DNA of 64,000 nucleotides from Phyllobacterium sp. OV277. GTDB lineage: Bacteria; Pseudomonadota; Alphaproteobacteria; Rhizobiales; Rhizobiaceae. This document shows, piece after piece, positions 1 to 64,000 of this stretch (the first letter of the stretch is position 1; the number at the start of each line of letters is the position of its first letter). The stretch is taken from positions 62,001-126,000 of the forward strand of contig NZ_FNIY01000004.1 of the NCBI RefSeq assembly GCF_900104355.1, in the 5' to 3' direction. The notes under the pieces are model-generated. The model made no database searches. It saw nothing but the letters and a program-made list of their open reading frames with translations, and was not told the origin of the DNA. The translations under genes were made by a program, and so were the position numbers.

Positions 1-85
1 TTCCGAATTTTCTTCGTACGCTAGCAATCGATGACACATTCGACTATCAAATAGATATGAAGTGATACTTCAGGAAACCATAAGT

Positions 86-970
86 ATGAACACAACTCTC
101 GATATGGATGCCCTGCGAACAATGGTTGTCGGCACGGATATGAAGAGCTTCGCCCGCGCGGCATCTCAGCTCGGCCGTTCGCAATCGGCCATCAGCATGC
201 AATTAAAGAAGCTTGAGCAGCAGACGGGGCAAACCTTGTTTCGTCGCAGTGGTCGCGGGCTTGTTCTGACTGAGGCCGGTGAATCGCTGCTGGCTTACGC
301 CCGGCGGATCATTGCGCTGAACGATGAAGCCACCGCATCTCTTGGCACAATGGCCGCGTCAGCGGCGGTGCGCATCGGATTGCCCCAGGATTTCTTTGAT
401 GACGTGATGCCCGAAATCATCACCCGTTTTGCCCTTCTCAGGCCAAATGTTCATGTGGAGGTAGCAGCTGGTCGCAATTATGCACTTGAGGAAGAGGTTC
501 GCACGGGTCGGCTTGATGTAGCCCTTGCATTCTTTCCTGCGGGCTCGGATACGCATGGAACATTGATAGCCTCGCAACAAATATTGTGGTTCGCCAACGA
601 GCATTTAACCAAGCCGCTGAATGGGGATTCGCTTGCGCTTGTCCTGAATGACCATCCGTGCCTCTTCAGGCAAACGGCTTTGCAGACACTGGAAAGCAAA
701 GGGTTGCGTTGGCGTTTATCGCTGACAACGCCAAGTCTGCCGGGCATATGGGCTGCAGTCCGGTCGGGACATGGCCTTTCGCCCAGAACGGCACATGGGG
801 TCCCGGCGGGTATACGCGACATAGGCAAAGAGTTTGATCTGCCTGAACTTCCCCGGATTGAGTTGCGGATGCTGACTGCAAGCAACCTTTCTCCCGCCGC
901 AGTAGATTTGCAGGACATATTAAACGCGGTGGCCACCGAGAAGGTTGGACAGAATCAACAAGCTAATTGA
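86..970 (+). CDS. LysR family transcriptional regulator
   Basis: Probable DNA-binding regulator of 294 residues. An N-terminal winged helix-turn-helix (about residues 5-65, with AASQLGRSQSAISMQLKKLE as the recognition region) is followed by a LysR substrate-binding domain. I prefer the ATG at 86 because AGGAAA lies about 9 bases upstream; an in-frame GTG at 62 would add eight residues and has no clear ribosome binding site. The gene converges on the next LysR gene and their 3' ends overlap by 8 bases. No obvious target gene sits beside it, so the effector is unknown. Confidence 0.88.
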   Translation: MNTTLDMDALRTMVVGTDMKSFARAASQLGRSQSAISMQLKKLEQQTGQTLFRRSGRGLVLTEAGESLLAYARRIIALNDEATASLGTMAASAAVRIGLPQDFFDDVMPEIITRFALLRPNVHVEVAAGRNYALEEEVRTGRLDVALAFFPAGSDTHGTLIASQQILWFANEHLTKPLNGDSLALVLNDHPCLFRQTALQTLESKGLRWRLSLTTPSLPGIWAAVRSGHGLSPRTAHGVPAGIRDIGKEFDLPELPRIELRMLTASNLSPAAVDLQDILNAVATEKVGQNQQAN

Positions 971-1850
971 CGCGAGATAGGTGCTCGACCAGTTCCCGTG
1001 CGTGAGGATGCAAATCATCAAATCTGCGCGCACAAATTGCGAGATGCCGGGTGGCCCATATGTCAGTCAAACGGATCGAATGAATTGTCATTGAGCGGCG
1101 ATATCTTTTGGCGGCTGTTTCCGGAACGATTCCCACACCGACACCATGCGCAACCATGCGGCAAATGCTTTCAAAAGTCCGCATGCGGATGCGAAAAGAG
1201 AGGGGATGTCCAGCGCGCGCCGCATGATCCCCCAGATAATCCTGCAGCGGACTCCCCGCGCTGAGCCCGACAAATTCCTGTCCGGCCACATCCTGAAACG
1301 CGATATGGCGATGGCCGGCCCATTTGCTTGACCGGGCGACAACCAGGACAAGTCGATCAATGGCAAAGGATCGCAGTTCGAGTTTTCCGGGGTCAACCGC
1401 ATTGGTGATGATACCGACATCGGCTGAACCACCAGCCACTGCCTTGACGATTTCCGTGCTGAGACGTTCCTTCAGATCAATATCGACATTCGGTCGGCCA
1501 GCGAGAAAGATTGCGAGTTTCTCCGGCAGGAATTCCTTCATTGCAGCCGTATTCGCCAGCAGGCGAATATGGCTTTTCAATCCCTTTGAAAATTCGCCCA
1601 GTTCGCCGCGCATCTGCTCGATCTGTTGCAGGACAATGCGGGCATGATGGGCAACCGCATCACCCGCTGGCGTCGGTTCAACACCGCGTCTGCCCCGTTC
1701 AAGCAAGGGAAGACCGATCACCTCTTCCATGCCGCGCAGACGTGCGCTCGCGGACGGAAGTGTCATGTTGGCTTGCGCGGCACCATGGGTGATACTTCCA
1801 GCTTCCACAACCAGAAGAAAGAGGCGTAAATCTGTGAGGTCAAAGCGCAT
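963..1850 (-). CDS. LysR family transcriptional regulator
   Basis: A 295-residue LysR-type regulator. The N-terminal HTH covers about residues 3-62 (DLRLFLLVVEAGSITHGAAQ, then a recognition helix in SASARLRGMEE), and an effector-binding domain fills the rest. It is divergent from the TauE/SafE exporter gene with about 100 bases between them, the usual arrangement for a LysR regulator and its target. A 7-base inverted repeat in that gap is a candidate binding site. The likely role is control of the exporter in response to a small sulfur or organic acid ligand; this is inferred from position only. Confidence 0.9.
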   Translation of the reverse strand: MRFDLTDLRLFLLVVEAGSITHGAAQANMTLPSASARLRGMEEVIGLPLLERGRRGVEPTPAGDAVAHHARIVLQQIEQMRGELGEFSKGLKSHIRLLANTAAMKEFLPEKLAIFLAGRPNVDIDLKERLSTEIVKAVAGGSADVGIITNAVDPGKLELRSFAIDRLVLVVARSSKWAGHRHIAFQDVAGQEFVGLSAGSPLQDYLGDHAARAGHPLSFRIRMRTFESICRMVAHGVGVGIVPETAAKRYRRSMTIHSIRLTDIWATRHLAICARRFDDLHPHARELVEHLSRVN

Positions 1851-1870
1851 ACATTGCTAGTAACATTCAA

Positions 1871-1897
1871 TCTGCCTTCGTCATAGCCTTAGGCAGA
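1871..1897. promoter_or_regulatory. Candidate LysR operator between divergent genes
   Basis: Inverted repeat TCTGCCT (1871-1877) and AGGCAGA (1891-1897) with 13 bases between the arms, in the gap between the LysR gene and the exporter gene. The size and position fit a LysR-type dyad. No binding data are available. Confidence 0.4.
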
Positions 1898-1947
1898 GTA
1901 TGTTTCTTCCGCATTGTGAAAGGCGCGACGGCAGGCAATCTAAGAGC

Positions 1948-2697
1948 ATGTTTGATTTGCCCCTCGCCTCCCTTCTTATCATTGCGCTCACATTCTTTCT
2001 TGCCGGGATCGTCAAGGGCGTCACCGGCATGGGCTTACCGACTGTTGCCATGGGCATTCTCGGCACGATTATGCCACCGGCCGGTGCCGCCGCCCTTCTG
2101 CTCGTGCCATCCTTCGTGACCAACGTGCTGCAATTATTGTCCGGACCAAGCTTTGCCGCTCTCGCATTGCGCCTATGGGCAATGATGCTTGCCATTTTAT
2201 TGGGAACTATCGCCGGGTCCTGGCTCATGGCCAATGATACCGCAGGCTGGACCACAATGGGTTTAGGCGCTGCGCTGATGATCTATGCCGGCTACAGTCT
2301 TATGGCGCGGCAACTATCGGTCCCGCGAAATCTGGAGCCTCTCCTGTCACCGCTCATCGGCGTCATCACGGGCGTTGTAACCGGCGCAACAGGTGTGTTT
2401 GTCATTCCTGCCGTCCCCTACCTGCAATCGCTCGGTTTGACCAAGGATGATTTGATACAGGCTCTTGGCCTATCCTTTACTGTTTCAACCATAGCCCTTG
2501 GCGTCGGATTGACATCAGGCGGAGCCTTGCAGCTCGACAGTTTGAGCACATCCACGCTTGCTCTGGCACCGGCACTATTGGGTATGTGGTGCGGCCAGAA
2601 GGTACGCAATGCGATCAGCCCCACATCATTCCGCCGCTGGTTCCTGATCTGCCTCCTGCTGCTGGGGCTGGAACTCGTCTTAAAACAGCTATTCTGA
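1948..2697 (+). CDS. TauE/SafE family membrane exporter/permease
   Basis: Integral membrane protein of 249 residues from the ATG at 1948; an upstream ATG at 1900 would add 16 poorly hydrophobic residues and is less likely. It has the TauE/SafE (COG0730) pattern: about seven or eight hydrophobic helices, an early helix ending in FFLAGIVKGVTGMGLPT and a second half beginning LIGVITGVVTGATGVFVIP, the internal duplication typical of the family. Members move small anions such as sulfite, sulfoacetate or other organic sulfonates and acids across the inner membrane. Substrate is not determinable here. The divergent LysR gene is the probable regulator. Confidence 0.88.
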   Translation: MFDLPLASLLIIALTFFLAGIVKGVTGMGLPTVAMGILGTIMPPAGAAALLLVPSFVTNVLQLLSGPSFAALALRLWAMMLAILLGTIAGSWLMANDTAGWTTMGLGAALMIYAGYSLMARQLSVPRNLEPLLSPLIGVITGVVTGATGVFVIPAVPYLQSLGLTKDDLIQALGLSFTVSTIALGVGLTSGGALQLDSLSTSTLALAPALLGMWCGQKVRNAISPTSFRRWFLICLLLLGLELVLKQLF

Positions 2698-2781
2698 CAT
2701 CCACCTATTGCTCATTTTTCTTGCACTTCTATTTGGGAGCCGCTTAGTTTCGACCGCCAGTTGAAACAAGAGGAATGATCC

Positions 2782-3429
2782 ATGTCGAAACTTTACGTTC
2801 GCAGCTTCTCTTTATCCTTGGATGGTTATGGCGCAGGCCCTGATCAAAGCTTAGATAATCCACTTGGCGTGAACGGAATGTCCCTGCACCAGTGGGCCTT
2901 TACCACACGCACGTTTCAAAAGATGTTTGGTCAGGATGGCGGCGTAACTGGGATCGATGATGACTTCGCTAAACTCGGCTTCGACAACATCGGAGCGTGG
3001 ATCCTTGGACGCAACATGTTCGGTCCGGTGAGAGGGCCCTGGCCCGATGATAGCTGGAAAGGATGGTGGGGTGATAATCCGTCCTACCACGCTCCCGTTT
3101 TCGTTCTGACGCATCATGAGCGTCCGTCTATCGTGATGGAAGGTGGAACAACATTTCATTTTGTGACAGATGGTATCCAAAGCGCGCTGACACAGGCCAA
3201 GGCTGCGGCTGGCGGAAAGGATGTGCGGGTTGGCGGCGGCGTTGATACGGTCAAACAATACCTGCGGGCGCGTCTTATCGACGAGTTGCATCTCGCCGTA
3301 TCACCGGTGTTTCTGGGCCAAGGTGAAAACCTGTTTTCCGATATTGATCTTCGCAGCCTCGGATACGTTTTTGGCCGCAGTGTAGCCACTCCCAATGCTA
3401 CCCATCTCATTATTACCAAGGAAAGTTAG
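2782..3429 (+). CDS. Dihydrofolate reductase/RibD C-terminal-like family protein
   Basis: A 215-residue cytoplasmic protein with the RibD C-terminal (dihydrofolate-reductase-like) fold. It begins with a beta strand and SLDGYGAGPDQS, has the GRNMFGPVRGPW segment and the cofactor-site signature GGKDVRVGGGVDTVKQYLRARLIDELHLAVSPVFLGQG. Family members bind NAD(P)H; most stand-alone copies have no known substrate. An AAGAGGAA ribosome binding site precedes the ATG. It stands alone between the exporter gene and a bidirectional terminator. Confidence 0.87.
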   Translation: MSKLYVRSFSLSLDGYGAGPDQSLDNPLGVNGMSLHQWAFTTRTFQKMFGQDGGVTGIDDDFAKLGFDNIGAWILGRNMFGPVRGPWPDDSWKGWWGDNPSYHAPVFVLTHHERPSIVMEGGTTFHFVTDGIQSALTQAKAAAGGKDVRVGGGVDTVKQYLRARLIDELHLAVSPVFLGQGENLFSDIDLRSLGYVFGRSVATPNATHLIITKES

Positions 3430-3437
3430 GGCAGCAA

Positions 3438-3467
3438 AAACCCGTGCTGGGCTCACAGCACGGGTTT
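3438..3467. terminator. Bidirectional rho-independent terminator
   Basis: Perfect 12-base-pair stem AAACCCGTGCTG / CAGCACGGGTTT with a 6-base loop, A-rich on one side and T-rich on the other. It lies between two convergent genes and can serve both. Confidence 0.85.
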
Positions 3468-3495
3468 GATTTGCGCAATCAGTGATCTGACCGGA

Positions 3496-4221
3496 TTACT
3501 CTTCGCGCTGACCTGTCAGCTGGAGCAGCAACTGGAAGATATTGACAAAGTTCAGATAGAGCGAGAATGCGCCAAAAACAGCAAGCTTCTGTTGCGATTC
3601 AGAATCGAAGCTTTCCGCATACTGTTCCTTGATCGACTGCGTGTCCCAGGCCGTCAAACCGATGAATACCAGCACACCGGCAACCGACACCACGAACTGC
3701 AGCATTGATGAACCGAGGAAAAGGTTGACGACACTGGCAACAACAACACCGATCAGGCCCATCATCAGGAATGCACTGAACTGGGAAAGGTCACGTTTGG
3801 TTGTGTAACCATAGAGGCTGGTTGCACCAAACATGGTCGCTGCGATGAAGAACGTACGGGCGATGCTGGTTCCGGTGAAAACGAGGAACACCGATGCCAA
3901 CGACAATCCCATCACCGCACAGAACGCCCAGAACATGGCCTGCGCCGAAGACGCGGACATGGACTGCATCTTGAAAGAGAAGAACATGACAAATGCCAGC
4001 GGAGCCAGCATTACGACCCATTTCAGGGGTGTCGAAAAGATGGGTACATAAAGAGCTGGTGTTGACGCAACAACAAACGCAACAACACCGGTCAGGACAA
4101 GACCAAGACCCATATAATTGTAGATGCGCAGCATATGCCGGCGCAGACCTTCATCGAAGGCCGCGGAAGACTGGCCGCGAGCCGTGTCCATCCCATAGCG
4201 AAGAGGGGTATTCATAAACAT
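3496..4221 (-). CDS. Bax inhibitor-1/YccA family membrane protein
   Basis: A 241-residue inner-membrane protein with about seven hydrophobic helices, matching the Bax inhibitor-1/TMBIM family (bacterial YbhL/YccA). The family signature is visible near the C-terminus as LVFIGLTAWDTQSIKEQY, followed by the conserved FGAFSLYLNFVNIFQLLLQLTG end. The N-terminus (about 30 residues) is soluble. Relatives are pH-gated calcium-leak channels or modulators of FtsH-type proteolysis; the role here is not shown. The start has GGAACC just upstream. The gene is 21 bases from the anti-sigma gene, so co-transcription with the sigma operon is possible. Confidence 0.93.
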   Translation of the reverse strand: MFMNTPLRYGMDTARGQSSAAFDEGLRRHMLRIYNYMGLGLVLTGVVAFVVASTPALYVPIFSTPLKWVVMLAPLAFVMFFSFKMQSMSASSAQAMFWAFCAVMGLSLASVFLVFTGTSIARTFFIAATMFGATSLYGYTTKRDLSQFSAFLMMGLIGVVVASVVNLFLGSSMLQFVVSVAGVLVFIGLTAWDTQSIKEQYAESFDSESQQKLAVFGAFSLYLNFVNIFQLLLQLTGQREE

Positions 4222-4242
4222 GGTTCCTTTCGGTTCATTGGA

Positions 4243-5016
4243 TCAGTAAAGGGTTTTGGCAAGGCTTATCGCAGCGTTTTCGAGATCTGCTGTTGCAGCA
4301 TCCGAAACGAGCGCATAGGCGACATCGCCAATCTGGAAATAGGCCGCCGAAGTGTCATTCACGCGCACAGCCTTGGGTTTGACGACGTCAAACGTGCCGG
4401 GGCGGACGGCAAAGAGTGAAACCGGACCAAGATTATCAGACCGGACTTCCATTTCGACGCTCGGCCCGAAATTGGATGGGAACAGCTGAACATCGCGAAC
4501 GCTCCACTTGTCTGGCATGGTAGGTATGACGATCCCGGTCGATGCGCGTATCTCGGCAGGGTCATAACTGCGCGTTTGCGGTTGCGATGCCATACCGGCA
4601 CGGACCGAAGAGGTCTTGTGGGCCATGATGGCATCGGAGACATAGGCCGGTGGAGGCGTCGCAGCCACCACCTTTGAGACTGTCAAAGGGCCAAATCCCG
4701 CATGCGCCATCCATCCCAAAGCGAGCAAAACACCAACCGCTGCCACACGCTGCAATCCGCCAAACAGCCGATCGCGTCCGAGGCCTCGTTCCAGACGATG
4801 AGCAAGCTCCGAAGTTTCCGGAGAACCCGTCGTGTGGCCCTGCACTAAAGCGAGTCGCAGTTCATCTCGCGACTGCAAATCGGACATAACGCGAGCCGCC
4901 TGTTCCGGGTGCTGTGACAAGTAGCGTGCAACCTCAATCCGCCGCAGCGCATCAAGTTGATCGTCAATGTAAGCATCAAGATCAGCTTCGACCACGGGAT
5001 CAATCGTTTCGGTCAT
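4243..5016 (-). CDS. Transmembrane anti-sigma factor
   Basis: A 257-residue protein with an N-terminal cytosolic zinc-finger-like anti-sigma region lacking clear zinc ligands (about residues 1-85, DAYIDDQLDALRRIEVARYLSQHPE), one membrane segment (about 88-107, VAAVGVLLALGWMAHAG) and a periplasmic C-terminal domain. The start overlaps the end of the sigma factor gene by 17 bases, so the two are translationally coupled. The predicted job is to hold the ECF sigma factor at the inner membrane until an envelope or oxidative signal releases it. The N-terminal part lacks the HxxxCxxC motif seen in ZAS-type anti-sigmas, so metal-based sensing is unlikely. Confidence 0.85.
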   Translation of the reverse strand: MTETIDPVVEADLDAYIDDQLDALRRIEVARYLSQHPEQAARVMSDLQSRDELRLALVQGHTTGSPETSELAHRLERGLGRDRLFGGLQRVAAVGVLLALGWMAHAGFGPLTVSKVVAATPPPAYVSDAIMAHKTSSVRAGMASQPQTRSYDPAEIRASTGIVIPTMPDKWSVRDVQLFPSNFGPSVEMEVRSDNLGPVSLFAVRPGTFDVVKPKAVRVNDTSAAYFQIGDVAYALVSDAATADLENAAISLAKTLY

Positions 5017-5545
5017 CGCGACCTCCTACAATTTTCAAGTGACCAGATTTGTCTGGCTGCTTTTCTGTTTCCTGCGAACGAAGCGTTGCGCGAGCGCGGC
5101 TGATCCGCGACATCAAGGTCCCGACAGGAATGTTCAACGTCCCTGCCGCTTCCTCATAAGAAAGCCCCTCAATAGCCACGAGATGGAGGGCAGACCTCTG
5201 CTCCTCGGGCAGCGCAAAAAACGCTTCTCTTATCTGGCCAAGCCGCACGGAATGCTCCTGCGGCGCATCGATGCTCGTCTCATTCAAGAAATAGGCGGTT
5301 TCCAGAGTTCGGGCTTCTGTCGCGCTTGAACGCTTGACGTCGATGAACCGGTTATGGAGGATCGACAGCAGCCAGCCACGCAACGTTTTGCCGTGACGAA
5401 ACCCGCCTCGCCGCTCATAGGCGCGCAGAAGCGTATCCTGAACAAGGTCCTCGGCGTCAGCATCGTTCCGGGTCAGGGAACGGGCATAACGACGAAGAGA
5501 CCCAAGCTGTCCAACAACATCAAAGCGTGGTTTCGGCGTTTTCAT
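5000..5545 (-). CDS. ECF-type RNA polymerase sigma factor
   Basis: A 181-residue group IV sigma factor. Region 2 occupies about residues 10-75 (SLTRNDADAEDLVQDTLLRAYERR and GWLLSILHNRFIDVKR), and region 4 about 105-160 (LPEEQRSALHLVAIEGLSYEEAAGTLNIPVGTLMSRISRARATLR). It is coupled to the following anti-sigma gene. No Shine-Dalgarno sequence precedes the ATG. Instead an ECF-like promoter ends six bases before it, suggesting a leaderless, self-activated transcript. Confidence 0.93.
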   Translation of the reverse strand: MKTPKPRFDVVGQLGSLRRYARSLTRNDADAEDLVQDTLLRAYERRGGFRHGKTLRGWLLSILHNRFIDVKRSSATEARTLETAYFLNETSIDAPQEHSVRLGQIREAFFALPEEQRSALHLVAIEGLSYEEAAGTLNIPVGTLMSRISRARATLRSQETEKQPDKSGHLKIVGGRDDRND

Positions 5546-5551
5546 AATGAG

Positions 5552-5578
5552 TATACGGAGCCCGCGCGGTTTTATTCC
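5552..5578 (-). promoter_or_regulatory. Candidate autoregulated ECF promoter
   Basis: Read on the minus strand, GGAAT (5578-5574) is followed after 16 bases by CGTATA (5557-5552). This resembles the GGAAC/N16-17/CGT architecture of ECF sigma promoters. The -10 element ends six bases before the sigma factor ATG, so the transcript could start at or within the start codon. Confidence 0.5.
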
Positions 5579-5693
5579 CGCTGCATCCTATTATTTTTTA
5601 CAGCTCAAACAGATTATTTGTTTTGGAAGGGCGCTGACGTGCCCATTCCACGTCGGGCCCTTCATTTGAAGGTTTCGCGGAAATCGTCGCCGA

Positions 5694-6029
5694 TCAAATT
5701 GCCAATCCACCAAGCAATGAGCGCCAGTATAGAGCCCGCTCCTTGAGCCGCGCATCGCGCACATAGACCAGATCTTCATTGTCCAACCGTTCAAGTTCTT
5801 CGAATGTGAAATTCTCGGCTCCGTTATCATTCCATGCCTGCTGCAATTCCCGGCACGGATGATTGCCGAGACGAAGTGTGAACCATAGACGGTTCTGGAT
5901 CGTGTCGAGAGTTGTGCTTTGGCCAATCCACGCAGTGCCGGACATGAGGCAGCGAATGGCATAAATCCCCATAATCAACTTTCTTTCCTTGTAGGCGGTC
6001 GTCGCAGCTTTCCTGTTTTCAGTTTTCAT
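5694..6029 (-). CDS. GIY-YIG nuclease family small protein
   Basis: A protein of up to 111 residues. The motif GIYAIRC, with AWIGQST replacing the usual YIG strand, and a downstream arginine (IQNRLWFTL) match the GIY-YIG fold, and HPCRELQQAWNDNGAENFTFEELERL matches the rest of the domain seen in small stand-alone rhizobial members. Translation may begin at the ATG at 5972 (GGAAAG upstream), which starts directly with MGIYAI, rather than at 6029. Function is unknown; possible DNA nicking or a degenerate nuclease. It lies upstream of the sigma factor gene on the same strand with 148 bases between. Confidence 0.75.
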   Translation of the reverse strand: MKTENRKAATTAYKERKLIMGIYAIRCLMSGTAWIGQSTTLDTIQNRLWFTLRLGNHPCRELQQAWNDNGAENFTFEELERLDNEDLVYVRDARLKERALYWRSLLGGLAI

Positions 6030-6172
6030 CCATCATTCCAATCATTTCAGACATTTCGAGCTGCAGACCAAATAACAAGCAATTCGACTTCGGTCAATTT
6101 ATTACCCGGATGATATTGACTATAGTATTAAAGCCCGGATATAAAACATCGCATTAACAGCGAGCCAATTCC

Positions 6173-6817
6173 ATGACCGACCATCTTTCCAAACCTTGCA
6201 CCGCCTTCGAAGGCAATCGCATCCTGTCATCAGGCCCTTTGATTGAGGTGGCGCTGGCCGTAAAGAATGCATCTGAAGAAAAGCGCGCAACTGAGCCGCT
6301 TCTTGTCTTTGACGACGCCACGGGTCGCGCGATGGATTTTGATTTACGCGGAACCAAGGCGGATATCATCGCCAGACTGGTGCAATCTTCGGTGGCTGCG
6401 AGCAATCAACCGAAAGTGCCTCAATCAGTTGCGGAGTCCGCGACTGACACCATCGAAACCGCTCCGCGTGGACGAGGCAGGCCAAAACTGGGAGTGATTG
6501 CACGCGAGGTCACGCTGTTGCCGCGCCATTGGGAATGGCTCGCAGCACAAAATGGAGGCGCATCGGTTGTTCTGAGAAGGCTGATAGACGAAGCCAGAAA
6601 GGCCGGTGGCAGCGAACAAAAAATACGTGCGGCGCGGGAAGCCGCTTATCATTTCATGTCCGCCATGGCAGGTAACTTACCACACTTCGAAGAGGCGATC
6701 CGCGCCTTGTTTGCGGGTGATCGGGAAGCATTCATTGAACACATTGCTGATTGGCCTGAAGACATAAGCAGATATGCAACAAAGCTAGCCTACGGAGACG
6801 CTGCCCTCTCCCCATAA
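6173..6817 (+). CDS. DUF2239 family protein
   Basis: A 214-residue soluble protein matching the DUF2239 family: an N-terminal part with FEGNRILSSGPLIEVALAVKNA and LLVFDDATGRAMDFDLRGT, then a basic RGRGRPKLGVIAREVTLLPRHWEWL segment. The latter resembles a ribbon-helix-helix or AT-hook-like basic stretch, so nucleic-acid binding is conceivable but unproven. The C-terminal third is helical. It appears monocistronic. Upstream, 6110-6172 is AT-rich and may hold its promoter. Confidence 0.8.
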   Translation: MTDHLSKPCTAFEGNRILSSGPLIEVALAVKNASEEKRATEPLLVFDDATGRAMDFDLRGTKADIIARLVQSSVAASNQPKVPQSVAESATDTIETAPRGRGRPKLGVIAREVTLLPRHWEWLAAQNGGASVVLRRLIDEARKAGGSEQKIRAAREAAYHFMSAMAGNLPHFEEAIRALFAGDREAFIEHIADWPEDISRYATKLAYGDAALSP

Positions 6818-6913
6818 TCTGACAGCTAGCCTCTTCCAACTACCCACAATCAAATCCTCAGAACTGGAGTGGCCTACCGCTCCGGAAAGGCAGGCTTGTG
6901 CCTGACAATCAAG

Positions 6914-8284
6914 ATGAACCAACAAACGACCACACCGGTTGCCTCAAGACCTCTCTGGCAGATCTACCTTGCTATCCTGCTCCCTATGATGCTGACGAAT
7001 ATTCTGCAGTCGGCATCCAGTACGGTTGACGGGATATTTCTGGGTCAGCTTCTCGGGATCAATGCCGTTGCTGCTGTATCCGCATTCTTTCCCGTCATCC
7101 TCTTGCTCTTTGCGATTGTCATTGGCGTTAGCAGTGGCGCGACTGTTCTCATCGGTCAGGCATGGGGTGCGGGTGACCATAGCAAGGCTCGAACCGTGGC
7201 CGTCACAGCGCTTGCCATGATGATCGTTGCAGGTCTTGCCGTGAGCATCGTCGGCGGCTTGCTGGCTCCAAAGATTATATCGCTGCTGGGAACGCCCGTG
7301 GGCATTCAGACTGAAGCCACGACCTATGCAAGAACATTGCTGATCGGGATGCCGTTTATCTTCATACTCTGGCTGGTAACATCAATGAGCCGTGGCGTAT
7401 CTGATGCGGTGACACCGTTATGGGCATTGTTGGTTGCCACGATTATCTCCCTGATTTTCACACCCGCCCTGATCCTCGGCTGGTTTGGTCTGCCTCAACT
7501 CGGCGTCGCCAGTGCGCCGGTTTCAACGATTATTGCGTCCATCGCCGCCTTGCTTTGGCTCGGCCAGCATTGGCGGCGCAAGAACCATCCCCTTGCCCCT
7601 GACTTTCGGCAGTTGCTGAAAATACGCATCAATCCTATCATGGCCAAAGTCATCCTGCGTATCGGTGTGCCGATGGCTGTACAGATACTCACTATGGCGA
7701 TTGCCGAGATTGTGCTGCTTGGTCTGGTAAACCAGCACGGTGCACAAGCAACAGCCGCCTATGGAGCAATCAACCAAATATTGAACTGGGTGCAGTTTCC
7801 GGTCATGTCGCTCGGCATCACGACTTCGATCCTTACATCCCATGCCATCGGGGCGGGACGACCGGAGCGGATCAGTAAGATCTTACGGACGGGACTCATG
7901 CTCAATATCGTCACCACCGGCAGTTTTGTCCTGCTTGGCTACACCCTTGCCAAACCCATTATCGGTCTGTTCATCACCGACCGCGACGTCGTGGCTTCGG
8001 CAACCCACCTTCTGCACATTGTTCTGTGGAGCCTGCTTCTCGTTGGGGCAACAAGCGTCCTGACTGGCGTCATGCGTGCCAACGGAACAGTTTTTGGCCC
8101 GACAGCTCTATCAATTCTGGCTATTCTCGCAATCGAGATACCTTTGGCGTACGGGCTGAATGCCCGGCTTGGCCTGCCCGGGATTTGGTTCGCCTATGCC
8201 ACGACGTTTGTCTCGATCTTGCTCTTCCAGTCGCTGTTCTTTCACTTCGTATGGCACAAGCAACAGGTCTCACGACTGATCTAG
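6914..8284 (+). CDS. MATE family multidrug efflux transporter
   Basis: An inner-membrane antiporter of about 456 residues with 12 predicted helices. The conserved start LPMMLTNILQSASSTVDGIFLGQLLGINAVAAVSAFFP and the second-half repeat IGVPMAVQILTMAIAEIVLLGLVN are typical MATE modules. It is expected to export cationic drugs or toxic metabolites using a Na+ or H+ gradient. The ATG at 6914 gives a normal N-terminus; a GTG at 6869 with GGAG nearby would add 15 residues. The 3' end converges on the SMP-30 gene with only 9 bases between them. Confidence 0.9.
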   Translation: MNQQTTTPVASRPLWQIYLAILLPMMLTNILQSASSTVDGIFLGQLLGINAVAAVSAFFPVILLLFAIVIGVSSGATVLIGQAWGAGDHSKARTVAVTALAMMIVAGLAVSIVGGLLAPKIISLLGTPVGIQTEATTYARTLLIGMPFIFILWLVTSMSRGVSDAVTPLWALLVATIISLIFTPALILGWFGLPQLGVASAPVSTIIASIAALLWLGQHWRRKNHPLAPDFRQLLKIRINPIMAKVILRIGVPMAVQILTMAIAEIVLLGLVNQHGAQATAAYGAINQILNWVQFPVMSLGITTSILTSHAIGAGRPERISKILRTGLMLNIVTTGSFVLLGYTLAKPIIGLFITDRDVVASATHLLHIVLWSLLLVGATSVLTGVMRANGTVFGPTALSILAILAIEIPLAYGLNARLGLPGIWFAYATTFVSILLFQSLFFHFVWHKQQVSRLI

Positions 8285-8293
8285 ATCTAACCC

Positions 8294-9208
8294 TCAAGGT
8301 TGCTGCGCGCCGGTTGTTGTCACATAGATCGCGTAAAGCGATTTCGTCGCCGTGATGAACAACCGGTTGCGACGGGGGCCTCCAAAAGTCAGGTTGGAAA
8401 CGCCCTGGGGGACTTTGATCTTACCAAGCAATACGCCGTCGGGACCAAAACAGTGAATGCCATCGGCCGCACTTGACCACAGATTGCCATCCGTATCGAC
8501 CCGCATACCGTCTGGAATCCCGTTATCAATATGGGCGAATACACGACTATTGTTCAATGTCCTTCCATTGACAACATCAAATACGCGGATATGCCTTGGC
8601 GCGCCTTCCGTATGGCTTGCACCGGAATCTGCAATGTAAAGCAGGCTTTCATCCGGTGAAAAAACAAGGCCATTGGGCTGAAGGAAATCGGTTACAACAG
8701 CTGAAATGTCGCCGTTCTCGGGATCAAGCCGATAGACATTGCGTGACGGCTGTTCAGGATCCGATTTATACCCCTCATAATCAGAGAGAATTCCATAGGT
8801 TGGATCAGTAAACCAAACCGAGCCATTCGAATGGACGACGACATCGTTGGGAGAATTAAGCTTCCTGCCAAGATATTGATCCGCCAGAACAGTTATGGTT
8901 CCATCCACTTCGGTTCGGGTGACCCGGCGCGCACCGTGCTCGCATGATACGAGGCGGCCTTGCCGATCCCGTGTATGACCATTGGCAAAATTGGAAGGTG
9001 ACCGGAAGACGGAAACACCCCCATCCGGCACCCAGCGCAACATGCGCTGGTTGGGAATATCGCTCCACAAAAGGCAATTGCTGTCATTGAACCACACCGG
9101 TCCCTCGGCCCAACGGCAGGAAGAATACAGTTCCTCAAGCGCTGCACTTCCGACAATGAGAGACCGAAAACGTTGATCGTGAATTTCGTAAAGCTCGGTA
9201 TTGGCCAT
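8294..9208 (-). CDS. SMP-30/gluconolactonase family protein
   Basis: A 304-residue six-bladed beta-propeller lactonase of the SMP-30/gluconolactonase/LRE family. Metal-site features are visible: the early Glu in RWAEGPVWFNDSNCLLWSDIP, the Asn in RKLNSPNDVVVHSNGSVWFTDP, and the later Asp in LLYIADSGA. It would open a sugar or aldonic acid lactone. It follows the polyol kinase/dehydrogenase operon on the same strand but after a 165-base gap with a hairpin, so it may be separately transcribed or only partly read through. A lactonase beside a polyol oxidation pathway fits an oxidative sugar route. Confidence 0.88.
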   Translation of the reverse strand: MANTELYEIHDQRFRSLIVGSAALEELYSSCRWAEGPVWFNDSNCLLWSDIPNQRMLRWVPDGGVSVFRSPSNFANGHTRDRQGRLVSCEHGARRVTRTEVDGTITVLADQYLGRKLNSPNDVVVHSNGSVWFTDPTYGILSDYEGYKSDPEQPSRNVYRLDPENGDISAVVTDFLQPNGLVFSPDESLLYIADSGASHTEGAPRHIRVFDVVNGRTLNNSRVFAHIDNGIPDGMRVDTDGNLWSSAADGIHCFGPDGVLLGKIKVPQGVSNLTFGGPRRNRLFITATKSLYAIYVTTTGAQQP

Positions 9209-9332
9209 TGGGGGGATACACCAGTTTAGCGTTGGTCAAAATTGCATCGACCGGCAATCACAATCACGCTGATGATGATAGTGCCTGTCATGACCGCCAA
9301 ATCTATAGGTATTGAGCATCGACACAAGTGAT

Positions 9333-9360
9333 GGATCACAGGCCCTTGAGCCTATGATCC
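9333..9360 (-). terminator. Hairpin after the FGGY kinase gene
   Basis: GGATCA (9333-9338) and AGGC (9340-9343) pair with GCCT (9350-9353) and TGATCC (9355-9360), with one C/A mismatch and a 6-base loop. It sits between the kinase stop and the SMP-30 start; no strong T-run follows. Confidence 0.45.
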
Positions 9361-9373
9361 GAGCCTTGGGAGG

Positions 9374-10999
9374 CTAGAGCGGTTTCATCAGCTGCCGTAT
9401 TTCCCAATCAGCGATCTGCAGGAGCCGATAGACCTGCATTTTGCTGTGATGGTATTGAGCTATGTCATTACCACCGGGGTGATAAACTTTATCGATATGG
9501 GACATTACGCCCATCGCTTCACTGGTTGACGAAAATGCCCCGGCGGCCATCGCTCCCAGAATGGCAGCGCCCAGCAATACGGGCTCACTGCTCGTCGGAA
9601 CTGCAACGGGAACGCCCGTCGTATCGGCGAGAATTTGACGGACCAGTTCTGACTGTGCCGCTCCGCCGCTGGCAACAACTATCGCAATGTCGATGCCTTG
9701 TTCTTTCAGGGCATCGATGATCTGGCGGCAGCCATAACCAAGACCGCACAGCCCTGCAACATACAGATCAACCAATCCCGATACGTCCCGGTTTGCATCA
9801 GCTCCGGCAATAATAGCCCTGGCATCGGGATCAGCATTGGGAGAGCGATTGCCCAGGAAATCCGGCAGGACATGCACACTTCGCGCGCGGAGTGCAGGTT
9901 CACTCAGGTTTGAGCCACCTATCACGGCCTGTTGTTCAAGCCATGCTACAAGTGACATGCCGCCTTCCGCAGCGAGTATGTCTGCCTCTGGAGAGGCCGG
10001 ATGCATGTGTATCAACTGATCAATGGCCGCACCCGCCGCCGATTGACCAGCTTCATTGAGCCACAAATCCGGGACCATGGCCGAATAATACGGACCCCAA
10101 ATACCTTTCACGTAAGTTGGCTCGCGTGTCGTTGCCATGGCACAGGCGGAGGTACCAAAGATGTAGGCAATTGAATTTTCCAACGGGCCCAGTCCGCTCG
10201 CTCCGACAGTGCCAATTCCGCCAGCATGGGCATCAATGAGTCCAGCACCGACGGGCGTGCCCGCATTCATTCCGAAATCGAGAGCGGCTTGCGAAGTCAG
10301 TCCACCAGCCAATGGTGTTCCCGCCGCAACGACCTTCGAGCCAATTTGCTCAAAGGCGTTTTCTGTAAGTTCGCCCAAGCCAATGCTATGAAAATAGCTC
10401 TCATCCCACCGCCTTTCATGAGCAAGGTAGGTCCACTTGCATGTGACCGTGCAAACAGATCGAGCAAGACTGCCTGTCATCCGCCATGTCAGATAATCGG
10501 AAAGATCAAAGAAATGGGCGGCAGATGCAAAACTATCCGGCTTGTTTTCCTTAAGCCAAAGCAATTTCGGCGTTTGCATTTCCGGCGAGAGCTTGCCACC
10601 GACATAATGCAAAACCGGATGACCCGTTGCATTGATACGTTCCGCCTGCTCGGTTGCCCGGTGGTCCATCCAGACGATGACGTTACGTTGCGCATCATTG
10701 GATGGGCCCACCGGCACTGGCAAACCGTTTTGGTCTACCACTGCAAGTGAGCAGGTGGCATCGACGCCAACACCGGCAATATCAGACGCAACAATACCGG
10801 CCGACCCAATGGCGGCTTTTACGGATTTTGCGACGGCAGCCCATATATCATCCGTTGATTGTTCGACAATTTCGCCAGCCTCATACCACGTGCGAACAGG
10901 GTGTTTGGCGGAAGCAAGCAGCACTCCCTGTTTGTCAAACAACCCTGCACGCGCGCTGCCGGTACCGACATCAATCCCAAGAAACACGCTGCTGCTCAC
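9374..10999 (-). CDS. FGGY-family pentulose kinase, probable D-ribulokinase
   Basis: A 541-residue carbohydrate kinase. The N-terminal ATPase fold begins FLGIDVGTGSARAGLFD. Residues 82-86 read TCSLA, close to the TCSLV signature I recall for FGGY/YDR109C-type D-ribulokinases. GNRSPNADPDARAIIAG and the C-terminal ASGGAAQSELVRQILAD complete the family pattern. It would phosphorylate D-ribulose (or a similar ketopentose) to the 5-phosphate for the pentose phosphate pathway. It starts with GTG only 5 bases after the dehydrogenase stop, so the two are coupled. L-ribulose or another ketose cannot be excluded. Confidence 0.85.
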   Translation of the reverse strand: MSSSVFLGIDVGTGSARAGLFDKQGVLLASAKHPVRTWYEAGEIVEQSTDDIWAAVAKSVKAAIGSAGIVASDIAGVGVDATCSLAVVDQNGLPVPVGPSNDAQRNVIVWMDHRATEQAERINATGHPVLHYVGGKLSPEMQTPKLLWLKENKPDSFASAAHFFDLSDYLTWRMTGSLARSVCTVTCKWTYLAHERRWDESYFHSIGLGELTENAFEQIGSKVVAAGTPLAGGLTSQAALDFGMNAGTPVGAGLIDAHAGGIGTVGASGLGPLENSIAYIFGTSACAMATTREPTYVKGIWGPYYSAMVPDLWLNEAGQSAAGAAIDQLIHMHPASPEADILAAEGGMSLVAWLEQQAVIGGSNLSEPALRARSVHVLPDFLGNRSPNADPDARAIIAGADANRDVSGLVDLYVAGLCGLGYGCRQIIDALKEQGIDIAIVVASGGAAQSELVRQILADTTGVPVAVPTSSEPVLLGAAILGAMAAGAFSSTSEAMGVMSHIDKVYHPGGNDIAQYHHSKMQVYRLLQIADWEIRQLMKPL

Positions 11000-11004
11000 G
11001 CTTT

Positions 11005-12087
11005 TTACTCGGCAGCCTGGCGCAAGCGCGGAACCATCAAGACTTTGACAGCATCCGGCCGCGCGGAAACTTCCAAGGCCTCATCCCAGTCATTCATGTC
11101 ATAGTGGTGGGTGACGATCCCTTTCGAGGTGACAAGCTTGCGATCAAGAAGATCGATAGCAACGGGATAACAATAGGGGCCTAGATGCGCACCACGCAGA
11201 TCGAGTTCCTTGCGGTCGCCGATAATGGACCAATCGGCTGTGGTCTCATGACCAAAGACCGAAAACTCCACGAACCGCCCCAGCTTGCGGATCATTTGCA
11301 GCCCTTGCGTCACGCCGATCGGCGCACCTGTTGCCTCGATATAAACATCGCAGCCATAGTCCTCGGTCAGCGCCTTGATGCGGCCAACCGCATCCTCATT
11401 TTTTGGATTGATCACGATATCGGCTCCGAACTTCTTGGCCAGTTGCAACCGCTCATCGACAGGATCAATGACGATAAGTTTCTTTGGTGTCTTCAGATGG
11501 GCAATTTGCGTCATCATCAATCCCAATGGGCCGGCGCCAGCAATGACCACGACATCGTCGAGTTGGACATCACCCCGGTTGACCGTATGGATGGCACAGG
11601 CAAGAGGTTCGACAATCGCAGCGTCTTCCAAAGGCATATTGGATGGAATTTTGTGTACACGGGCGTTGGATGGGATGCGCATGTATTCAGCCAACCCGCC
11701 ATCGGCCACATCCTGCTGGAAACCGAAAATGTCGTGCTTCTCGCACATCCAGTAAGAACCGGATTGGCAATAGCGGCATTTGCCGCAAGGAACGATCTGT
11801 TCAGCAATGACAGTATCCCCAAGGGCGACGCCGAAATGCAGATCAGCGCCCGGTCCCATTTCGGCCACGTAGCCGAAGAATTCATGGCCCGCGACAACCG
11901 GCGCTTTGACCCATGGGTCCTTCCAGAACATATCAGCGCCGGACCAGCACTTTCTGTCCGATGCGCAGATACCGCAGGCTCCGATCCGGATGACCAGTTC
12001 ATTTGGCCCAGCAACGGGTTTGGCGATCATCTCGACCCGGTAGTCTTTGGGCCCGTGGCAAACGATGGCAGTCATTGTGTCAGTCAT
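11005..12087 (-). CDS. Zinc-dependent polyol dehydrogenase (MDR family)
   Basis: A 360-residue medium-chain alcohol dehydrogenase. Catalytic zinc ligands appear in GACGICASDRKCW and GHEFFGYV; the structural zinc site is CGKCRYCQSGSYWMC. The Rossmann motif is VIAGAGPLGLMM followed by IVIDPVDERLQLAKKFGAD, which suggests NAD as cofactor. It resembles sorbitol/erythritol/L-threitol-type dehydrogenases. Placed between an Rbs-type importer and a probable D-ribulokinase, it most simply oxidises an imported pentitol such as ribitol to D-ribulose. The exact polyol is inference. A second ATG at 12075 is an alternative start. Confidence 0.9.
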   Translation of the reverse strand: MTDTMTAIVCHGPKDYRVEMIAKPVAGPNELVIRIGACGICASDRKCWSGADMFWKDPWVKAPVVAGHEFFGYVAEMGPGADLHFGVALGDTVIAEQIVPCGKCRYCQSGSYWMCEKHDIFGFQQDVADGGLAEYMRIPSNARVHKIPSNMPLEDAAIVEPLACAIHTVNRGDVQLDDVVVIAGAGPLGLMMTQIAHLKTPKKLIVIDPVDERLQLAKKFGADIVINPKNEDAVGRIKALTEDYGCDVYIEATGAPIGVTQGLQMIRKLGRFVEFSVFGHETTADWSIIGDRKELDLRGAHLGPYCYPVAIDLLDRKLVTSKGIVTHHYDMNDWDEALEVSARPDAVKVLMVPRLRQAAE

Positions 12088-12122
12088 TTTTCATACTCTG
12101 CAAGTTGGTTGATTGGAAAGAT

Positions 12123-13109
12123 TCAGCTGCGCCGTTCGCGGCCGATGTAAATGGCAAGAAGAATGATCCCGCCCTTGATCACATTCTGGACGTAAGGGTC
12201 GACACCCATCATGTTCAGACCGTTATTCAGCACACCCAACAGCAAGGCTCCGATGAGCGTGCCAATAACAGAGCCACGCCCGCCCGCTATCGAAGTCCCT
12301 CCGAGAACAACTGCCGCGATGGCATCAAGTTCAAAACCGGTGCCGGCATTGGGCTGTCCGCTCATGAGACGGGAGGTCAGAACGATGGCTGCAATCGATG
12401 CGGTGAAGCCGCTGAGAACGTACACAAACAGTTTGGTACGGCTAACGCGTACGCCGGAAAGGCGCGTCGCAGTTTCATTGCCACCGATTGCATAAACATG
12501 CCGCCCGAACGGCGTTCGTTCCAGCAGCACCCATGCCAGCACATAAACAACAAGCATGATGAGAATCGGCATCTGAACGCCCAGAACCGTACCGCCGCCA
12601 AAGAACTTGATCCATGATGGCAGGCCGCTGATGGGATAGCCGCCTGAATACATGAGGCCAAATCCGCGCGCTATGCCCATCGTGGCAAGGGTGACGATGA
12701 TTGACGGCATTCCCGCAAACGCGACCAGCCCGCCATTAAAGACACCAATACCGATGCCGATACCAATACCTGCCAGAAGAGCCAGCGATGCGTTGAGACC
12801 AGCAACCATGAGCCCCGCGGCAATGGTCCCGGCAAGCGCCATGACAGCACCGACCGATAGATCAATCCCGCCAGTCAGAATGACGAACGTCATGCCAGCG
12901 GCGATGATGGCAATGATCGATACCTGCCGCATGATATTGGTGATGTTTGCCACGGACAGAAAGCTGTCGCTGGCAAAAACCATGATGATGGATACGGCCA
13001 GAAGCCCTAGCAATGGATAAAAAATCGGGGACTGCCTGAGCACCCGCAGCAGATTCTGCTGCTTCAATGCCATACCAGTCGCCATCTGTGTTTGATCAGA
13101 CGAAGTCAT
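12123..13109 (-). CDS. Sugar/polyol ABC transporter permease (RbsC type)
   Basis: A 328-residue inner-membrane permease of the ribose/xylose class (BPD_transp_2). It has about ten hydrophobic helices, with the conserved [16 protein letters not shown] and [34 protein letters not shown] segments near helices 3 and 8-9. The ATG at 13109 lies inside the end of the ATPase gene (14-base overlap), showing translational coupling. Only one permease gene is present, so the channel is presumably a homodimer. Confidence 0.92.
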
Positions 13110-14628
13110 GATGGATACCTGCATTGTGGTTGGTTTCACCTGCCGTTGCGTAACGCATGATGTCCTCAGGCGTGATCTGCGGCGGTTCAAGAATGGTGGC
13201 AATCCTGCCCTGTTTGAACACAGCCACCCGGTCAGACATACCGACGATCTCAGGCAGTTCCGAAGAGATCATGACAATGGAAAAACCACGTTCAGTCAGT
13301 TCGCGCATGAGCTGGTAGATTTCCGCCTTGGCGCCCACATCGATGCCGCGCGTGGGTTCGTCAAAGAACAGGATATCGGCATGGTGATTGAGCCATCGGG
13401 CGATGACAACCTTTTGCTGATTGCCTCCAGACAGACTATCGACACGACTTTCCGGGCCGCTGGCCTTCAGCTTCACCTTTTTCATCATGTCGAGGGCACT
13501 GTCGTGCTCGGCCTTTCCGTCGATGAAAAAATGCCATTGTTTGTATTTGCCCAGATTGTTGAGCGTCATATTGTTGCGCACGCTGGAGGACGCAATCAGG
13601 CCCTCGCCTTTCCGATCTTCCGGCAACAGTCCGATCCCTTGCAGCAGCGCATCGCTTGGGCTGGAAAGCTTGGCATCTTTTCCATGCACCCTGACCTTTT
13701 TACGGATCGTCGAGATTGCTCCGATGATCCCAAGTGCGGTTTCCGTTCGACCTGAGCCCACAAGTCCGGCAAATCCCAGAATTTCGCCCTTGTAGAGACT
13801 GAAACTATTGACCGGGTCACCACCCGCCAACTGCAACTCAATGACATCGAGTGCGATCTCGTTTCTCGGCGGATTAAACGGCTTTGACGGAAAGCTCTTT
13901 TCGATCTTCCGGCCAACCATCAGTTCGACCAGTTCATCGATATTTGTCGAGCCTACAGCCCGTTCACCAACAAAACTGCCATCCCGCAAAACAGTGATCC
14001 GGTCACAGATTTCAAAAATCTCATCGAGGTGATGTGAAATGAAAATCATTGCAACACCCTGACGCCGCAGTTCCCGCATGATGGCAAAGAGATGCTCGGC
14101 TTCGCTTGGTGTTAATGTTGCGGTGGGCTCATCGAGAATGAGAATGCGTGCATCAAGCGCCAGTGCCTTGGCAATCTCAATGAACTGCTGCTGCGCGATG
14201 CTCAAATTCTGCACCGGCTCATCCAGCGGAATAGTAATGCCGAGCCTGTCGAGCAGTTCTCTCGACCGCTGGCGCATGCGTCCGCGCTGCAGCATGCCGA
14301 AAGCAGAGCGCAGCTCTCGCCCGAGAAATATGTTTTCAACCGCGTTGAGATAGGGGATCAGGCTGAATTCCTGAAAAACGATACCAACGCCTGCCTTGAC
14401 TGCATCCTCATAGCGGGCAAAGACACAATCCTGTCCTTCAATCAGAATTCTGCCCGCATCCGTCCTGTGGACACCGCATAGAATTTTCATCAGCGTCGAT
14501 TTTCCAGCACCATTTTCACCCAGCAGCGCGTGGATTTCACCGGCCTTGACGATCATGCTGACATCGGTCAACGCCTTGATGCCGACAAAGCTCTTTGAAA
14601 TATTCTCGACTTGCAAAAGTGGGCTCAT
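13096..14628 (-). CDS. Sugar/polyol ABC transporter ATP-binding protein (RbsA type)
   Basis: A 510-residue protein with two fused nucleotide-binding domains, as in RbsA/XylG. Domain 1 has [16 protein letters not shown], signature [15 protein letters not shown] and Walker B LILDEPTA. Domain 2 has a degenerate Walker A (GLVGSGRTE), signature [15 protein letters not shown] and Walker [11 protein letters not shown]. The degenerate second P-loop is normal for the family. The start at 14628 follows GGAGGA and fits the family length; longer readings upstream are non-homologous. Confidence 0.93.
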
Positions 14629-14645
14629 CGTTGCGTTCCTCCGCA

Positions 14646-14678
14646 ATGAGGTTTCCCGCGTCTGGCGGGAAACCTCAT
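14646..14678 (-). terminator. Intercistronic hairpin between binding protein and ATPase genes
   Basis: Perfect 14-base-pair stem ATGAGGTTTCCCGC / GCGGGAAACCTCAT with a 5-base loop, just after the binding-protein stop. No T-run follows. It probably stabilises the upstream mRNA or attenuates read-through so that binding protein exceeds membrane components. Confidence 0.7.
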
Positions 14679-14683
14679 GCTGG

Positions 14684-15604
14684 TTACCAGCTGAAACCAG
14701 ATGCGTTCTTTGCATCGACCACGACCACATCGATCGGTAACGCTTGCGGAACGACCTTTGCACCCCAGTGCTTTGCCAAAGCCAAGGCGAGACCAATGCG
14801 CACCTGATCACGGGGAAACTGGGCTGTCGTTTCGATGAAGGCTCCGCCTTTGCCGATGGCTTCAACAGCCTCAGGCGCACCATCCACGGAGGTGAGTTTG
14901 ATATCCTTGCCACTGGCTTCGATTGCCGAGAGCACCCCCATCGAACCACCATCATTGACCGAGAAAATACCCTTCAGATTGGGATGCGCCTGGATCATGT
15001 TTTCGGTGACACTCAGGGCTGTGTCGCGTTCCTGCTTGCCGTTCTGCACTTCTACGATCTTGATACCAGGCACTTCGCCCAATGCTGCCTTGCATCCTTC
15101 AACACGCTGCAGAATGGGAACAACAGGAATGCCGTCCAGTATGGCGACCTCTCCGGAACCACCAAGTGCCTGCGCGAGATACTTGCAGGACATATAACCG
15201 GCATCGCGGTTTTTTGAGCCTACGAAACTGTCCACCGGACCAGAAGCATTGGCATCCACCGCAACAACGATAATACCGGCGTCATGGGCCGCTTGCACCG
15301 CAGCTTCGATACCACTGGAATCAGTTGGATTGACGAGAAGGATATTGATGCCTTGCTGGATCATGTCTTCAACATCGGCGATCTGCTTGGCCACGTCGTG
15401 TCGAGCATCCGTAACGACAACTTCGGCTCCGAGCGATTTTGCTGCCGCGTTCAACGCATCCTGCATGCTGACGAAATAAGGGTTGTTGAGCTCCTGAAAA
15501 GTCATGCCGATTTTAAGCGGCTTGCTTTGGGCGAAAGCCACAGCCTGGCTGCCGCCAATCAGAATTGCCGCGACTGATGCCGCCTTGATGAATGAACGCA
15601 ACAT
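14684..15604 (-). CDS. Sugar/polyol ABC transporter substrate-binding protein (RbsB type)
   Basis: A 306-residue periplasmic binding protein (Peripla_BP_4 fold). The signal peptide is residues 1-25 ([18 protein letters not shown], cleavage after AFA). The mature part begins [25 protein letters not shown], the standard RbsB-like first strand, and contains the hinge-domain segment [21 protein letters not shown] and a [19 protein letters not shown] ligand-site segment. Gene order places it first after the AraC regulator. The substrate is most likely a pentitol or pentose given the downstream kinase and dehydrogenase. Confidence 0.92.
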
Positions 15605-15716
15605 TGTGTCTCCTCCACTTGTTGTTTGCGCTACAGATAAATCTCTCCCTTTCGCAGGAACGGTTTTCGCGTTTCTACGTCAGTACTCAGTCAATGGTGG
15701 TCGTGTTTGCTGCCGG

Positions 15717-16724
15717 TCAGGCAGCTGCCTTCCTCGCGAACTGTTCTGCGTGCAGCACGCGGAATCTCGAGGGTGCCATTGCTTTCAGTGCCAAAAACTG
15801 GCGATTGAAATTCGAAAGATTATTGAAGCCCACCTCGTAGCAAATATCCGTAACGGACATACCCTCCTCGCTCATCAGCAGCTGACAGGCGAGATTGATG
15901 CGCAACCGGTTGATATATTGCACGGGCGTCATACCCGTGTGCTTGTGAAAGGAGCGGGAAAATGCACTTGCGCTCTGACCCGCAATCGCCGCCAGGCTGC
16001 TTTCCTTCTTCGGCGATGTAAGGTTTTCGGCGATGTAGGACAAAACCTTGTTCATCGACACGGACATATAACCCGACGGGTCTGGCATGTAGTTGTGGCT
16101 TGCCAGCGGCTTGCGCTCCGGTGCATTGACCAATTGATGAATGATCTGCATGAAAAGAGCGATACGGCGTGCACCATGCGCATCGACAAGCTCACTCAAA
16201 TTGGGTTTTACGGCTTTCGCTGTCTCCGGATCAAAGAGCAATCCGCGCGGGCTCTCCTGCAGGATCGTCTTGAAAACAGCAAGTTCCGGAAATACGTCCA
16301 TCGTATTTTCAATAAACCGTTCAGTGAACTGGACGATCAGGCCACGCCTCTCGATGACCTGACCTTCGGGCACATTGCTAACCCAATTGTGGGGCAGATT
16401 TGGTCCGGTCAGAATAAGGTTACCTGGTTCAAATTCACCGATGAAATCACCGACGAAATAACGACCGGATGTTTCTACAATCAAATGGATTTCATATTCA
16501 GGGTGAAAATGCCAACGAACTGTATGATAAGGATAACCGTGCGACCAAGCTTTGAAGGCCTCACCGCGACAAATCTGTACAACTTCAAGATCTGGTCTCA
16601 TTGGCCCTCCTCCGGCAATGAAACGCACTGAGCCGTCTGCGTTGTTAATTCGGATAACGAGCCGGTTTGCTTGTGGTGTTGATCCTCCTCCAAGTTCACC
16701 GGCCATTCTCTGGCTCTTGAACAA
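15717..16724 (-). CDS. AraC family transcriptional regulator of the polyol operon
   Basis: A 335-residue regulator with an N-terminal cupin-type sensing domain (YPYHTVRWHFHPEYEIHLIVETSGRYFVGD, with His and Glu positions of the cupin) and a C-terminal pair of HTH motifs (about residues 228-325; SSLAAIAGQSASAFSRSFHKHTGMTPVQYINRLR and SVTDICYEVGFNNLSNFNRQF). It lies directly upstream of, and in the same direction as, the binding-protein gene with 112 bases between. It probably activates the operon when the sugar or polyol is present. Confidence 0.9.
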   Translation of the reverse strand: MFKSQRMAGELGGGSTPQANRLVIRINNADGSVRFIAGGGPMRPDLEVVQICRGEAFKAWSHGYPYHTVRWHFHPEYEIHLIVETSGRYFVGDFIGEFEPGNLILTGPNLPHNWVSNVPEGQVIERRGLIVQFTERFIENTMDVFPELAVFKTILQESPRGLLFDPETAKAVKPNLSELVDAHGARRIALFMQIIHQLVNAPERKPLASHNYMPDPSGYMSVSMNKVLSYIAENLTSPKKESSLAAIAGQSASAFSRSFHKHTGMTPVQYINRLRINLACQLLMSEEGMSVTDICYEVGFNNLSNFNRQFLALKAMAPSRFRVLHAEQFARKAAA

Positions 16725-16856
16725 AACACTAAACGCGCGATAGCAATTCAGCTACCTCGTTTTCAGCGCCACACTGATACTTTTTTGATATTTTGCTTAC
16801 TCAAACTTCAAAATATGCACCAGCGATACGCTGATTGGATGGCTGATTGTGAAAAC

Positions 16857-18095
16857 CTATCCCCTATCCGGATTAGCCGCACGACGCAGAATCTCAACAA
16901 CCATTTCGGAAGCTTTGATGAGCGACCCAACCGGAAGAAACTCATAGAGCGAGTGGAAGTTGTGAGCCCCACAAAAGAGATTGGGGCATGGCAAACCTTT
17001 TTCCGAGAGTACGGCTCCATCATAACCACCGCGCATCGGAATGGACTTGGGCTCCACGCCAATTGCCCGCATTGCTTCCAGTGCCAGATCGACCGGATAG
17101 CGATTAGCGCCCTGCAGGCTTTCGGCAACGTTGCGATACATGGGCGTATAAGTGGAAACTACAGTCTGGGCACCATGGAGCTGGTTGAAACTTTCAACAA
17201 GGGTCTGCACGAAGTGACGCCGATGCTCAAAACCGGCCTGTGTAAAATCGCGGATATCGAGGACAATTCGAGCCTCGGCAACGGTGCCATGGAGGGATTT
17301 TACCCAATAATAGCCTTCCCGGTTTTCCGTATATTCAGGACGCTCCCCTGCCGGAAGCATCGATATGAACTGCTGGGCAAATAGAACCGCATTGCGCAGC
17401 TTTCCTTTGGCGGACATCGGGTGAGCCGTCTGGCCCCGCACCGTTATATGGAACTCGCCCGCGTTCCAGTTCTCATAGACAATCTCGCCGATCGCACAAC
17501 AATCCAGTGTGTAGGCGAAGTCTGCGTTAAGAGATGCTACATCCAGCGCCTTGGCGCCCAGAAGACCGATTTCTTCATCCGGAACAAAGACAACCTTCAC
17601 GTCGCCATGCTCGATCTGCGGATTTAACTGAAGGGTCTGCATTGCATGCATGATCTCGGCGATGGCCGATTTGTTGTCTGCGCCGAGCAGGCTCGTTCCA
17701 TCTGTGACGATGATGCGGTCACCGACATAACGCTCAAGTTCAGGGAACTCGCCTGCCCGCATGACGACACCGAGCGCTTCGCTCAGCACGATGTCACCAC
17801 CGTTGTAATCTATGATTTGAGCATGCGTATCCGTGTTATACTCGTGGCTGGTATCCAGATGGGCTACCCATGCAACGGTCGGAATTTTGCGGCCTTTATC
17901 CATCACGTTGGATGGAAGCGTACCCACTACGATTGAATGGTCTCTTTCCTCAACGCTCAGACCCAACGCACGCAATTCGCCGGCCAGCAAACGCGCCAGA
18001 ACCGTCTGCCCCGAACTGGAGGGCAGATGCCCCGCCCCCGGCACTGTGGTGCTGTTGATGCGGGTGTAATTCAGAAATCGTTCAACAACGTCCAT
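16857..18095 (-). CDS. pepT: Peptidase T (tripeptide aminopeptidase)
   Basis: A 412-residue M20B metallopeptidase, full length for PepT. Zinc-site residues lie in VAHLDTSHEYN, GTSLLGADNKSAIAEI and VPDEEIGLLGAKA, with further ligands in AYTLDCCAIGE and a C-terminal CGAHNFHSLYEF. GQTAHPMSAKGKLRNA is the dimerisation-domain histidine motif. It releases the N-terminal residue from tripeptides in the cytosol. It is divergent from a dipeptide-type binding protein, which makes peptide import and hydrolysis a functional pair. Confidence 0.93.
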   Translation of the reverse strand: MDVVERFLNYTRINSTTVPGAGHLPSSSGQTVLARLLAGELRALGLSVEERDHSIVVGTLPSNVMDKGRKIPTVAWVAHLDTSHEYNTDTHAQIIDYNGGDIVLSEALGVVMRAGEFPELERYVGDRIIVTDGTSLLGADNKSAIAEIMHAMQTLQLNPQIEHGDVKVVFVPDEEIGLLGAKALDVASLNADFAYTLDCCAIGEIVYENWNAGEFHITVRGQTAHPMSAKGKLRNAVLFAQQFISMLPAGERPEYTENREGYYWVKSLHGTVAEARIVLDIRDFTQAGFEHRRHFVQTLVESFNQLHGAQTVVSTYTPMYRNVAESLQGANRYPVDLALEAMRAIGVEPKSIPMRGGYDGAVLSEKGLPCPNLFCGAHNFHSLYEFLPVGSLIKASEMVVEILRRAANPDRG

Positions 18096-18258
18096 CGGGG
18101 TTCCTTACATCTGACCGAGGGGCTGATTTCAATGATTCCCCCTCTTGCGACAAGTGTTTATTGATTGATACATTTGTATTGCATTGTTTCAAACCCTCGG
18201 TGATAAATTCTAATCCCAACAACTGCGGCAAGTTGATTCCTAGAAGAGACAGGACGAT

Positions 18259-19857
18259 ATGAAACTCCCCGAAAAGATTTTTTCAGCGACCATTCTAGCA
18301 ATCGCATTGAGTGGACCGGCATTAACCGCTGCCTCGGCAAAAACATTGATCTATTGCTCGGAAGCCTCCCCGGATGGCTTCGATGCTGCTGCCACCACAT
18401 CAGGTGCAACCTATGACGCCTCCGCGCGCAACGTTTCCAATGGTCTTATCAAGATAAAACGCGGTTCAACCGAACTTGAGCCCGGACTTGCCGAGAGCTG
18501 GGCTATTTCCGCAGATGGCAAAGAATATACATTCCACCTTCGTAAGGGCGTAAAGTTTCAGACCACCAGTTATTTTACCCCAACACGGGATTTCAATGCC
18601 GACGATGTCATATTTACCTTTGATCGGCAGGGCAACAAAGCCAATCCCTACAATGGCAAAGGCGTTTGGCCACAGTACAATTCCTATTCATTTCCAAGCT
18701 TGATCGAAAAAATCGAAAAACTTGACGACAATACCGTCAAGTTCATCCTCACCCGGCCAGAGGCAACGATGATTGCCTCCTTGTCCCTCACATTTGCGGT
18801 GATCCAGTCAAAGGAATATGCGGACAAGCTTCTGGCTGAGGGTAAGCAGGATCAATTTGGTCTGTTCCCTGTCGGGACAGGACCCTACCAGTTTGTCGAT
18901 TATCAGCCGGATACGGTCATTCGCCTGCAGGCTAATCCTGATTATTGGGGAGGCAAACAAAAGATCGATGATCTGATCTTCGCCGTCACGCCTGATGCCT
19001 CTGTCCGGTATCAGAAACTGAAAGCGGGTGAATGCCATGTTATGGCCTATCCTAATCCGGCGGATATTCCAGAGATGAAAGCCAATCCTTCGATCAATGT
19101 GCTGCAAAAAGAGGGCCTTAATGTTGGTTTTCTGGCGTATAACACATTGGCTGTTCCATTTAACGACGTTCGCGTGCGCAAAGCCATCAATATGGCTGTC
19201 AATAAGCAGGCGATTATCGACGCAATTTATGGTTCGACCGGCATTGTCGCCGTCAATGCAATCCCGCCCGGCGTCTGGTCTTACAACAAGACGATTAAGG
19301 ACGATCCATACGATCCGGAGCAATCGAAAAAATTGCTGGCCGAAGCAGGCGTGAACGATCTTTCCATGAAGATCTGGGCAATGCCGGTTCAACGTCCTTA
19401 TATGCCGAATGCGCGCCGCGCGGCCGAGATGATGCAAGCCGATTTGGCGAAGGTAGGGATCAAGGTCGAAATCATTTCCTATGATTGGACCGAATATCTG
19501 AAAAGATCGTTGGAAAAGGATCGGGATGGCGCTGTCATCGTTGGTTGGACCGGCGGAATTGCCGATCCGGACAATTTCCTTGCAGCTCTTCTCGGCTGTC
19601 AGGCTATAGGCAGTGGTAATCGCGCCAACTGGTGCAATGAGGATTTTGAGAAGCTTATTCAAGCTGCGAAACTCACGACGGATCAGGCCGAGAGAACCAA
19701 GCTATACGAACAAGCGCAAGTTGTGTTCAAAGAACAGGCACCATGGATGACGATTGCCCATCAGGTCGTGCAACAGCCCATCAGTGCCAAGGTCAAAGAC
19801 TTCCGGGTTGATCCATTTGGCGGCAACCTCTTCGAAGATGTTGATATAGAAGAATAG
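18259..19857 (+). CDS. Dipeptide/oligopeptide ABC substrate-binding protein (DppA type)
   Basis: A 532-residue periplasmic binding protein of family SBP_bac_5. The signal peptide spans about residues 1-29 (ILAIALSGPALTAASAKT). The mature part begins KTLIYCSEASPDGFDAA, as in DppA, and has the family segments LEPGLAESWAISADGKEYTFHLRKGVKFQ and FNDVRVRKAINMAVNKQAII. No permease or ATPase genes follow, so it must use a transporter encoded elsewhere. Divergent pepT supports peptide as ligand; heme or glutathione binding by DppA-like proteins is an alternative. Confidence 0.9.
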   Translation: MKLPEKIFSATILAIALSGPALTAASAKTLIYCSEASPDGFDAAATTSGATYDASARNVSNGLIKIKRGSTELEPGLAESWAISADGKEYTFHLRKGVKFQTTSYFTPTRDFNADDVIFTFDRQGNKANPYNGKGVWPQYNSYSFPSLIEKIEKLDDNTVKFILTRPEATMIASLSLTFAVIQSKEYADKLLAEGKQDQFGLFPVGTGPYQFVDYQPDTVIRLQANPDYWGGKQKIDDLIFAVTPDASVRYQKLKAGECHVMAYPNPADIPEMKANPSINVLQKEGLNVGFLAYNTLAVPFNDVRVRKAINMAVNKQAIIDAIYGSTGIVAVNAIPPGVWSYNKTIKDDPYDPEQSKKLLAEAGVNDLSMKIWAMPVQRPYMPNARRAAEMMQADLAKVGIKVEIISYDWTEYLKRSLEKDRDGAVIVGWTGGIADPDNFLAALLGCQAIGSGNRANWCNEDFEKLIQAAKLTTDQAERTKLYEQAQVVFKEQAPWMTIAHQVVQQPISAKVKDFRVDPFGGNLFEDVDIEE

Positions 19858-19866
19858 GAAAGACAC

Positions 19867-19898
19867 GCAACTGAGCAAGGGCTAACTTGCTCAGTTGC
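19867..19898 (+). terminator. Terminator-like hairpin after the DppA-type gene
   Basis: Perfect 13-base-pair stem GCAACTGAGCAAG / CTTGCTCAGTTGC with a GGCTAA loop, starting 10 bases after the stop codon. The following sequence (CGATTTCC) has only a weak T-run. Confidence 0.7.
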
Positions 19899-19952
19899 CG
19901 ATTTCCATCCGATACCGAACCGGATGCTGACGACGTGACGCGGAAGAACGTT

Positions 19953-20540
19953 TTATTGAACGGCTATTTTCATCTGAACAAATTCCGCCACCGACGAGGT
20001 GCCCAGCTTTTCAGAAATATTGGCTCTATGTGCATCGACCGTTCGCAGCGAAATGTTTAGGGCGCCGGCAATTTCCTTCGAGCCCCATCCCCTGCAGACG
20101 AGGCTAAGGATTTCATTTTCACGGCGAGTTAATGTCGCAAGCAACGCCTCTGTTTCCCGTTTTTCCAACGCAACCACGAGCGCTCGATCTGCCTTGGTCA
20201 AGGCCTCGAACAATTGCTCCTGATCAACGGGCTTTGAAAGAAAGTCCACAACACCGGATTTGAATGCATCCCGGCAACTGTTCAAATCGCCATGTCCGGT
20301 AATGATTATGATCGGCCATATAATATCTCTCGATATCAGTTCCCTCTGCAATTCCAGTCCCGACAGTTCGGGCATCTGCAAATCCAGAAGCAAATAACCG
20401 GGCGGTAGCGGATCGACGTTTTGGAGAAAGTCTACAGGATCGCTGAAGGTCACAACATCTATCTTGTACGCTTCGAAGAGCAGGCAAAGCCCTTCCCTGA
20501 CCGCAGAATCATCATCAACGAGGTAGACCGGATAGCGCAT
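19953..20540 (-). CDS. FixJ/NarL-type response regulator, orphan
   Basis: A 195-residue two-domain response regulator. The receiver domain (1-120) has the acidic pocket YLVDDDSAV, phosphoacceptor Asp53 (LLLDLQMPELSG), the Thr/Lys pair in IIIITGHGD and FLSKPVD. The C-terminal LuxR-type HTH (about 135-195) reads LTRRENEILSLVCRGWGSKEIAGALNISLRTVDAHRANI. The ATG at 20540 shares its A with a TGA that ends what looks like a histidine kinase tail, so the gene was once the second cistron of a kinase-regulator operon. No intact kinase is nearby, so its partner must be elsewhere, or the gene is a relic in progress. Confidence 0.88.
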   Translation of the reverse strand: MRYPVYLVDDDSAVREGLCLLFEAYKIDVVTFSDPVDFLQNVDPLPPGYLLLDLQMPELSGLELQRELISRDIIWPIIIITGHGDLNSCRDAFKSGVVDFLSKPVDQEQLFEALTKADRALVVALEKRETEALLATLTRRENEILSLVCRGWGSKEIAGALNISLRTVDAHRANISEKLGTSSVAEFVQMKIAVQ

Positions 20541-20635
20541 CAAAGCATCACCTTGTCCAGTTGTGACAGACCCAGTGTAAATTGGGCACCTCGGTCATTC
20601 AAGACATTAACTTTGTTGCCGATCATACCGAACTT
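20540..20635 (-). pseudogene. Remnant C-terminus of a histidine kinase
   Basis: On the minus strand an open stretch of 31 codons ends in a TGA overlapping the response regulator ATG (TGATG). Its residues include NDRGAQFTLGLSQLDKVML, which resembles the last strands of a HATPase domain (GGAxFTLxLP). An in-frame stop precedes it, and no H, N or G boxes are visible in the next 400 bases in any minus-strand frame. The interpretation as the eroded end of the partner kinase rests on this short match plus context. Confidence 0.45.
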
Positions 20636-21373
20636 TCAACATCGAGAACGAACTCGAACTTGCAGTCTTCCAAGTGACGACCCGCCGATTGGTGGCAAGC
20701 GCCACCACTTACAGGTATTAACCCCATCATTGGGGATAGTGTTACTGGAACACTCAAGCGGACAAATGAAGCCAATTCTCCCAATTTTCATGCCCATGAG
20801 GGAGGAGAACAATGCTTAGGGCATAGTTCTTCATCCCCCAGATCGCGCCGGCACCAATTACGCACGGATACGAAACTAAAAAATACGTCGATGAAATACT
20901 GCCACAAGAATAGGCTTCAACGATTTAACCGTAGATGGCTTGGCAATTCGGCATTATGAAACCCCTGTATAAATCTCCATAAAATACGAACTCATTCAAA
21001 AACAATGTTGCACTAGTGCAATAGGATCATAGCGCATGCGGATAATACATTCGTATTTGTACCTAGCGGTACGATTCTGACATTGTATGTTGTGCATGAT
21101 GTCAAATTCGTTCCCTGAAACCTTTGGCGTTCAACCCGGACAGCAACATTTTGCATGTCCAGTTACCCAGATCGAGCGCCAAGCCTTAAATTCATCGAAC
21201 ACGCCATCGAACCGGCTCGGGATGCCGCAAGGAATACCCAACCCTAGGTAGCCATACATATTTATTCTGATCTGGCCGCGTACTACACTGCCCTGAGTTG
21301 CCTCAACTGAGAGGCTCTTCGGACACACGTTGGAAATAATGGCAAATGTCATCTACCGTATAATGGACAAGGC
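20636..21373. other. Gene-poor region with several short palindromes
   Basis: About 740 bases with no recognisable gene. Minus-strand segments next to the kinase tail read as short unrelated peptides, consistent with decay. Around 21008-21072 four short palindromes cluster (listed separately). A minus-strand reading frame at 21131-21352 has no recognisable family, and I do not call it a gene. Confidence 0.6.
21008..21072. repeat. Cluster of four short palindromes
   Basis: Within 65 bases: TTGCACTAGTGCAA (21008-21021, perfect 14-mer), CGCATGCG (21033-21040), AATAC/GTATT separated by 4 bases (21044-21057), and GTACC/GGTAC separated by TAGC (21059-21072). These could be regulator-binding sites, but no gene immediately downstream is securely identified. 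Confidence 0.5.
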
Positions 21374-21733
21374 ATGAATGATTTCCAGACGGCACACTCG
21401 ATCAAACCGCGAGAGTTATACCGCTTTAAGCGTGCAGCTCAAGATGTTCTGATGATAGCGCTTTATCGAAACAAGATGAATCCTGCAGTCCTCAAATCAA
21501 TCGTTGCCGATGATGCGGTGAACGCGATTATCACCCTGCTCATCCACGCGCAGCGTGCGGACCAGGAACAAAAATCTACGAGAAGGCAAATCCGCCGCGC
21601 AAAGATGGCACACGTCACCCAGGCACGAGCCTCCCGTGTCTCCTTAGCCGCTCCCAAACTCAAACAAAGCAATCCCAGTGAAAGCGCAAATGAGGTCGAG
21701 CAAAGTGCAGAAACTTGCGCAACGTCGGAGTAA
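21374..21733 (+). CDS. Hypothetical protein
   Basis: A possible 119-residue protein that I do not recognise. The first 60 residues are helical with mixed charge (FKRAAQDVLMIALYRNKMNPAVLKSIVADDAVNAIITLLIHAQ); the rest is basic and low in complexity (RRQIRRAKMAHVTQARASR), then Ser/Glu rich. No signal peptide or membrane helix. An AAGG precedes the ATG. It is isolated between two gene-poor stretches, so a spurious frame is possible. Confidence 0.4.
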   Translation: MNDFQTAHSIKPRELYRFKRAAQDVLMIALYRNKMNPAVLKSIVADDAVNAIITLLIHAQRADQEQKSTRRQIRRAKMAHVTQARASRVSLAAPKLKQSNPSESANEVEQSAETCATSE

Positions 21734-22217
21734 CGGCGCTGGAATGCAACTACGGCCAAGCTGACGGGCGATCAGCCTTCCTCAAGCAATCCATTGCGTC
21801 AACAATCGACAGGTGCGAGTGGCCAATTACGCGGTCCTTTACGCCCAAGACCCACGCAATGAATAAATCATTGTAGCAGGCTTTTTCTGACGAAAAAGGC
21901 AACGGGCTCTGCAAACGTGTGTTCATTTGAATGAAGAATGACAAAGCAACAAATCACTCGCAATAGGTAATACTACGTATGTGCCCCGATCGCACACCGG
22001 GCGAAATAGCTTGGACGACAAGGATCGTTACAGAGATTCGTCAGGATTTTCGGTGAAACGTCATGCTGGTTTCCCACCCAACAATTAATCTCTTCGACTG
22101 CATATCTGGTAAATATGCAGTTCCATGAAGGTTTTGACATTTCACTATCCATACTGCTCATATAGCGCCCACTGATGTTTTGACGGTACAGTCAAAAATG
22201 CCAACGCGGGAGCTAGC
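21734..22217. other. Intergenic region upstream of the cyclopropane synthase gene
   Basis: 484 bases without a gene I can support. The only clear structure is an operator-like inverted repeat near its right end. Short frames on the minus strand show no recognisable family or ribosome binding site. Confidence 0.6.
22178..22197. promoter_or_regulatory. Operator-like inverted repeat before cfa
   Basis: TTTTGAC (22178-22184) and GTCAAAA (22191-22197) flank GGTACA; 18 of 20 positions are palindromic. It ends 20 bases before the cfa start codon. The TGAC/N6/GTCA layout is common among TetR-family operators, but the regulator is unknown. Confidence 0.5.
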
Positions 22218-23408
22218 ATGGACCTTGATTTTGATAATGGATCGACAAGGAAAACAGCACCGCAACCAACGACACCCAGCGGCACGAAGGCCTCCGCTAT
22301 CGGAACGCTGGGTAATCTTCTCGGTCGCGCCGGTATCCGGATTAATGGCGACGCTCCATGGGATATTCAGATCAAGGATGAAAGAGCCCCCACCCGCATA
22401 CTGGCTCAGGGTAGCTTGGGACTTGGCGAAAGCTACATGGATGGCTGGTGGGATTGCGCATCTCTGGATATCTTCTTTGAACGGATATTTCAGGCCAATC
22501 TGACAGAGCATGTCACGGCAAAAGACATTGTGCAGACATTGAAGGCACGTTTGCTCAACCTGCAGAATAGCAGGCGGTCATGGCAGGTCGGCAAGGCGCA
22601 TTACGATGTTGGCAATGACCTTTTTTCTGCAATGCTCGATAGCCGCCTGACCTATTCCTGCGGATATTGGAGAGAGGCCGACAATCTCGAAGATGCGCAG
22701 GCAGCAAAGCTCGATCTCGTTTGCCGTAAACTCGGCCTTCAGCCCGGAATGCGGCTTCTGGACATTGGTTGCGGCTGGGGCAGCCTTATGCAATTTGCTG
22801 CAGAAAACTACGGCGTTTCCTGTATTGGCTTGACGATATCCAAGGAGCAGGCAGAGTTCGCGCGTCAAAAGCTAAGCGGACTGCCCGTGGAGTTTCGTCT
22901 GGCCGATTATCGCTCGTTCAATGTAGACGGGCAGGAGAAATTCGACCGTATCGCATCAATCGGCATGTTCGAGCATGTTGGCCACAAAAATTATGGTGCT
23001 TTTTTCGATACCAGCAAACGCAGTCTGGTCGCAGACGGATTGTTTCTGCTGCACACGATTGGAAGAAAACGCACCCGGAACGTCATAGACCCGTGGTTCG
23101 ATCGCTATATTTTCCCGAATGGTGAACTGCCATCCTTGAATGAAATATCCACCAGTGTGGATGGCCGGTTTGTCATCGAAGACGTTCACAATTTTGGCGC
23201 CGACTACGACAAGACGCTGATGGCGTGGCATGCTCGATTTGAAGCGGCATGGCCGCAATTCGCGTTGAAGTACGGCGAGCGGTTCTATCGGATGTGGCGA
23301 TACTATCTCCTGTGCATGGCAGGATGTTTCCGGGCTCGCCAGATACAGCTTTGGCAAACAGTCCTTTCACCGTCAGGTGTTCCGGGAGGCCATCTGCGCC
23401 ATTCCTAG
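22218..23408 (+). CDS. cfa: Cyclopropane-fatty-acyl-phospholipid synthase
   Basis: A 396-residue methyltransferase that adds a methylene bridge from S-adenosylmethionine to unsaturated membrane acyl chains. The N-terminal lipid-binding part includes GSLGLGESYMDGWWDC. The central AHYDVGNDLFSAMLDSRLTYSCGYW and SAM motif LLDIGCGWGSLMQFAAE are diagnostic, and the C-terminal CMAGCFRARQIQLWQ holds the conserved cysteine region. Length matches E. coli Cfa. GGGAG lies before the ATG. It appears to be a single-gene unit, perhaps controlled through the upstream inverted repeat, and is typically raised in stationary phase or acid stress. Confidence 0.93.
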   Translation: MDLDFDNGSTRKTAPQPTTPSGTKASAIGTLGNLLGRAGIRINGDAPWDIQIKDERAPTRILAQGSLGLGESYMDGWWDCASLDIFFERIFQANLTEHVTAKDIVQTLKARLLNLQNSRRSWQVGKAHYDVGNDLFSAMLDSRLTYSCGYWREADNLEDAQAAKLDLVCRKLGLQPGMRLLDIGCGWGSLMQFAAENYGVSCIGLTISKEQAEFARQKLSGLPVEFRLADYRSFNVDGQEKFDRIASIGMFEHVGHKNYGAFFDTSKRSLVADGLFLLHTIGRKRTRNVIDPWFDRYIFPNGELPSLNEISTSVDGRFVIEDVHNFGADYDKTLMAWHARFEAAWPQFALKYGERFYRMWRYYLLCMAGCFRARQIQLWQTVLSPSGVPGGHLRHS

Positions 23409-23602
23409 GACGCCAATGTAAATCATGTTGGCGGAGGCGTTCTCACGGTGGACCTGGGTGCGTTTATCCGTCAGCACAAAGCTACTCGCACGAACGAATG
23501 TAAATCTATCAGAACACTTGTATTGTGAATTCATCACGCATAGGATGTTTTATATCAGAAAGAATTTTCTTCATTTTTTTCCACTCATGAAAGTCAGCCC
23601 AT

Positions 23603-24109
23603 TTGCGGGATCATCTCGACCAGACCGATCGTCGGCTCGTCAAACTGCTTTCACAGGATGGGCAGCTCGCCATTACGCGGCTTGCCGAGATGATGGAGAT
23701 ATCCGTACCCACGGTGCGGACCCGTCTGCGCAACCTGCTTGACCGGGATCTTCTCAAGATTACAGGGTCGCTCAATCTGACCGAGCGGCCGGAATTGATC
23801 TCGGCGATTGTCGGCGTCAATGCACAAGGGCGTGGCCGAGCCCGCGAGATTGCGCGGCGCATTGCGGAATTACCCTTTGTGAGTTCCGCATCCGTGGTGA
23901 CAGGACGGTTCGATATCATTGTCGAGGTTGTCGTTGCCGGGGATGTCGCTGATCTTTACCGCGTCACAAGTGAATTGATTCCCGCGGTCGGCGATCTGGG
24001 AGAGATCGTTCGCACCGAAACCTTCGTGGTCATGGCGTCATGCAATAAATGGGTGACCTTGCCGGAAGGCTGCTGGTCGGAAGGTCCCGACCCAACGCCT
24101 GTTGAATGA
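23603..24109 (+). CDS. Lrp/AsnC family transcriptional regulator
   Basis: A 168-residue regulator with an N-terminal HTH (LDQTDRRLVKLLSQDGQLAITRLAEMMEISVPTVRTRLRNLLD) and a C-terminal RAM (AsnC) ligand domain (ISAIVGVNAQGRGRAREIARRIAELPFVSSASVVTGRFDIIVEVV). No ATG or GTG is available: an in-frame stop lies at 23588-23590 and the HTH begins almost at once, so the start is probably TTG at 23603. It precedes an amino-acid ABC operon in the same direction (87 bases), the natural target for a Lrp-type sensor of an amino acid. Confidence 0.87.
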   Translation: MRDHLDQTDRRLVKLLSQDGQLAITRLAEMMEISVPTVRTRLRNLLDRDLLKITGSLNLTERPELISAIVGVNAQGRGRAREIARRIAELPFVSSASVVTGRFDIIVEVVVAGDVADLYRVTSELIPAVGDLGEIVRTETFVVMASCNKWVTLPEGCWSEGPDPTPVE

Positions 24110-24196
24110 TTGAGTTGGAAGATCCCGTCCGAGGAGGTCGGACTATACCAATAACGCCTAAAAATAGGCGGGGCATATAACGAGGAGGAACAGAGA

Positions 24197-24985
24197 ATGA
24201 AGGTTGCCAAACTGGTTATCGCAGGTCTTGCGATGCTCACTGCGGCCAGCACTGCAAATGCCGGAACGCTGGATGATATCGTCAAGCGCGGGGAATTGCG
24301 TGTTGCGGTACAGACGCAGGGCCCTCCCTTTTCCATGGTTGATCAGGCAGGCAAGCGCACCGGCAGTTCCGTGGAGCTTGCCGAGCTGATGGCAAAGGAA
24401 ATGGGCGTAAAGATCAGCTTTCTCGACTTTGATTGGGATGGTCTTATTCCGGCGCTTCTGTCAGGGAAGGCCGATCTGCTTGTCGCAGACATGACCCCGA
24501 CCCTGCCGCGCGCCATGAAAGTCGCTTTTACCAAACCCTTCATGTTCACGGGCAGCACCGTCTTCGCAAAGGCGGGGAGCAAGTTCACGACGATCGACTC
24601 CTGCAAGGCAGCAGGCACCAAAATCGCCGTTCTGCTCGGCGCTACCGGCGAAAAGGTAGCCAAGGCGACCTTCCCGGATGCTGACATCAAAAGCTACAAG
24701 GGTGGCGGTCCGCTCCTGCTCGATGCGGTTAACAATGGTCAGGCCGATTGCGGCGTCAACGACGTCTCAGCTGTAAAGGGCCAATCCGCCGCCTATCCGG
24801 CCGGAACGTTCACCGTGATGCCGGAACTGCTGTCGAAAGAGCCGCTGGCATTTGCCACCCGCTACGATGAACAGGACCTTCTTATCTGGATGAACCTGTT
24901 TCTCGATCAGGTAGCAATCGATGGCCGTCTCCAGAAAAACCTGGATTATTGGGTCGAATCCGATGCCTGGAAAAAAGATCACTAG
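24197..24985 (+). CDS. Polar amino-acid ABC transporter substrate-binding protein
   Basis: A 262-residue periplasmic binding protein (SBP_bac_3). The signal peptide covers residues 1-22 (VIAGLAMLTAASTANAG). The mature protein begins TLDDIVKRGELRVAVQTQGPPFSMVDQAGKRTGSSVELAELMAKEMGVK, the standard motif, with LLVADMTPTLPRAMKVAFTKPF as the ligand strand. First gene of a four-gene importer (binding protein, two permeases, ATPase). A strong AGGAGGA precedes the ATG. The exact amino acid is unknown. Confidence 0.92.
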   Translation: MKVAKLVIAGLAMLTAASTANAGTLDDIVKRGELRVAVQTQGPPFSMVDQAGKRTGSSVELAELMAKEMGVKISFLDFDWDGLIPALLSGKADLLVADMTPTLPRAMKVAFTKPFMFTGSTVFAKAGSKFTTIDSCKAAGTKIAVLLGATGEKVAKATFPDADIKSYKGGGPLLLDAVNNGQADCGVNDVSAVKGQSAAYPAGTFTVMPELLSKEPLAFATRYDEQDLLIWMNLFLDQVAIDGRLQKNLDYWVESDAWKKDH

Positions 24986-25089
24986 GCATGGATAGGTTTG
25001 GGTGGTCGTAGCCGGTTCGTTAAAGCCGCCTACGGTCACCCACCTGCCGGATCACTATTCGCACGGTCGCCTGAGGGATCATCCCGGAC

Positions 25090-25767
25090 ATGCTTGAAAA
25101 TTTCAGCTTTCGCACCATCGTCGAATACCTGCCGCTGTTCGGCCACGGCTTCCTCGCGACGCTTTGGCTGTCGATTGTTTCCTTCGCCGGTGCTCTTGCT
25201 GTCGGAATAATTCTTTGCGCCATGAATTTGCAGCGCTCGCGCTTAGCCAATGTCCCCGCAAAGATTTATATCGATGCCATTCGCGCAACGCCTCTGCTGG
25301 CACAGCTTTATTTCCTCTACTTTGGCCTGCCACGACTTGGCATTGTATTGCCGGAACTCGTTGTCGGTATCCTCGCTCTATCGTTGAACAGCGGCGCCTA
25401 TATCGCCGAGATTATTCGGGCGGGTATCCTGTCCATCTCACGCGGACAAGTGGAGGCAGGTATTGCATCGGGGATGACCTACATGCAACGCATGCGCCTC
25501 GTGGTATTGCCGCAAGCGTTCCGCGTAACAATTCCTCCGCTCCTTGGCCAAGCGATTGTGCTGGTGAAGGACTCTGCGCTGCTCTCCCTGATATCGGTCT
25601 CGGAACTGACCCGCGCCGGGCAGCTCCTGGCTTCAGACCGCTTCATGCCGGCTGAAGGTTTTATTACAACCGCTGCCTGTTATCTCATCCTCTATTATGG
25701 ATTGAAGGGCCTCGCAGCCCTGTCAGGCCGGTGGCTTGGCCAACAGTCAGTCAGGAGCCGCACATGA
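25090..25767 (+). CDS. Polar amino-acid ABC transporter permease
   Basis: A 225-residue permease of the HisM/GlnP type with about five helices. The EAA loop is EAGIASGMTYMQRMRLVVLPQAFRVTIPPL, and the opening GFLATLWLSIVSFAGALAVGIIL is typical. The stop codon overlaps the next permease ATG (ATGA), so translation is coupled. It would form a heterodimer with the next product. Confidence 0.92.
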   Translation: MLENFSFRTIVEYLPLFGHGFLATLWLSIVSFAGALAVGIILCAMNLQRSRLANVPAKIYIDAIRATPLLAQLYFLYFGLPRLGIVLPELVVGILALSLNSGAYIAEIIRAGILSISRGQVEAGIASGMTYMQRMRLVVLPQAFRVTIPPLLGQAIVLVKDSALLSLISVSELTRAGQLLASDRFMPAEGFITTAACYLILYYGLKGLAALSGRWLGQQSVRSRT

Positions 25768-26438
25768 TCTGGCAGCAATTCCAAAGTCTTATCGGCAGCT
25801 ATCCGCTGGCTCTGCGGGGTCTAGGCATGACCGTGGCACTATCACTCATCAGCCTTGTCGTTGGCACGCTTGTCGGCTTTGCCCTCGGCATATTGAGGAC
25901 AGGCGGTAATCAATTGATCAGCCGGGCCATTGGTGTCTGGGTCGATCTGATACGCGGCACACCGTTCCTTGTGCAGATTTTCCTGATCTTCTTCATTCTG
26001 CCTGAATTGGGCATTGAGCTTGACGCGTTCACAGCCGGTATCATCGCTCTATCCAATCTGGCTGCCTGCTTCATCTGCGAAATCGTTGCCGCCGGTATTC
26101 GTGCTGTTCCGACCGGGCAGGTCGAGGCGGCGCTTGCATCGGGCCTGGCACGCTGGCAAAGAATGCGACAAGTTGTGCTGCCTCAGGCCATGCGGATGTC
26201 GCTACCGCCGCTAGTGGGGCAATATGTGCTTCTTATCAAGGATTCGTCGGTTGTCTCGGCAATCGGCTTGACCGACCTGACCCGGGTTGGCTGGCTTGTC
26301 GTGCAACGGGTGCCGAATGGCCTTCTTGTGTTCGCCATTGTTGGCATTGGCTATTTTGTCGTCTGCTATCCACTCATACTGCTCGCCCGCAGGCTCGAAA
26401 GCCGCATGGGCGCTGCGCATGGCGAGGTACAATTGTGA
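25764..26438 (+). CDS. Polar amino-acid ABC transporter permease
   Basis: A 224-residue HisM/GlnP-type permease starting at the ATG that overlaps the previous stop. The EAA loop reads EAALASGLARWQRMRQVVLPQAMRMSLPPL. Second transmembrane partner of the importer; 36 bases separate it from the ATPase start. Confidence 0.92.
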   Translation: MIWQQFQSLIGSYPLALRGLGMTVALSLISLVVGTLVGFALGILRTGGNQLISRAIGVWVDLIRGTPFLVQIFLIFFILPELGIELDAFTAGIIALSNLAACFICEIVAAGIRAVPTGQVEAALASGLARWQRMRQVVLPQAMRMSLPPLVGQYVLLIKDSSVVSAIGLTDLTRVGWLVVQRVPNGLLVFAIVGIGYFVVCYPLILLARRLESRMGAAHGEVQL

Positions 26439-26474
26439 GAATTGGCCGACACTTCATCAAGGAAGGTATCAGGC

Positions 26475-27203
26475 ATGATTGAGTTTCGCGGCGTCAATAA
26501 ATGGTTCGGAGCGCTGCATGTGCTCAAGGACATCACACTCAACGTGGAACCGCGTGAAGTGGTGGTGGTTTGTGGACCAAGCGGTTCCGGCAAAAGCACT
26601 CTGATCCGCTGCGTCAACGGCCTCGAGAGCACCAAGGACGGCGATCTTGTCGTTGACGGACATCGTGTCGGTGACCCCGCGACCGACATGACCGAACTTC
26701 GGGCCGAGGTTGGTTTTGTCTTTCAATCCTTCAATCTCTACCCGCACAAGACGGCCTTGGAGAACGTCACTCTCGCACCGATCCATGTGCGCAAAATCGC
26801 TCGTTCCGCCGCGGAAGCAGCCGGACGCGAAATGCTTGCAAGAGTTGGACTCGCCGACAAATTCAACGCCTACCCATCGGAACTCTCAGGTGGTCAGCAG
26901 CAGCGCGTCGCGATTGCGCGCTGTCTTTGCATGCGGCCCAAGATCATGTTGTTTGATGAACCGACATCTGCACTCGACCCTGAGATGATCAGCGAAGTGC
27001 TTGACGTTATGGTCAGTGTTGCCGAAGAAGGCATGACCATGATGGTCGTCACCCATGAAATGGGTTTTGCCCGCAAAGTTGCCCAGCGGGTGGTTTTCAT
27101 GGATGCCGGCGCTATTGTTGAAAGCGGCACACCGGAAGAATTTTTCTCCAATCCAAAGACTGACCGCAGCCGTGCCTTCCTCAGCAAGATTCTGCGCCAT
27201 TGA
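26475..27203 (+). CDS. Polar amino-acid ABC transporter ATP-binding protein
   Basis: A 242-residue ATPase of the GlnQ/HisP class. Walker [12 protein letters not shown]-loop [16 protein letters not shown], signature [15 protein letters not shown], Walker [14 protein letters not shown] and the H-loop [20 protein letters not shown] are all intact. The ATG at 26475 is preferred because AAGG stands upstream and the sequence begins [12 protein letters not shown]. The 3' end faces the ATPase of a second importer only 18 bases away. Confidence 0.94.
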
Positions 27204-27221
27204 TACCAGATTCCAGCTCGC

Positions 27222-27956
27222 TCAATGTTCTGCTGAAAAACCGAGGAATTGCTTTAGCTCAGGTGTCTGTGGATTGGCAAAGACCTCTTCCGGCTTGCCG
27301 ATTTCATGTACCCGGCCCTGATGCATAAAGACGACCCGGCTACAGACGTCGCGGGCAAACTTCATTTCATGCGTTACCATCAAAAGTGTCATACCCTCAG
27401 CCGCCAGTTCGCGCACGACGGCCAGCACTTCGGCCACCAGTTCCGGGTCAAGCGCCGACGTGATTTCATCACACAACAGAGCGATGGGCTGCATAGCCAA
27501 TGCGCGGGCGATGGCCACGCGCTGTTGTTGACCGCCTGATAATTCATCGGGAAACGCGTCGTATTTGTGTGCCAGACCAACCCGGTCAAGCATCTTGCGA
27601 GCCATAGCCTCCGCGTCCGCCTTCGGCGTCTTCTTGACCACCATCTGAGACAGCATGACATTGCCGCCCGCAGTCAAATGCGGGAACAGATTGAATTGCT
27701 GAAAAATCATCCCGACCTTGAGCCGCAACGCCTTGAGATGCAGCTCATCTGGAAGCAATTGCGCACCCGCAACCGCTATGGAGCCATCGTCGATCAGTTC
27801 CAAACCGTTGATGCAACGAAGCAGCGTGGATTTACCTGAACCACTTTTGCCAATAATCGCAATGACTTCACCGGGATCAACATCGATATTGATGCCTTTG
27901 AGCACCTCGTTCGATCCGAAGCTCTTGCGGACTTCAGTGACTTCGATGAGCGACAT
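27222..27956 (-). CDS. Polar amino-acid ABC transporter ATP-binding protein (second system)
   Basis: A 244-residue GlnQ/HisP-type ATPase from the ATG at 27956, which follows GGAAAGGAAA. Motifs: Walker [16 protein letters not shown]-loop FQQFNLFPHLTAGGNV, signature [15 protein letters not shown], and a Walker B that reads ALLCDEITSALDP. In that motif the usual Pro after Glu is replaced by Ile, a small deviation that keeps the catalytic Asp-Glu. Its first codons overlap the end of the adjoining permease gene by 23 bases. Last gene of the minus-strand importer. Confidence 0.93.
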   Translation of the reverse strand: MSLIEVTEVRKSFGSNEVLKGINIDVDPGEVIAIIGKSGSGKSTLLRCINGLELIDDGSIAVAGAQLLPDELHLKALRLKVGMIFQQFNLFPHLTAGGNVMLSQMVVKKTPKADAEAMARKMLDRVGLAHKYDAFPDELSGGQQQRVAIARALAMQPIALLCDEITSALDPELVAEVLAVVRELAAEGMTLLMVTHEMKFARDVCSRVVFMHQGRVHEIGKPEEVFANPQTPELKQFLGFSAEH

Positions 27957-28593
27957 TGAGTTTCCTTTCCAGAATCTGGCTGCTCTTCGACAGTGGCCAG
28001 CAGAGGGCAAAATAAAACAGGGCGACAAGCCCATAGACGGTGAAAGGCTGGAAAGTGGCATTGGTAACAATGGTGCCAGCCTTGGACAGCTCAACGAAGC
28101 CAATGATTGAGGTGAGCGCCGTACCTTTTATAACTTGCACGGAGAAGCCGACCGTCGGCGGTATCGCGATCTTCAGCGCCTGCGGAATGATCACGTAACG
28201 CATCTGTTGGACGTAACCCATGCCCAAACTGGCTGACGCTTCCCACTGCCCTTTGAAAACCGATTCCACACAGCCCCGCCAAATCTCGGTGAGGAATGCC
28301 GCAGACCAGAGGATCAATGCGAAACCGGCGGCCAGCCACGCAGGAACATTGATGCCAAAGAGACCAAGGCCAAAGAAAGCGAGGAACAGCTGCATCAGCA
28401 GCGGTGTCCCCTGGAACAGTTCGACATAGTATTTGGCTACAAACCGCAGGAAACGCCCGCGGCCAATGCGCATGAACAAAAGCAATGTCGCAACAAGCCC
28501 GCCACCAATGAACGAAACGAGCGAAAGCAGAACCGTCCAGCGCATGGCAAGCAGAAGATTGCGCACAATATCCCAAAGCGTGAATTCGGTCAT
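27934..28593 (-). CDS. Polar amino-acid ABC transporter permease (second system)
   Basis: A 219-residue HisM/GlnP-type permease beginning MTEFTLWDIVRNLLLAMRWTVLLSLVSF. The EAA loop is EASASLGMGYVQQMRYVIIPQALKIAIPP. It overlaps the next permease gene by 4 bases and the ATPase gene by 23, a tightly coupled operon. Confidence 0.92.
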   Translation of the reverse strand: MTEFTLWDIVRNLLLAMRWTVLLSLVSFIGGGLVATLLLFMRIGRGRFLRFVAKYYVELFQGTPLLMQLFLAFFGLGLFGINVPAWLAAGFALILWSAAFLTEIWRGCVESVFKGQWEASASLGMGYVQQMRYVIIPQALKIAIPPTVGFSVQVIKGTALTSIIGFVELSKAGTIVTNATFQPFTVYGLVALFYFALCWPLSKSSQILERKLNVAHRSH

Positions 28594-29261
28594 CGGACGG
28601 ACCTCCTTGGGAAAATCAACCGGCCCGTGACAACGAGTAACTGTCGCAGGAGAATGGCCAGCAGCAGATAGATGGCAGTCGAAACGAAGTAAGCCTCGAA
28701 GGCCCTGAACGTTCGTGACTGGATAAAATTGGCTGCGAAAGTCAGGTCCTCGGCAGCAATTTGCGAAACGACTGACGAGCCAAGCATGACGATGATGATT
28801 TGCGACGTGAGCGCCGGCCATATCCGCTGCAGCGAAGGCACGAGAACCACATGACGAAAGGTCTCGAAGGGCGACATGGCGAGACTGGACCCGGCTTCGA
28901 ACTGTCCGCGCGGAGTCGCCTGAATGCCAGCCCGGATGATTTCACAGCTGTAAGCGCCAAGATTGATGATCATCGCCAGATTGGCCGCCTGCAATTCACT
29001 CATCTGCACACCGAGCGACGGCAGGCCAAAGAAAATGAAAAACAACTGGATCAGGAAAGGCGTGTTGCGGATCAGTTCGACATATAAGGTTACGGGCGGC
29101 CGCAACCATTGAGGACCCAAGCTCCTGATCCAGGCGCAAAGGATGCCAAGCGCTATGCCAATGACTGCACCAACGGCAATCAGCTCAACAGTGATAGTGA
29201 GCCCCTTGAGAAAAACCGGCCAATATTGCGCCAGCCAGCTATAATCAAATACATATTTCAA
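28590..29261 (-). CDS. Polar amino-acid ABC transporter permease (second system)
   Basis: A 223-residue HisM/GlnP-type permease. Homology begins at KYVFDYSWLAQYWPVFLKGLTITVELIAVG, which points to a TTG start at 29261; the longer frame to 29363 adds non-homologous residues. The EAA loop is EAGSSLAMSPFETFRHVVLVPSLQRIWPAL. Partner of the following permease. Confidence 0.9.
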   Translation of the reverse strand: MKYVFDYSWLAQYWPVFLKGLTITVELIAVGAVIGIALGILCAWIRSLGPQWLRPPVTLYVELIRNTPFLIQLFFIFFGLPSLGVQMSELQAANLAMIINLGAYSCEIIRAGIQATPRGQFEAGSSLAMSPFETFRHVVLVPSLQRIWPALTSQIIIVMLGSSVVSQIAAEDLTFAANFIQSRTFRAFEAYFVSTAIYLLLAILLRQLLVVTGRLIFPRRSVR

Positions 29262-29329
29262 AACGGAACCCCGCTCGGTGGAATGAATGAAACGCCATCC
29301 TGCAAAAGCATGATGGCGCACACCGTGGT

Positions 29330-30124
29330 TTAGAGGTCGGCAGGGATAGGTGCGCCCAGCCATTTCTGGGAGATTGCTGTCAACGTGCCATCGGTTTTGG
29401 CTGAAGAGATGATGCTGTTGATTTTCTCCAGAAGCTTTGGCTCGTTCTTGTTCAGGCCGATAGAACAGGGTGAATTCTTGATCAGGAACTTTAGCTCCGG
29501 CCGTTTTGGCGGGTTCTTGGCAAGAATCGCTGCAGCAACAACATTGCCCGTGGCGATAACCTCGACCTGGCCAGACAGGAATGCCGAGATTGTGCCATTA
29601 TTGTCTTCGTAGCGCTTGATGACGCTGTCGCCGGGTGCGATCTTGGTAAGCTCCAGATCTTCGATCGCACCGCGCGTGACGCCGATCGTTTTTCCAGCCA
29701 AATCTTCAGCTTTGGAGATTGCTACCGTTGCAGGTCCAAACACACCATTGAAGAATGGGACGTAAGGCGCCGAAAAATCGATCACCGCTTCGCGTTCGGC
29801 ATTCTTGCCAAGACTGGAAATTACCAGATCAACCTTGTTTGTCTGCAAATAGGGAATTCGGTTGGCGCTTGTCACCGGGACGAGTTCCGTCTTCACCCCC
29901 AGTTTTTCGGCAATCAGATTGGCTACATCAATGTCATAGCCCATCGGCGTCATATCAGTGCCAACGCTGCCAAATGGCGGGAAATCCTGCGGGACGGCCA
30001 CACGAAGCACTCCGCGGGATGCAATATCCGCCAAAGCATCGGCAGACGCCGTACCTATTGGGCAAAGCGATCCAATCATCAGGATTGCCGCACCAAGAAT
30101 TTTGAATAGTGATCTGCTGTTCAT
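29330..30124 (-). CDS. Polar amino-acid ABC transporter substrate-binding protein (second system)
   Basis: A 264-residue periplasmic binding protein (SBP_bac_3) with signal peptide at residues 1-29 (ILGAAILMIGSLCPIGTASADA). The mature part has RGVLRVAVPQDFPPFGSVGTDMTPMGYDIDVANLIAEKLGVKTELVP, with the conserved ligand segment DLVISSLGKNAEREAVIDFSAPY. An ATG at 30139 would add five residues. First gene of the minus-strand importer. The site differs enough from the plus-strand binding protein that a different amino acid is likely. Confidence 0.91.
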   Translation of the reverse strand: MNSRSLFKILGAAILMIGSLCPIGTASADALADIASRGVLRVAVPQDFPPFGSVGTDMTPMGYDIDVANLIAEKLGVKTELVPVTSANRIPYLQTNKVDLVISSLGKNAEREAVIDFSAPYVPFFNGVFGPATVAISKAEDLAGKTIGVTRGAIEDLELTKIAPGDSVIKRYEDNNGTISAFLSGQVEVIATGNVVAAAILAKNPPKRPELKFLIKNSPCSIGLNKNEPKLLEKINSIISSAKTDGTLTAISQKWLGAPIPADL

Positions 30125-30368
30125 TTGCAAGCTTCCCAATTGGTCAATATCAGGAATGCCAAAGCAATTGTCGTGCCAAGAACCATAGAATTTGACTGGG
30201 ACTGTACAGGTAGCTTACATCCGATCAATTGATCAGGGAGTCGCGCTCATAACTGAAAAGCGCGCTGCTCTTTATATCGGCACAAATACGCGAATGATCA
30301 AATTATGAGCACGACACTCCATAAGGACACGCCGCATTTTGATTCCCGTCAAATCGCAACGCGACAAT

Positions 30369-30387
30369 TTGCATAGCTAATATGCAA
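30369..30387. promoter_or_regulatory. Inverted repeat upstream of the small RNA
   Basis: TTGCATA (30369-30375) and TATGCAA (30381-30387) with a 5-base spacer, about 45-60 bases before the predicted 5' end of the small RNA. It could be a site for an activator or repressor of the RNA or of the divergent binding-protein gene. Confidence 0.4.
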
Positions 30388-30430
30388 CTTTGTATGTTGC
30401 TCCAAATTTGAGCGATGCTATTTTGGAGAT

Positions 30431-30540
30431 GTTAGGTTCTTTCCTCCCAGAAATCCTAACGCCGAATGCAGCAACCTCCTCCCTGCTGCATTTACAATCA
30501 AGGCCCAGCGCACCTCCTCCCGCGTTGGGCCTTTTGCTTT
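30431..30540 (+). ncRNA. Small RNA with three anti-Shine-Dalgarno hairpin loops (alpha-r14/NfeR1, cuckoo-RNA-like)
   Basis: Three consecutive hairpins are visible. Hairpin 1: GTTAGG (30431-30436) with CCTAAC (30455-30460), loop region containing TTCCTCCC. Hairpin 2: AATGCAGCA (30465-30473) with TGCTGCATT (30484-30492), loop ACCTCCTCCC. Hairpin 3, the terminator: AAGGCCCAGCGC (30500-30511) with GCGTTGGGCCTT (30522-30533), the same loop ACCTCCTCCC, then TTTTGCTTT. CCTCC loops match the anti-SD end of 16S rRNA and are the hallmark of the rhizobial alpha-r14 (NfeR1) and Rhodobacter CcsR sRNAs, which base-pair with ribosome binding sites in trans. A possible promoter is TTGCTC (30397-30402) with TATTTT (30419-30424). 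The 5' end is estimated. Confidence 0.85.
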
Positions 30541-30691
30541 ATGGCTCCCTACACAATCGCAAAAGTCGTTAAATCGCATCGAAATGGATGGTCGCAATCA
30601 TTCATGTTTTGACGCTCTTTGTGTTTTCTCCCACGTTTCCACAACCTATGGTATAATCTGCGAGGTAACGGTTTCAAAAAGGAGAAACTTT

Positions 30692-30865
30692 ATGCAACTG
30701 AGCGCACCTACGAAAATTGTGTTTATTATCGCGGTGATACTGGCCGTGCTATCGCTGCTTCCGGTGGTTGGAATTGCAGTGGGAGTTCTTGGCGCCTACA
30801 GCTATTGGTTGCTGCTTGTTGCTTTTATCGTGCTTGCAGCCGGTAGCCTGTTTAAAGGCGTTTAA
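30692..30865 (+). CDS. Small two-helix membrane protein
   Basis: A 57-residue protein with AAAAAGGAGAAA before the ATG, a strong ribosome binding site that decides this start over a longer upstream frame. Two hydrophobic helices are clear: KIVFIIAVILAVLSLLPVVGIAVG and YWLLLVAFIVLAAGSLF, with very short termini. It matches the look of small conserved rhizobial inner-membrane proteins with no known function. It lies 150 bases after the small RNA terminator in the same direction. Confidence 0.75.
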   Translation: MQLSAPTKIVFIIAVILAVLSLLPVVGIAVGVLGAYSYWLLLVAFIVLAAGSLFKGV

Positions 30866-30930
30866 AACCAGCGCCGCCCGGCGATAAACGCCACCTGCCA
30901 TGTCACGAGGCACGCTTCGTGGGTTGAGTA

Positions 30931-31794
30931 CTATTCTGCGTCCACGTCAGAAATGCGGGTCAGAATGCTGGCATACATTCCAGTCGTGCGGAATTCAGTC
31001 GGGCTTGCCCCATATATTCGCCTGAACACCTTTGAAAAATAATTAGCGTCGTCAAAACCGGTCATGATCGCAACCTCCTTAACCGGCAGGAAGGCTGCGT
31101 TTGTCAGAAGCTTCGTTGCGCGCTGCATCCGCTTCTGCAGGACAAACTCCGCAGGTGGCAGACCTTCACACTCGGCGAAGACGCGCGAGAAATGCGCACG
31201 GCTCAGACCGGAAACATTTGCCAGTTCTTCAACGGGAAGTGGTTTGTCGAGATTGGCACTAATGTGATCGATGACCGGCTGCATGACCGTCTTCTCATGC
31301 TGGTCAACAGGGTGCGAGCCGAACACGCCATCGTAGAGTGCCATGGCAGCCTCATAGGCAATGGCCGACGCGCGGCCAGCGGTTTCCGCATCCATGATCA
31401 GGCGCATGCTACAATCGGCAAGATGCTGGATCGTCTCATTTGGTAGCCTCAAAACTGGCCCTTGCGCCGCGAGAATCGAACGATGAATGCGCAACGCTTC
31501 CTCACCATTCATCGAGATCCAGAAATACTCCCAGTGATCGCCCTTCTCCAGCCAATAGCGGTGGTTATGCGGCACAAGCACGAGCAGAGTTTCACCCTCC
31601 CGCACTTTATAGTTCCGGTTTTCATAGCGCAGCGTGCCCGTTCCGCTGATCGTATGCTGCAGGACAGTAAAGGGGGTCTGCCCCCGCTTGCGGCCATCCC
31701 AATCATAGATTTCATCACGGCGCACTTCATAACCGGTGCTGGTTGGCATGGTATGAAGCGTATGGCGCCCCCGCGGCAGGGAAACCGTCTTCAT
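30931..31794 (-). CDS. agpT: AraC family regulator of alpha-galactoside use
   Basis: A 287-residue regulator with an N-terminal cupin-like sensing domain (TPFTVLQHTISGTGTLRYENRNYKVREGETLLVLVPHNHRYWL) and a C-terminal AraC HTH pair (LPVEELANVSGLSRAHFSRVFAECEGLPPAEFVLQKRMQRA and PVKEVAIMTGFDDANYFSKVFRRIYGASPTEFR). It is divergent from the alpha-galactosidase/ABC operon, the position held by AgpT in S. meliloti, where it controls alpha-galactoside genes. The name is given on order and family; the ligand is presumably an alpha-galactoside such as melibiose or raffinose. A longer start at 31827 is possible. Confidence 0.82.
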   Translation of the reverse strand: MKTVSLPRGRHTLHTMPTSTGYEVRRDEIYDWDGRKRGQTPFTVLQHTISGTGTLRYENRNYKVREGETLLVLVPHNHRYWLEKGDHWEYFWISMNGEEALRIHRSILAAQGPVLRLPNETIQHLADCSMRLIMDAETAGRASAIAYEAAMALYDGVFGSHPVDQHEKTVMQPVIDHISANLDKPLPVEELANVSGLSRAHFSRVFAECEGLPPAEFVLQKRMQRATKLLTNAAFLPVKEVAIMTGFDDANYFSKVFRRIYGASPTEFRTTGMYASILTRISDVDAE

Positions 31795-32024
31795 GCTATG
31801 CCCGGTATCGATCAGTTTTTGCAGCACAAAATTACCCTCAAAAGCATAATCCCTCTCTAGTCGCTCCCATGAATATACGCATAATGCTGGGTAAGAACAG
31901 CAGATGAACTGTTTGCGACCAATGTTGAAAGAGGGAAAGACAGGAAAAACCTGATCTTTGGAGCGCGCTTGAAAGCCGGGCTCCGCCGTATTGTTCTTAT
32001 CCGTTCCGAATGATCGAGGTCGAC

Positions 32025-33491
32025 ATGAGCAGTTTCAAAATCGCTATCATTGGCGCTGGCAGCGTGGGGTTCACAAAAAAGCTCTTCACCGACATTCTCT
32101 GCGTGCCGGAATTCAAGGATATTGAATTCGCTCTGACCGACGTCAGTGAACATAACCTCAAGATGATCAAGGCAATTCTGGATCGTGTTGTTGAGGCCAA
32201 TAATCTTCCGACGCGCGTGACAGCCACGACAGACCGACGCAAGGCCATCGAAGGCGCTCGCTATGTTATAAGCTGTGTACGGGTCGGTGGACTTGAGGCC
32301 TATGCGGACGATATCCGCATTCCCCTGAAATATGGCATAGATCAGTGTGTGGGCGATACAATCTGCGCAGGCGGCATCCTCTATGGACAGCGCAATATTC
32401 CCGTCATTCTCGATTTCTGCGAGGACATCCGCGAGCTTGCGGAACCCGGTGCGAAATTCCTGAACTATGCCAATCCCATGGCCATGAATACCTGGGCTGC
32501 TATCGAATATGGCAAAGTCGATACGATAGGGCTTTGCCATGGCGTTCAGCATGGTGCGGAACAGATCGCAGAAATTCTGGGTGCCAAATCCAAGGATGAG
32601 CTTGACTACATCTGCTCGGGCATCAACCACCAGACATGGTTTGTCGATATTCGCCTGCGCGGCCGCAAGATTGGCAAGGATGAACTTATTGCCGCGTTCG
32701 AAGCCCATCCCGTTTTCTCACAACAGGAAAAGCTGCGCATTGATGTTCTCAAGCGTTTCGGCGTCTATTCCACTGAAAGCAACGGCCACCTCTCGGAATA
32801 CCTGCCCTGGTATCGCAAACGTCCTGAAGAGATCGCCAAATGGATCGACATGTCCGACTGGATTCATGGTGAGACTGGCGGCTATCTGCGTTATTCGACG
32901 GAAACGCGGAACTGGTTCGAAACCGAGTTTCCGCAGTTTCTGGAGGCCGCAGCAAAGCCCATTGATCCGGCCCGCCGCTCCAACGAGCACGCCAGCCATA
33001 TTCTTGAAGCGCTGGAAACCGGGCGTGTCTATCGAGGCCATTTCAACACGCGCAATACCGGGATCATCACGAATCTCCCCGCCGACGCGATTATTGAATC
33101 GCCGGGATTTGTCGACCGGTTTGGTATCAATATGGTCTCCGGCATTACATTACCGGAGGCGTGTGCGGCCACATGCATTTCATCGATCAATGTGCAGCGC
33201 ATGGCCGTCCATGCCGCAATCAGCGGCGATATTGATCTTTTGAAACTTGCCGTTCTGCACGATCCGTTGGTCGGCGCTGTGTGCACACCTGAGGAAGTCT
33301 GGCAGATGGTCGATGAAATGATTGTCGCCCAAGCGCAATGGTTGCCGCAATATGCCCATGCCATTGACGATGCGAAAGAGCGCCTGCGCCACAAGACGGT
33401 AGCGACGCGCGAATGGAAGGGCGTCGCCAGCCGTTCAGTACGCTCTATTGAAGAGCTGAGAGCAGAAAAAGCATTGATGAAACAGGCGTGA
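32025..33491 (+). CDS. agaL1: Family 4 glycoside hydrolase (alpha-galactosidase)
   Basis: A 488-residue GH4 enzyme needing NAD and a divalent metal. The Rossmann start is FKIAIIGAGSVGFTKKLFTDIL. Metal-ligand motifs are GLCHGVQHG (Cys) and SGINHQTWF (His), and the substrate region includes NYANPMAMNTWA. GH4 enzymes cleave alpha-galactosides by an oxidation-elimination route in the cytosol. GAGG precedes the ATG at 32025. First gene of the operon; a second GH4 gene ends it. Alpha-glucosidase activity cannot be excluded. Confidence 0.88.
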   Translation: MSSFKIAIIGAGSVGFTKKLFTDILCVPEFKDIEFALTDVSEHNLKMIKAILDRVVEANNLPTRVTATTDRRKAIEGARYVISCVRVGGLEAYADDIRIPLKYGIDQCVGDTICAGGILYGQRNIPVILDFCEDIRELAEPGAKFLNYANPMAMNTWAAIEYGKVDTIGLCHGVQHGAEQIAEILGAKSKDELDYICSGINHQTWFVDIRLRGRKIGKDELIAAFEAHPVFSQQEKLRIDVLKRFGVYSTESNGHLSEYLPWYRKRPEEIAKWIDMSDWIHGETGGYLRYSTETRNWFETEFPQFLEAAAKPIDPARRSNEHASHILEALETGRVYRGHFNTRNTGIITNLPADAIIESPGFVDRFGINMVSGITLPEACAATCISSINVQRMAVHAAISGDIDLLKLAVLHDPLVGAVCTPEEVWQMVDEMIVAQAQWLPQYAHAIDDAKERLRHKTVATREWKGVASRSVRSIEELRAEKALMKQA

Positions 33492-33572
33492 ATTAATTTT
33501 TCCGGCTGCTTTCCCCTCTTGGAGGAGACGGGGTAGCGACATGAGCCGGGCCAGATTGAAGAGGGAGAGACG

Positions 33573-35648
33573 ATGAGCCATTTTCGCTATTTGAGTTCAC
33601 TCGCCATAGGTGTTTCAATGCTGGCTTTGCCGGTATTGGCGTCCGAGCCGACAGTTCCGCCGGAACCGCCATCCTTCAAAGCGCAGGCAAAAATCTCATA
33701 TGTCTCCAGAGATGCAATTCTCGAATTCAAAGCCCTTCCCGCCTATCACGAACCTGATTGGGTCACCGAAAAATTTGTAAAAGCGGGTAAGCTTCCAGCG
33801 GTCAAAGACCGGCTACCCAAAGAACCGCTTGTCTATAAAACAGGAAATATGCCCGATGGTATCGGTGTCTATGGTGATACATTGCGCCATGTCATTGGCG
33901 GACGGCCGGAAGGCTGGAACTATATCGGCGGCCAATCGCAAGGCTATGGGGGTATCGACATTGGCCTGTCTGAATGTCTGACGCGAACCGCACCGCTGTT
34001 TCAGGTTGAAGCAACGGATGTCGAGCCCTTGCCAAATCTGGCTAAGGGATGGGAATGGTCAGCGGATGGCCACACCCTGACCATGCATCTCATTGAGGGT
34101 GCGAAATGGTCCGATGGCGCGCCATTCGATGCGGATGATGTGATGTTCTATTGGGATGACAATGTCATTGATCCCAATGTTTCACCACTCAATGGCGCAA
34201 CCCAGGAGACGTTTGGTGTTGGCACGACGCTGAAGAAAATTGATGCCTATACCGTTGAATGGACATTCAAGAATGCTTTCCCGCGCCAGTATCTTTACGC
34301 CATGGCCTATGGAACATTTTGCCCGGGTCCAGCGCATATCCTCAAGACGAAGCACCCAAAATACGCTGCAACAACCTATGATCAATACAAAAACGGTTTC
34401 CCGCCTGAGTATATGAACATGCCGGTTATGGGGGCTTGGGTTCCAGTCGAGTACAGGCCTGACGATATCATCGTGCTTCGCCGCAACCCTTATTACTGGA
34501 AGGTGGACGAGGCTGGCAATCAGCTACCCTATGTCAACGAGATGCATTATAAGCTCTCAACCTGGGCCGATCGCGATGTCCAGACGGTTGCAGGTTCAGC
34601 TGATTTCTCCAATCTCGAACAGCCGGAAAACTTTGTGGAGTCGCTGAAACGTGCCGCGCAGGACAACGCGCCTGCCCGGCTTGCTTTCGGCCCGCGCCTC
34701 ATTGGTTACAATCTCGATATGAACTTTTCGGCCAATGGCTGGGGCGCACCCGATGCGCGCGGTCAAGCCGTTCGTGAACTCAATCGTGACGAGCACTTCC
34801 GCAAGGCGGTGACCATGGCGATCGACCGGAAGAAATTAGGCGAAGCGCTTGTCAAAGGTCCGTTCACCGCGATCTATCCCGGCGGGCTGTCATCGGCAAC
34901 GAGCTTCTATGACAGGCAATCCACCGTCTATTATCCATTTGATTTGGAAGGCGCAAAGGCAGAGCTGGCAAAGGCCGGTCTGAAGGACACCGACGGCAAT
35001 GGCATTGTCAACTTTCCGCCTGACAAAGCAGGCGGCAAGGATGTGGAAATCACCCTTCTGGTGAACAATGCCTACAGCACCGACAAGAACCTTGCGGAAG
35101 GCGTGATCGGTCAGCTGCAAAAGCTTGGCCTGCGCGTCATTCTCAATGCCGTGGATGCCAACCAGCGCGATGCCGCCAATTTTGGTGGACGGTTCGACTG
35201 GATGATCTGGCGCAACAATTCGGAACTCGCCTCTGTCGTACAGAACACCGAACAATTGGCTCCGGTGGGACCCCGCACCAGCTGGAACCATCGCGCTCCG
35301 GAAAATGGTCAGCTGGATCTGATGCCTTTCGAAGAAGAGATGGTGAAGATCGTCAACAAGTTCATCTCAAGCCAGGATAACACCGAACGAACCGAGCTGA
35401 TGAAACAGTACCAGAAGGTCTACACGACAAACGTGAATACGGTCGGATTAACGGAATTCGCAGGTGCTCTCGTTATCAACAAGCGCTTCTCCAACATTCC
35501 GTCCGGCGCGCCGATATTCATGTTCAACTGGGCCGAGGACGCCATCATCCGCGAGCGCGTGTTCGTCAAGGCGGACAAGCAGGGTGATTTTGAACTTTAC
35601 CCACAGCAATTACCCGGAAAGCCGGGCGGTCCCGGCCCGATGAACTGA
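33573..35648 (+). CDS. agpA: Alpha-galactoside ABC transporter substrate-binding protein
   Basis: A 691-residue periplasmic protein of family SBP_bac_5, longer than peptide-binding members but the size expected for AgpA-type sugar-binding relatives. The signal peptide spans about residues 1-23 (LAIGVSMLALPVLASE). Family blocks: LPNLAKGWEWSADGHTLTMHLIEGAKWSDGAPFDADDVMFYWDD and EHFRKAVTMAIDRKKLGEAL. GAGGGAGAG precedes the ATG. Although its fold is that of oligopeptide-binding proteins, the flanking GH4 enzymes argue for alpha-galactosides. A hairpin follows the stop. Confidence 0.88.
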   Translation: MSHFRYLSSLAIGVSMLALPVLASEPTVPPEPPSFKAQAKISYVSRDAILEFKALPAYHEPDWVTEKFVKAGKLPAVKDRLPKEPLVYKTGNMPDGIGVYGDTLRHVIGGRPEGWNYIGGQSQGYGGIDIGLSECLTRTAPLFQVEATDVEPLPNLAKGWEWSADGHTLTMHLIEGAKWSDGAPFDADDVMFYWDDNVIDPNVSPLNGATQETFGVGTTLKKIDAYTVEWTFKNAFPRQYLYAMAYGTFCPGPAHILKTKHPKYAATTYDQYKNGFPPEYMNMPVMGAWVPVEYRPDDIIVLRRNPYYWKVDEAGNQLPYVNEMHYKLSTWADRDVQTVAGSADFSNLEQPENFVESLKRAAQDNAPARLAFGPRLIGYNLDMNFSANGWGAPDARGQAVRELNRDEHFRKAVTMAIDRKKLGEALVKGPFTAIYPGGLSSATSFYDRQSTVYYPFDLEGAKAELAKAGLKDTDGNGIVNFPPDKAGGKDVEITLLVNNAYSTDKNLAEGVIGQLQKLGLRVILNAVDANQRDAANFGGRFDWMIWRNNSELASVVQNTEQLAPVGPRTSWNHRAPENGQLDLMPFEEEMVKIVNKFISSQDNTERTELMKQYQKVYTTNVNTVGLTEFAGALVINKRFSNIPSGAPIFMFNWAEDAIIRERVFVKADKQGDFELYPQQLPGKPGGPGPMN

Positions 35649-35669
35649 GCCTCCCAAGGACTCTGGCTG

Positions 35670-35695
35670 GCCGGTCGCACTGATGTGCGGCCGGC
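35670..35695 (+). terminator. Intercistronic hairpin after agpA
   Basis: GCCGGTCGCAC (35670-35680) pairs with GTGCGGCCGGC (35685-35695), 11 base pairs with one T/G wobble and a TGAT loop. No T-run follows; it is better read as an mRNA-stabilising or attenuating element between the binding-protein and permease genes. Confidence 0.6.
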
Positions 35696-35772
35696 TCATC
35701 AACCGAACAAGTCGATGGTGTGAGTACATTCATACCCGTTTTGAAACCAACACAAGAGAAGTGAACCGGCCC

Positions 35773-36783
35773 ATGTTACGATTCCTGCTTGTGCGTATCG
35801 CCTCTGCCATTCCGGTGTTGTTTGTGCTGAGCGTGGTTACCTTCGCCATTATTCAGGCGCCTCCCGGCGATTATTCCGATTACATCCGATCGCAATTGAT
35901 GAATCAGGGCGGAGCTTCCTTCGAAGCTGCGGACGCGCAAGCGCAGGCCTACCGGGTCGCCAACGGTCTCGACAAGCCTCTACCCGTTCAATACGTCAAC
36001 TGGGTGGTCGGCATGGTGACGCGCGGCGATTTTGGTCACAGCCTGTTCTACAACAAGCCGGTTGCCGACGTGGTCGGTGAACGATTACCACGAACTCTGT
36101 TGCTGGCACTCACCTGCCATATCCTCGCATCAATTATTGGCATCAGTTTTGGCATATTGGCCGCCACCCGGCAGTATTCATGGGTCGACAGCCTGCTCTC
36201 CGGCATATCATTCCTTGGCATGACCGTGCCGCGCTTCCTGATGGCGCTCATCATTGTCTACATCATGGTATTTCATTTCAACGTATCGGAGATCGGCAGT
36301 TTCAATTCACCGCGTTATGGCGGTGCGCCCTGGTCCTGGGACAAATTTGTCGATCTCGTCCGGCATGTCTGGCCCGTCGTCGCCATCGCAACATTTGGTG
36401 GCCTCGCCTACAATATGCGCGTGATGCGCGGCAACCTGCTCGATACGCTCAACGCCCAATATGTGGAAACAGCACGCGCCAAAGGTCTGAGTGAGGGCGC
36501 TGTCATCATGCGCCATGCGGTACCGAATGCACTCCACCCATTGATTATGTATCAGGGTGTCGTGTTGCCCTATATGCTGACCGGAGAGATCGAGACTGCG
36601 ATCATCTTTGCACTGCCGACCGTCGGTCCCGCCATCGTCGGATCCATGTGGGTTGGCGATGTCTACGTCACTGCCACCTTCATGCTGGTGCTTTCAGCCA
36701 CATTGATCGTCGGCAACATCATCGCAGACCTTCTGCTCGCCCTCATCGACCCACGGGTGCGGCAATATGGGGAGATGAAGTGA
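35773..36783 (+). CDS. agpB: Alpha-galactoside ABC transporter permease
   Basis: A 336-residue DppB-like permease. MLRFLLVRIASAIPVLFVLSVVTFAIIQAPPGDY is the typical N-terminus with the first helix, and ETARAKGLSEGAVIMRHAVPNALHPLIMYQGVVLPYMLTGEI is the EAA loop and the helix after it. About six helices. The TGA stop shares a base with the following ATG (TGATG). The ATG at 35773 is chosen; a GTG at 35761 is possible. Confidence 0.9.
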   Translation: MLRFLLVRIASAIPVLFVLSVVTFAIIQAPPGDYSDYIRSQLMNQGGASFEAADAQAQAYRVANGLDKPLPVQYVNWVVGMVTRGDFGHSLFYNKPVADVVGERLPRTLLLALTCHILASIIGISFGILAATRQYSWVDSLLSGISFLGMTVPRFLMALIIVYIMVFHFNVSEIGSFNSPRYGGAPWSWDKFVDLVRHVWPVVAIATFGGLAYNMRVMRGNLLDTLNAQYVETARAKGLSEGAVIMRHAVPNALHPLIMYQGVVLPYMLTGEIETAIIFALPTVGPAIVGSMWVGDVYVTATFMLVLSATLIVGNIIADLLLALIDPRVRQYGEMK

Positions 36784-37910
36784 TGCATATGCAAATTCAA
36801 CAACCACCTCTGGTCATCGAAACGGTTAATGGCAAACGCGGCAATGAACGCTATATCGCTCTTGTCTGGCGACGTTTGAAACGCTCCTGGACCGGCATGA
36901 TCGGCCTCGTTCTGGTCTGCCTGTTGCTTGTGATGGCCATCTTTGCCGGTTTCTTCGCGCCGGTTGATCCCATGCAGACAGACATTGGCTTCGCACCGCC
37001 TGAAGCTATCCGGTTCTTTGACAAGGACGGCAATTTTTCTCTTCGGCCGCGCACCTATCCTATTGCCGAGACAGAAGAACTTGACCCGGTGACATTTCAA
37101 CCCGTGGTCGGGCCAGACTATGACAACCCTCGCCTCTTGGGTTTCTTCGTTAAAGGCTTCGACTACAAGCTTCTTGGTATCATCCCGACGAACCGGCATT
37201 TCTTTGGCACTTCAGATGGGCAGCCAGTGCATTTCCTCGGAACGGACAAGTTCGGGCGCGATGTTCTTTCCCGGGCCATTTACGGTTCTCGTATCTCGTT
37301 GATGATTGCTTTGATTGTCGTCTCCATCGTTACGGTTGTTGGCACGACGGTAGGGCTGGTCTCCGGCTATTTCGGCGGAAGGTTTGACGCGTGGACGCAA
37401 CGCTTTGTCGAACTGGTGCTGGCATTTCCCCAGTTACCACTCTATCTCGCACTCAGCTCGCTCATACCGGTTACGGCACCGACCAATATCTTCCTCGGCT
37501 TTGTCATCATTGTCATGTCAGCGCTTGGCTGGGCCCAAATGTCACGCGAAGTGCGCGGCAAGACGCTGGCGCTGGCGCGTATCGAATATGTGCGGGCAGC
37601 TCTTGCCGTGGGTGCATCGGACCGCCGCATCATTTTTCAACACATTTTTCCAAACGTCATGAGCCATGTGATCGTTGCCGTCACCATAGCAATTCCTCAC
37701 ATCGTCCTTCTGGAATCCTTTCTGGGTTTTCTCGGGTTTGCCGTGAAACCCCCACTCATCTCCTGGGGTTTGATGTTGCAGGACACGGCAACCTATTCCG
37801 TCATTGGGTCCTACCCATGGATACTCACACCCGTTGCTTTCGTGCTTGTCACCGTCTTTGCGTTCAATGCGCTTGGCGATGGTTTGCGCGATGCAGTTGA
37901 CCCCTATTGA
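36783..37910 (+). CDS. agpC: Alpha-galactoside ABC transporter permease
   Basis: A 375-residue DppC-like permease. An N-terminal cytosolic stretch leads to RRLKRSWTGMIGLVLVCLLLVMAIFAGFFAPVDP (helix 1 and the OppC_N motif). A periplasmic insert follows (about residues 70-150), then HFLGTDKFGRDVLSRAIYGSRISLMIALIVV and the EAA loop RAALAVGASDRRIIFQHIFPNVMSHVIVA. The insert between helix 1 and the core is longer than in peptide systems, as in other large-SBP sugar members of this group. Confidence 0.9.
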   Translation: MHMQIQQPPLVIETVNGKRGNERYIALVWRRLKRSWTGMIGLVLVCLLLVMAIFAGFFAPVDPMQTDIGFAPPEAIRFFDKDGNFSLRPRTYPIAETEELDPVTFQPVVGPDYDNPRLLGFFVKGFDYKLLGIIPTNRHFFGTSDGQPVHFLGTDKFGRDVLSRAIYGSRISLMIALIVVSIVTVVGTTVGLVSGYFGGRFDAWTQRFVELVLAFPQLPLYLALSSLIPVTAPTNIFLGFVIIVMSALGWAQMSREVRGKTLALARIEYVRAALAVGASDRRIIFQHIFPNVMSHVIVAVTIAIPHIVLLESFLGFLGFAVKPPLISWGLMLQDTATYSVIGSYPWILTPVAFVLVTVFAFNALGDGLRDAVDPY

Positions 37911-37921
37911 GGCTGGATGCA

Positions 37922-39592
37922 ATGCCGATAAATGAAACAAGCACCATGGCACCTGAACAGCGGCTGGATAGCGCAGCGCATCCGGAAAGCCCTGTTATTG
38001 ACGCACGCAACGTTGCGGTTCGTTTCAAGGTAGAAGACGGCATAGTCGATGCCGTCAAGGATGTTTCCTTTCAGCTCTATCGCGGGGAAACCATTGCGAT
38101 CGTCGGCGAATCCGGTTCTGGAAAATCCGTCACTGCGCGTACGATCATGGGGCTTTTAACCAAGCGCGCCGTCATCTCCGAAGGGGCGAAGATTATCTAT
38201 GACGGCAAGGACATCCTGAAATTCTCAAACCGTGCGCGGCGTGCGTTGCGCGGCAACCGCATGTCCATGATCTTTCAGGAACCCATGAGTTCGCTCAATC
38301 CGATCTATACGATTGGCAGTCAGATCATCGAGGCCATTCGCGTGCACCAGCGCATCAGCAGACGCGAAGCACAAAAGCGTGCGCTTGACCTGTTGATACA
38401 GGTTCAGATCCCCGATCCGGAATCCCGGCTCAATCAGTATCCGCACCAGCTCTCCGGTGGCCAGCGCCAGCGCGTCATGATTGCTATGGCGCTCGCCAAC
38501 AACCCTGATGTCTTGATCGCCGATGAGCCGACTACCGCGCTCGATGTGACGGTTCAGGCCCAGATTCTCAACCTTATCCGCGATCTGCAGAAGCGGCTTG
38601 GAATGGCTGTCATTCTCATCACCCACGACCTGACCGTTGTCAGGCAATTTTCGGATTATGTCTACGTCATGCAGCATGGCGAGGTGAAAGAGCACAACAC
38701 GACCGCAGCGCTCTTTGCGAACCCTCGTCATCCCTATACGTGCCATTTGCTCGGATCTGAACCCAAGGGGGAAGCTAATCCGATGCCCGCGAATTGCGAA
38801 GCCATTCTCGAAGGCAAATCGGTACGCGTTACCTATATGCTGAAACGCGGCGGCTTCTTCAAGCCGCAGTTGCACGAGCTTGTTGCTGTCGACAGTCTCA
38901 ATCTGAAACTTCACAAGCATGAGACGCTGGGGATTGTCGGCGAATCCGGCTCAGGAAAGACGACTTTTGGACAGGCACTTGTCCGGCTCGTGCACACGGA
39001 TAGCGGCGAGATTTATTTCGACCGGCAGCCAATTCACAACAAGTCCCGGGCAGAAATGCGCCCTTTGCGATCGCGCATGCAAATTGTCTTCCAGGATCCG
39101 TTTTCCTCACTCAATCCACGCATGTCGATCGGACAGATTATCGAAGAAGGGCTGATCATCAACGGGATCGGCGAGAACCGCGCTGATCGCCTCGACCGTG
39201 TGCAGGAAGCCCTGAAATGCTCAGGGATGCCGCACAATATCCTTTCCCGCTTCCCGCACGAATTTTCCGGCGGCCAGCGCCAGCGCATAGCCATTGCGCG
39301 TGCCATAGCGCTCGAACCGGAATTCATTCTTTTGGACGAACCGACATCGGCGCTCGATCTGTCGGTGCAGGCACAGATCATCGATCTCCTGCGCAAGCTG
39401 CAGGATGATTGCGGGCTGAGTTATCTCTTCATTTCTCACGATCTGAAAGTGGTCCGTGCCCTTTGCCACCGCGTCATGGTGATGCAGCACGGCAAGATCG
39501 TCGAAGAAGGCCCTGTCAACGACGTTTTATTCCATCCCAAGACCGCCTACACTGAACGGCTTGTCAAAGCCGCCTTCGAGGTAGCCGCATAA
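37922..39592 (+). CDS. agpD: Alpha-galactoside ABC transporter ATP-binding protein, two fused domains
   Basis: A 556-residue fusion of two Opp-type ATPases (DppD plus DppF). Domain 1: Walker [14 protein letters not shown], signature [15 protein letters not shown], Walker [13 protein letters not shown]. Domain 2: [40 protein letters not shown]. Both sites look complete. The ATG at 37922 is favoured; a TTG at 37907 overlaps the previous stop. One gene supplies both ATPases to the AgpB/AgpC channel. Confidence 0.93.
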
Positions 39593-39609
39593 TCCTCCCG
39601 GAGTTTGCC

Positions 39610-40983
39610 ATGTCAAAACAACCCAAAGTCACCTTTATCGGAGCCGGTTCCACCGTCTTCATGAAAAACATCATCGGCGATATTCTGCAGCGCCCGGCAC
39701 TATCGGATGCGAAGATCGCGCTTATGGATATTAATCCGCAACGTCTGGCCGAGAGCGAAATCGTTGCCGGCAAACTGGCAAAAACACTCAACGCCAAGGC
39801 CGTCATTGAAACCCATACGGACCGTCGGCGCGCGCTTGAGAAAGCCGACTTTGTCGTGGTTGCCTTTCAGATCGGCGGGTATGAACCCTGCACCGTCACG
39901 GATTTCGAAGTTCCCAAACAATACGGCCTTCGCCAGACCATTGCCGACACGCTTGGTGTTGGTGGCATCATGCGCGGCCTGCGGACCGTTCCGCATCTTT
40001 GGAACATCTGCGAGGATATGCTTGCCGTCTGCCCGCAAGCCATTCTGCTTCAATACGTGAATCCCATGGCGATCAACACCTGGGCAATTTCCGAGAAATA
40101 TCCGACAATCCGCCAGGTTGGCCTTTGCCATTCCGTGCAAGGTACCGCAGGCGAACTTGCGCGCGATCTTGATATTCCAATCGAGGAAATTCGCTATCGC
40201 GCCGCTGGTATCAATCACATGGCCTTTTACCTCCAGTTCGAGCATCAGCAGCCCGATGGCAGCTATCGCAACCTCTATCCGGATCTCGTTCGCGGTTACC
40301 GTGAAGGACGTTTTCCAAAACCCAGCCATTGGAACCCGCGCTGCCCCAATAAGGTGCGTTACGAGATGCTGACCCGGCTTGGCTATTTCGTCACGGAAAG
40401 CTCCGAACATTTTGCGGAATATACACCCTATTTCATCAAGGAAGGACGCGACGATCTCATTGAGAAGTTCGGCATTCCGCTGGATGAGTACCCAAAGCGC
40501 TGTATCGAGCAGATCGAACGTTGGAAAGGTCAGGCAGAGACCTTTGCAAAAGCCGACAAGATTGAGGTGACTGAAAGCCGCGAATATGCGTCATCCATCA
40601 TGAACTCCGTATGGACCGGCGAACCATCGGTCATTTACGGCAATGTGCGCAACAATGGCTGTATCACCTCGCTGCCAGCCAATTGTGCTGCGGAAGTTCC
40701 CTGCCTCGTTGATGCCTCAGGCATTCAGCCGACCTACATAGGCGCTCTGCCACCGCAACTCACGGCGCTCATCCGCACCAATATCAATGTACAGGAATTG
40801 ACCGTTCAGGCGCTGATGACCGAAAACCGCGATCATATCTACCACGCGGCCATGATGGACCCGCATACGGCCGCGGAGCTCGATCTCGATCAGATTTGGT
40901 CGCTCGTGGACGACCTTCTTACCGCGCACGGTGATTGGCTCCCGGCATGGGCTCGTGGTCCCCGGAAGGTGCAAGCTGCTTAA
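39610..40983 (+). CDS. agaL2: Family 4 glycoside hydrolase (alpha-galactosidase, second copy)
   Basis: A 457-residue GH4 enzyme. The NAD-binding start is PKVTFIGAGSTVFMKNIIGDIL; metal-site motifs are GLCHSVQGTAGE and AAGINHMAFYLQFEH. It is a paralogue of the first gene of the operon but clearly diverged, and may prefer a different linkage or chain length (for example melibiose versus raffinose). Last gene before a strong terminator. An AGGAG (part of CCTCCCGGAG) lies about 8 bases before the ATG. Confidence 0.9.
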   Translation: MSKQPKVTFIGAGSTVFMKNIIGDILQRPALSDAKIALMDINPQRLAESEIVAGKLAKTLNAKAVIETHTDRRRALEKADFVVVAFQIGGYEPCTVTDFEVPKQYGLRQTIADTLGVGGIMRGLRTVPHLWNICEDMLAVCPQAILLQYVNPMAINTWAISEKYPTIRQVGLCHSVQGTAGELARDLDIPIEEIRYRAAGINHMAFYLQFEHQQPDGSYRNLYPDLVRGYREGRFPKPSHWNPRCPNKVRYEMLTRLGYFVTESSEHFAEYTPYFIKEGRDDLIEKFGIPLDEYPKRCIEQIERWKGQAETFAKADKIEVTESREYASSIMNSVWTGEPSVIYGNVRNNGCITSLPANCAAEVPCLVDASGIQPTYIGALPPQLTALIRTNINVQELTVQALMTENRDHIYHAAMMDPHTAAELDLDQIWSLVDDLLTAHGDWLPAWARGPRKVQAA

Positions 40984-41011
40984 GTCCAAGGGATTGGCGG
41001 TAGAGCAGTTT

Positions 41012-41041
41012 TCGGCCCGATATCTTCAAGTATCGGGCCGA
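41012..41041. terminator. Terminator after the alpha-galactoside operon
   Basis: Perfect 11-base-pair stem TCGGCCCGATA / TATCGGGCCGA with an 8-base loop, between the convergent ends of agaL2 and the hydrolase gene. The T-run is weak on both sides. Confidence 0.75.
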
Positions 41042-41059
41042 TTGGCGATAATCTCCGGA

Positions 41060-42112
41060 TTAAAAGCCGTCCACGTCTATGACAGCCTGAGCAAATGCTG
41101 CGGGCGCTTCCTGAGGTAAATTATGCCCGATACCACCCTCTATAAGCCGATGCGCATATTTACCCGTAAACTTCTTGGCATAAGCGCTGCTGTCCGGATG
41201 CGCAGCACCGTTGGCGTCGCCTTCCATGGTAATCGTGGGGACACTGATGAGCGGACCTTCGGCGAGGCGTTTCTCCAGATCATCATACTGCTTTTCACCT
41301 TCAGCCAGTCCGATCCGCCAGCGATAATTATGAATGACGACGCTGACGTGGTCCGGATTGCCGAAAGCTTTGGCACTGCGGTCGAACGTGGCATCATCGA
41401 AATTCCACTTGGGTGATGCGAGTTGCCAGATCAACTTGTTGAAATCGTGCCGGTACATCTCGTACCCCGCCTGACCCCGTTCTGTCGCAAAATAGAACTG
41501 ATACCACCATGCAAGCTCTGCTTTAGGTGGCAGAGGTGTTTTGTTGGCTTCGCGGCTACCAATCAGATAGCCGCTTACGGAAACCATTGCCTTGCAACGC
41601 TCCGGCCACAGGGCTGCCAGAATATTGACCGTCCGCGCGCCCCAATCAAAACCGGCCATGATCGCCTTGTCTATTTTCAGCGCATCCATCAATGCTATGA
41701 TATCGACGGCAACAACTGCCTGTTGGCCATTGCGAGGCGTGCTGTCCGAAAGAAAGCGCGTTGTGCCATAACCGCGAAGATAGGGAATAATGACCCTGTA
41801 GCCCGCCGATGCAAGCAAAGGCGCGACATCGACAAAACTGTAAATGTCATAAGGCCAGCCATGCAGGCAGATAACAATGGGGCCATCGGCAGGACCGGCC
41901 TCGGCATAACCAATATTAAGAACACCCGCATTGATCTGTTTAAGCTGATCAAACGAGTTATTCGTGCCCGGTGTAATTGCAGGCAAACGCCCAGGCTTGG
42001 TCTTGTCAGACTGTGCAGTTGCCGAGCCGATCATTCCGATCTGAGCGACTGCAAGTGCTGCCGCAGCAGTTCCGAACAAGCGGCGGCGACCGTGATTGAT
42101 TGCTTCTGTCAT
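41060..42112 (-). CDS. Exported epoxide-hydrolase-like alpha/beta hydrolase
   Basis: A 350-residue alpha/beta hydrolase with a twin-arginine-like leader (INHGRRRLFGTAAAALAVAQIGMIGSATAQ). Oxyanion motif HGWPYD, nucleophile elbow GFDWGART with Asp as nucleophile, and a late His in GIGHNLPQE fit the epoxide hydrolase/haloalkane dehalogenase group rather than Ser esterases. Substrate unknown. It converges on the agp operon and is divergent from another exported hydrolase gene, with 541 bases between them. Confidence 0.82.
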   Translation of the reverse strand: MTEAINHGRRRLFGTAAAALAVAQIGMIGSATAQSDKTKPGRLPAITPGTNNSFDQLKQINAGVLNIGYAEAGPADGPIVICLHGWPYDIYSFVDVAPLLASAGYRVIIPYLRGYGTTRFLSDSTPRNGQQAVVAVDIIALMDALKIDKAIMAGFDWGARTVNILAALWPERCKAMVSVSGYLIGSREANKTPLPPKAELAWWYQFYFATERGQAGYEMYRHDFNKLIWQLASPKWNFDDATFDRSAKAFGNPDHVSVVIHNYRWRIGLAEGEKQYDDLEKRLAEGPLISVPTITMEGDANGAAHPDSSAYAKKFTGKYAHRLIEGGIGHNLPQEAPAAFAQAVIDVDGF

Positions 42113-42653
42113 TGTCTTCTTCCTCTGGAATGTGGGGAAAGTTACAAATCCTGTTTGATGACTGTTAAACAGCTTGATCGACAGGCGGGATTCTCATTTC
42201 AGCGCGGCGGGCGCATTGCTTCGAACGAAAAAACAGCTCTTTCCGATCGGGCTTCAATCGTTGACACTGCAGCGACCAGCCCAGCGATTGCCGACGGCTC
42301 GCGGGAAGCGGCATCGTAGGCACAGGGCGCCGCAAATATTGCAACTCCGATGAGGCATTTGATTGCGAGCTGCATTGCCGATGTCCTTCAAGTTAATTAT
42401 GATAATAATCATTATTTCGATATCTTTACCGCACCCAGAACCTATTTACAAGCGATGATAATAATTTTTATCATAATCATTCTGCATGCTTGTATTGAGT
42501 AGCTCGTGGCCAAGGAACCATCTTTCCTCTGCACAGGCTTCCGAACTGACAAGGCCGATGCGAAAGTGCCTCTTGGTGTTGAAATTTATGCGTCCGTCAG
42601 CAATGATGAAACAGGCGTGCAAGTTTGCATGCAATCAATAACGGGGAGGTATA
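42113..42653. other. Divergent control region between two hydrolase genes
   Basis: No gene is supported here. Three inverted repeats stand out: CTGTTT/AAACAG (42151-42172, 10-base spacer); ATGAT/ATCAT around AATA (42399-42412) with flanking AAT/ATT, near a Fur-box core in composition; and ATGATAA/TTATCAT with a 6-base spacer (42455-42474). The second and third could be metal- or redox-regulator sites serving the gene at 42654. Confidence 0.5.
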
Positions 42654-43970
42654 ATGTTCCGTCGCTTGGTTCTGCTGGCCGCCGCTGCCTGTACTTTCAG
42701 CTTGTTCGACACCCCTTCATGGGCACAGGAAGCAACCCAATGTCCGGCCAAATTACCCGCGGATACGGACTGCTACTCGGGACAGGACCGCAACGGGGCG
42801 TTCTACTGGATCGCTCGCCCGAAAAACTGGAACGGCATCCTTGTCCTCCATGCTCACGGCGGACCACGCCTGTCGCGTCCGAAGATTGACGATCCGGTTG
42901 AGGATCTGGAACGCTTTGCTGTCACCGTTAGCGAAGGTTACGCATGGGCTGGATCGAGTTATCGACGGGAAGGCTATGGCGTGCGTATGGCCGCCGAAGA
43001 TACAGAAAACTTGCGCCGGATTACTTGGGACAAGCTGGGGCGCCCTCGCCTCACTATTCTCCACGGCCAGTCATGGGGTGGGAACGTTGCCGCAAAAGCA
43101 GCAGAGCTTTATTCCATCGACGGTGCTGGCGACCGGGTCTACAACGGCGTGGTTTTGACAAGCGGCGTTCTGGCCGGAGGCACGCGTGCCTATGATGTCC
43201 GCGCCGATCTGCGTGTCGTCTATCAATACTATTGCCACAACAACCCCAAATCCGATGAAGAGCAATATCCGCTTTGGCAGGGACTGCCACAGGACGCAAA
43301 ACTCTCACGGAAAGAACTGGATGCCCGTGTAAACGACTGCACTGGAGTCGACTTGCCTGCCGATCAGCGATCGACCGAACAGAAACAAAACCTTGCCAAT
43401 ATACTGGCTGTTATTCCTGTTCCCGAAAGGACGCTTGCTGCTCATCTCGCCTGGGCGACATTGACATTCAAAGATATGATATGGCGGCGCCTCGAGGGCC
43501 ATAACCCATTCGACAATCAGACAACGCGCTATACCGGCTCCAGCGATGATGACGCATTGAACAAGGGCGTAGAACGTTTTACCGCCGATCCTGAGGGCGT
43601 ACGCCTGCTTGCCTATGACAGTGATCTTACCGGTCAGATTGTCCTTCCCACCTTGACCATGCATGCCAAGGATGACCCGACCGCCCCTGTCGAGTTCGAA
43701 ACGGTTTATCGGGATATGGTTGCCAAGGCTGGAAACAGTGATCTTCTGGTTCAGACATTCACTGACGAGCACGAGCACAGCAAGCTCTCAACCCCGCAAT
43801 ATGCGGCTATCTTTCAATCCATGGTTGACTGGATCGACAAGCGCGCTAAACCAACGCCGGTCTCGATCGATGCAATCTGCCAGCAAAAAGCTCCTGCTTA
43901 TGATGAACCATGCCGGTTTGATACAGCGTTTTATCCGGGGCCACTCAAATCACACGAAAAGACGCCCTAA
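42654..43970 (+). CDS. Secreted alpha/beta hydrolase
   Basis: A 438-residue protein with a Sec signal peptide (residues 1-24, VLLAAAACTFSLFDTPSWAQ). The mature part is cysteine-containing (CPAKLPADTDCYSG) and has a HAHGGPR oxyanion strand, a Ser nucleophile in ILHGQSWGGNVAAK, Asp in MHAKDDPTAP and His in DEHEHSKLS. This is a serine alpha/beta hydrolase of prolyl-oligopeptidase/tannase-like appearance; the substrate cannot be told. GGGGAGG precedes the ATG. Extra paired cysteines near both ends (DAICQQKAPAYDEPC) suggest disulfides in the periplasm. Confidence 0.8.
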   Translation: MFRRLVLLAAAACTFSLFDTPSWAQEATQCPAKLPADTDCYSGQDRNGAFYWIARPKNWNGILVLHAHGGPRLSRPKIDDPVEDLERFAVTVSEGYAWAGSSYRREGYGVRMAAEDTENLRRITWDKLGRPRLTILHGQSWGGNVAAKAAELYSIDGAGDRVYNGVVLTSGVLAGGTRAYDVRADLRVVYQYYCHNNPKSDEEQYPLWQGLPQDAKLSRKELDARVNDCTGVDLPADQRSTEQKQNLANILAVIPVPERTLAAHLAWATLTFKDMIWRRLEGHNPFDNQTTRYTGSSDDDALNKGVERFTADPEGVRLLAYDSDLTGQIVLPTLTMHAKDDPTAPVEFETVYRDMVAKAGNSDLLVQTFTDEHEHSKLSTPQYAAIFQSMVDWIDKRAKPTPVSIDAICQQKAPAYDEPCRFDTAFYPGPLKSHEKTP

Positions 43971-44035
43971 GTGACTGACACTGCTCTTTATCCCGCTCAC
44001 CAGCGAGCGTGAAGCTGTTACATTTTCGAGCCAAA

Positions 44036-45550
44036 TCAGCTCGCCAACATATATTCCATGATCCGGCTGCGGCTCAGAACAAGCTCCATTTTCCCCCTCG
44101 CAAGACGATGGAGACAGATGCGCTTGCGCCAAGGCCCGTCATTGAGGGTAAAAAGAAAACGGTCATTGCCAAGTGCCATCAATGGCATCGAACGGCGTGT
44201 GGGCCCGATACCCATAATCACCATTCCATCTTTGATTTCAAACTGAGCACCATACTGACCGGCTACCCAATGACCGTTCAGGTCATCTGGAACAGTCTCC
44301 GGGTTCACTGGCAGGAAACAACGCTGCACATAACCTGCCTCACCTTCAAGTGCCGAGCCTGTCCAATGCAATCGCAAGGGAGACGAGGCAGAGCGCGACG
44401 AAAACCAGCCATCGCCGTCATCATAAAGCGTGTCCTCGGCATCCAGATAAGTGGCAATTCCGTTCTTGAGTTCAATCCAGTAGGGGCCCGTTTCCGTTGC
44501 GTAAAGGCCATCGGGAAGCGTGCAGTTGGTTTCTGGCAATGGCAGCCCTGTCAAGGCGCTCATGGTATTGAAAGCAAGCTTGTAACTGTTGGTGTCATCA
44601 CGATTGGAGACGACGACAACTCCGGTTCCAGCTTCCGGATCAAGAAGAAAATAGGACTTGTAGCCGGGGTGTGAGCCACCATGCCCGACGAAATTGCGAC
44701 CGGCCAAATCTGACCAACGCAATCCCAGTCCGTAGCCGGATGGCCGACCATCGGCCATATAACGGGTGGCAGATAGTGCTGCGAGCAAGCCCGTGTCACG
44801 ATCATTGTTGGCAAGCAAATGCTGCAGCCACACGGCCAGGTCGTTGCCAGAACCTGCGAGACTGCCCGCCGCGGAGATATGCAAGCCTGCAGCACTGAGT
44901 TGCCAGTTTTCGTCATCCTTGAAATAACCCGGCACAAGGCCTTTAACCGGGTCAATCCAGACCTCGGGCGCTTTCAGGAAAATCCCAAGCGGCTGTGCGA
45001 TCTCACTCTGTACGAAAGCATCGAAGGTTAATCCCTTGCGCTCGAGCACTGCTTCAACAAGGCGATAGCCGGTATTGGAATAAGAAACGTCCGTACCCGC
45101 ATCGAAATTCAACCGGGTTAACGAGAAAAGAAAGTCCAGAAGTGGTCCCTTCTTTGTCTCCGTATAGACTGATAATCCCAAAAGCGTCAGACACTCGCGC
45201 ACATCGGGCAGTCCGCCGCTCATGTCCAAGGCGCGGCCCACGGTAACATCGGCAAGGGGGCTCTGCAGTTCAGGAAGATGAACACCAAGCCGGTCATTCA
45301 GCGAGATGAGATCAGTGTTACGAAGTACCATTGCGGCAAATACATGCTTGGTCACGGATGCAAAACGGACCACACTGTCGGCTGAAAATTTCTTGCAAGT
45401 CGAGAGGCTTTCCAGCCCGCCACAATGAGCAAAACGAATGCCTTGCGTGTCAAAGCCAATGATTGCTCCACCCGGCTCAGTATCAGGCCATTGGCTTGCA
45501 AAACTCTCGGCGCACTGGGAAGCGGCCACCCAATTTGGAATAATAGGCAT
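44036..45550 (-). CDS. dap: D-aminopeptidase (DAP family serine hydrolase)
   Basis: A 504-residue penicillin-recognising-fold enzyme like O. anthropi D-aminopeptidase (about 520 residues). Catalytic motifs: Ser65-x-x-Lys68 in FASVTKHV, Tyr157-x-Asn in SYSNTGYR, and HxG in FVGHGGSHPG. The C-terminal half (about 340-504) carries two beta-barrel domains as in DAP (PDGLYATETGPYWIEL and LNGHWVAGQYGAQFEI). It removes N-terminal D-residues such as D-Ala from peptides. No signal peptide. Divergent from an M19 dipeptidase, suggesting a peptide-recycling pair acting on cell-wall-derived peptides. Confidence 0.88.
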   Translation of the reverse strand: MPIIPNWVAASQCAESFASQWPDTEPGGAIIGFDTQGIRFAHCGGLESLSTCKKFSADSVVRFASVTKHVFAAMVLRNTDLISLNDRLGVHLPELQSPLADVTVGRALDMSGGLPDVRECLTLLGLSVYTETKKGPLLDFLFSLTRLNFDAGTDVSYSNTGYRLVEAVLERKGLTFDAFVQSEIAQPLGIFLKAPEVWIDPVKGLVPGYFKDDENWQLSAAGLHISAAGSLAGSGNDLAVWLQHLLANNDRDTGLLAALSATRYMADGRPSGYGLGLRWSDLAGRNFVGHGGSHPGYKSYFLLDPEAGTGVVVVSNRDDTNSYKLAFNTMSALTGLPLPETNCTLPDGLYATETGPYWIELKNGIATYLDAEDTLYDDGDGWFSSRSASSPLRLHWTGSALEGEAGYVQRCFLPVNPETVPDDLNGHWVAGQYGAQFEIKDGMVIMGIGPTRRSMPLMALGNDRFLFTLNDGPWRKRICLHRLARGKMELVLSRSRIMEYMLAS

Positions 45551-45729
45551 CCCGCTTCGTTATCCGGAAGTCCATATTCAGGCAAGGGGTCGCGGCATGT
45601 GATCTTTGCGTTTGGGTACGCAGCGAACAGAGAAAACGCATTTGCCATTTGCGATCATTCGGTTCAAAGCTGGTGGCATCATCGGGACTCATTCCCACCA
45701 TTCTGAAATGCACCAAGGCTTCCTGACCT

Positions 45730-46770
45730 ATGACCACCGATCCAATCGTTCCTGTTTTCGACGGGCACAATGATGTCCTTCTTCGTCTCTTGCTGTCGAG
45801 CGAGCCTTCGCCGGAAACGCGGTTTATCGAGGGCGAAAAAGCCGGGCATATCGATCTGCCGAAAGCACGCAAGGGCGGATTGGCGGGCGGGCTATGTGCG
45901 ATGTATGTTCCGACCCCATCACAGCAGAAAGATGCAAATGGCGATTACACGACGCCTGAGATGGCAAGTGCGCTGACGACCACTTTGGCCATGGCCGCCC
46001 TTCTCGCTCGCATCGAGCGACAGGCGGAAGGCAGACTGCGTATCTGTCGCACAGCCGATGACATTCGCGAAGCTATGCAGCACGGTGCGTTTGCCTCCGT
46101 GCTCCACATAGAAGGAGCCGAAGCGATAGGTCCGGATCTTGATGCGCTGTATGTGCTCCATCAGGCAGGTTTACGCACTCTCGGTCCCGTATGGAGTCGC
46201 CCGAACATATTTGCTTACGGCGTACCGTTCCGCTTTCCCAGTTCACCGGATATTGGACCGGGTCTCAGCGATCATGGAAAGAAATTGGTCCAGACCTGCA
46301 ATGAACTGCGTATCATGGTTGACCTGTCCCATATGAACGAACAAGGTTTCTGGGATATTGCCGCAATATCCGATGCTCCACTTGTCGCATCTCACTCGAA
46401 CGCTCACGCATTGAGCCCGCATAGCCGTAATTTGACCGACCGCCAACTCGATGCAATCCGCGATACAGGCGGACTGGCCGGTCTGAATTTCGGCGTTTTG
46501 TTTCTACGACAGGACGGTACGAGAAACCCCGACACTGATCTGAGCGTATTGGTAAAACACATCGACTATATCGTTGACCGCATCGGTATAGATCATATCG
46601 CCCTTGGTTCTGATTTTGATGGAACAACCATCCCTGCTGCCATGCGCGATGCGGGTGATTTGCAGTTACTCGTTAGTGCTTTGCGTCAATCCGGATATGA
46701 TGATGAGGCATTGAGGAAAATTTGCCATGCGAACTGGATACGCGTCCTTGAGCAAACGTGGAAAAATTAA
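45730..46770 (+). CDS. Membrane dipeptidase family (M19) enzyme
   Basis: A 346-residue zinc dipeptidase of the renal dipeptidase family. Metal motifs: FDGHNDVLL (HxD), the bridging Glu in HIEGAEAIG, His in DLSHMNEQG and SHSNAHAL, and the late Asp in LGSDFDGTTIPA. M19 enzymes cleave dipeptides, often with a D-residue at the C-terminal position. No signal peptide is seen, so the enzyme is probably cytosolic despite the family name. Divergent from dap (179 bases), consistent with joint handling of D-amino-acid peptides. Confidence 0.92.
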   Translation: MTTDPIVPVFDGHNDVLLRLLLSSEPSPETRFIEGEKAGHIDLPKARKGGLAGGLCAMYVPTPSQQKDANGDYTTPEMASALTTTLAMAALLARIERQAEGRLRICRTADDIREAMQHGAFASVLHIEGAEAIGPDLDALYVLHQAGLRTLGPVWSRPNIFAYGVPFRFPSSPDIGPGLSDHGKKLVQTCNELRIMVDLSHMNEQGFWDIAAISDAPLVASHSNAHALSPHSRNLTDRQLDAIRDTGGLAGLNFGVLFLRQDGTRNPDTDLSVLVKHIDYIVDRIGIDHIALGSDFDGTTIPAAMRDAGDLQLLVSALRQSGYDDEALRKICHANWIRVLEQTWKN

Positions 46771-46979
46771 GCCCAGTTGATCGCGAGCGCGTTTCCGGCC
46801 ATGGCATTGTTCTAATTGTCTTGCGTCACTTGGCCGGCACCGGGATTAGCCATTACGCAGCACGGCGTGTGTGGTCGCTTGCGTTTTAAATACGTATGAC
46901 TAGAATCCTATCCTGCAGGATACGTTGGTTTGGGTGAACGCCGCCGACTGCGGTTGTCCGCCCTCTCCCGGAGAGTCAC

Positions 46980-48113
46980 GTGAACAGTGAGTTGATCGAC
47001 GAGCCGTCGGCATCTGCGGACAAAGTCCCGCCCAAGCGGTACCGTCGTTGGCTGCTTTGGTTGCTCATCAGCGCTGCCGTCATTGTGCTGGTCACAGGGT
47101 ACGTTGTTTATGCAAAGCTGACTGGTAATCTCCGATACATAGAGGTGAGCCGCGAGGATCTGGGTGATGTCCGCCCCGCCAAAGTAACGAGTGCCGGGCT
47201 GAACATTCTTGTGGTCGGATTGGACCAGAGCGCCAGCGAAAATTCCCAACATATCGGCGACCGTACCGACACAATCATGCTCGCTCATCTGTCTCCCGAA
47301 CGGAATGATGCGGTGGTGATCAGCTTTCCACGTGACTCAATGGTTCAGCTTCCCGCTTGCCGCGTGCGGGAGGAATTTCCGGGACAGAAAAGGCATCTCG
47401 GAATTATCAATTCGTCATTTAGCTTCGGAGGCATCGGCTGCACCTGGAAGACCATCGAAACACTTACCGGCATTCGGATCGACCACTTCATCATGGTTGA
47501 TTTCGCCGGTTTCAAAAACATGGTGGACGCGATCGGTGGGGTAGATCTCTGCATCCCGGAACCGATTCACGACGAATACGTCCCGCTCACCTTGCCTGCT
47601 GGCTGGCAAACACTACTGGGGGAACAGGCACTCGGATATGTCAGGGCGCGCCACAGCATTGGCGACGGGTCTGATATCGGGCGCATTCAACGCCAGCAGG
47701 ATTTCGTTGCTGCCATTGCGAAAAAGTCGATGAGCAGGAAGATTCTGGCCAATCCGATCCTGCTCTTCAGCTTCCTCGACGCCGTAACCAAATCCGTTAT
47801 CACCGACCCCGGCCTCACCGCAGGTGTCATGCGGGATCTCGCGCTCACCGCCTTGTCAACCGATACGATCCACTTTGTTATCACGCCCTGGCGCTATTCC
47901 ACGGCCTATCCCGGCCGGGTCGAGTGGCGAGAAAGACCAGCCAGGAAACTGTTTCAGTTGATCTCTGCCGACCAGCCTGTCGCCGACGCTTTGAGCACGA
48001 GCAGTCAAACCACTGAGCCACAACGCAGCAGGACGGACGCCGAACCGGTCCTCGATAATGGCGAGCCGGTCACTACACCCACCGCGCCTTGTTCACCAGC
48101 ACAGGCAAATTAG
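46980..48113 (+). CDS. LytR-CpsA-Psr (LCP) family cell-envelope protein
   Basis: A 377-residue protein starting at GTG (GGAGAG upstream). One N-terminal membrane helix (about residues 24-45, WLLWLLISAAVIVLVTGYVVY) is followed by the LCP domain (about 75-290): LNILVVGLDQS, GDRTDTIMLAHLSPER, SFPRDSMVQ, DFAGFKNMVDAIGGVDLCIP, LGYVRARHSIGDGSDIGRIQRQQDF. Arg/Asp positions that bind pyrophosphate lipids are present. LCP proteins attach glycopolymers to peptidoglycan in Gram-positive bacteria. The N-terminal module (LTGNLRYIEV before the domain) and the Ser/Thr/Pro-rich tail look actinobacterial. In an alphaproteobacterium this suggests transfer; the function here is unclear. Confidence 0.88.
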   Translation: MNSELIDEPSASADKVPPKRYRRWLLWLLISAAVIVLVTGYVVYAKLTGNLRYIEVSREDLGDVRPAKVTSAGLNILVVGLDQSASENSQHIGDRTDTIMLAHLSPERNDAVVISFPRDSMVQLPACRVREEFPGQKRHLGIINSSFSFGGIGCTWKTIETLTGIRIDHFIMVDFAGFKNMVDAIGGVDLCIPEPIHDEYVPLTLPAGWQTLLGEQALGYVRARHSIGDGSDIGRIQRQQDFVAAIAKKSMSRKILANPILLFSFLDAVTKSVITDPGLTAGVMRDLALTALSTDTIHFVITPWRYSTAYPGRVEWRERPARKLFQLISADQPVADALSTSSQTTEPQRSRTDAEPVLDNGEPVTTPTAPCSPAQAN

Positions 48114-48154
48114 ATCCCTGTACCACGCCCGTCCGATGCCAGTGCTAACCAGAT

Positions 48155-48787
48155 CTATTTGGGTCGGCGGATAGCGCGTACCTTGCCACTGTTTCCGCCT
48201 CCGCAAAAGAACCTATCCGCGCCATCGGACTCAAGCCCCGATACACCGGTTCCCGCGGGCATATCCAGCCTCTCCAGTACCTCTCCCGTTTCAGGGTCGA
48301 TGCGCCTCACGTCGCTATCATCACCTTCCCACGTCCCATGCCAGAGTTGGCCGTCAACCCAGCTTACGCCCGTGACGACACGCTTGGACTCGATAGAGCG
48401 AAGAATAGTCCCGGTCTGCGGATCGATCTGGTGAATCTTCCGGCCCCGATACTCTCCTACCCAGAGTGTACCCTCGGCCCAGGCAAGCCCTGAATCACCA
48501 CCATTGCCCGGGGCCGGAATTGTATTGAGGACGAGGCCCGTCTTGGGATCAATTTTCTGGATGCGGTCTTCAGCGATCTGATAGAGATACTGACCGTCGA
48601 AGGCCGTCCCGGCATGGGCGGCGACATCAATCGACTGAACCGTGCTGCCGCTCGCCGGATCAAAGGCGCTAAGCTTGTCGCCTGAGGCAAACCAGACGTT
48701 CTGACCGTCAAACGTGACCCCATGTACCTGGTCAGTTCCCGGGAAAGGTCCGTACTCACGAACTATTTCAGCAGCAGAGCGTTTCAT
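48155..48787 (-). CDS. Short beta-propeller protein (YncE/glutamine cyclotransferase-like)
   Basis: A 210-residue protein built of five similar blades of about 35-40 residues, each ending in a DPxTG turn (FDPASGSTV, IDPKTGLVL, IDPQTGTIL, IDPETGEVL) after a strand such as GVTFDGQNVWFAS or GLAWAEGTLWVGE. It has no signal peptide. It resembles Vgb/YncE or glutaminyl-peptide cyclotransferase-like propellers, but no catalytic site can be asserted. It is downstream of, and probably in one unit with, the regulator gene starting at 50041 (33 bases between). Confidence 0.72.
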   Translation of the reverse strand: MKRSAAEIVREYGPFPGTDQVHGVTFDGQNVWFASGDKLSAFDPASGSTVQSIDVAAHAGTAFDGQYLYQIAEDRIQKIDPKTGLVLNTIPAPGNGGDSGLAWAEGTLWVGEYRGRKIHQIDPQTGTILRSIESKRVVTGVSWVDGQLWHGTWEGDDSDVRRIDPETGEVLERLDMPAGTGVSGLESDGADRFFCGGGNSGKVRAIRRPK

Positions 48788-48820
48788 GATCGTCTCCTCA
48801 TCATTTCCAATACACCCATA

Positions 48821-50041
48821 CTAGTCGCTCGGCAGCGGCCCAGGGAGTAACAAGATAGTCGGGAAACCCAGAACTGGCGGCGTCATCCACCGGAGCGCTC
48901 TTCCGCGACCAAACGACTGCACCCTGCCTGTTGTTGCAAGTTGCTCGAGCGCCCGTTGTACGGTACGGGGGCTGGCGCCAAGCGCAATCGCCAGAGCAGA
49001 GCTTGACCATGCCTCGCCATCGGCAAGAAGGGCGAGCACATCGCCATGCTGCCCTTCAATAAGCGGGGCGAGCACGACGACGTCGCTTGCACGGCACGGC
49101 TCCAGCAAAAAGCCGCGCGGTGTCGCCCTAACATCTGCAAGCGCTCCAAGCTCGGCGCGCAGCCGCCCGACCTCTACCCGCAACCGCGCGCGATGCGATT
49201 CGTCAGCATGTTTGCCGCCAAAGGCGCGCGCAATCAGCGTGCTTCTCGTCACATCTTCCGGCCATGCTTCAGCCAGTGCGCGAACCAGTGCGAACAAGAC
49301 CGGACGCGTCGCCAATGGAATTGTTTTGCCCGGTTCCCGCGCAATATAACGGCATGCGTCGACAACGAACGCCCGTGACGCCAGCAGCTCTTCCACATCT
49401 TCCAGTAAGAGAGGCCGCTCGTCGCCACGCGCGATCAACCGTGCTGTGGGTGCATCGAGAATGAGATGCGCATTTTCGACCTCCGTTGTCAGAGCAGGGA
49501 TATCAGCCTGGTGAGCCGCCGCCGCCGCCTGTGCAAACGCAGTGCGGGCTGCTTTCATATCAAGGCGCCGGATAGCGATGCCCGCAACCACGAGTGCGTG
49601 GGCAGCCCTTGAAGCCGATGGGAGCAGAGTTGTGTCAAGCACAGCGAGCGAACGCTCAGCGTCGTCAAGACGTCCGATCAGCAGTAGACGCCGAACTTCG
49701 AGATGCCGTGCATGCGCGGCATTGACGTGGTCACCGTGTGCTTCCAGCGTGTTTCGTGCGGTATTGAGCGATTTGGCAGGCCAAGATAGGTCGCGGGAGA
49801 CAAGTGCGATCTCAGCTTCGGCGACGACACACCGCGCCCGTGCCACTGCCTCTCGCGGGCCAAACGCTCGTGCAGCACCTTTCAACAGGGCTTTTGCTCG
49901 ACCGAAATCGCCAAGCTGCGCCATGATGATACCTCTAAGAGCGAGCGCTGGCGGATCTTCCCGCAGGGCGACCCGCTTCAGCGCGCCCAGCAGATCACCT
50001 GCCGCAAGTGCATGAGCCGCAGCCGTAATCAGCGAGTCCAT
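48821..50041 (-). CDS. Transcriptional regulator with helical sensor and two winged-helix domains
   Basis: A 406-residue protein I cannot assign to a named family. Residues about 1-190 are Ala-rich helices in a TPR-like pattern (LRGIIMAQLGDFGRAKALLKGAARAFG). The middle (about 255-320) looks like an OmpR/SARP-type winged helix (TLIARAFGGKHADESHRARLRVEVGRLRAELGAL, then ATPRGFLLEP). The C-terminal 60 residues hold a second winged HTH (ALAIALGASPRTVQRALEQLATTGRVQSFGRGRALRW). The ATG at 50041 is chosen; a longer frame to 50116 adds unlikely residues. It reads as a regulator of the adjoining propeller gene. GC content looks higher than in most of the window. Confidence 0.65.
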   Translation of the reverse strand: MDSLITAAAHALAAGDLLGALKRVALREDPPALALRGIIMAQLGDFGRAKALLKGAARAFGPREAVARARCVVAEAEIALVSRDLSWPAKSLNTARNTLEAHGDHVNAAHARHLEVRRLLLIGRLDDAERSLAVLDTTLLPSASRAAHALVVAGIAIRRLDMKAARTAFAQAAAAAHQADIPALTTEVENAHLILDAPTARLIARGDERPLLLEDVEELLASRAFVVDACRYIAREPGKTIPLATRPVLFALVRALAEAWPEDVTRSTLIARAFGGKHADESHRARLRVEVGRLRAELGALADVRATPRGFLLEPCRASDVVVLAPLIEGQHGDVLALLADGEAWSSSALAIALGASPRTVQRALEQLATTGRVQSFGRGRALRWMTPPVLGFPTILLLPGPLPSD

Positions 50042-50162
50042 GGCAATCCCGTCACACTTGTAACTCCCATGATTTCGGCATCCGGCCCTAATCTGTTCAG
50101 GACCAGTACGCAACACGTCGCACCAGCAATGGTAGACGACAGATATCCGAAGGAGAAGAACG

Positions 50163-50432
50163 ATGACAGCACATGTGACCGGAACACGCCAAGACGATCA
50201 CGATGCCGCCCGAAGCGTCACCGATTGGCTGTGTCTGGTAGCCGCGCCGATATTCCTGATCATGGCATTGCTCACGGCCTTCGCCGACGATGCAACCATG
50301 ATCTGCTCTACTGCACACGAAACTTTACCGATCAACGGAATGACCATCATGTATCTGCTGATGAGTGTCTTCCATTCGGCGCCCTGGATCAGGTTGATCG
50401 CCCATCGCCGAAGCGGTACTGCCCGCTCGTGA
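50163..50432 (+). CDS. Small two-helix membrane protein, hypothetical
   Basis: An 89-residue protein with a clear ribosome binding site (AAGGAGAA) before the ATG. Two hydrophobic helices are likely: DWLCLVAAPIFLIMALLTAF and NGMTIMYLLMSVFHSAPWIRLI, with a short basic tail. It is divergent from the regulator gene at 50041, so it may be under that regulator's control. I do not recognise the family. Confidence 0.6.
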   Translation: MTAHVTGTRQDDHDAARSVTDWLCLVAAPIFLIMALLTAFADDATMICSTAHETLPINGMTIMYLLMSVFHSAPWIRLIAHRRSGTARS

Positions 50433-50515
50433 TCACTACACCCTTGTTCATGGAGTACGGCAGACTTGTTGCTTTGCAAGAAGCCTACCGCTGAATTTGC
50501 CGTAACGCCAAATGC

Positions 50516-50797
50516 CTACCATCGGCTTCCCCGCGGATTGACTGTTTGGGGCCATTGCGGCTTAAAGAATTTTCGAACCCCAGTCTGCGAGTTGGTCATT
50601 TCGATCGTGCCGTTCTCGAGAACGCGATACGATATATACGGGTTGCTTCGGGATCGCGCTTGGTCACCCGGTTTCGCTTCAACACTCAAAATCCGCTCAA
50701 TTGTTTTTGGTACGCTGATTGTGAGGTCAGTTGCAGCAAAAGCTGAGGTTGTGATGCATCCAAATGCGAACAGGATGCCCAGAAACTGTATTCTCAT
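50516..50797 (-). CDS. Small exported hypothetical protein
   Basis: A 93-residue protein with a Sec signal peptide (MRIQFLGILFAFGCITTSAFA, cleavage after AFA) and a mature part of about 72 polar residues containing a likely two-strand segment (ISYRVLENGTIEMTNSQTGVRKFF). GGAAG lies before the ATG. No family recognised; periplasmic location predicted. Confidence 0.5.
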   Translation of the reverse strand: MRIQFLGILFAFGCITTSAFAATDLTISVPKTIERILSVEAKPGDQARSRSNPYISYRVLENGTIEMTNSQTGVRKFFKPQWPQTVNPRGSRW

Positions 50798-50891
50798 GAT
50801 ATTTTCTTCCGAATAATTAGCGTTGGGCGCAGAGTCTGCCAGCGGCTGGTTGCCTGGATCTCCGGCAAGCCAGCGCAGGAAACCGCGTTGC

Positions 50892-51308
50892 TCAGATCAG
50901 ATTGATCGTGACGTCGATATTGCCGCGTGTGGCCTTGGAATAGGGACAGGTCTGATGAGCGGCATCCGTAAGCGCCTGAGCGACGTCACGTTCGAGACCG
51001 GGCAGACTGACGTTGAGACGGGCCTGAAGAAAGTACGCACCATCAACCAAACACAAATCCACCTCAGCATCGATTGCTGCATCAGCAGGAATGGTCACGT
51101 GCATTTTGCGGGCCGCAAGTCCCATCGCGCCAATGAAACAGGCCGACCAACCGGCCGCGAACAGCTGCTCGGGATTGGTGCCAGTACCCGTTGAGCCGGG
51201 AGACGAGAGCTTGATGTCCAAACGATCATCGGCGCTATGGGATGTGCCATCACGGCCGCCCGAAGTGCGTGTTTTACCGGTGTAGAGTACGTTTTGAGAT
51301 TGAGTCAT
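50892..51308 (-). CDS. ohr: Organic hydroperoxide resistance protein
   Basis: A 138-residue OsmC/Ohr-family thiol peroxidase. The peroxidatic Cys57 is in AAGWSACFIGAM and the resolving Cys121 in HQTCPYSKATRGN; Arg in the early TSGGRDGTSHS completes the site. It reduces organic hydroperoxides with lipoylated protein as the electron source. The start at 51308 follows GGAAACC. Divergent from ohrR with 303 bases between, the standard self-contained ohr-ohrR switch. Confidence 0.95.
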   Translation of the reverse strand: MTQSQNVLYTGKTRTSGGRDGTSHSADDRLDIKLSSPGSTGTGTNPEQLFAAGWSACFIGAMGLAARKMHVTIPADAAIDAEVDLCLVDGAYFLQARLNVSLPGLERDVAQALTDAAHQTCPYSKATRGNIDVTINLI

Positions 51309-51513
51309 GATGTGGTTTCCTTTGCAGTGAACAAGAATTGAGGCGTAACGGCCAAAGACCAGCCGTTGACCGCATGAAGCGGTCATGACGTATCTCTCGT
51401 GTATCGGGATTGATCGAAGATGTAACGCAGTGTGGCGGGAAACCGGCTTGATACATTGCTGTACAAATGAGCTTTGTTCAGATGTCGCCCTGAATGAGAC
51501 ACCTTCAATTGAT

Positions 51514-51538
51514 TATTATAATAACTAATATTATAATA
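51514..51538. promoter_or_regulatory. Tandem perfect palindromes, probable OhrR operator
   Basis: The perfect palindrome TATTATAATA occurs twice (51514-51523 and 51529-51538) with the spacer ACTAA, a 15-base repeat period. It lies between the divergent ohr and ohrR genes, where OhrR operators are expected, although the sequence differs from the TACAATT-type box known from Bacillus and Xanthomonas. Confidence 0.6.
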
Positions 51539-51564
51539 GCTGTGTTGGGTCATATCGGCCTTAC

Positions 51565-51582
51565 GAATGATGATAATCATTC
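51565..51582. promoter_or_regulatory. Fur-box-like inverted repeat before ohrR
   Basis: GAATGATGATAATCATTC forms 7-base arms around GATA and contains ATGATAATCATT, the core of the classical Fur box. It ends 29 bases before the ohrR start codon. A Fur/Mur-type metalloregulator could link ohrR expression to iron or manganese. Confidence 0.45.
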
Positions 51583-51611
51583 ACATCGCGATTCTTATTT
51601 CCGGAGCCTCA

Positions 51612-52079
51612 ATGACTCAAAAGACACCCGTCCGCAGCAAGACGGCAAAACTGGCCGACTTCATGTGCTTTTCGATCTATTCGGCCAATCTCGCCTATTC
51701 CCGGGTTTACAAGCCTGTCCTTGACGAGCTTGGCCTCACCTACCCGCAATACATAACGATCATCAGCTTATGGGAAGAGGACCAGCAAACGGTCAAGGGA
51801 TTGAGCGAAAAGCTGTTTCTCGAATCGAGCACCATGACTCCCATGCTGAAACGGTTGGAAGCCATGGGATATCTCACGCGCACCCGAGACAGCGAAGACG
51901 AACGCAACGTACGTATTTCACTGACGGATGCGGGGCGCAGCCTGCGTGAAAAAGGCTTTGGTTTTGGCGAGATTACAGTCAAGGCCTCGGGCCTTACACC
52001 CGAGGAATTTCCTGTCTTGCAAAAGGCCATCGCCAAGCTCAGGGACAATCTTGTGAAGGCTAGCAAAGGCGAGCTCTAA
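51612..52079 (+). CDS. ohrR: Organic hydroperoxide-sensing MarR family repressor
   Basis: A 155-residue MarR-type regulator from the ATG at 51612 (GGAG six bases upstream). The redox-active cysteine is Cys19 in ADFMCFSIYSANLAYSRVYKP, the position conserved in OhrR. The winged helix covers KGLSEKLFLESSTMTPMLKRLEAMGYLTRTRDSEDERNVRISLT. Oxidation of the cysteine by organic peroxides releases it from the ohr operator. The 3' end converges on msrA with 7 bases between. Confidence 0.93.
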   Translation: MTQKTPVRSKTAKLADFMCFSIYSANLAYSRVYKPVLDELGLTYPQYITIISLWEEDQQTVKGLSEKLFLESSTMTPMLKRLEAMGYLTRTRDSEDERNVRISLTDAGRSLREKGFGFGEITVKASGLTPEEFPVLQKAIAKLRDNLVKASKGEL

Positions 52080-52086
52080 GTTTCGA

Positions 52087-52827
52087 TCAGCCTTGATTGC
52101 CCGAAACCAGAACAGGTTCTGCACGGTAATAGTCCGGGAAGAAACCTTTCAGGTTTTCCACCTTAGGTTGCTCGTGAAAGACGATATATGGATTCTCAGG
52201 GTTTCTGGTCATGAAGTCCTGATGATAGGCTTCCGCTTTGTAGAAGGTTTTGCCGGGTTCGACAGTGGTTGCGATCTGTTTTTTGAACACACCCGCTGTC
52301 CCGAGTTGCTCAATATAGTCTGAAGCAACACTGGCTTGCTCATTATTCGCCGGAAAGATTGCAGAGCGATATTGTGTCCCTCTGTCCGGTCCCTGACGAT
52401 TGAGCTGTGTCGGATCATGGGCGGCAGAAAAGTAGATTTGGAGAAGTTTGGCGTAGCTGATTTTTTTCGGATCGAAAACGATTTGCACCGCTTCGGCATG
52501 ACCTGTCCTGCTGGTTTCAACCAATTCGTAAGTTGCAGTTTCAGGGGCGCCACCAGCATAGCCCGAGATCGCACTGACAACACCATCGACGTGCTGAAAT
52601 ACACCCTGGACACCCCAGAAGCAGCCACCCGCAAAGACCGCTGTTTGCATTCCGCCGGTATCGGCGACATCATGAAGTGCAGTCGGCACGAGCCTTGGCT
52701 CTTCCGCTGCGGATGGCGCATAGCCAAGCAGTAGCGTACCCAGCAGACCCAGTAATCCCGCCATCGCCAGAAGGGGGCGCAGACTTGAGATTGGCCTTAG
52801 TTTTTTCAATCCTATTGTGTCTTGCAT
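52087..52827 (-). CDS. msrA: Peptide methionine sulfoxide reductase MsrA, membrane-anchored or exported
   Basis: A 246-residue MsrA that reduces methionine-S-sulfoxide in proteins. The catalytic Cys69 is in VFAGGCFWGVQGVFQHVDGV; YAGG, SAAHDPTQLNRQGPDRGTQYRSAIFP and EAYHQDF are the family blocks. Residues about 15-42 form a hydrophobic leader (LLAMAGLLGLLGTLLLGYAPSAAE), so this copy acts in the periplasm or at the membrane. AGGA lies 8 bases before the ATG. Position beside ohr/ohrR fits an oxidative damage group. Confidence 0.94.
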   Translation of the reverse strand: MQDTIGLKKLRPISSLRPLLAMAGLLGLLGTLLLGYAPSAAEEPRLVPTALHDVADTGGMQTAVFAGGCFWGVQGVFQHVDGVVSAISGYAGGAPETATYELVETSRTGHAEAVQIVFDPKKISYAKLLQIYFSAAHDPTQLNRQGPDRGTQYRSAIFPANNEQASVASDYIEQLGTAGVFKKQIATTVEPGKTFYKAEAYHQDFMTRNPENPYIVFHEQPKVENLKGFFPDYYRAEPVLVSGNQG

Positions 52828-53046
52828 GATGGTGTCCTCACCCGCTTGCCCGCATCTGATAAAGCTGCGTCTGTGTGACGGTTCCATTCCCGGCGGTATC
52901 GGTATCCGCATCAAACAGCGCAGACGTATCCCGCATGTGTCCTGATGAGGTTGAAACTGTAACGAAGTGTGGAAGAGCCAAGGCGCTATACGCTGCGGTA
53001 CAATGCCATGGCTGACCGGATGTCCTCCACATTTCTGCAGACAATA

Positions 53047-53814
53047 TTACTTTGAGACCGCTTGGGCCGCTTCCGCGATCAGTTTTGCAACCTCCTGTGG
53101 TTGCGAAGCGTAAACGGCATGGCTTGCCTTTACTTCAACCACTGTGCTGCCTGCCCGCTTGGCCATACTGCGCTCAATTTCGGGATCAATCGACTTGTCG
53201 TCGGTGGCGACCAATGCCCAGCTCTTTTTGGACTTCCATGCCGGTTCGCCAGCTTCTGTGCTGAATATAGCTTTGGAAGCAAAGACCTGCGAATGTGCGA
53301 GAAAATCAGTTGTCTCCTTCGGCAGATCCGCCGCAAAGGCCTCGGCGAAGGCATCCGGCTCGATATAGGAGTATCCATCCTTCAAGGTCTTGACCTTGCT
53401 CTCCTTCATGGAGCTAGAAAGGTCGCTGGTCGCGAGCTTCACAATGCTTTCGCCTTTCTCCGGCTGAAACGCAGCGATGTAGACCAGACCCGCAACATTG
53501 TCGGCTTTTCCAGCTTCGCTGATGATCATGCCACCTGCGCTATGTCCAACCAGAATACTCGGGCCGTCCTGAAGGTCGAGGATACGTTTGGTGGCGGCAA
53601 CGTCATCAGCAGGGGATATCAGTGACTGCTGAGCGATCGTCACCTTATATCCCTGCTTTGTCAGAATGTCAGAAACCGGTCGCCAGCCTGCGCCGTCAAC
53701 GAAAGCACCATGAACGATGACAATGTTTTTAACATCGGCTGCCGAAGCGACCGACAGTGAACCAGCAGACAAGATTAGGCCCGCGACGGCAAGAGAGATG
53801 GAATGTCTGATCAT
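53047..53814 (-). CDS. Exported alpha/beta hydrolase
   Basis: A 255-residue hydrolase with a Sec signal peptide (residues 1-25, SLAVAGLILSAGSLSVASAAD). The motif IVIVHGAFVDGAGW and Ser nucleophile SILVGHSAGGMIISEAG place it with the small EstC/salicylate-esterase/hydroxynitrile-lyase-like branch; the late His is in VKASHAVYASQP. Substrate unknown. Its promoter region contains a sequence nearly identical to part of the ohr-ohrR operator region, so it may share that control. Confidence 0.83.
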   Translation of the reverse strand: MIRHSISLAVAGLILSAGSLSVASAADVKNIVIVHGAFVDGAGWRPVSDILTKQGYKVTIAQQSLISPADDVAATKRILDLQDGPSILVGHSAGGMIISEAGKADNVAGLVYIAAFQPEKGESIVKLATSDLSSSMKESKVKTLKDGYSYIEPDAFAEAFAADLPKETTDFLAHSQVFASKAIFSTEAGEPAWKSKKSWALVATDDKSIDPEIERSMAKRAGSTVVEVKASHAVYASQPQEVAKLIAEAAQAVSK

Positions 53815-53836
53815 GGTAGATACCCTTTTCCAGTAA

Positions 53837-53880
53837 TTAGTTGTATCATATTAATTATTGTGATAACTAAATATTAGAAT
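53837..53880. promoter_or_regulatory. AT-rich inverted repeat, similar to the ohrR operator region
   Basis: TTAGTTGTATCA (53837-53848) is the near complement of TGATAACTAA (53861-53870), with a two-base bulge. The stretch 53863-53880 (ATAACTAAATATTAGAAT) matches 51521-51537 at 16 of 17 positions after one single-base gap. Confidence 0.45.
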
Positions 53881-54052
53881 GCCTTTTGGAACTTGTCCAG
53901 AAGCAGCAGGGGAGTGCGCCGCACAATTTTGTTTGACACTGTATCCAGTCGGCAGATCGATACAGTCGCTTACAATTATCGCAAAGCGCCGCCCTCCTAC
54001 CCTTCGGAATTAGGCTAATGCTATTTGGCAATATGGGTTGAGGTGATTTACG

Positions 54053-54793
54053 ATGGACCATATAGACCACATTCTGATCGTGGATGATGACCGCGAAATC
54101 CGGGAACTGGTTTCAGGTTATCTGAAGAAGAATGGCTTGCGCGTTACTGTAGCGGCAGACGGGCGGCACATGCGGTCGTTTCTTGAAACAGATTCTGTTG
54201 ATCTCATTGTGCTCGATGTCATGATGCCTGGTGATGACGGTCTCGTTCTCTGCCGCGAATTGCGGGCTGGCAAGCATAAGGTGATTCCGGTCCTCATGCT
54301 GACCGCACGAACCGATGAAACAGATCGAATTGTCGGCCTTGAGATGGGAGCCGATGACTATCTGGCGAAACCATTTTCCGCCCGCGAGTTATTGGCACGG
54401 ATCAAGGCTGTTCTGCGCCGCACACGCATGCTTCCTCCCAATCTTCAGGTGACGGAAGTCGGGCAGCTATTGAGTTTCGGCGAATGGCAACTGGACACTA
54501 CGGGCCGCCATCTGCTTGACCGCAATGGTACGGCGGTAGCACTCAGTGGGGCTGAATATCGCCTGCTTCGCGTGTTCATGGATCACCCGCAGCGCGTCCT
54601 CAACCGCGATCAATTGCTCAATCTCACACAAGGGCGAGAGGCCGAACTTTTCGACCGGTCTATTGACTTGCTGGTGAGCCGACTTCGCCAGCGCCTCTGC
54701 GATGATCCTCGCGACTCTTCCTATATCAAGACGGTTCGTAGCGAGGGCTATGTCTTTTCCATGCCGGTTGAAATTTCCGAGATCCGCCAATGA
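54053..54793 (+). CDS. OmpR-family response regulator
   Basis: A 246-residue regulator. Receiver domain: HILIVDDDREIRELV, phosphoacceptor Asp55 (LIVLDVMMPGDDGL), VLMLTARTDETDRI and DYLAKPFSARELLARI. The C-terminal winged helix has ALSGAEYRLLRVFMDHPQRVLNRDQLLNLT and DDPRDSSYIKTVRSEGYVF. It overlaps the sensor kinase gene by 4 bases (ATGA). Signal and targets are unknown; flanking exported hydrolases are possible targets. Confidence 0.94.
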   Translation: MDHIDHILIVDDDREIRELVSGYLKKNGLRVTVAADGRHMRSFLETDSVDLIVLDVMMPGDDGLVLCRELRAGKHKVIPVLMLTARTDETDRIVGLEMGADDYLAKPFSARELLARIKAVLRRTRMLPPNLQVTEVGQLLSFGEWQLDTTGRHLLDRNGTAVALSGAEYRLLRVFMDHPQRVLNRDQLLNLTQGREAELFDRSIDLLVSRLRQRLCDDPRDSSYIKTVRSEGYVFSMPVEISEIRQ

Positions 54794-56130
54794 AAGGCTT
54801 GACCGCTGTTCAATCTTTCCGGCCCTGGCCCCGCACATTGGGATCGCGGCTCTTCCTGCTTTTCCTGGCCGGTTTGACGATTGCCTATGGTCTGGCGTTC
54901 GCTGTCCTGTTTATGGAACGGTACATGACGGCCAAGATGGTCATGTTCAACAACTTCGAACAGGACATTGCAACATCCGTCGCCATACTGGATCGTTTGC
55001 CAGCAGATGAGAGAGCCGGATGGCTGGATCAACTCGACCGCGGGACATCGCGATACATGCTGGGCACTGGCTTGGCAGGTGTGCCCATTTCCACGGATGC
55101 GGGACGGGAGATTGCAGGGAAAATCAACGAGGCCGTTGGGAAACGTTTTCCTCTCACCATCGAATCCATTCCCGGAGATCGCAAGCGCCTTCAAGGTCAT
55201 GTAACCCTTAGTGATGGTATGCCTCTCACGATCGATGTAAACCCGGCGGTCATGCCGCTGGCCGAATGGCTGCCTTACGTCCTTGTCACCCAGCTTGTTC
55301 TGCTTATTCTTTGCAGTTGGCTTGCGGTCCGACAGGCGATCCGACCTCTCGTAAATCTTGCCAATGCCGCCGATGCCCTTGATCCAAACAAGAATGCTCC
55401 GCGCTTGAGTGAAACAGGACCAAGCGAAGTCGCCTATGCCGCGGCAGCCTTTAACGCGATGCGTGATCGCATCGCACATTATCTGCAAGAGCGGGTCCAA
55501 ATCCTTGCAGCAATCTCACATGATCTGCAAACACCGATCACGCGCATGAAACTGCGCGCCGAATTTGCTGAAGAGTCCGTTGAAAAGGAAAAACTCGTGC
55601 AGGATTTGGCCGAGATCGAACGTCTCGTACACGAGGGGATAGCCTATGCGCGCAGCGCGCATGGCAATACCGAAAAGCCATCGCGCATTGACGTCGGATC
55701 GTTCATGGAAAGTCTGGTCTATGATTATCAGGACACAGGCAAAGCTGCGACGCTCAGTGGAAGCATTGAAGCGGCAATCGTGACACGGCCTCACGCCCTG
55801 CGCCGCATCCTTACAAACCTTGTCGACAACGCTCTGAAATTCGGCGGAAGCGCTGAAGTTAATCTGGAAAGAGACATCCATGGAGCCGTTATCATAAAGG
55901 TGCTGGATCGCGGCCCCGGCATTCCTGAAGATGAGCTTGAAGCAGTCTTCCAGCCATTCTATCGCCTCGAACAATCCCGCAATCGCGGCACAGGCGGCAC
56001 CGGACTCGGATTGTCAATCGCCCAGCAATTGACGCTCGCAATTGATGGAATCCTTAACCTGAAAAACCGACCCGGTGGCGGTTTGGCGGCAGAGATATAC
56101 CTGCCCCAACCCATCCACACAAAGGAATAA
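54790..56130 (+). CDS. EnvZ-type sensor histidine kinase
   Basis: A 446-residue membrane kinase. Two helices (about residues 20-41 and 161-180) bracket a periplasmic sensor domain of about 115 residues, followed by a HAMP region (181-235), HisKA with His244 (AAISHDLQTPITRMKLRAEF) and a HATPase domain (LRRILTNLVDNALKFGG, VLDRGPGIPEDELEAVFQPFYRLEQSR, GTGLGLSIAQQLTLAIDG). Partner of the upstream regulator, with coupled translation. 272 bases without a gene separate it from the epoxide hydrolase. Confidence 0.94.
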   Translation: MKGLTAVQSFRPWPRTLGSRLFLLFLAGLTIAYGLAFAVLFMERYMTAKMVMFNNFEQDIATSVAILDRLPADERAGWLDQLDRGTSRYMLGTGLAGVPISTDAGREIAGKINEAVGKRFPLTIESIPGDRKRLQGHVTLSDGMPLTIDVNPAVMPLAEWLPYVLVTQLVLLILCSWLAVRQAIRPLVNLANAADALDPNKNAPRLSETGPSEVAYAAAAFNAMRDRIAHYLQERVQILAAISHDLQTPITRMKLRAEFAEESVEKEKLVQDLAEIERLVHEGIAYARSAHGNTEKPSRIDVGSFMESLVYDYQDTGKAATLSGSIEAAIVTRPHALRRILTNLVDNALKFGGSAEVNLERDIHGAVIIKVLDRGPGIPEDELEAVFQPFYRLEQSRNRGTGGTGLGLSIAQQLTLAIDGILNLKNRPGGGLAAEIYLPQPIHTKE

Positions 56131-56402
56131 CAGGATCATCGGCGCGTCCGCTTCAAGGGTGGTCGCAGGTGGTTGGGCCGTTCTTTGTATCTCAATGTAA
56201 GAGCCAACCGCTCCCATACGATCCGTTACAAATTCCGCTCATTCAGAACACATCCCGGATACGCGCCTGCCGCCCTATGCGATGGATGGCAGATGTTCTG
56301 CCATTGCGTTCCAACGCTGGTTTTCCTCTACGGCAGAGCCGTCTTCATTGCCGTAACGACCCGGCATCAGACGCTTTCGCCCGCCAATCACGGAGAATAA
56401 AT

Positions 56403-57698
56403 ATGCCTCCCTTATTACCACCCACAACAAGGCGCAGCTTTCTTGCCACGTCAGCAACAGCGCTGATTGTCGGTGCGACGGCCTCCGGTGCCTTCGGCCT
56501 GCTGCCCGGACAACTCGCTTCTGCCGCTGAAACCACGGCAATCCGCCCTTTCCAGGTAAACGTTCCGGAAGCGGATCTGGTTGACCTTCGCAAACGTGTT
56601 CTCGCCACGCGTTGGCCCGCCAAGGAAACTGTCAATGATCAGTCGCAAGGCGTTCAACTGGCCAAGCTCAAGGAACTCATCCGCTACTGGGGAACAGATT
56701 ACGACTGGCGCAAAGTGGAGAAGAAACTCAATGCTTTGCCGATGTTCGTGACAGAAATCGACGGGCTTAACATCCAGTTCATCCATGTCCGCTCGAAACA
56801 TCCCAATGCGCTGCCTGTCATCATTACCCACGGCTGGCCCGGTTCAATTCTGGAACTGTTGAAGGTGATTGATCCTCTTACCAATCCGACGGCTCATAGC
56901 GGAAGTGCTGATGACGCCTTTGACGTTGTGATACCTTCAATGCCCGGCTACGGCTTCTCGGACCAACCCACCGAAACAGGCTGGAATGCTGACCGCATCG
57001 GGCTTGCATGGGACGTACTGATGAAGCGTCTCGGATACAAACGCTATGTCTCTCAGGGCGGAGACTGGGGCTCTGTTGTCTCAGACAAGATGGCGCGTCA
57101 GGCGCCGGAAGGACTGCTCGGTATTCACGTCAATATGCCAGCAACGGTTCCGGCAGATGTCGCCAAAGCCATGAGTGATGGCGACCCGGCACCAACTGGA
57201 CTTACAGACGTCGAGAAGGCAGCTTATGAATCGCTGAGCACATTCTTCTCCAAGAACGGTGCTTATGGTGTCATGATGACCACGCGCCCGCAGACGGTTG
57301 GCTATGGACTATCGGATTCACCGGTTGGCCTTGCTGCCTGGATGTACGATAAATTTGCCCAGTGGACCTATAGCGGCGGTGATCCGGAGAAATCATTGAC
57401 CAAGGACGAGATGCTTGATGACATCACGCTCTATTGGCTCACGAACAGCGCGATCTCATCAGCCCAGCTTTATTGGGAGAACAACGCGAACAATTTCAAC
57501 GCGGTGGATATTTCGATACCGGCTGCCGTGACTGTCTTCCCTGGCGAAATCTATCGTGCACCTCGCAGTTGGGCGGAGAAAAGCTATCACAAGCTCATTT
57601 ACTTTAACGAAGTAGACAAGGGTGGTCACTTCGCGGCGTGGGAAGAGCCCGAACTTTTCAGCGCCGAGCTTCGTGCAGCGTTCCGCTCACTGCGATAA
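56403..57698 (+). CDS. Tat-exported epoxide hydrolase family protein
   Basis: A 431-residue enzyme with a twin-arginine signal peptide (TTRRSFLATSATALIVGATASGAFG). An EHN domain follows (about 45-155, RPFQVNVPEADLVDLRKRVLATRWP), then the alpha/beta hydrolase core: oxyanion THGWPGSI, nucleophile Asp in SQGGDWGSVVSD, and the C-terminal His in DKGGHFAAWEEP. GGAGA stands before the ATG, which decides the start against a longer frame. The EHN architecture is that of microsomal-type epoxide hydrolases; export to the periplasm is less usual. Confidence 0.9.
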   Translation: MPPLLPPTTRRSFLATSATALIVGATASGAFGLLPGQLASAAETTAIRPFQVNVPEADLVDLRKRVLATRWPAKETVNDQSQGVQLAKLKELIRYWGTDYDWRKVEKKLNALPMFVTEIDGLNIQFIHVRSKHPNALPVIITHGWPGSILELLKVIDPLTNPTAHSGSADDAFDVVIPSMPGYGFSDQPTETGWNADRIGLAWDVLMKRLGYKRYVSQGGDWGSVVSDKMARQAPEGLLGIHVNMPATVPADVAKAMSDGDPAPTGLTDVEKAAYESLSTFFSKNGAYGVMMTTRPQTVGYGLSDSPVGLAAWMYDKFAQWTYSGGDPEKSLTKDEMLDDITLYWLTNSAISSAQLYWENNANNFNAVDISIPAAVTVFPGEIYRAPRSWAEKSYHKLIYFNEVDKGGHFAAWEEPELFSAELRAAFRSLR

Positions 57699-57730
57699 AA
57701 CTGATCCATTATACGGTCAGTCAATCGAGC

Positions 57731-57763
57731 AGAATGGCCCGGCACCAAGTACCGGGCCATTCT
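57731..57763. terminator. Bidirectional terminator
   Basis: Perfect 12-base-pair stem AGAATGGCCCGG / CCGGGCCATTCT with a 9-base loop between convergent genes; TCTTG on one side gives a modest T-run. Confidence 0.8.
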
Positions 57764-57810
57764 TGTCGCTTACAGTGAAATCATCAGCGCGGTGCCCCGT
57801 CGCTTCTGCC

Positions 57811-58527
57811 CTATGCTAAATTGTCATCGTCCGTATCGGTGTCAAATGAGTCATCGGCAGCATCGTCCAAACGGTCTTGTTCGGCATCGCTGAGTTGCGT
57901 GCCATTGTTATTGTCATCGTTGTAATAGTTGTTGATGACAGTCTCGCCAGAAACAGCTGGCGGTGTGGTTCCGGCACCAATATTCGAGCCACCGAACATT
58001 GAATGACCACCTATCATGTTCTTGACGCCTTCGAAGAGGAGCGCGCCACCAGCTACGCCTGCCGCAGTGCTCAGCGCACCTTGTAGAAAACCACCCCCTT
58101 GGGATTGTGGTTGCTGTGGCACAGACCACCGTCCGGCTTGCTGAGTTTGGCCTTGTGGCACATATCCGTCCTGAGGTGTGGGCGCCCCACCCCACGGTCC
58201 GTTTGAACGGCTTGAGGCCGGTTGAGGAGCTTGTCCTGCCGATGCGCTGCCAAAGATCGATCCGAACAAACCACCGGATTGTTGTTGCGCAGGCTGCGCA
58301 TTCTGCAAGTCACTGACCTGCGCTTCCAATAGCTGAATGCGCTCATGGCACGCATTCAGCGCCTGTTCCTGCACAATCACGGCCTGAGCCAAAAGATAGG
58401 GAGCCGAAGGCTGGCTTTTGACCTGCTCCAAAATAAAGCGTTCAGCGTCGGGGTCCCTTGGAGTGCCTGCTGCTTGCTTTGTACGATCGAAGAGGCCACT
58501 GAGAAGTTTCTGTTCATCGGCATTCAT
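57811..58527 (-). CDS. DUF2076 family protein
   Basis: A 238-residue soluble protein of the DUF2076 type. An N-terminal helical domain (1-70, NADEQKLLSGLFDRTKQAAGTPRDPDAERFILEQV) with a short coiled coil (NACHERIQLLEAQVSDLQNA) is followed by a Gln/Pro/Gly-rich linker. A glycine-rich hydrophobic patch (LQGALSTAAGVAGGALLFEGVKNMIGG) and a very acidic Asp/Asn-rich tail complete the family plan. Function unknown; members are often periplasm-associated. No signal peptide seen here. Confidence 0.85.
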   Translation of the reverse strand: MNADEQKLLSGLFDRTKQAAGTPRDPDAERFILEQVKSQPSAPYLLAQAVIVQEQALNACHERIQLLEAQVSDLQNAQPAQQQSGGLFGSIFGSASAGQAPQPASSRSNGPWGGAPTPQDGYVPQGQTQQAGRWSVPQQPQSQGGGFLQGALSTAAGVAGGALLFEGVKNMIGGHSMFGGSNIGAGTTPPAVSGETVINNYYNDDNNNGTQLSDAEQDRLDDAADDSFDTDTDDDNLA

Positions 58528-58687
58528 TTTTGTTCACCTTGTTTTAGGAAAACCTGATCTCGATCCAGATTCGTGGCATTTAGATGACTTTACGAAAATG
58601 TAATCTCAGCTCCTGCACTCACCAATTTCAGCTCGCAACTTGAGGTAAACAGCTCCAAGGTAGCGAGCGGCCAGCTCAACTTTCGGT

Positions 58688-59707
58688 TTATTTTTTTCTA
58701 CGATTGGGCATCGAATTGCCACTTCGCGGTCGACTTTGCGCTGGCGTATTCTCGTGGTTTTCCGCCTGCAATTTTCGCCAGCGGGTCAGCCGATCAGGAT
58801 CCAGCGAACCTGCAGCCACTGCCGCCAACACGGCGCAGCCCGGTTCGTGGGCGTGGGTGCAGTCGCGAAACCTGCAAAGGGGCGCAAGCTCCGTGATTTC
58901 AGCAAATAGCGTCTCAATACCATGTCCGACATCACTGACATGCAAGGTACGGATCCCCGGCGTATCGATTATCCAGCCGCCGCCCAAAATGGCATGCAGT
59001 GAACGCGAGGTGGTGGTATGACGACCTTTGGCATCATGTTCGCGGATACCACCTGTCAGTTGAGGCATTTCCTGTTCGGAACCTGCAAGCGTATTGACCA
59101 GCGTCGATTTGCCGACACCGGATGAACCGACCAGCGCCACTGTTTGCCCCACCCCACACCAAGGCGATAATGCCGCTGCGGCATCGGCGGAACGGGCATT
59201 GAGTACAACCACAATTAATCCACGCTGCAACGCAGCGGCCTGACGTTCATACTCCTTGGCATCCGGGGCGGTATCAGCCTTGGTCAAGACAATGACCGGA
59301 TTGGTTCCGGTTTCGTTTGCCAGAGCCAGATAGCGCTCCAACCGTGCAGAGTTAAAATCGGCATTGCAGGACGTGACGATGAACAGCGTATCGACATTGG
59401 CCGCAGCAAGCTGGGTCGCTCCATGCCCTGCTCTGCGACGCATCAGCAAGGTTTTTCGAGCGAGAAGGCGGCGCAACTCGTGCGTTTGTGGATCGACCAG
59501 CACCCAGTCGCCCACTGCAAAATCGCCGGTATTGACCTGCGCCGAAAGTATCAATTTGACATGTCCGGTTGGGGAAATTGCGCCCAAGCGGGCGCGATGA
59601 ACCGTAGAGATGCGCATTGGGACCAGATCGACATCTGCGGATTCAAGCTGATCGCTGAAAAATTCAGACCATCCCAGACGAGCAAGAGCGGCAGAGTGAT
59701 CAGTCAC
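58688..59707 (-). CDS. rsgA: Ribosome small-subunit-dependent GTPase A
   Basis: A 339-residue circularly permuted GTPase that helps mature the 30S subunit. An N-terminal OB fold (about 30-100) is followed by permuted G motifs: G4 VLTKADTAPD before G1 GSSGVGKSTLVNTL, with G3 DTPGIRTL after. The C-terminal zinc knuckle is CRFRDCTHAHEPGC. The basic tail (SRPRSGNSMPNRRKK) is normal for RNA contact. Confidence 0.95.
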   Translation of the reverse strand: MTDHSAALARLGWSEFFSDQLESADVDLVPMRISTVHRARLGAISPTGHVKLILSAQVNTGDFAVGDWVLVDPQTHELRRLLARKTLLMRRRAGHGATQLAAANVDTLFIVTSCNADFNSARLERYLALANETGTNPVIVLTKADTAPDAKEYERQAAALQRGLIVVVLNARSADAAAALSPWCGVGQTVALVGSSGVGKSTLVNTLAGSEQEMPQLTGGIREHDAKGRHTTTSRSLHAILGGGWIIDTPGIRTLHVSDVGHGIETLFAEITELAPLCRFRDCTHAHEPGCAVLAAVAAGSLDPDRLTRWRKLQAENHENTPAQSRPRSGNSMPNRRKK

Positions 59708-60010
59708 GTTTCTGCCCGATGGTGCGGCATCGCATACATGGAGTATCCTTCAGACAAGATGACTTTGATGACAATCAGCCAAGGCAGGTAACCCCTCCTG
59801 ATCAGTGTTGGCAAGACCGCACACGCATCATACTGCAGGACATTCCACAAAAAGCTGGAAGAGAATTTCAACCGGAAGGCCAAGGCCGATGGCAACATTG
59901 CTGCGGCAGTCATCAGGGATGACCACTGCCGATCCTGCTGAACGGCGCTGTAGGGCCGAGTGGGCTTCTCTCCAACGCGCTCACCACCAGTTCTGGCAGT
60001 AATCTTATAG
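59708..60010. other. Intergenic stretch, no gene recognised
   Basis: About 300 bases between rsgA and the formaldehyde dehydrogenase terminator. A frame on the plus strand ending near 59941 reads FHKKLEENFNRKAKADGN and could be a gene fragment, but it has no start codon or homology I can name. Promoter elements for rsgA are expected near 59710-59770. Confidence 0.5.
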
Positions 60011-60045
60011 ACAACGCTCGGACTGGTTCCCCAACCGAGCGTTGT
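60011..60045 (-). terminator. Terminator after fdhA
   Basis: Perfect 11-base-pair stem ACAACGCTCGG / CCGAGCGTTGT with a 13-base loop that can extend by GGTT/AACC pairing. It begins 28 bases after the fdhA stop. The T-run on the minus strand is poor. Confidence 0.65.
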
Positions 60046-60072
60046 CATTATGCGTTGCAACCGATGAAGTCT

Positions 60073-61263
60073 TTATGCAGCCTTGGCAAGTTCGCCATGC
60101 GGATCGAGCACAAATTTCTGCGCTGCCCCCTTGTCGAAGCTCTCATAGCCTTGGGCCGCATCCTCCAGCGATATGATTCTGGCATTGACGATATCGGCAA
60201 TTGGCAAGCGGTCATAAAGGATCGCCTGCATGAGTTGACGATTGTACTTCAACACTGGCGTCTGACCCGTATGGAAAGATTGTGCCTTTGCCCAACCGAG
60301 GCCAAAACGCAAAGACAGGTTGCCTTGCTTGGCTGCGTTGTCGACCGCACCCGGATCTTCAGTGACATAAAGACCGGGAATACCAATGGACCCGGCGGCG
60401 CGCGTGATCTCCATCATCTGGTTCAACACAACAGCTGGCTGTTCGCCGCCGCTGTGACCGCGTGCCTCGAAACCCACAGCGTCAATGGCACTGTCAACTT
60501 CGTTGCTACCCGTCACCTGTGCGATCATATCACCAAGACGGTCGCTGGCGGACAGATCGATCGGTTCAAACCCAACTTTCGCGGCATGTGCAAGGCGCTC
60601 TTTGTTGAAGTCACCAATCATCACCACGGCAGCACCAAGAATGCGGGCTGAAGCAGCGGCAGCCAGCCCAACTGGTCCCGCTCCGGCAACATAGACAACC
60701 GAGCCAACACCGACACCCGCTTTCACCGCTCCATGAAATCCCGTAGGCAAAATATCGGAAAGCATCGTGAGATCCCGCATCTTAGCCATCGCGCGATCAC
60801 GATCAGGAATTTTCAGAAGGTTGAAGTCCGCATAGGGGACTGTCACATAACGCGCCTGACCACCGATCCAGCCACCCATGTCCACATAACCATAAGCACC
60901 CCCTGCCCGTGCAGGATTGACCGTCAGGCAAACACCTGTGTCTTGAGACTTGCATGTGCGGCACCGCCCGCATGCAACGTTGAATGGGACAGAGACAATA
61001 TCTCCCACGCAGAGCATTTCGACGTCGCGGCCCTTTTCAATGATCTCGCCAGTGATTTCATGACCAAGGACGAGTCCAGGCTCTGCAGTGGTACGACCGC
61101 GCACCATATGCTGATCTGACCCGCAAATGTTCGTAGAGATGACCTTGAGAACAACCGCATGTTCAATTCGGCGACCATCTGGCGCTTCAAGTTTTGGATC
61201 AAAGATGTCCTGTACTTCGACCTTACCCGGCCCCACATAGACGACGCCTCTGTTTTTGCTCAT
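60073..61263 (-). CDS. fdhA: Glutathione-independent formaldehyde dehydrogenase
   Basis: A 396-residue zinc MDR enzyme matching Pseudomonas putida FdhA in length and motifs: catalytic Cys in STNICGSDQHMVRG, GHEITGEI, structural zinc cysteines in CGRCRTCKSQDTGVC, the signature YVDMGGWIGGQARYVTVPYAD and cofactor motif YVAGAGPVGLAAA. It oxidises formaldehyde to formate with tightly bound NAD and can dismutate aldehydes. The start at 61263 follows GGGAGGAG. Stands alone; it detoxifies formaldehyde from methoxylated or methylated substrates. Confidence 0.93.
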   Translation of the reverse strand: MSKNRGVVYVGPGKVEVQDIFDPKLEAPDGRRIEHAVVLKVISTNICGSDQHMVRGRTTAEPGLVLGHEITGEIIEKGRDVEMLCVGDIVSVPFNVACGRCRTCKSQDTGVCLTVNPARAGGAYGYVDMGGWIGGQARYVTVPYADFNLLKIPDRDRAMAKMRDLTMLSDILPTGFHGAVKAGVGVGSVVYVAGAGPVGLAAAASARILGAAVVMIGDFNKERLAHAAKVGFEPIDLSASDRLGDMIAQVTGSNEVDSAIDAVGFEARGHSGGEQPAVVLNQMMEITRAAGSIGIPGLYVTEDPGAVDNAAKQGNLSLRFGLGWAKAQSFHTGQTPVLKYNRQLMQAILYDRLPIADIVNARIISLEDAAQGYESFDKGAAQKFVLDPHGELAKAA

Positions 61264-61697
61264 TGCGAACTCCTCCCATGGATTCTGGTGCAAACAACGG
61301 CCTTCCGGACGGAAGACCGAATTCCTCGTCAGTACTCACGCCTATTGGCATGGCGCTGTTCGCCGTGATGGTGACGAAAGCAACTCAACCATAGGCTGAA
61401 TTCAAGCATTGGCCGTTCTGTTCGCGACATATCATTTCATGCGCCATTGCTTCGTCCCACATTGGCAATGAGGGTTGACATCACATCATTTTCTGGGATT
61501 ATGTATACCACAGATACAAACAGGGCGAAGTGGTATCAGGGAGAGTCCCCCTCAGTGAGGTGCTGTGTGGGCGACGTACCGCGAAGAGGCATCGTTGTTA
61601 TACGCATTTCCCTGACAATGCCGATTGTGTGATGCCGGCTTAGCCATGCAAATCAAGCATTTGGAATGTCCACAAAAATAGACAGGAGGGGAAACAA
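61264..61697. other. Intergenic region with a candidate promoter for panE/FAH
   Basis: 434 bases without a supported gene between divergent fdhA and the panE-like gene. A sigma-70-like promoter with a short palindrome is present at 61475-61508. AGGAGGGG precedes the panE-like start. Short frames inside show no family. Confidence 0.55.
61475..61508 (+). promoter_or_regulatory. Candidate sigma-70 promoter with GTATAC operator
   Basis: TTGACA (61475-61480) is followed after 16 bases by GATTAT (61497-61502), then ATGTATACCA with central GTATAC (61503-61508) near the expected start site. NGTATACN cores are typical of FadR-type GntR regulators. The start codon of the next gene is about 190 bases away, leaving a long leader. 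Confidence 0.4.
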
Positions 61698-62717
61698 ATG
61701 AAAATCTGTATTTATGGTGCCGGCGCGATCGGCGGTTATATGGCAGTCATGCTCAAGCGCGGGGGCGCTGACGTCTCCCTTGTCGCCAGAGGCGCTCATC
61801 TCGGCGCAATCAAGAAAAATGGCATGAAACTGCTGGTAGATGGGGACGAAATCGTCGAACGCATGCCGGCTACCAGCAATGCACATGAACTAGGGCCCCA
61901 GGATTATGTGATCGTCACGCTGAAAGCGCATCAGGCATGGCAATCGGTTGAGGACATGGTACCGCTTCTAGGCGAAAAGACTGCTGTAGTAACAGCCCAA
62001 AACGGGCTTCCCTGGTGGTATTTCCATGGCCTTGGGCCGAGCGTTGCCAACCTCCGGCTGCAGAGTGTCGACCCTGATAACCGCCAGTGGAATACGATCG
62101 GACCCCAGCGGGTTATCGGAGCCACGGTCTATCCCGCTACCGAGATCATTGAACCCGGCGTGATCAAGCACATCTACGGCAATCAGTTTGGTCTCGGTGA
62201 GCCTGATCGCAGCAACAGTGAACGCGTCCACCAACTGGCGGCGGCGATGGATACGGGTGGCTTAAAGACCCGCTTTTATGAGGACATCCGCGACGATATC
62301 TGGATCAAGCTTTGGGGCAATCTTTGTTTCAATCCGATTTCAGCATTGACGGGCGCAACGCTCGACATTGTGGCGACAGATCCGGGCACACGCAATCTTG
62401 CGCGCAATATGATGGTTGAAGCACAAGCCATCGGCAAGAAGTTCGGCGCGACCTTCCGCGTCGACGTTGAGCGGCGCATCGATGGCGCGGCTGGTGTCGG
62501 CGCGCACCGCACGTCCATGTTGCAGGACGTCGATAAGGGCCGGGCCATCGAGCTCGATGCGCTTCTGACATCCGTGCAGGAAATGGGCCGACTTTCCAAA
62601 GTGGAAACACCTTTCATAGACAGCGTGTTGGCGCTTGCGCAGCAAATGGGACGTGTGAAGGGCCTTTACCCAACATTCCCCGAAGCGGTGCCGGTCAAGC
62701 CAGCCATGGCATCTTGA
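61698..62717 (+). CDS. 2-dehydropantoate 2-reductase family protein (PanE/ApbA)
   Basis: A 339-residue NADP-dependent ketopantoate-reductase family enzyme. The N-terminal Rossmann start is MKICIYGAGAIGGYMAVMLKRGGADVSLVARG; the catalytic-region lysine helix appears in DDIWIKLWGNLCFNPISALTG, and the C-terminal helical domain has HRTSMLQDVDKGRAIELDALLTSVQEMGR. Strong AGGAGGGG ribosome binding site. It is somewhat longer than E. coli PanE (303) and sits with an FAH-family gene and an IclR regulator, so a catabolic 2-keto acid reductase role is as likely as pantothenate synthesis; I withhold the panE name. Confidence 0.88.
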   Translation: MKICIYGAGAIGGYMAVMLKRGGADVSLVARGAHLGAIKKNGMKLLVDGDEIVERMPATSNAHELGPQDYVIVTLKAHQAWQSVEDMVPLLGEKTAVVTAQNGLPWWYFHGLGPSVANLRLQSVDPDNRQWNTIGPQRVIGATVYPATEIIEPGVIKHIYGNQFGLGEPDRSNSERVHQLAAAMDTGGLKTRFYEDIRDDIWIKLWGNLCFNPISALTGATLDIVATDPGTRNLARNMMVEAQAIGKKFGATFRVDVERRIDGAAGVGAHRTSMLQDVDKGRAIELDALLTSVQEMGRLSKVETPFIDSVLALAQQMGRVKGLYPTFPEAVPVKPAMAS

Positions 62718-62783
62718 CCGGCTTTGCCAGCCAGTGACGGGCAAATGAAAAGATCCGCACTTTGAAACGGGAGGACATGGAAA

Positions 62784-63557
62784 ATGGTTCAGTGGACGCG
62801 ATTTGACGATGGCGGCGTGGAGCGGTTCGGCCTGCTACTAGGCAATGAGATCGCCGTATATCAGGGCAACATGTTCGAAAAACCGACGGCTACGGGGATG
62901 CGTCGTGCCGTTGCTTCGGTTCGCTTGCTGGCACCCTGCTCACCTTCCAAGATCATCGCGCTGTGGAACAATTTCCACCAGCTGGCGGCCAAACTTGATG
63001 TAGCAGTACCCGATGAGCCGCTTTATCTGTTCAAGGCAACCTCGTGCGTCACTCATCCGGACGCCATTGTTACCCGCCCCTCCTCCTATACGGAAGCTGT
63101 GGCTTATGAGGGCGAACTCGGTATTGTGATCGGCAAACGCTGTGCCGATGCTTCAGAGGAGGAAGCCGCTGCGGCAATCTTCGGCTATACATGTGTCAAC
63201 GACCTGACAGCGAGCAACATCATTGCCCGCGACAAAACTTTTGCCCAATGGGCTCGCGCTAAAAGCTTCGATGGTTTCGGTCCCTTCGGGCCCGTAATCA
63301 CCACCGATCTCGATCCGGCTAAACTCCATGTCAAAACTGTTCTCAATGGCGTCGAGCGCCAGAATTATCCCCTGAGCGATATGATCTTTCCACCAGCCCG
63401 GCTCGTCAGTGCGCTTTCGAAAGATATGACGCTTGAGCCGGGAGATCTGATCTGCTGCGGTACATCGCTTGGCGTCGGCTCAATCAAAGACCCGTCGAAC
63501 ATTGTCTCGGTTACAATTGACGGAATTGGCACGCTGTCGAACACGTTCGTTCAATAG
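62784..63557 (+). CDS. Fumarylacetoacetate hydrolase family protein
   Basis: A 257-residue enzyme of the FAH family (acylpyruvase, 2-keto-3-deoxy acid dehydratase, hydratase and related). Metal ligands Glu-x-Glu in EAVAYEGELGIVIGKR and Asp in YTCVNDLTASN, and the loop KSFDGFGPFGPVI, are intact. The ending GDLICCGTSLGVGSIKDP fits. A GGGAGGAC motif lies upstream. Likely co-transcribed with the PanE-like gene (66-base gap). The substrate, presumably a beta- or 2-keto acid of an aromatic or sugar acid route, is unknown. Confidence 0.9.
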   Translation: MVQWTRFDDGGVERFGLLLGNEIAVYQGNMFEKPTATGMRRAVASVRLLAPCSPSKIIALWNNFHQLAAKLDVAVPDEPLYLFKATSCVTHPDAIVTRPSSYTEAVAYEGELGIVIGKRCADASEEEAAAAIFGYTCVNDLTASNIIARDKTFAQWARAKSFDGFGPFGPVITTDLDPAKLHVKTVLNGVERQNYPLSDMIFPPARLVSALSKDMTLEPGDLICCGTSLGVGSIKDPSNIVSVTIDGIGTLSNTFVQ

Positions 63558-63567
63558 AAAATCACAA

Positions 63568-63602
63568 AAGAATGCCCGGAACCATGCATTCCGGGCATTC
63601 TT
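63568..63602 (+). terminator. Terminator after the FAH-family gene
   Basis: Perfect 14-base-pair stem AAGAATGCCCGGAA / TTCCGGGCATTCTT with a 7-base loop, 10 bases after the stop codon. It separates this unit from the IclR gene. Confidence 0.85.
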
Positions 63603-63844
63603 CCAACGGACCGAGACTGGACATTTCAGCGCCCGTCCAAACTCGACCGAAACCTGAGCTTTTTGACGATTGTGGATATGGCGGAAACGATATTATCTAT
63701 TTGAAATCATACTCTAAAAATTTTCTATATCAACATTAAATGGTAGTTATTCCCACAATATGGAAATTAATCCATCCAATAAAACTGGAAAAGCCCGGGT
63801 GATCGGTCTATGGCTGGGATAACGCAACAGCAGAGCAAGGAGCC

Positions 63845-64000
63845 ATGGTGGCTGTTATCCAACCGGCAAAGGGCAAGCGAGGCCGAAAGGCCGCTGCGGA
63901 TGCATCGCCATCATCGGTACAGGTCCTCGACAGGAGCCTGAATCTTTTAACGATCATTGCTGATCACGACGGTTCAGCCTTGACAGAGCTTGCCGACAAG
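63845..64000 (+). CDS. IclR family transcriptional regulator (5' end only)
   Basis: The window cuts this gene after 52 codons. The visible part has a basic tail (AKGKRGRKAAADASPS) and the start of the IclR winged helix (SVQVLDRSLNLLTIIADHDGSALTELADK). AAGGAG lies close to the ATG at 63845; a GTG at 63848 has better spacing and may be the real start. IclR regulators often control aromatic or sugar-acid catabolism, which fits the FAH-family neighbour. Confidence 0.8.
   Translation, partial: MVAVIQPAKGKRGRKAAADASPSSVQVLDRSLNLLTIIADHDGSALTELADK

Follow-up and report, generated by a model that had tools for sequence, protein, structure and literature searches.

An ar14-family small RNA gene in Phyllobacterium sp. 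OV277 with anti-Shine-Dalgarno loops on divergent stems

The CcsR RNAs are small RNAs with anti-Shine-Dalgarno loops. They lie behind a DUF1127 gene, and the term CIN1 is used where such a gene accompanies a CcsR-like RNA (PMC10253847). Hairpins that carry CCUCCUCCC in their loops on divergent stems were described in 2011 (PMC3927594), and NfeR1 (SmelC397) of Sinorhizobium meliloti, a member of the ar14 family, is reported to repress ntrB by pairing with the translation start of this gene through anti-Shine-Dalgarno motifs; two transporter mRNAs are also reported to be repressed, and the motifs are described as redundant (PMC10746234). The AbcR1 and AbcR2 RNAs (ar15, RF02345) likewise have anti-Shine-Dalgarno motifs and transporter mRNA targets, and AbcR1 is placed under the control of LsrB/VtlR (PMC8844928, PMC7486931). 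They belong, however, to another Rfam family, and the S. meliloti AbcR is reported to bind Hfq, whereas NfeR1 does not (PMC8844928). An RNA with two anti-Shine-Dalgarno loops has also been described from Bartonella (PMC7717549).

The locus considered here lies in a 64-kb stretch of DNA (64,000 nucleotides, the window) from Phyllobacterium sp. OV277. A preliminary description, made from the sequence alone, had read an RNA of the ar14/NfeR1 design at this place, and a covariance-model search confirms the reading and gives its exact position (Table 1). The match to RF02344 (ar14, NfeR1 family) reaches 73.4 bits, where the gathering threshold is 58.8 (E 2.5e-11; cmscan of the 64-kb window), and this E value is the decisive test against chance. 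It is the sole gathering-level Rfam RNA match in the window, which has no such match to the AbcR family ar15 (RF02345), and a covariance search of the organism's own genome places an ar14 match at the same position. The minimum-energy fold consists of the three consecutive hairpins that had been proposed, at about 30431–30533, with an energy of -44.7 kcal/mol; dinucleotide shuffles of the sequence average -25.03 kcal/mol (z -5.98), and none of 200 folds as well. The window RNA appears to be a genuine, unremarkable ar14 RNA. The family and its design are known, and what is new is the locus as an ar14 member, for which no published report was found in the open-licence papers searched; the shortened first motif, the upstream palindrome and the altered neighbourhood described below are variations within the family.

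Table 1. Features of the window copy, predicted pairing sites in the window, and related loci elsewhere in the genome (coordinates of L001, L002, L005 and L188 are those of the respective locus)
Feature	Position	Strand	Basis and remarks
ar14-family small RNA (Rfam RF02344)	30425..30537	+	cmscan, 73.4 bits; full model 1-123
Hairpin 1	30431..30460	+	fold; loop with CCTCCC only (shorter anti-Shine-Dalgarno motif)
Hairpin 2	30464..30493	+	fold; loop ACCTCCTCCC; motif at 30475-30483
Hairpin 3	30500..30533	+	fold; loop ACCTCCTCCC; motif at 30513-30521; T-run after it, probable intrinsic terminator
Palindrome TTGCATA-N5-TATGCAA, candidate regulator site	30369..30387	+	sequence; about 55 bases before Rfam start
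Candidate sigma-70 promoter (-35-like GTTGCT, 16 bases, -10-like CTATTT)	30396..30423	+	by eye, from sequence and alignment; weak
57-residue, very hydrophobic small protein	30692-30865	+	AGGAG site; no Pfam match
Predicted pairing, zinc-binding dehydrogenase domain	start 61263	-	-15.8 kcal/mol
Predicted pairing	start 42654		-14.1 kcal/mol
Predicted pairing, periplasmic solute-binding protein	start 15604		-13.8 kcal/mol
Predicted pairing, solute-binding protein family 3, first importer	start 24197		-13.7 kcal/mol
Predicted pairing, FAA hydrolase	start 62784		-13.7 kcal/mol
L001, ar14 copy	1501-1621	+	10-11 bases after DUF1127 gene
L002, ar14 copy	1501-1620	-	10-11 bases after DUF1127 gene
L005, ar14 copy	1501-1616	+	directly behind phasin gene; tRNA match at 1704-1777
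L188, LysR gene, 298 residues (probable lsrB)	2376-3272	-	directly behind trxB; Phyllobacterium sp. OV277 genome

The RNA shares with NfeR1 its three hairpins, the presence of CCUCCUCCC in the loops and the divergence of the stems. Hairpins 2 and 3 differ in their stems but have the identical 10-base loop ACCTCCTCCC, as had been noticed beforehand, and in the predicted fold CCUCCUCCC is unpaired in both. Hairpin 1 is weaker than the preliminary description had it and differs from NfeR1 in having only CCUCCC in its loop (CCTCCC in the DNA) without CCTCCTCCC; its TCCTCCC is unchanged across the 22 aligned relatives. Within the 64 kb, CCTCCTCCC occurs twice, both times inside the RNA, against an expectation of 0.32 (two occurrences were reached in 4 of 100 shuffles). 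Directly 3' of hairpin 3 lies TTTTGCTTT, and the hairpin together with this T-run is probably an intrinsic terminator, as the preliminary description had it; the hairpin is absent from the list of a simple terminator scan, whose loop limit of 8 bases is exceeded by the 10-base loop, so that the terminator reading derives from the sequence and from the family.

Conservation was followed in 20 Phyllobacterium genomes, the organism's own included. A DNA search found alignable RNA in 18 of them, at 22 loci, and short weak matches only in the other two; the alignment comprises the 22 loci and leaves aside two weak ones (L054, L055). The length of the RNA among these relatives varies from 107 to 111 nt, so reading frames shift from one to another, and in most of them similarity starts near 30357, from which it follows that RNA and promoter region move together. 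At the level of the family, the same kind of search gave matches in 8 of 121 genomes, namely the own genome, one other of the genus and six with weak matches that cover the RNA alone and not its upstream region. The full motif is present in loop 2 of all 22 sequences and in loop 3 of 21 (the exception being L056), in keeping with the proposal that the loops are conserved while the stems diverge. Relative to the window copy, the base-pair cells of stem 2 comprise 33 that are the same, 137 in which both sides have changed and still pair, 3 with one side changed and 7 unpaired, and those of stem 3 comprise 106, 73, 1 and 0, respectively, in counts where the both-side changes are mostly common to one clade and few events are therefore counted many times. 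These counts cover 21 of the 22 sequences, L056 being left out as its third loop lacks the motif. All 7 unpaired cells of stem 2 come from L057, whose stem pairs fully with a 9-base loop, one base shorter. The loops were located by the motif in the pair counts, and the constancy of the loops was tested only by the folds and the alignment of the 22 sequences.

We consider it highly probable that the locus encodes, as an independent gene with its own promoter, a trans-acting ar14 (NfeR1) small RNA that represses the translation of several mRNAs. The family membership, predicted fold, conserved loops, stem pairing and upstream palindrome are observed, and from the family we infer transcription, repression of translation, targets and regulator. 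NfeR1 itself is made as an independent transcript of roughly 115 nt, and the window copy would be expected from its family to be transcribed likewise. Transcription would start from the RNA's own promoter near 30431 and end after the third hairpin; the loops would then expose the anti-Shine-Dalgarno motif three times, twice in full and once shortened, and its pairing with ribosome binding sites of the GGAGG type may lower the translation of several mRNAs. Points against this reading include the lack of the full motif in hairpin 1, a promoter that is weak by consensus, the one-letter departure of the palindrome from the VtlR box, poor pairing with ntrB, the possibility that the copy is silent, and the small number of independent events behind the both-side stem changes.

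A different possibility is that the window copy is a true ar14 member that is silent or decaying, little transcribed, and that other copies do the work. Northern blotting in S. meliloti is reported to have reliably detected one of six copies (PMC7143759), so the window copy could be silent as well; the first hairpin without the full motif, a score that is second lowest among the five copies over the cut-off in this genome, and the two Phyllobacterium genomes with short weak matches point in the same direction. However, the palindrome, the loops and the pairing have been kept in most of the 22 loci (18 genomes) while the letters of the stems changed, a pattern not easily reconciled with loss of function, and we hold a silent copy to be improbable.

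For a trans-acting ar14 RNA, the pairing with ribosome binding sites that had been put forward is published for the family, which is reported to pair with translation starts (PMC10746234, PMC3927594). Pairing of the loops was predicted for 59 gene starts of the window, which were picked by a simple rule favouring good Shine-Dalgarno sites; absolute energies are biased by this rule, and nearby and other starts were treated alike. The amino-acid importer and the alpha-galactoside operon on either side had been hinted at as special targets, but no local excess was found. Loop-to-start energies average -7.63 kcal/mol over 13 nearby starts (25.7–40 kb, without the importer genes 24197 and 25090) and -7.69 over the 46 others (Mann-Whitney p 0.72); with the whole importer region, both of these genes included (24–40 kb), the values are -7.96 (n=15) versus -7.58 (n=44; Mann-Whitney p 0.51). 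The adjoining solute-binding protein gene pairs weakly, at -5.4 kcal/mol (start 30124) or, with the other choice of start, at -2.9. Individual starts do have strong predicted pairing, among them 24197 in the first importer (Table 1). The targets would probably include some mRNAs for transporter solute-binding proteins. The longest match to the RNA loop among the 59 starts, 8 bases, is GGGAGGAG just before the gene at 61263. Predicted pairing with ntrB of Phyllobacterium sp. OV277 is poor (-4.2 kcal/mol), a difference from NfeR1 which suggests that the S. meliloti nitrogen loop may not be conserved here.

The neighbouring genes were accordingly rejected as preferred targets: nearby starts pair no better than the others, and the RNA was found in the searched flanks of none of 80 alpha-galactosidase loci. 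The latter result refers to a blastn search (E ≤ 1e-3) of the flanks of 80 of at least 589 confirmed loci, a sample from which the own genome or its near kin are possibly absent and in which flanks reach up to 3.5 kb, some being shorter or missing; none has two copies of CCTCCTCCC on one strand. A link between the alpha-galactosidase operon and the RNA is thus unsupported by these homologous loci. One observation counts against rejecting this link, namely that the RNA stands beside the AraC gene in the own genome, in two others (G008, G009) and in a plasmid of Phyllobacterium sp. T1293. Gene neighbourhood says little about which mRNAs such an RNA targets.

Since the loops contain the core anti-Shine-Dalgarno sequence, their pairing is generic, and they might chiefly mimic the tail of the 16S rRNA or bait a protein instead of pairing with chosen mRNAs; the predicted energies here do roughly track ordinary Shine-Dalgarno strength. 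Against this, an S. meliloti RNA with all three motifs mutated is reported no longer to repress an ntrB fusion (PMC10746234), and we regard mimicry or baiting as the chief function of the loops as very unlikely.

The window is part of a contig (C22) of 484,878 bases in a 5.33-Mb genome. The alpha-galactoside operon encodes a 493-residue protein with 96% identity to its counterpart on plasmid p_2 of Phyllobacterium sp. 628, and the T1293 plasmid record (397,619 bases) matches 96% of window positions 30000–36000 at 93.9% identity, and positions 30357–30700 at 91.7% identity; these matches suggest that the window is probably plasmid-borne. The surroundings of the RNA vary within the genus. A gene for a solute-binding protein, present upstream of the window copy, was found at none of the 21 other loci within flanks of about 1.5 kb. 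RNA and AraC gene are side by side in 3 of the 20 genus genomes and on the T1293 plasmid, and two further genomes have the 57-residue protein next to the RNA, at 93–100% identity. We give hardly any credence to the RNA being a cis-acting leader or attenuator of the gene for this 57-residue protein, with hairpin 3 ending transcription: the RNA does lie 155 bases upstream on the same strand, the two, together with the AraC gene, are adjacent in 3 of 22 loci, and the T1293 plasmid match spans both, but in 14 of the 22 loci the RNA stands beside another gene cluster whose gene downstream of the RNA is read towards it (one representative was tested and has a DUF1003 domain), and the whole-length ar14 match explains the RNA without any neighbour.

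Phyllobacteriaceae are among the reported carriers of the ar14 family (PMC7143759), and, as for NfeR1, several copies are present per genome. The Phyllobacterium sp. OV277 genome has five matches over the cut-off in the covariance search, and all 20 Phyllobacterium genomes have 4 to 7 matches each at E ≤ 0.001, not all of them over the cut-off. More widely, ar14 matches were found in 114 of 121 genomes of the family at E ≤ 1e-5 (108 over the cut-off) and in 27 of 121 genomes of the order; 15 of these are over the cut-off, counting the own genome and three further members of the family. Fourteen control genomes gave no match at those limits; at E ≤ 10, nine had sub-threshold matches. Two of the sister copies, L001 and L002, lie right behind DUF1127 genes as the CcsR1–4 (cuckoo) RNAs of Rhodobacter sphaeroides do, and look like CIN1 (CcsR-type) units in Phyllobacterium; each RNA is preceded by a VtlR-type box at a distance of about 268 bases. 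The copy behind the phasin gene (L005) may be a 3'-end-derived RNA. No such gene stands in front of L003 or of the window copy (L004), and within 120 bases upstream of the latter no DUF1127-like frame ends. The window copy also differs from the CcsR RNAs in lying alone, as one three-hairpin RNA, not in a cluster of four. Of the two designs to which it had been likened, ar14/NfeR1 is borne out by the ar14 score, and the likeness to CcsR does not extend to the gene context. A weak sixth ar14 match (L006, 1501-1615, minus strand) is ar15 (AbcR) by Rfam, not ar14, and a further weak match (L007) has no gathering-level Rfam match.

A regulator-type site upstream of the start is a further likeness to NfeR1. 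The NfeR1 promoter in S. meliloti, where LsrB is reported to activate the RNA, is described as having separate LsrB (TGCA-N6-GCAT) and NtrC (TGC-N11-GCA) sites (PMC10746234), whereas the window copy has one palindrome, near -55. Measured from the Rfam start, the palindrome includes at -55 the sequence TGC-N11-GCA, described as the NtrC motif of the nfeR1 promoter (PMC10746234), and it is one letter off (TA for TG) the VtlR/LsrB box GCAT-N3-TG-N3-T (PMC7486931), which is placed at -61 to -49 of abcR1 (PMC8844928). Of the 22 aligned relatives, 19 retain TGC-N11-GCA and only 3 have the exact VtlR box. The candidate promoter downstream of the palindrome was recognized by eye, and a consensus promoter scan reported no promoter on the strand of the RNA.

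Transcription would probably be governed by LsrB/VtlR or by NtrC, acting through the palindrome that directly precedes the candidate promoter. By position LsrB appears the likelier regulator, by letters NtrC fits as well or better, and because the exact VtlR box is found in so few relatives, we put control of the window copy by LsrB/VtlR at about an even chance. In other genera, an LsrB/VtlR-like box (GCATTGCTGC..TGC and variants) stands at -57/-58 on the same strand, close to the place of the palindrome here, in 9 of 28 ar14 loci, spanning 8 of 26 genera, and at -96/-97 in 3 more, with 16 having it at neither place; these loci (L156–L183) are the best-scoring copies of 28 genomes from the 26 genera and not a random draw. 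By first-order shuffles the box of the window copy has a p of 0.007, and 7 of the 31 loci tested reach p<0.01; the fixed position of the box is a stronger argument than the shuffle p. Within the genus, 27 of 28 DUF1127-linked ar14 loci have an exact VtlR-type box upstream of the DUF1127 gene, at a distance of 259 to 269 bases from the RNA, in a scan of 33 loci that are mostly orthologues and were chosen by score. A box at a fixed distance, in the other genera as ahead of the DUF1127-ar14 units, suggests that LsrB may control more ar14 RNAs than those few for which this has been tried. A more far-reaching proposal, which we regard as doubtful, is that a single palindrome serves the activator LsrB and the repressor NtrC in competition, in a probably plasmid-borne Phyllobacterium branch of ar14 whose RNA and upstream site changed neighbourhood within the genus while the stems were rewritten and the loops kept.

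The genome contains a LysR gene directly behind trxB, the position described for lsrB in Rhizobiales (PMC11975290), and it is probably lsrB. About 1.5 kb beyond this lsrB-like gene lies the ar15 (AbcR) RNA L006, with a 349-residue frame on the opposite strand between them.
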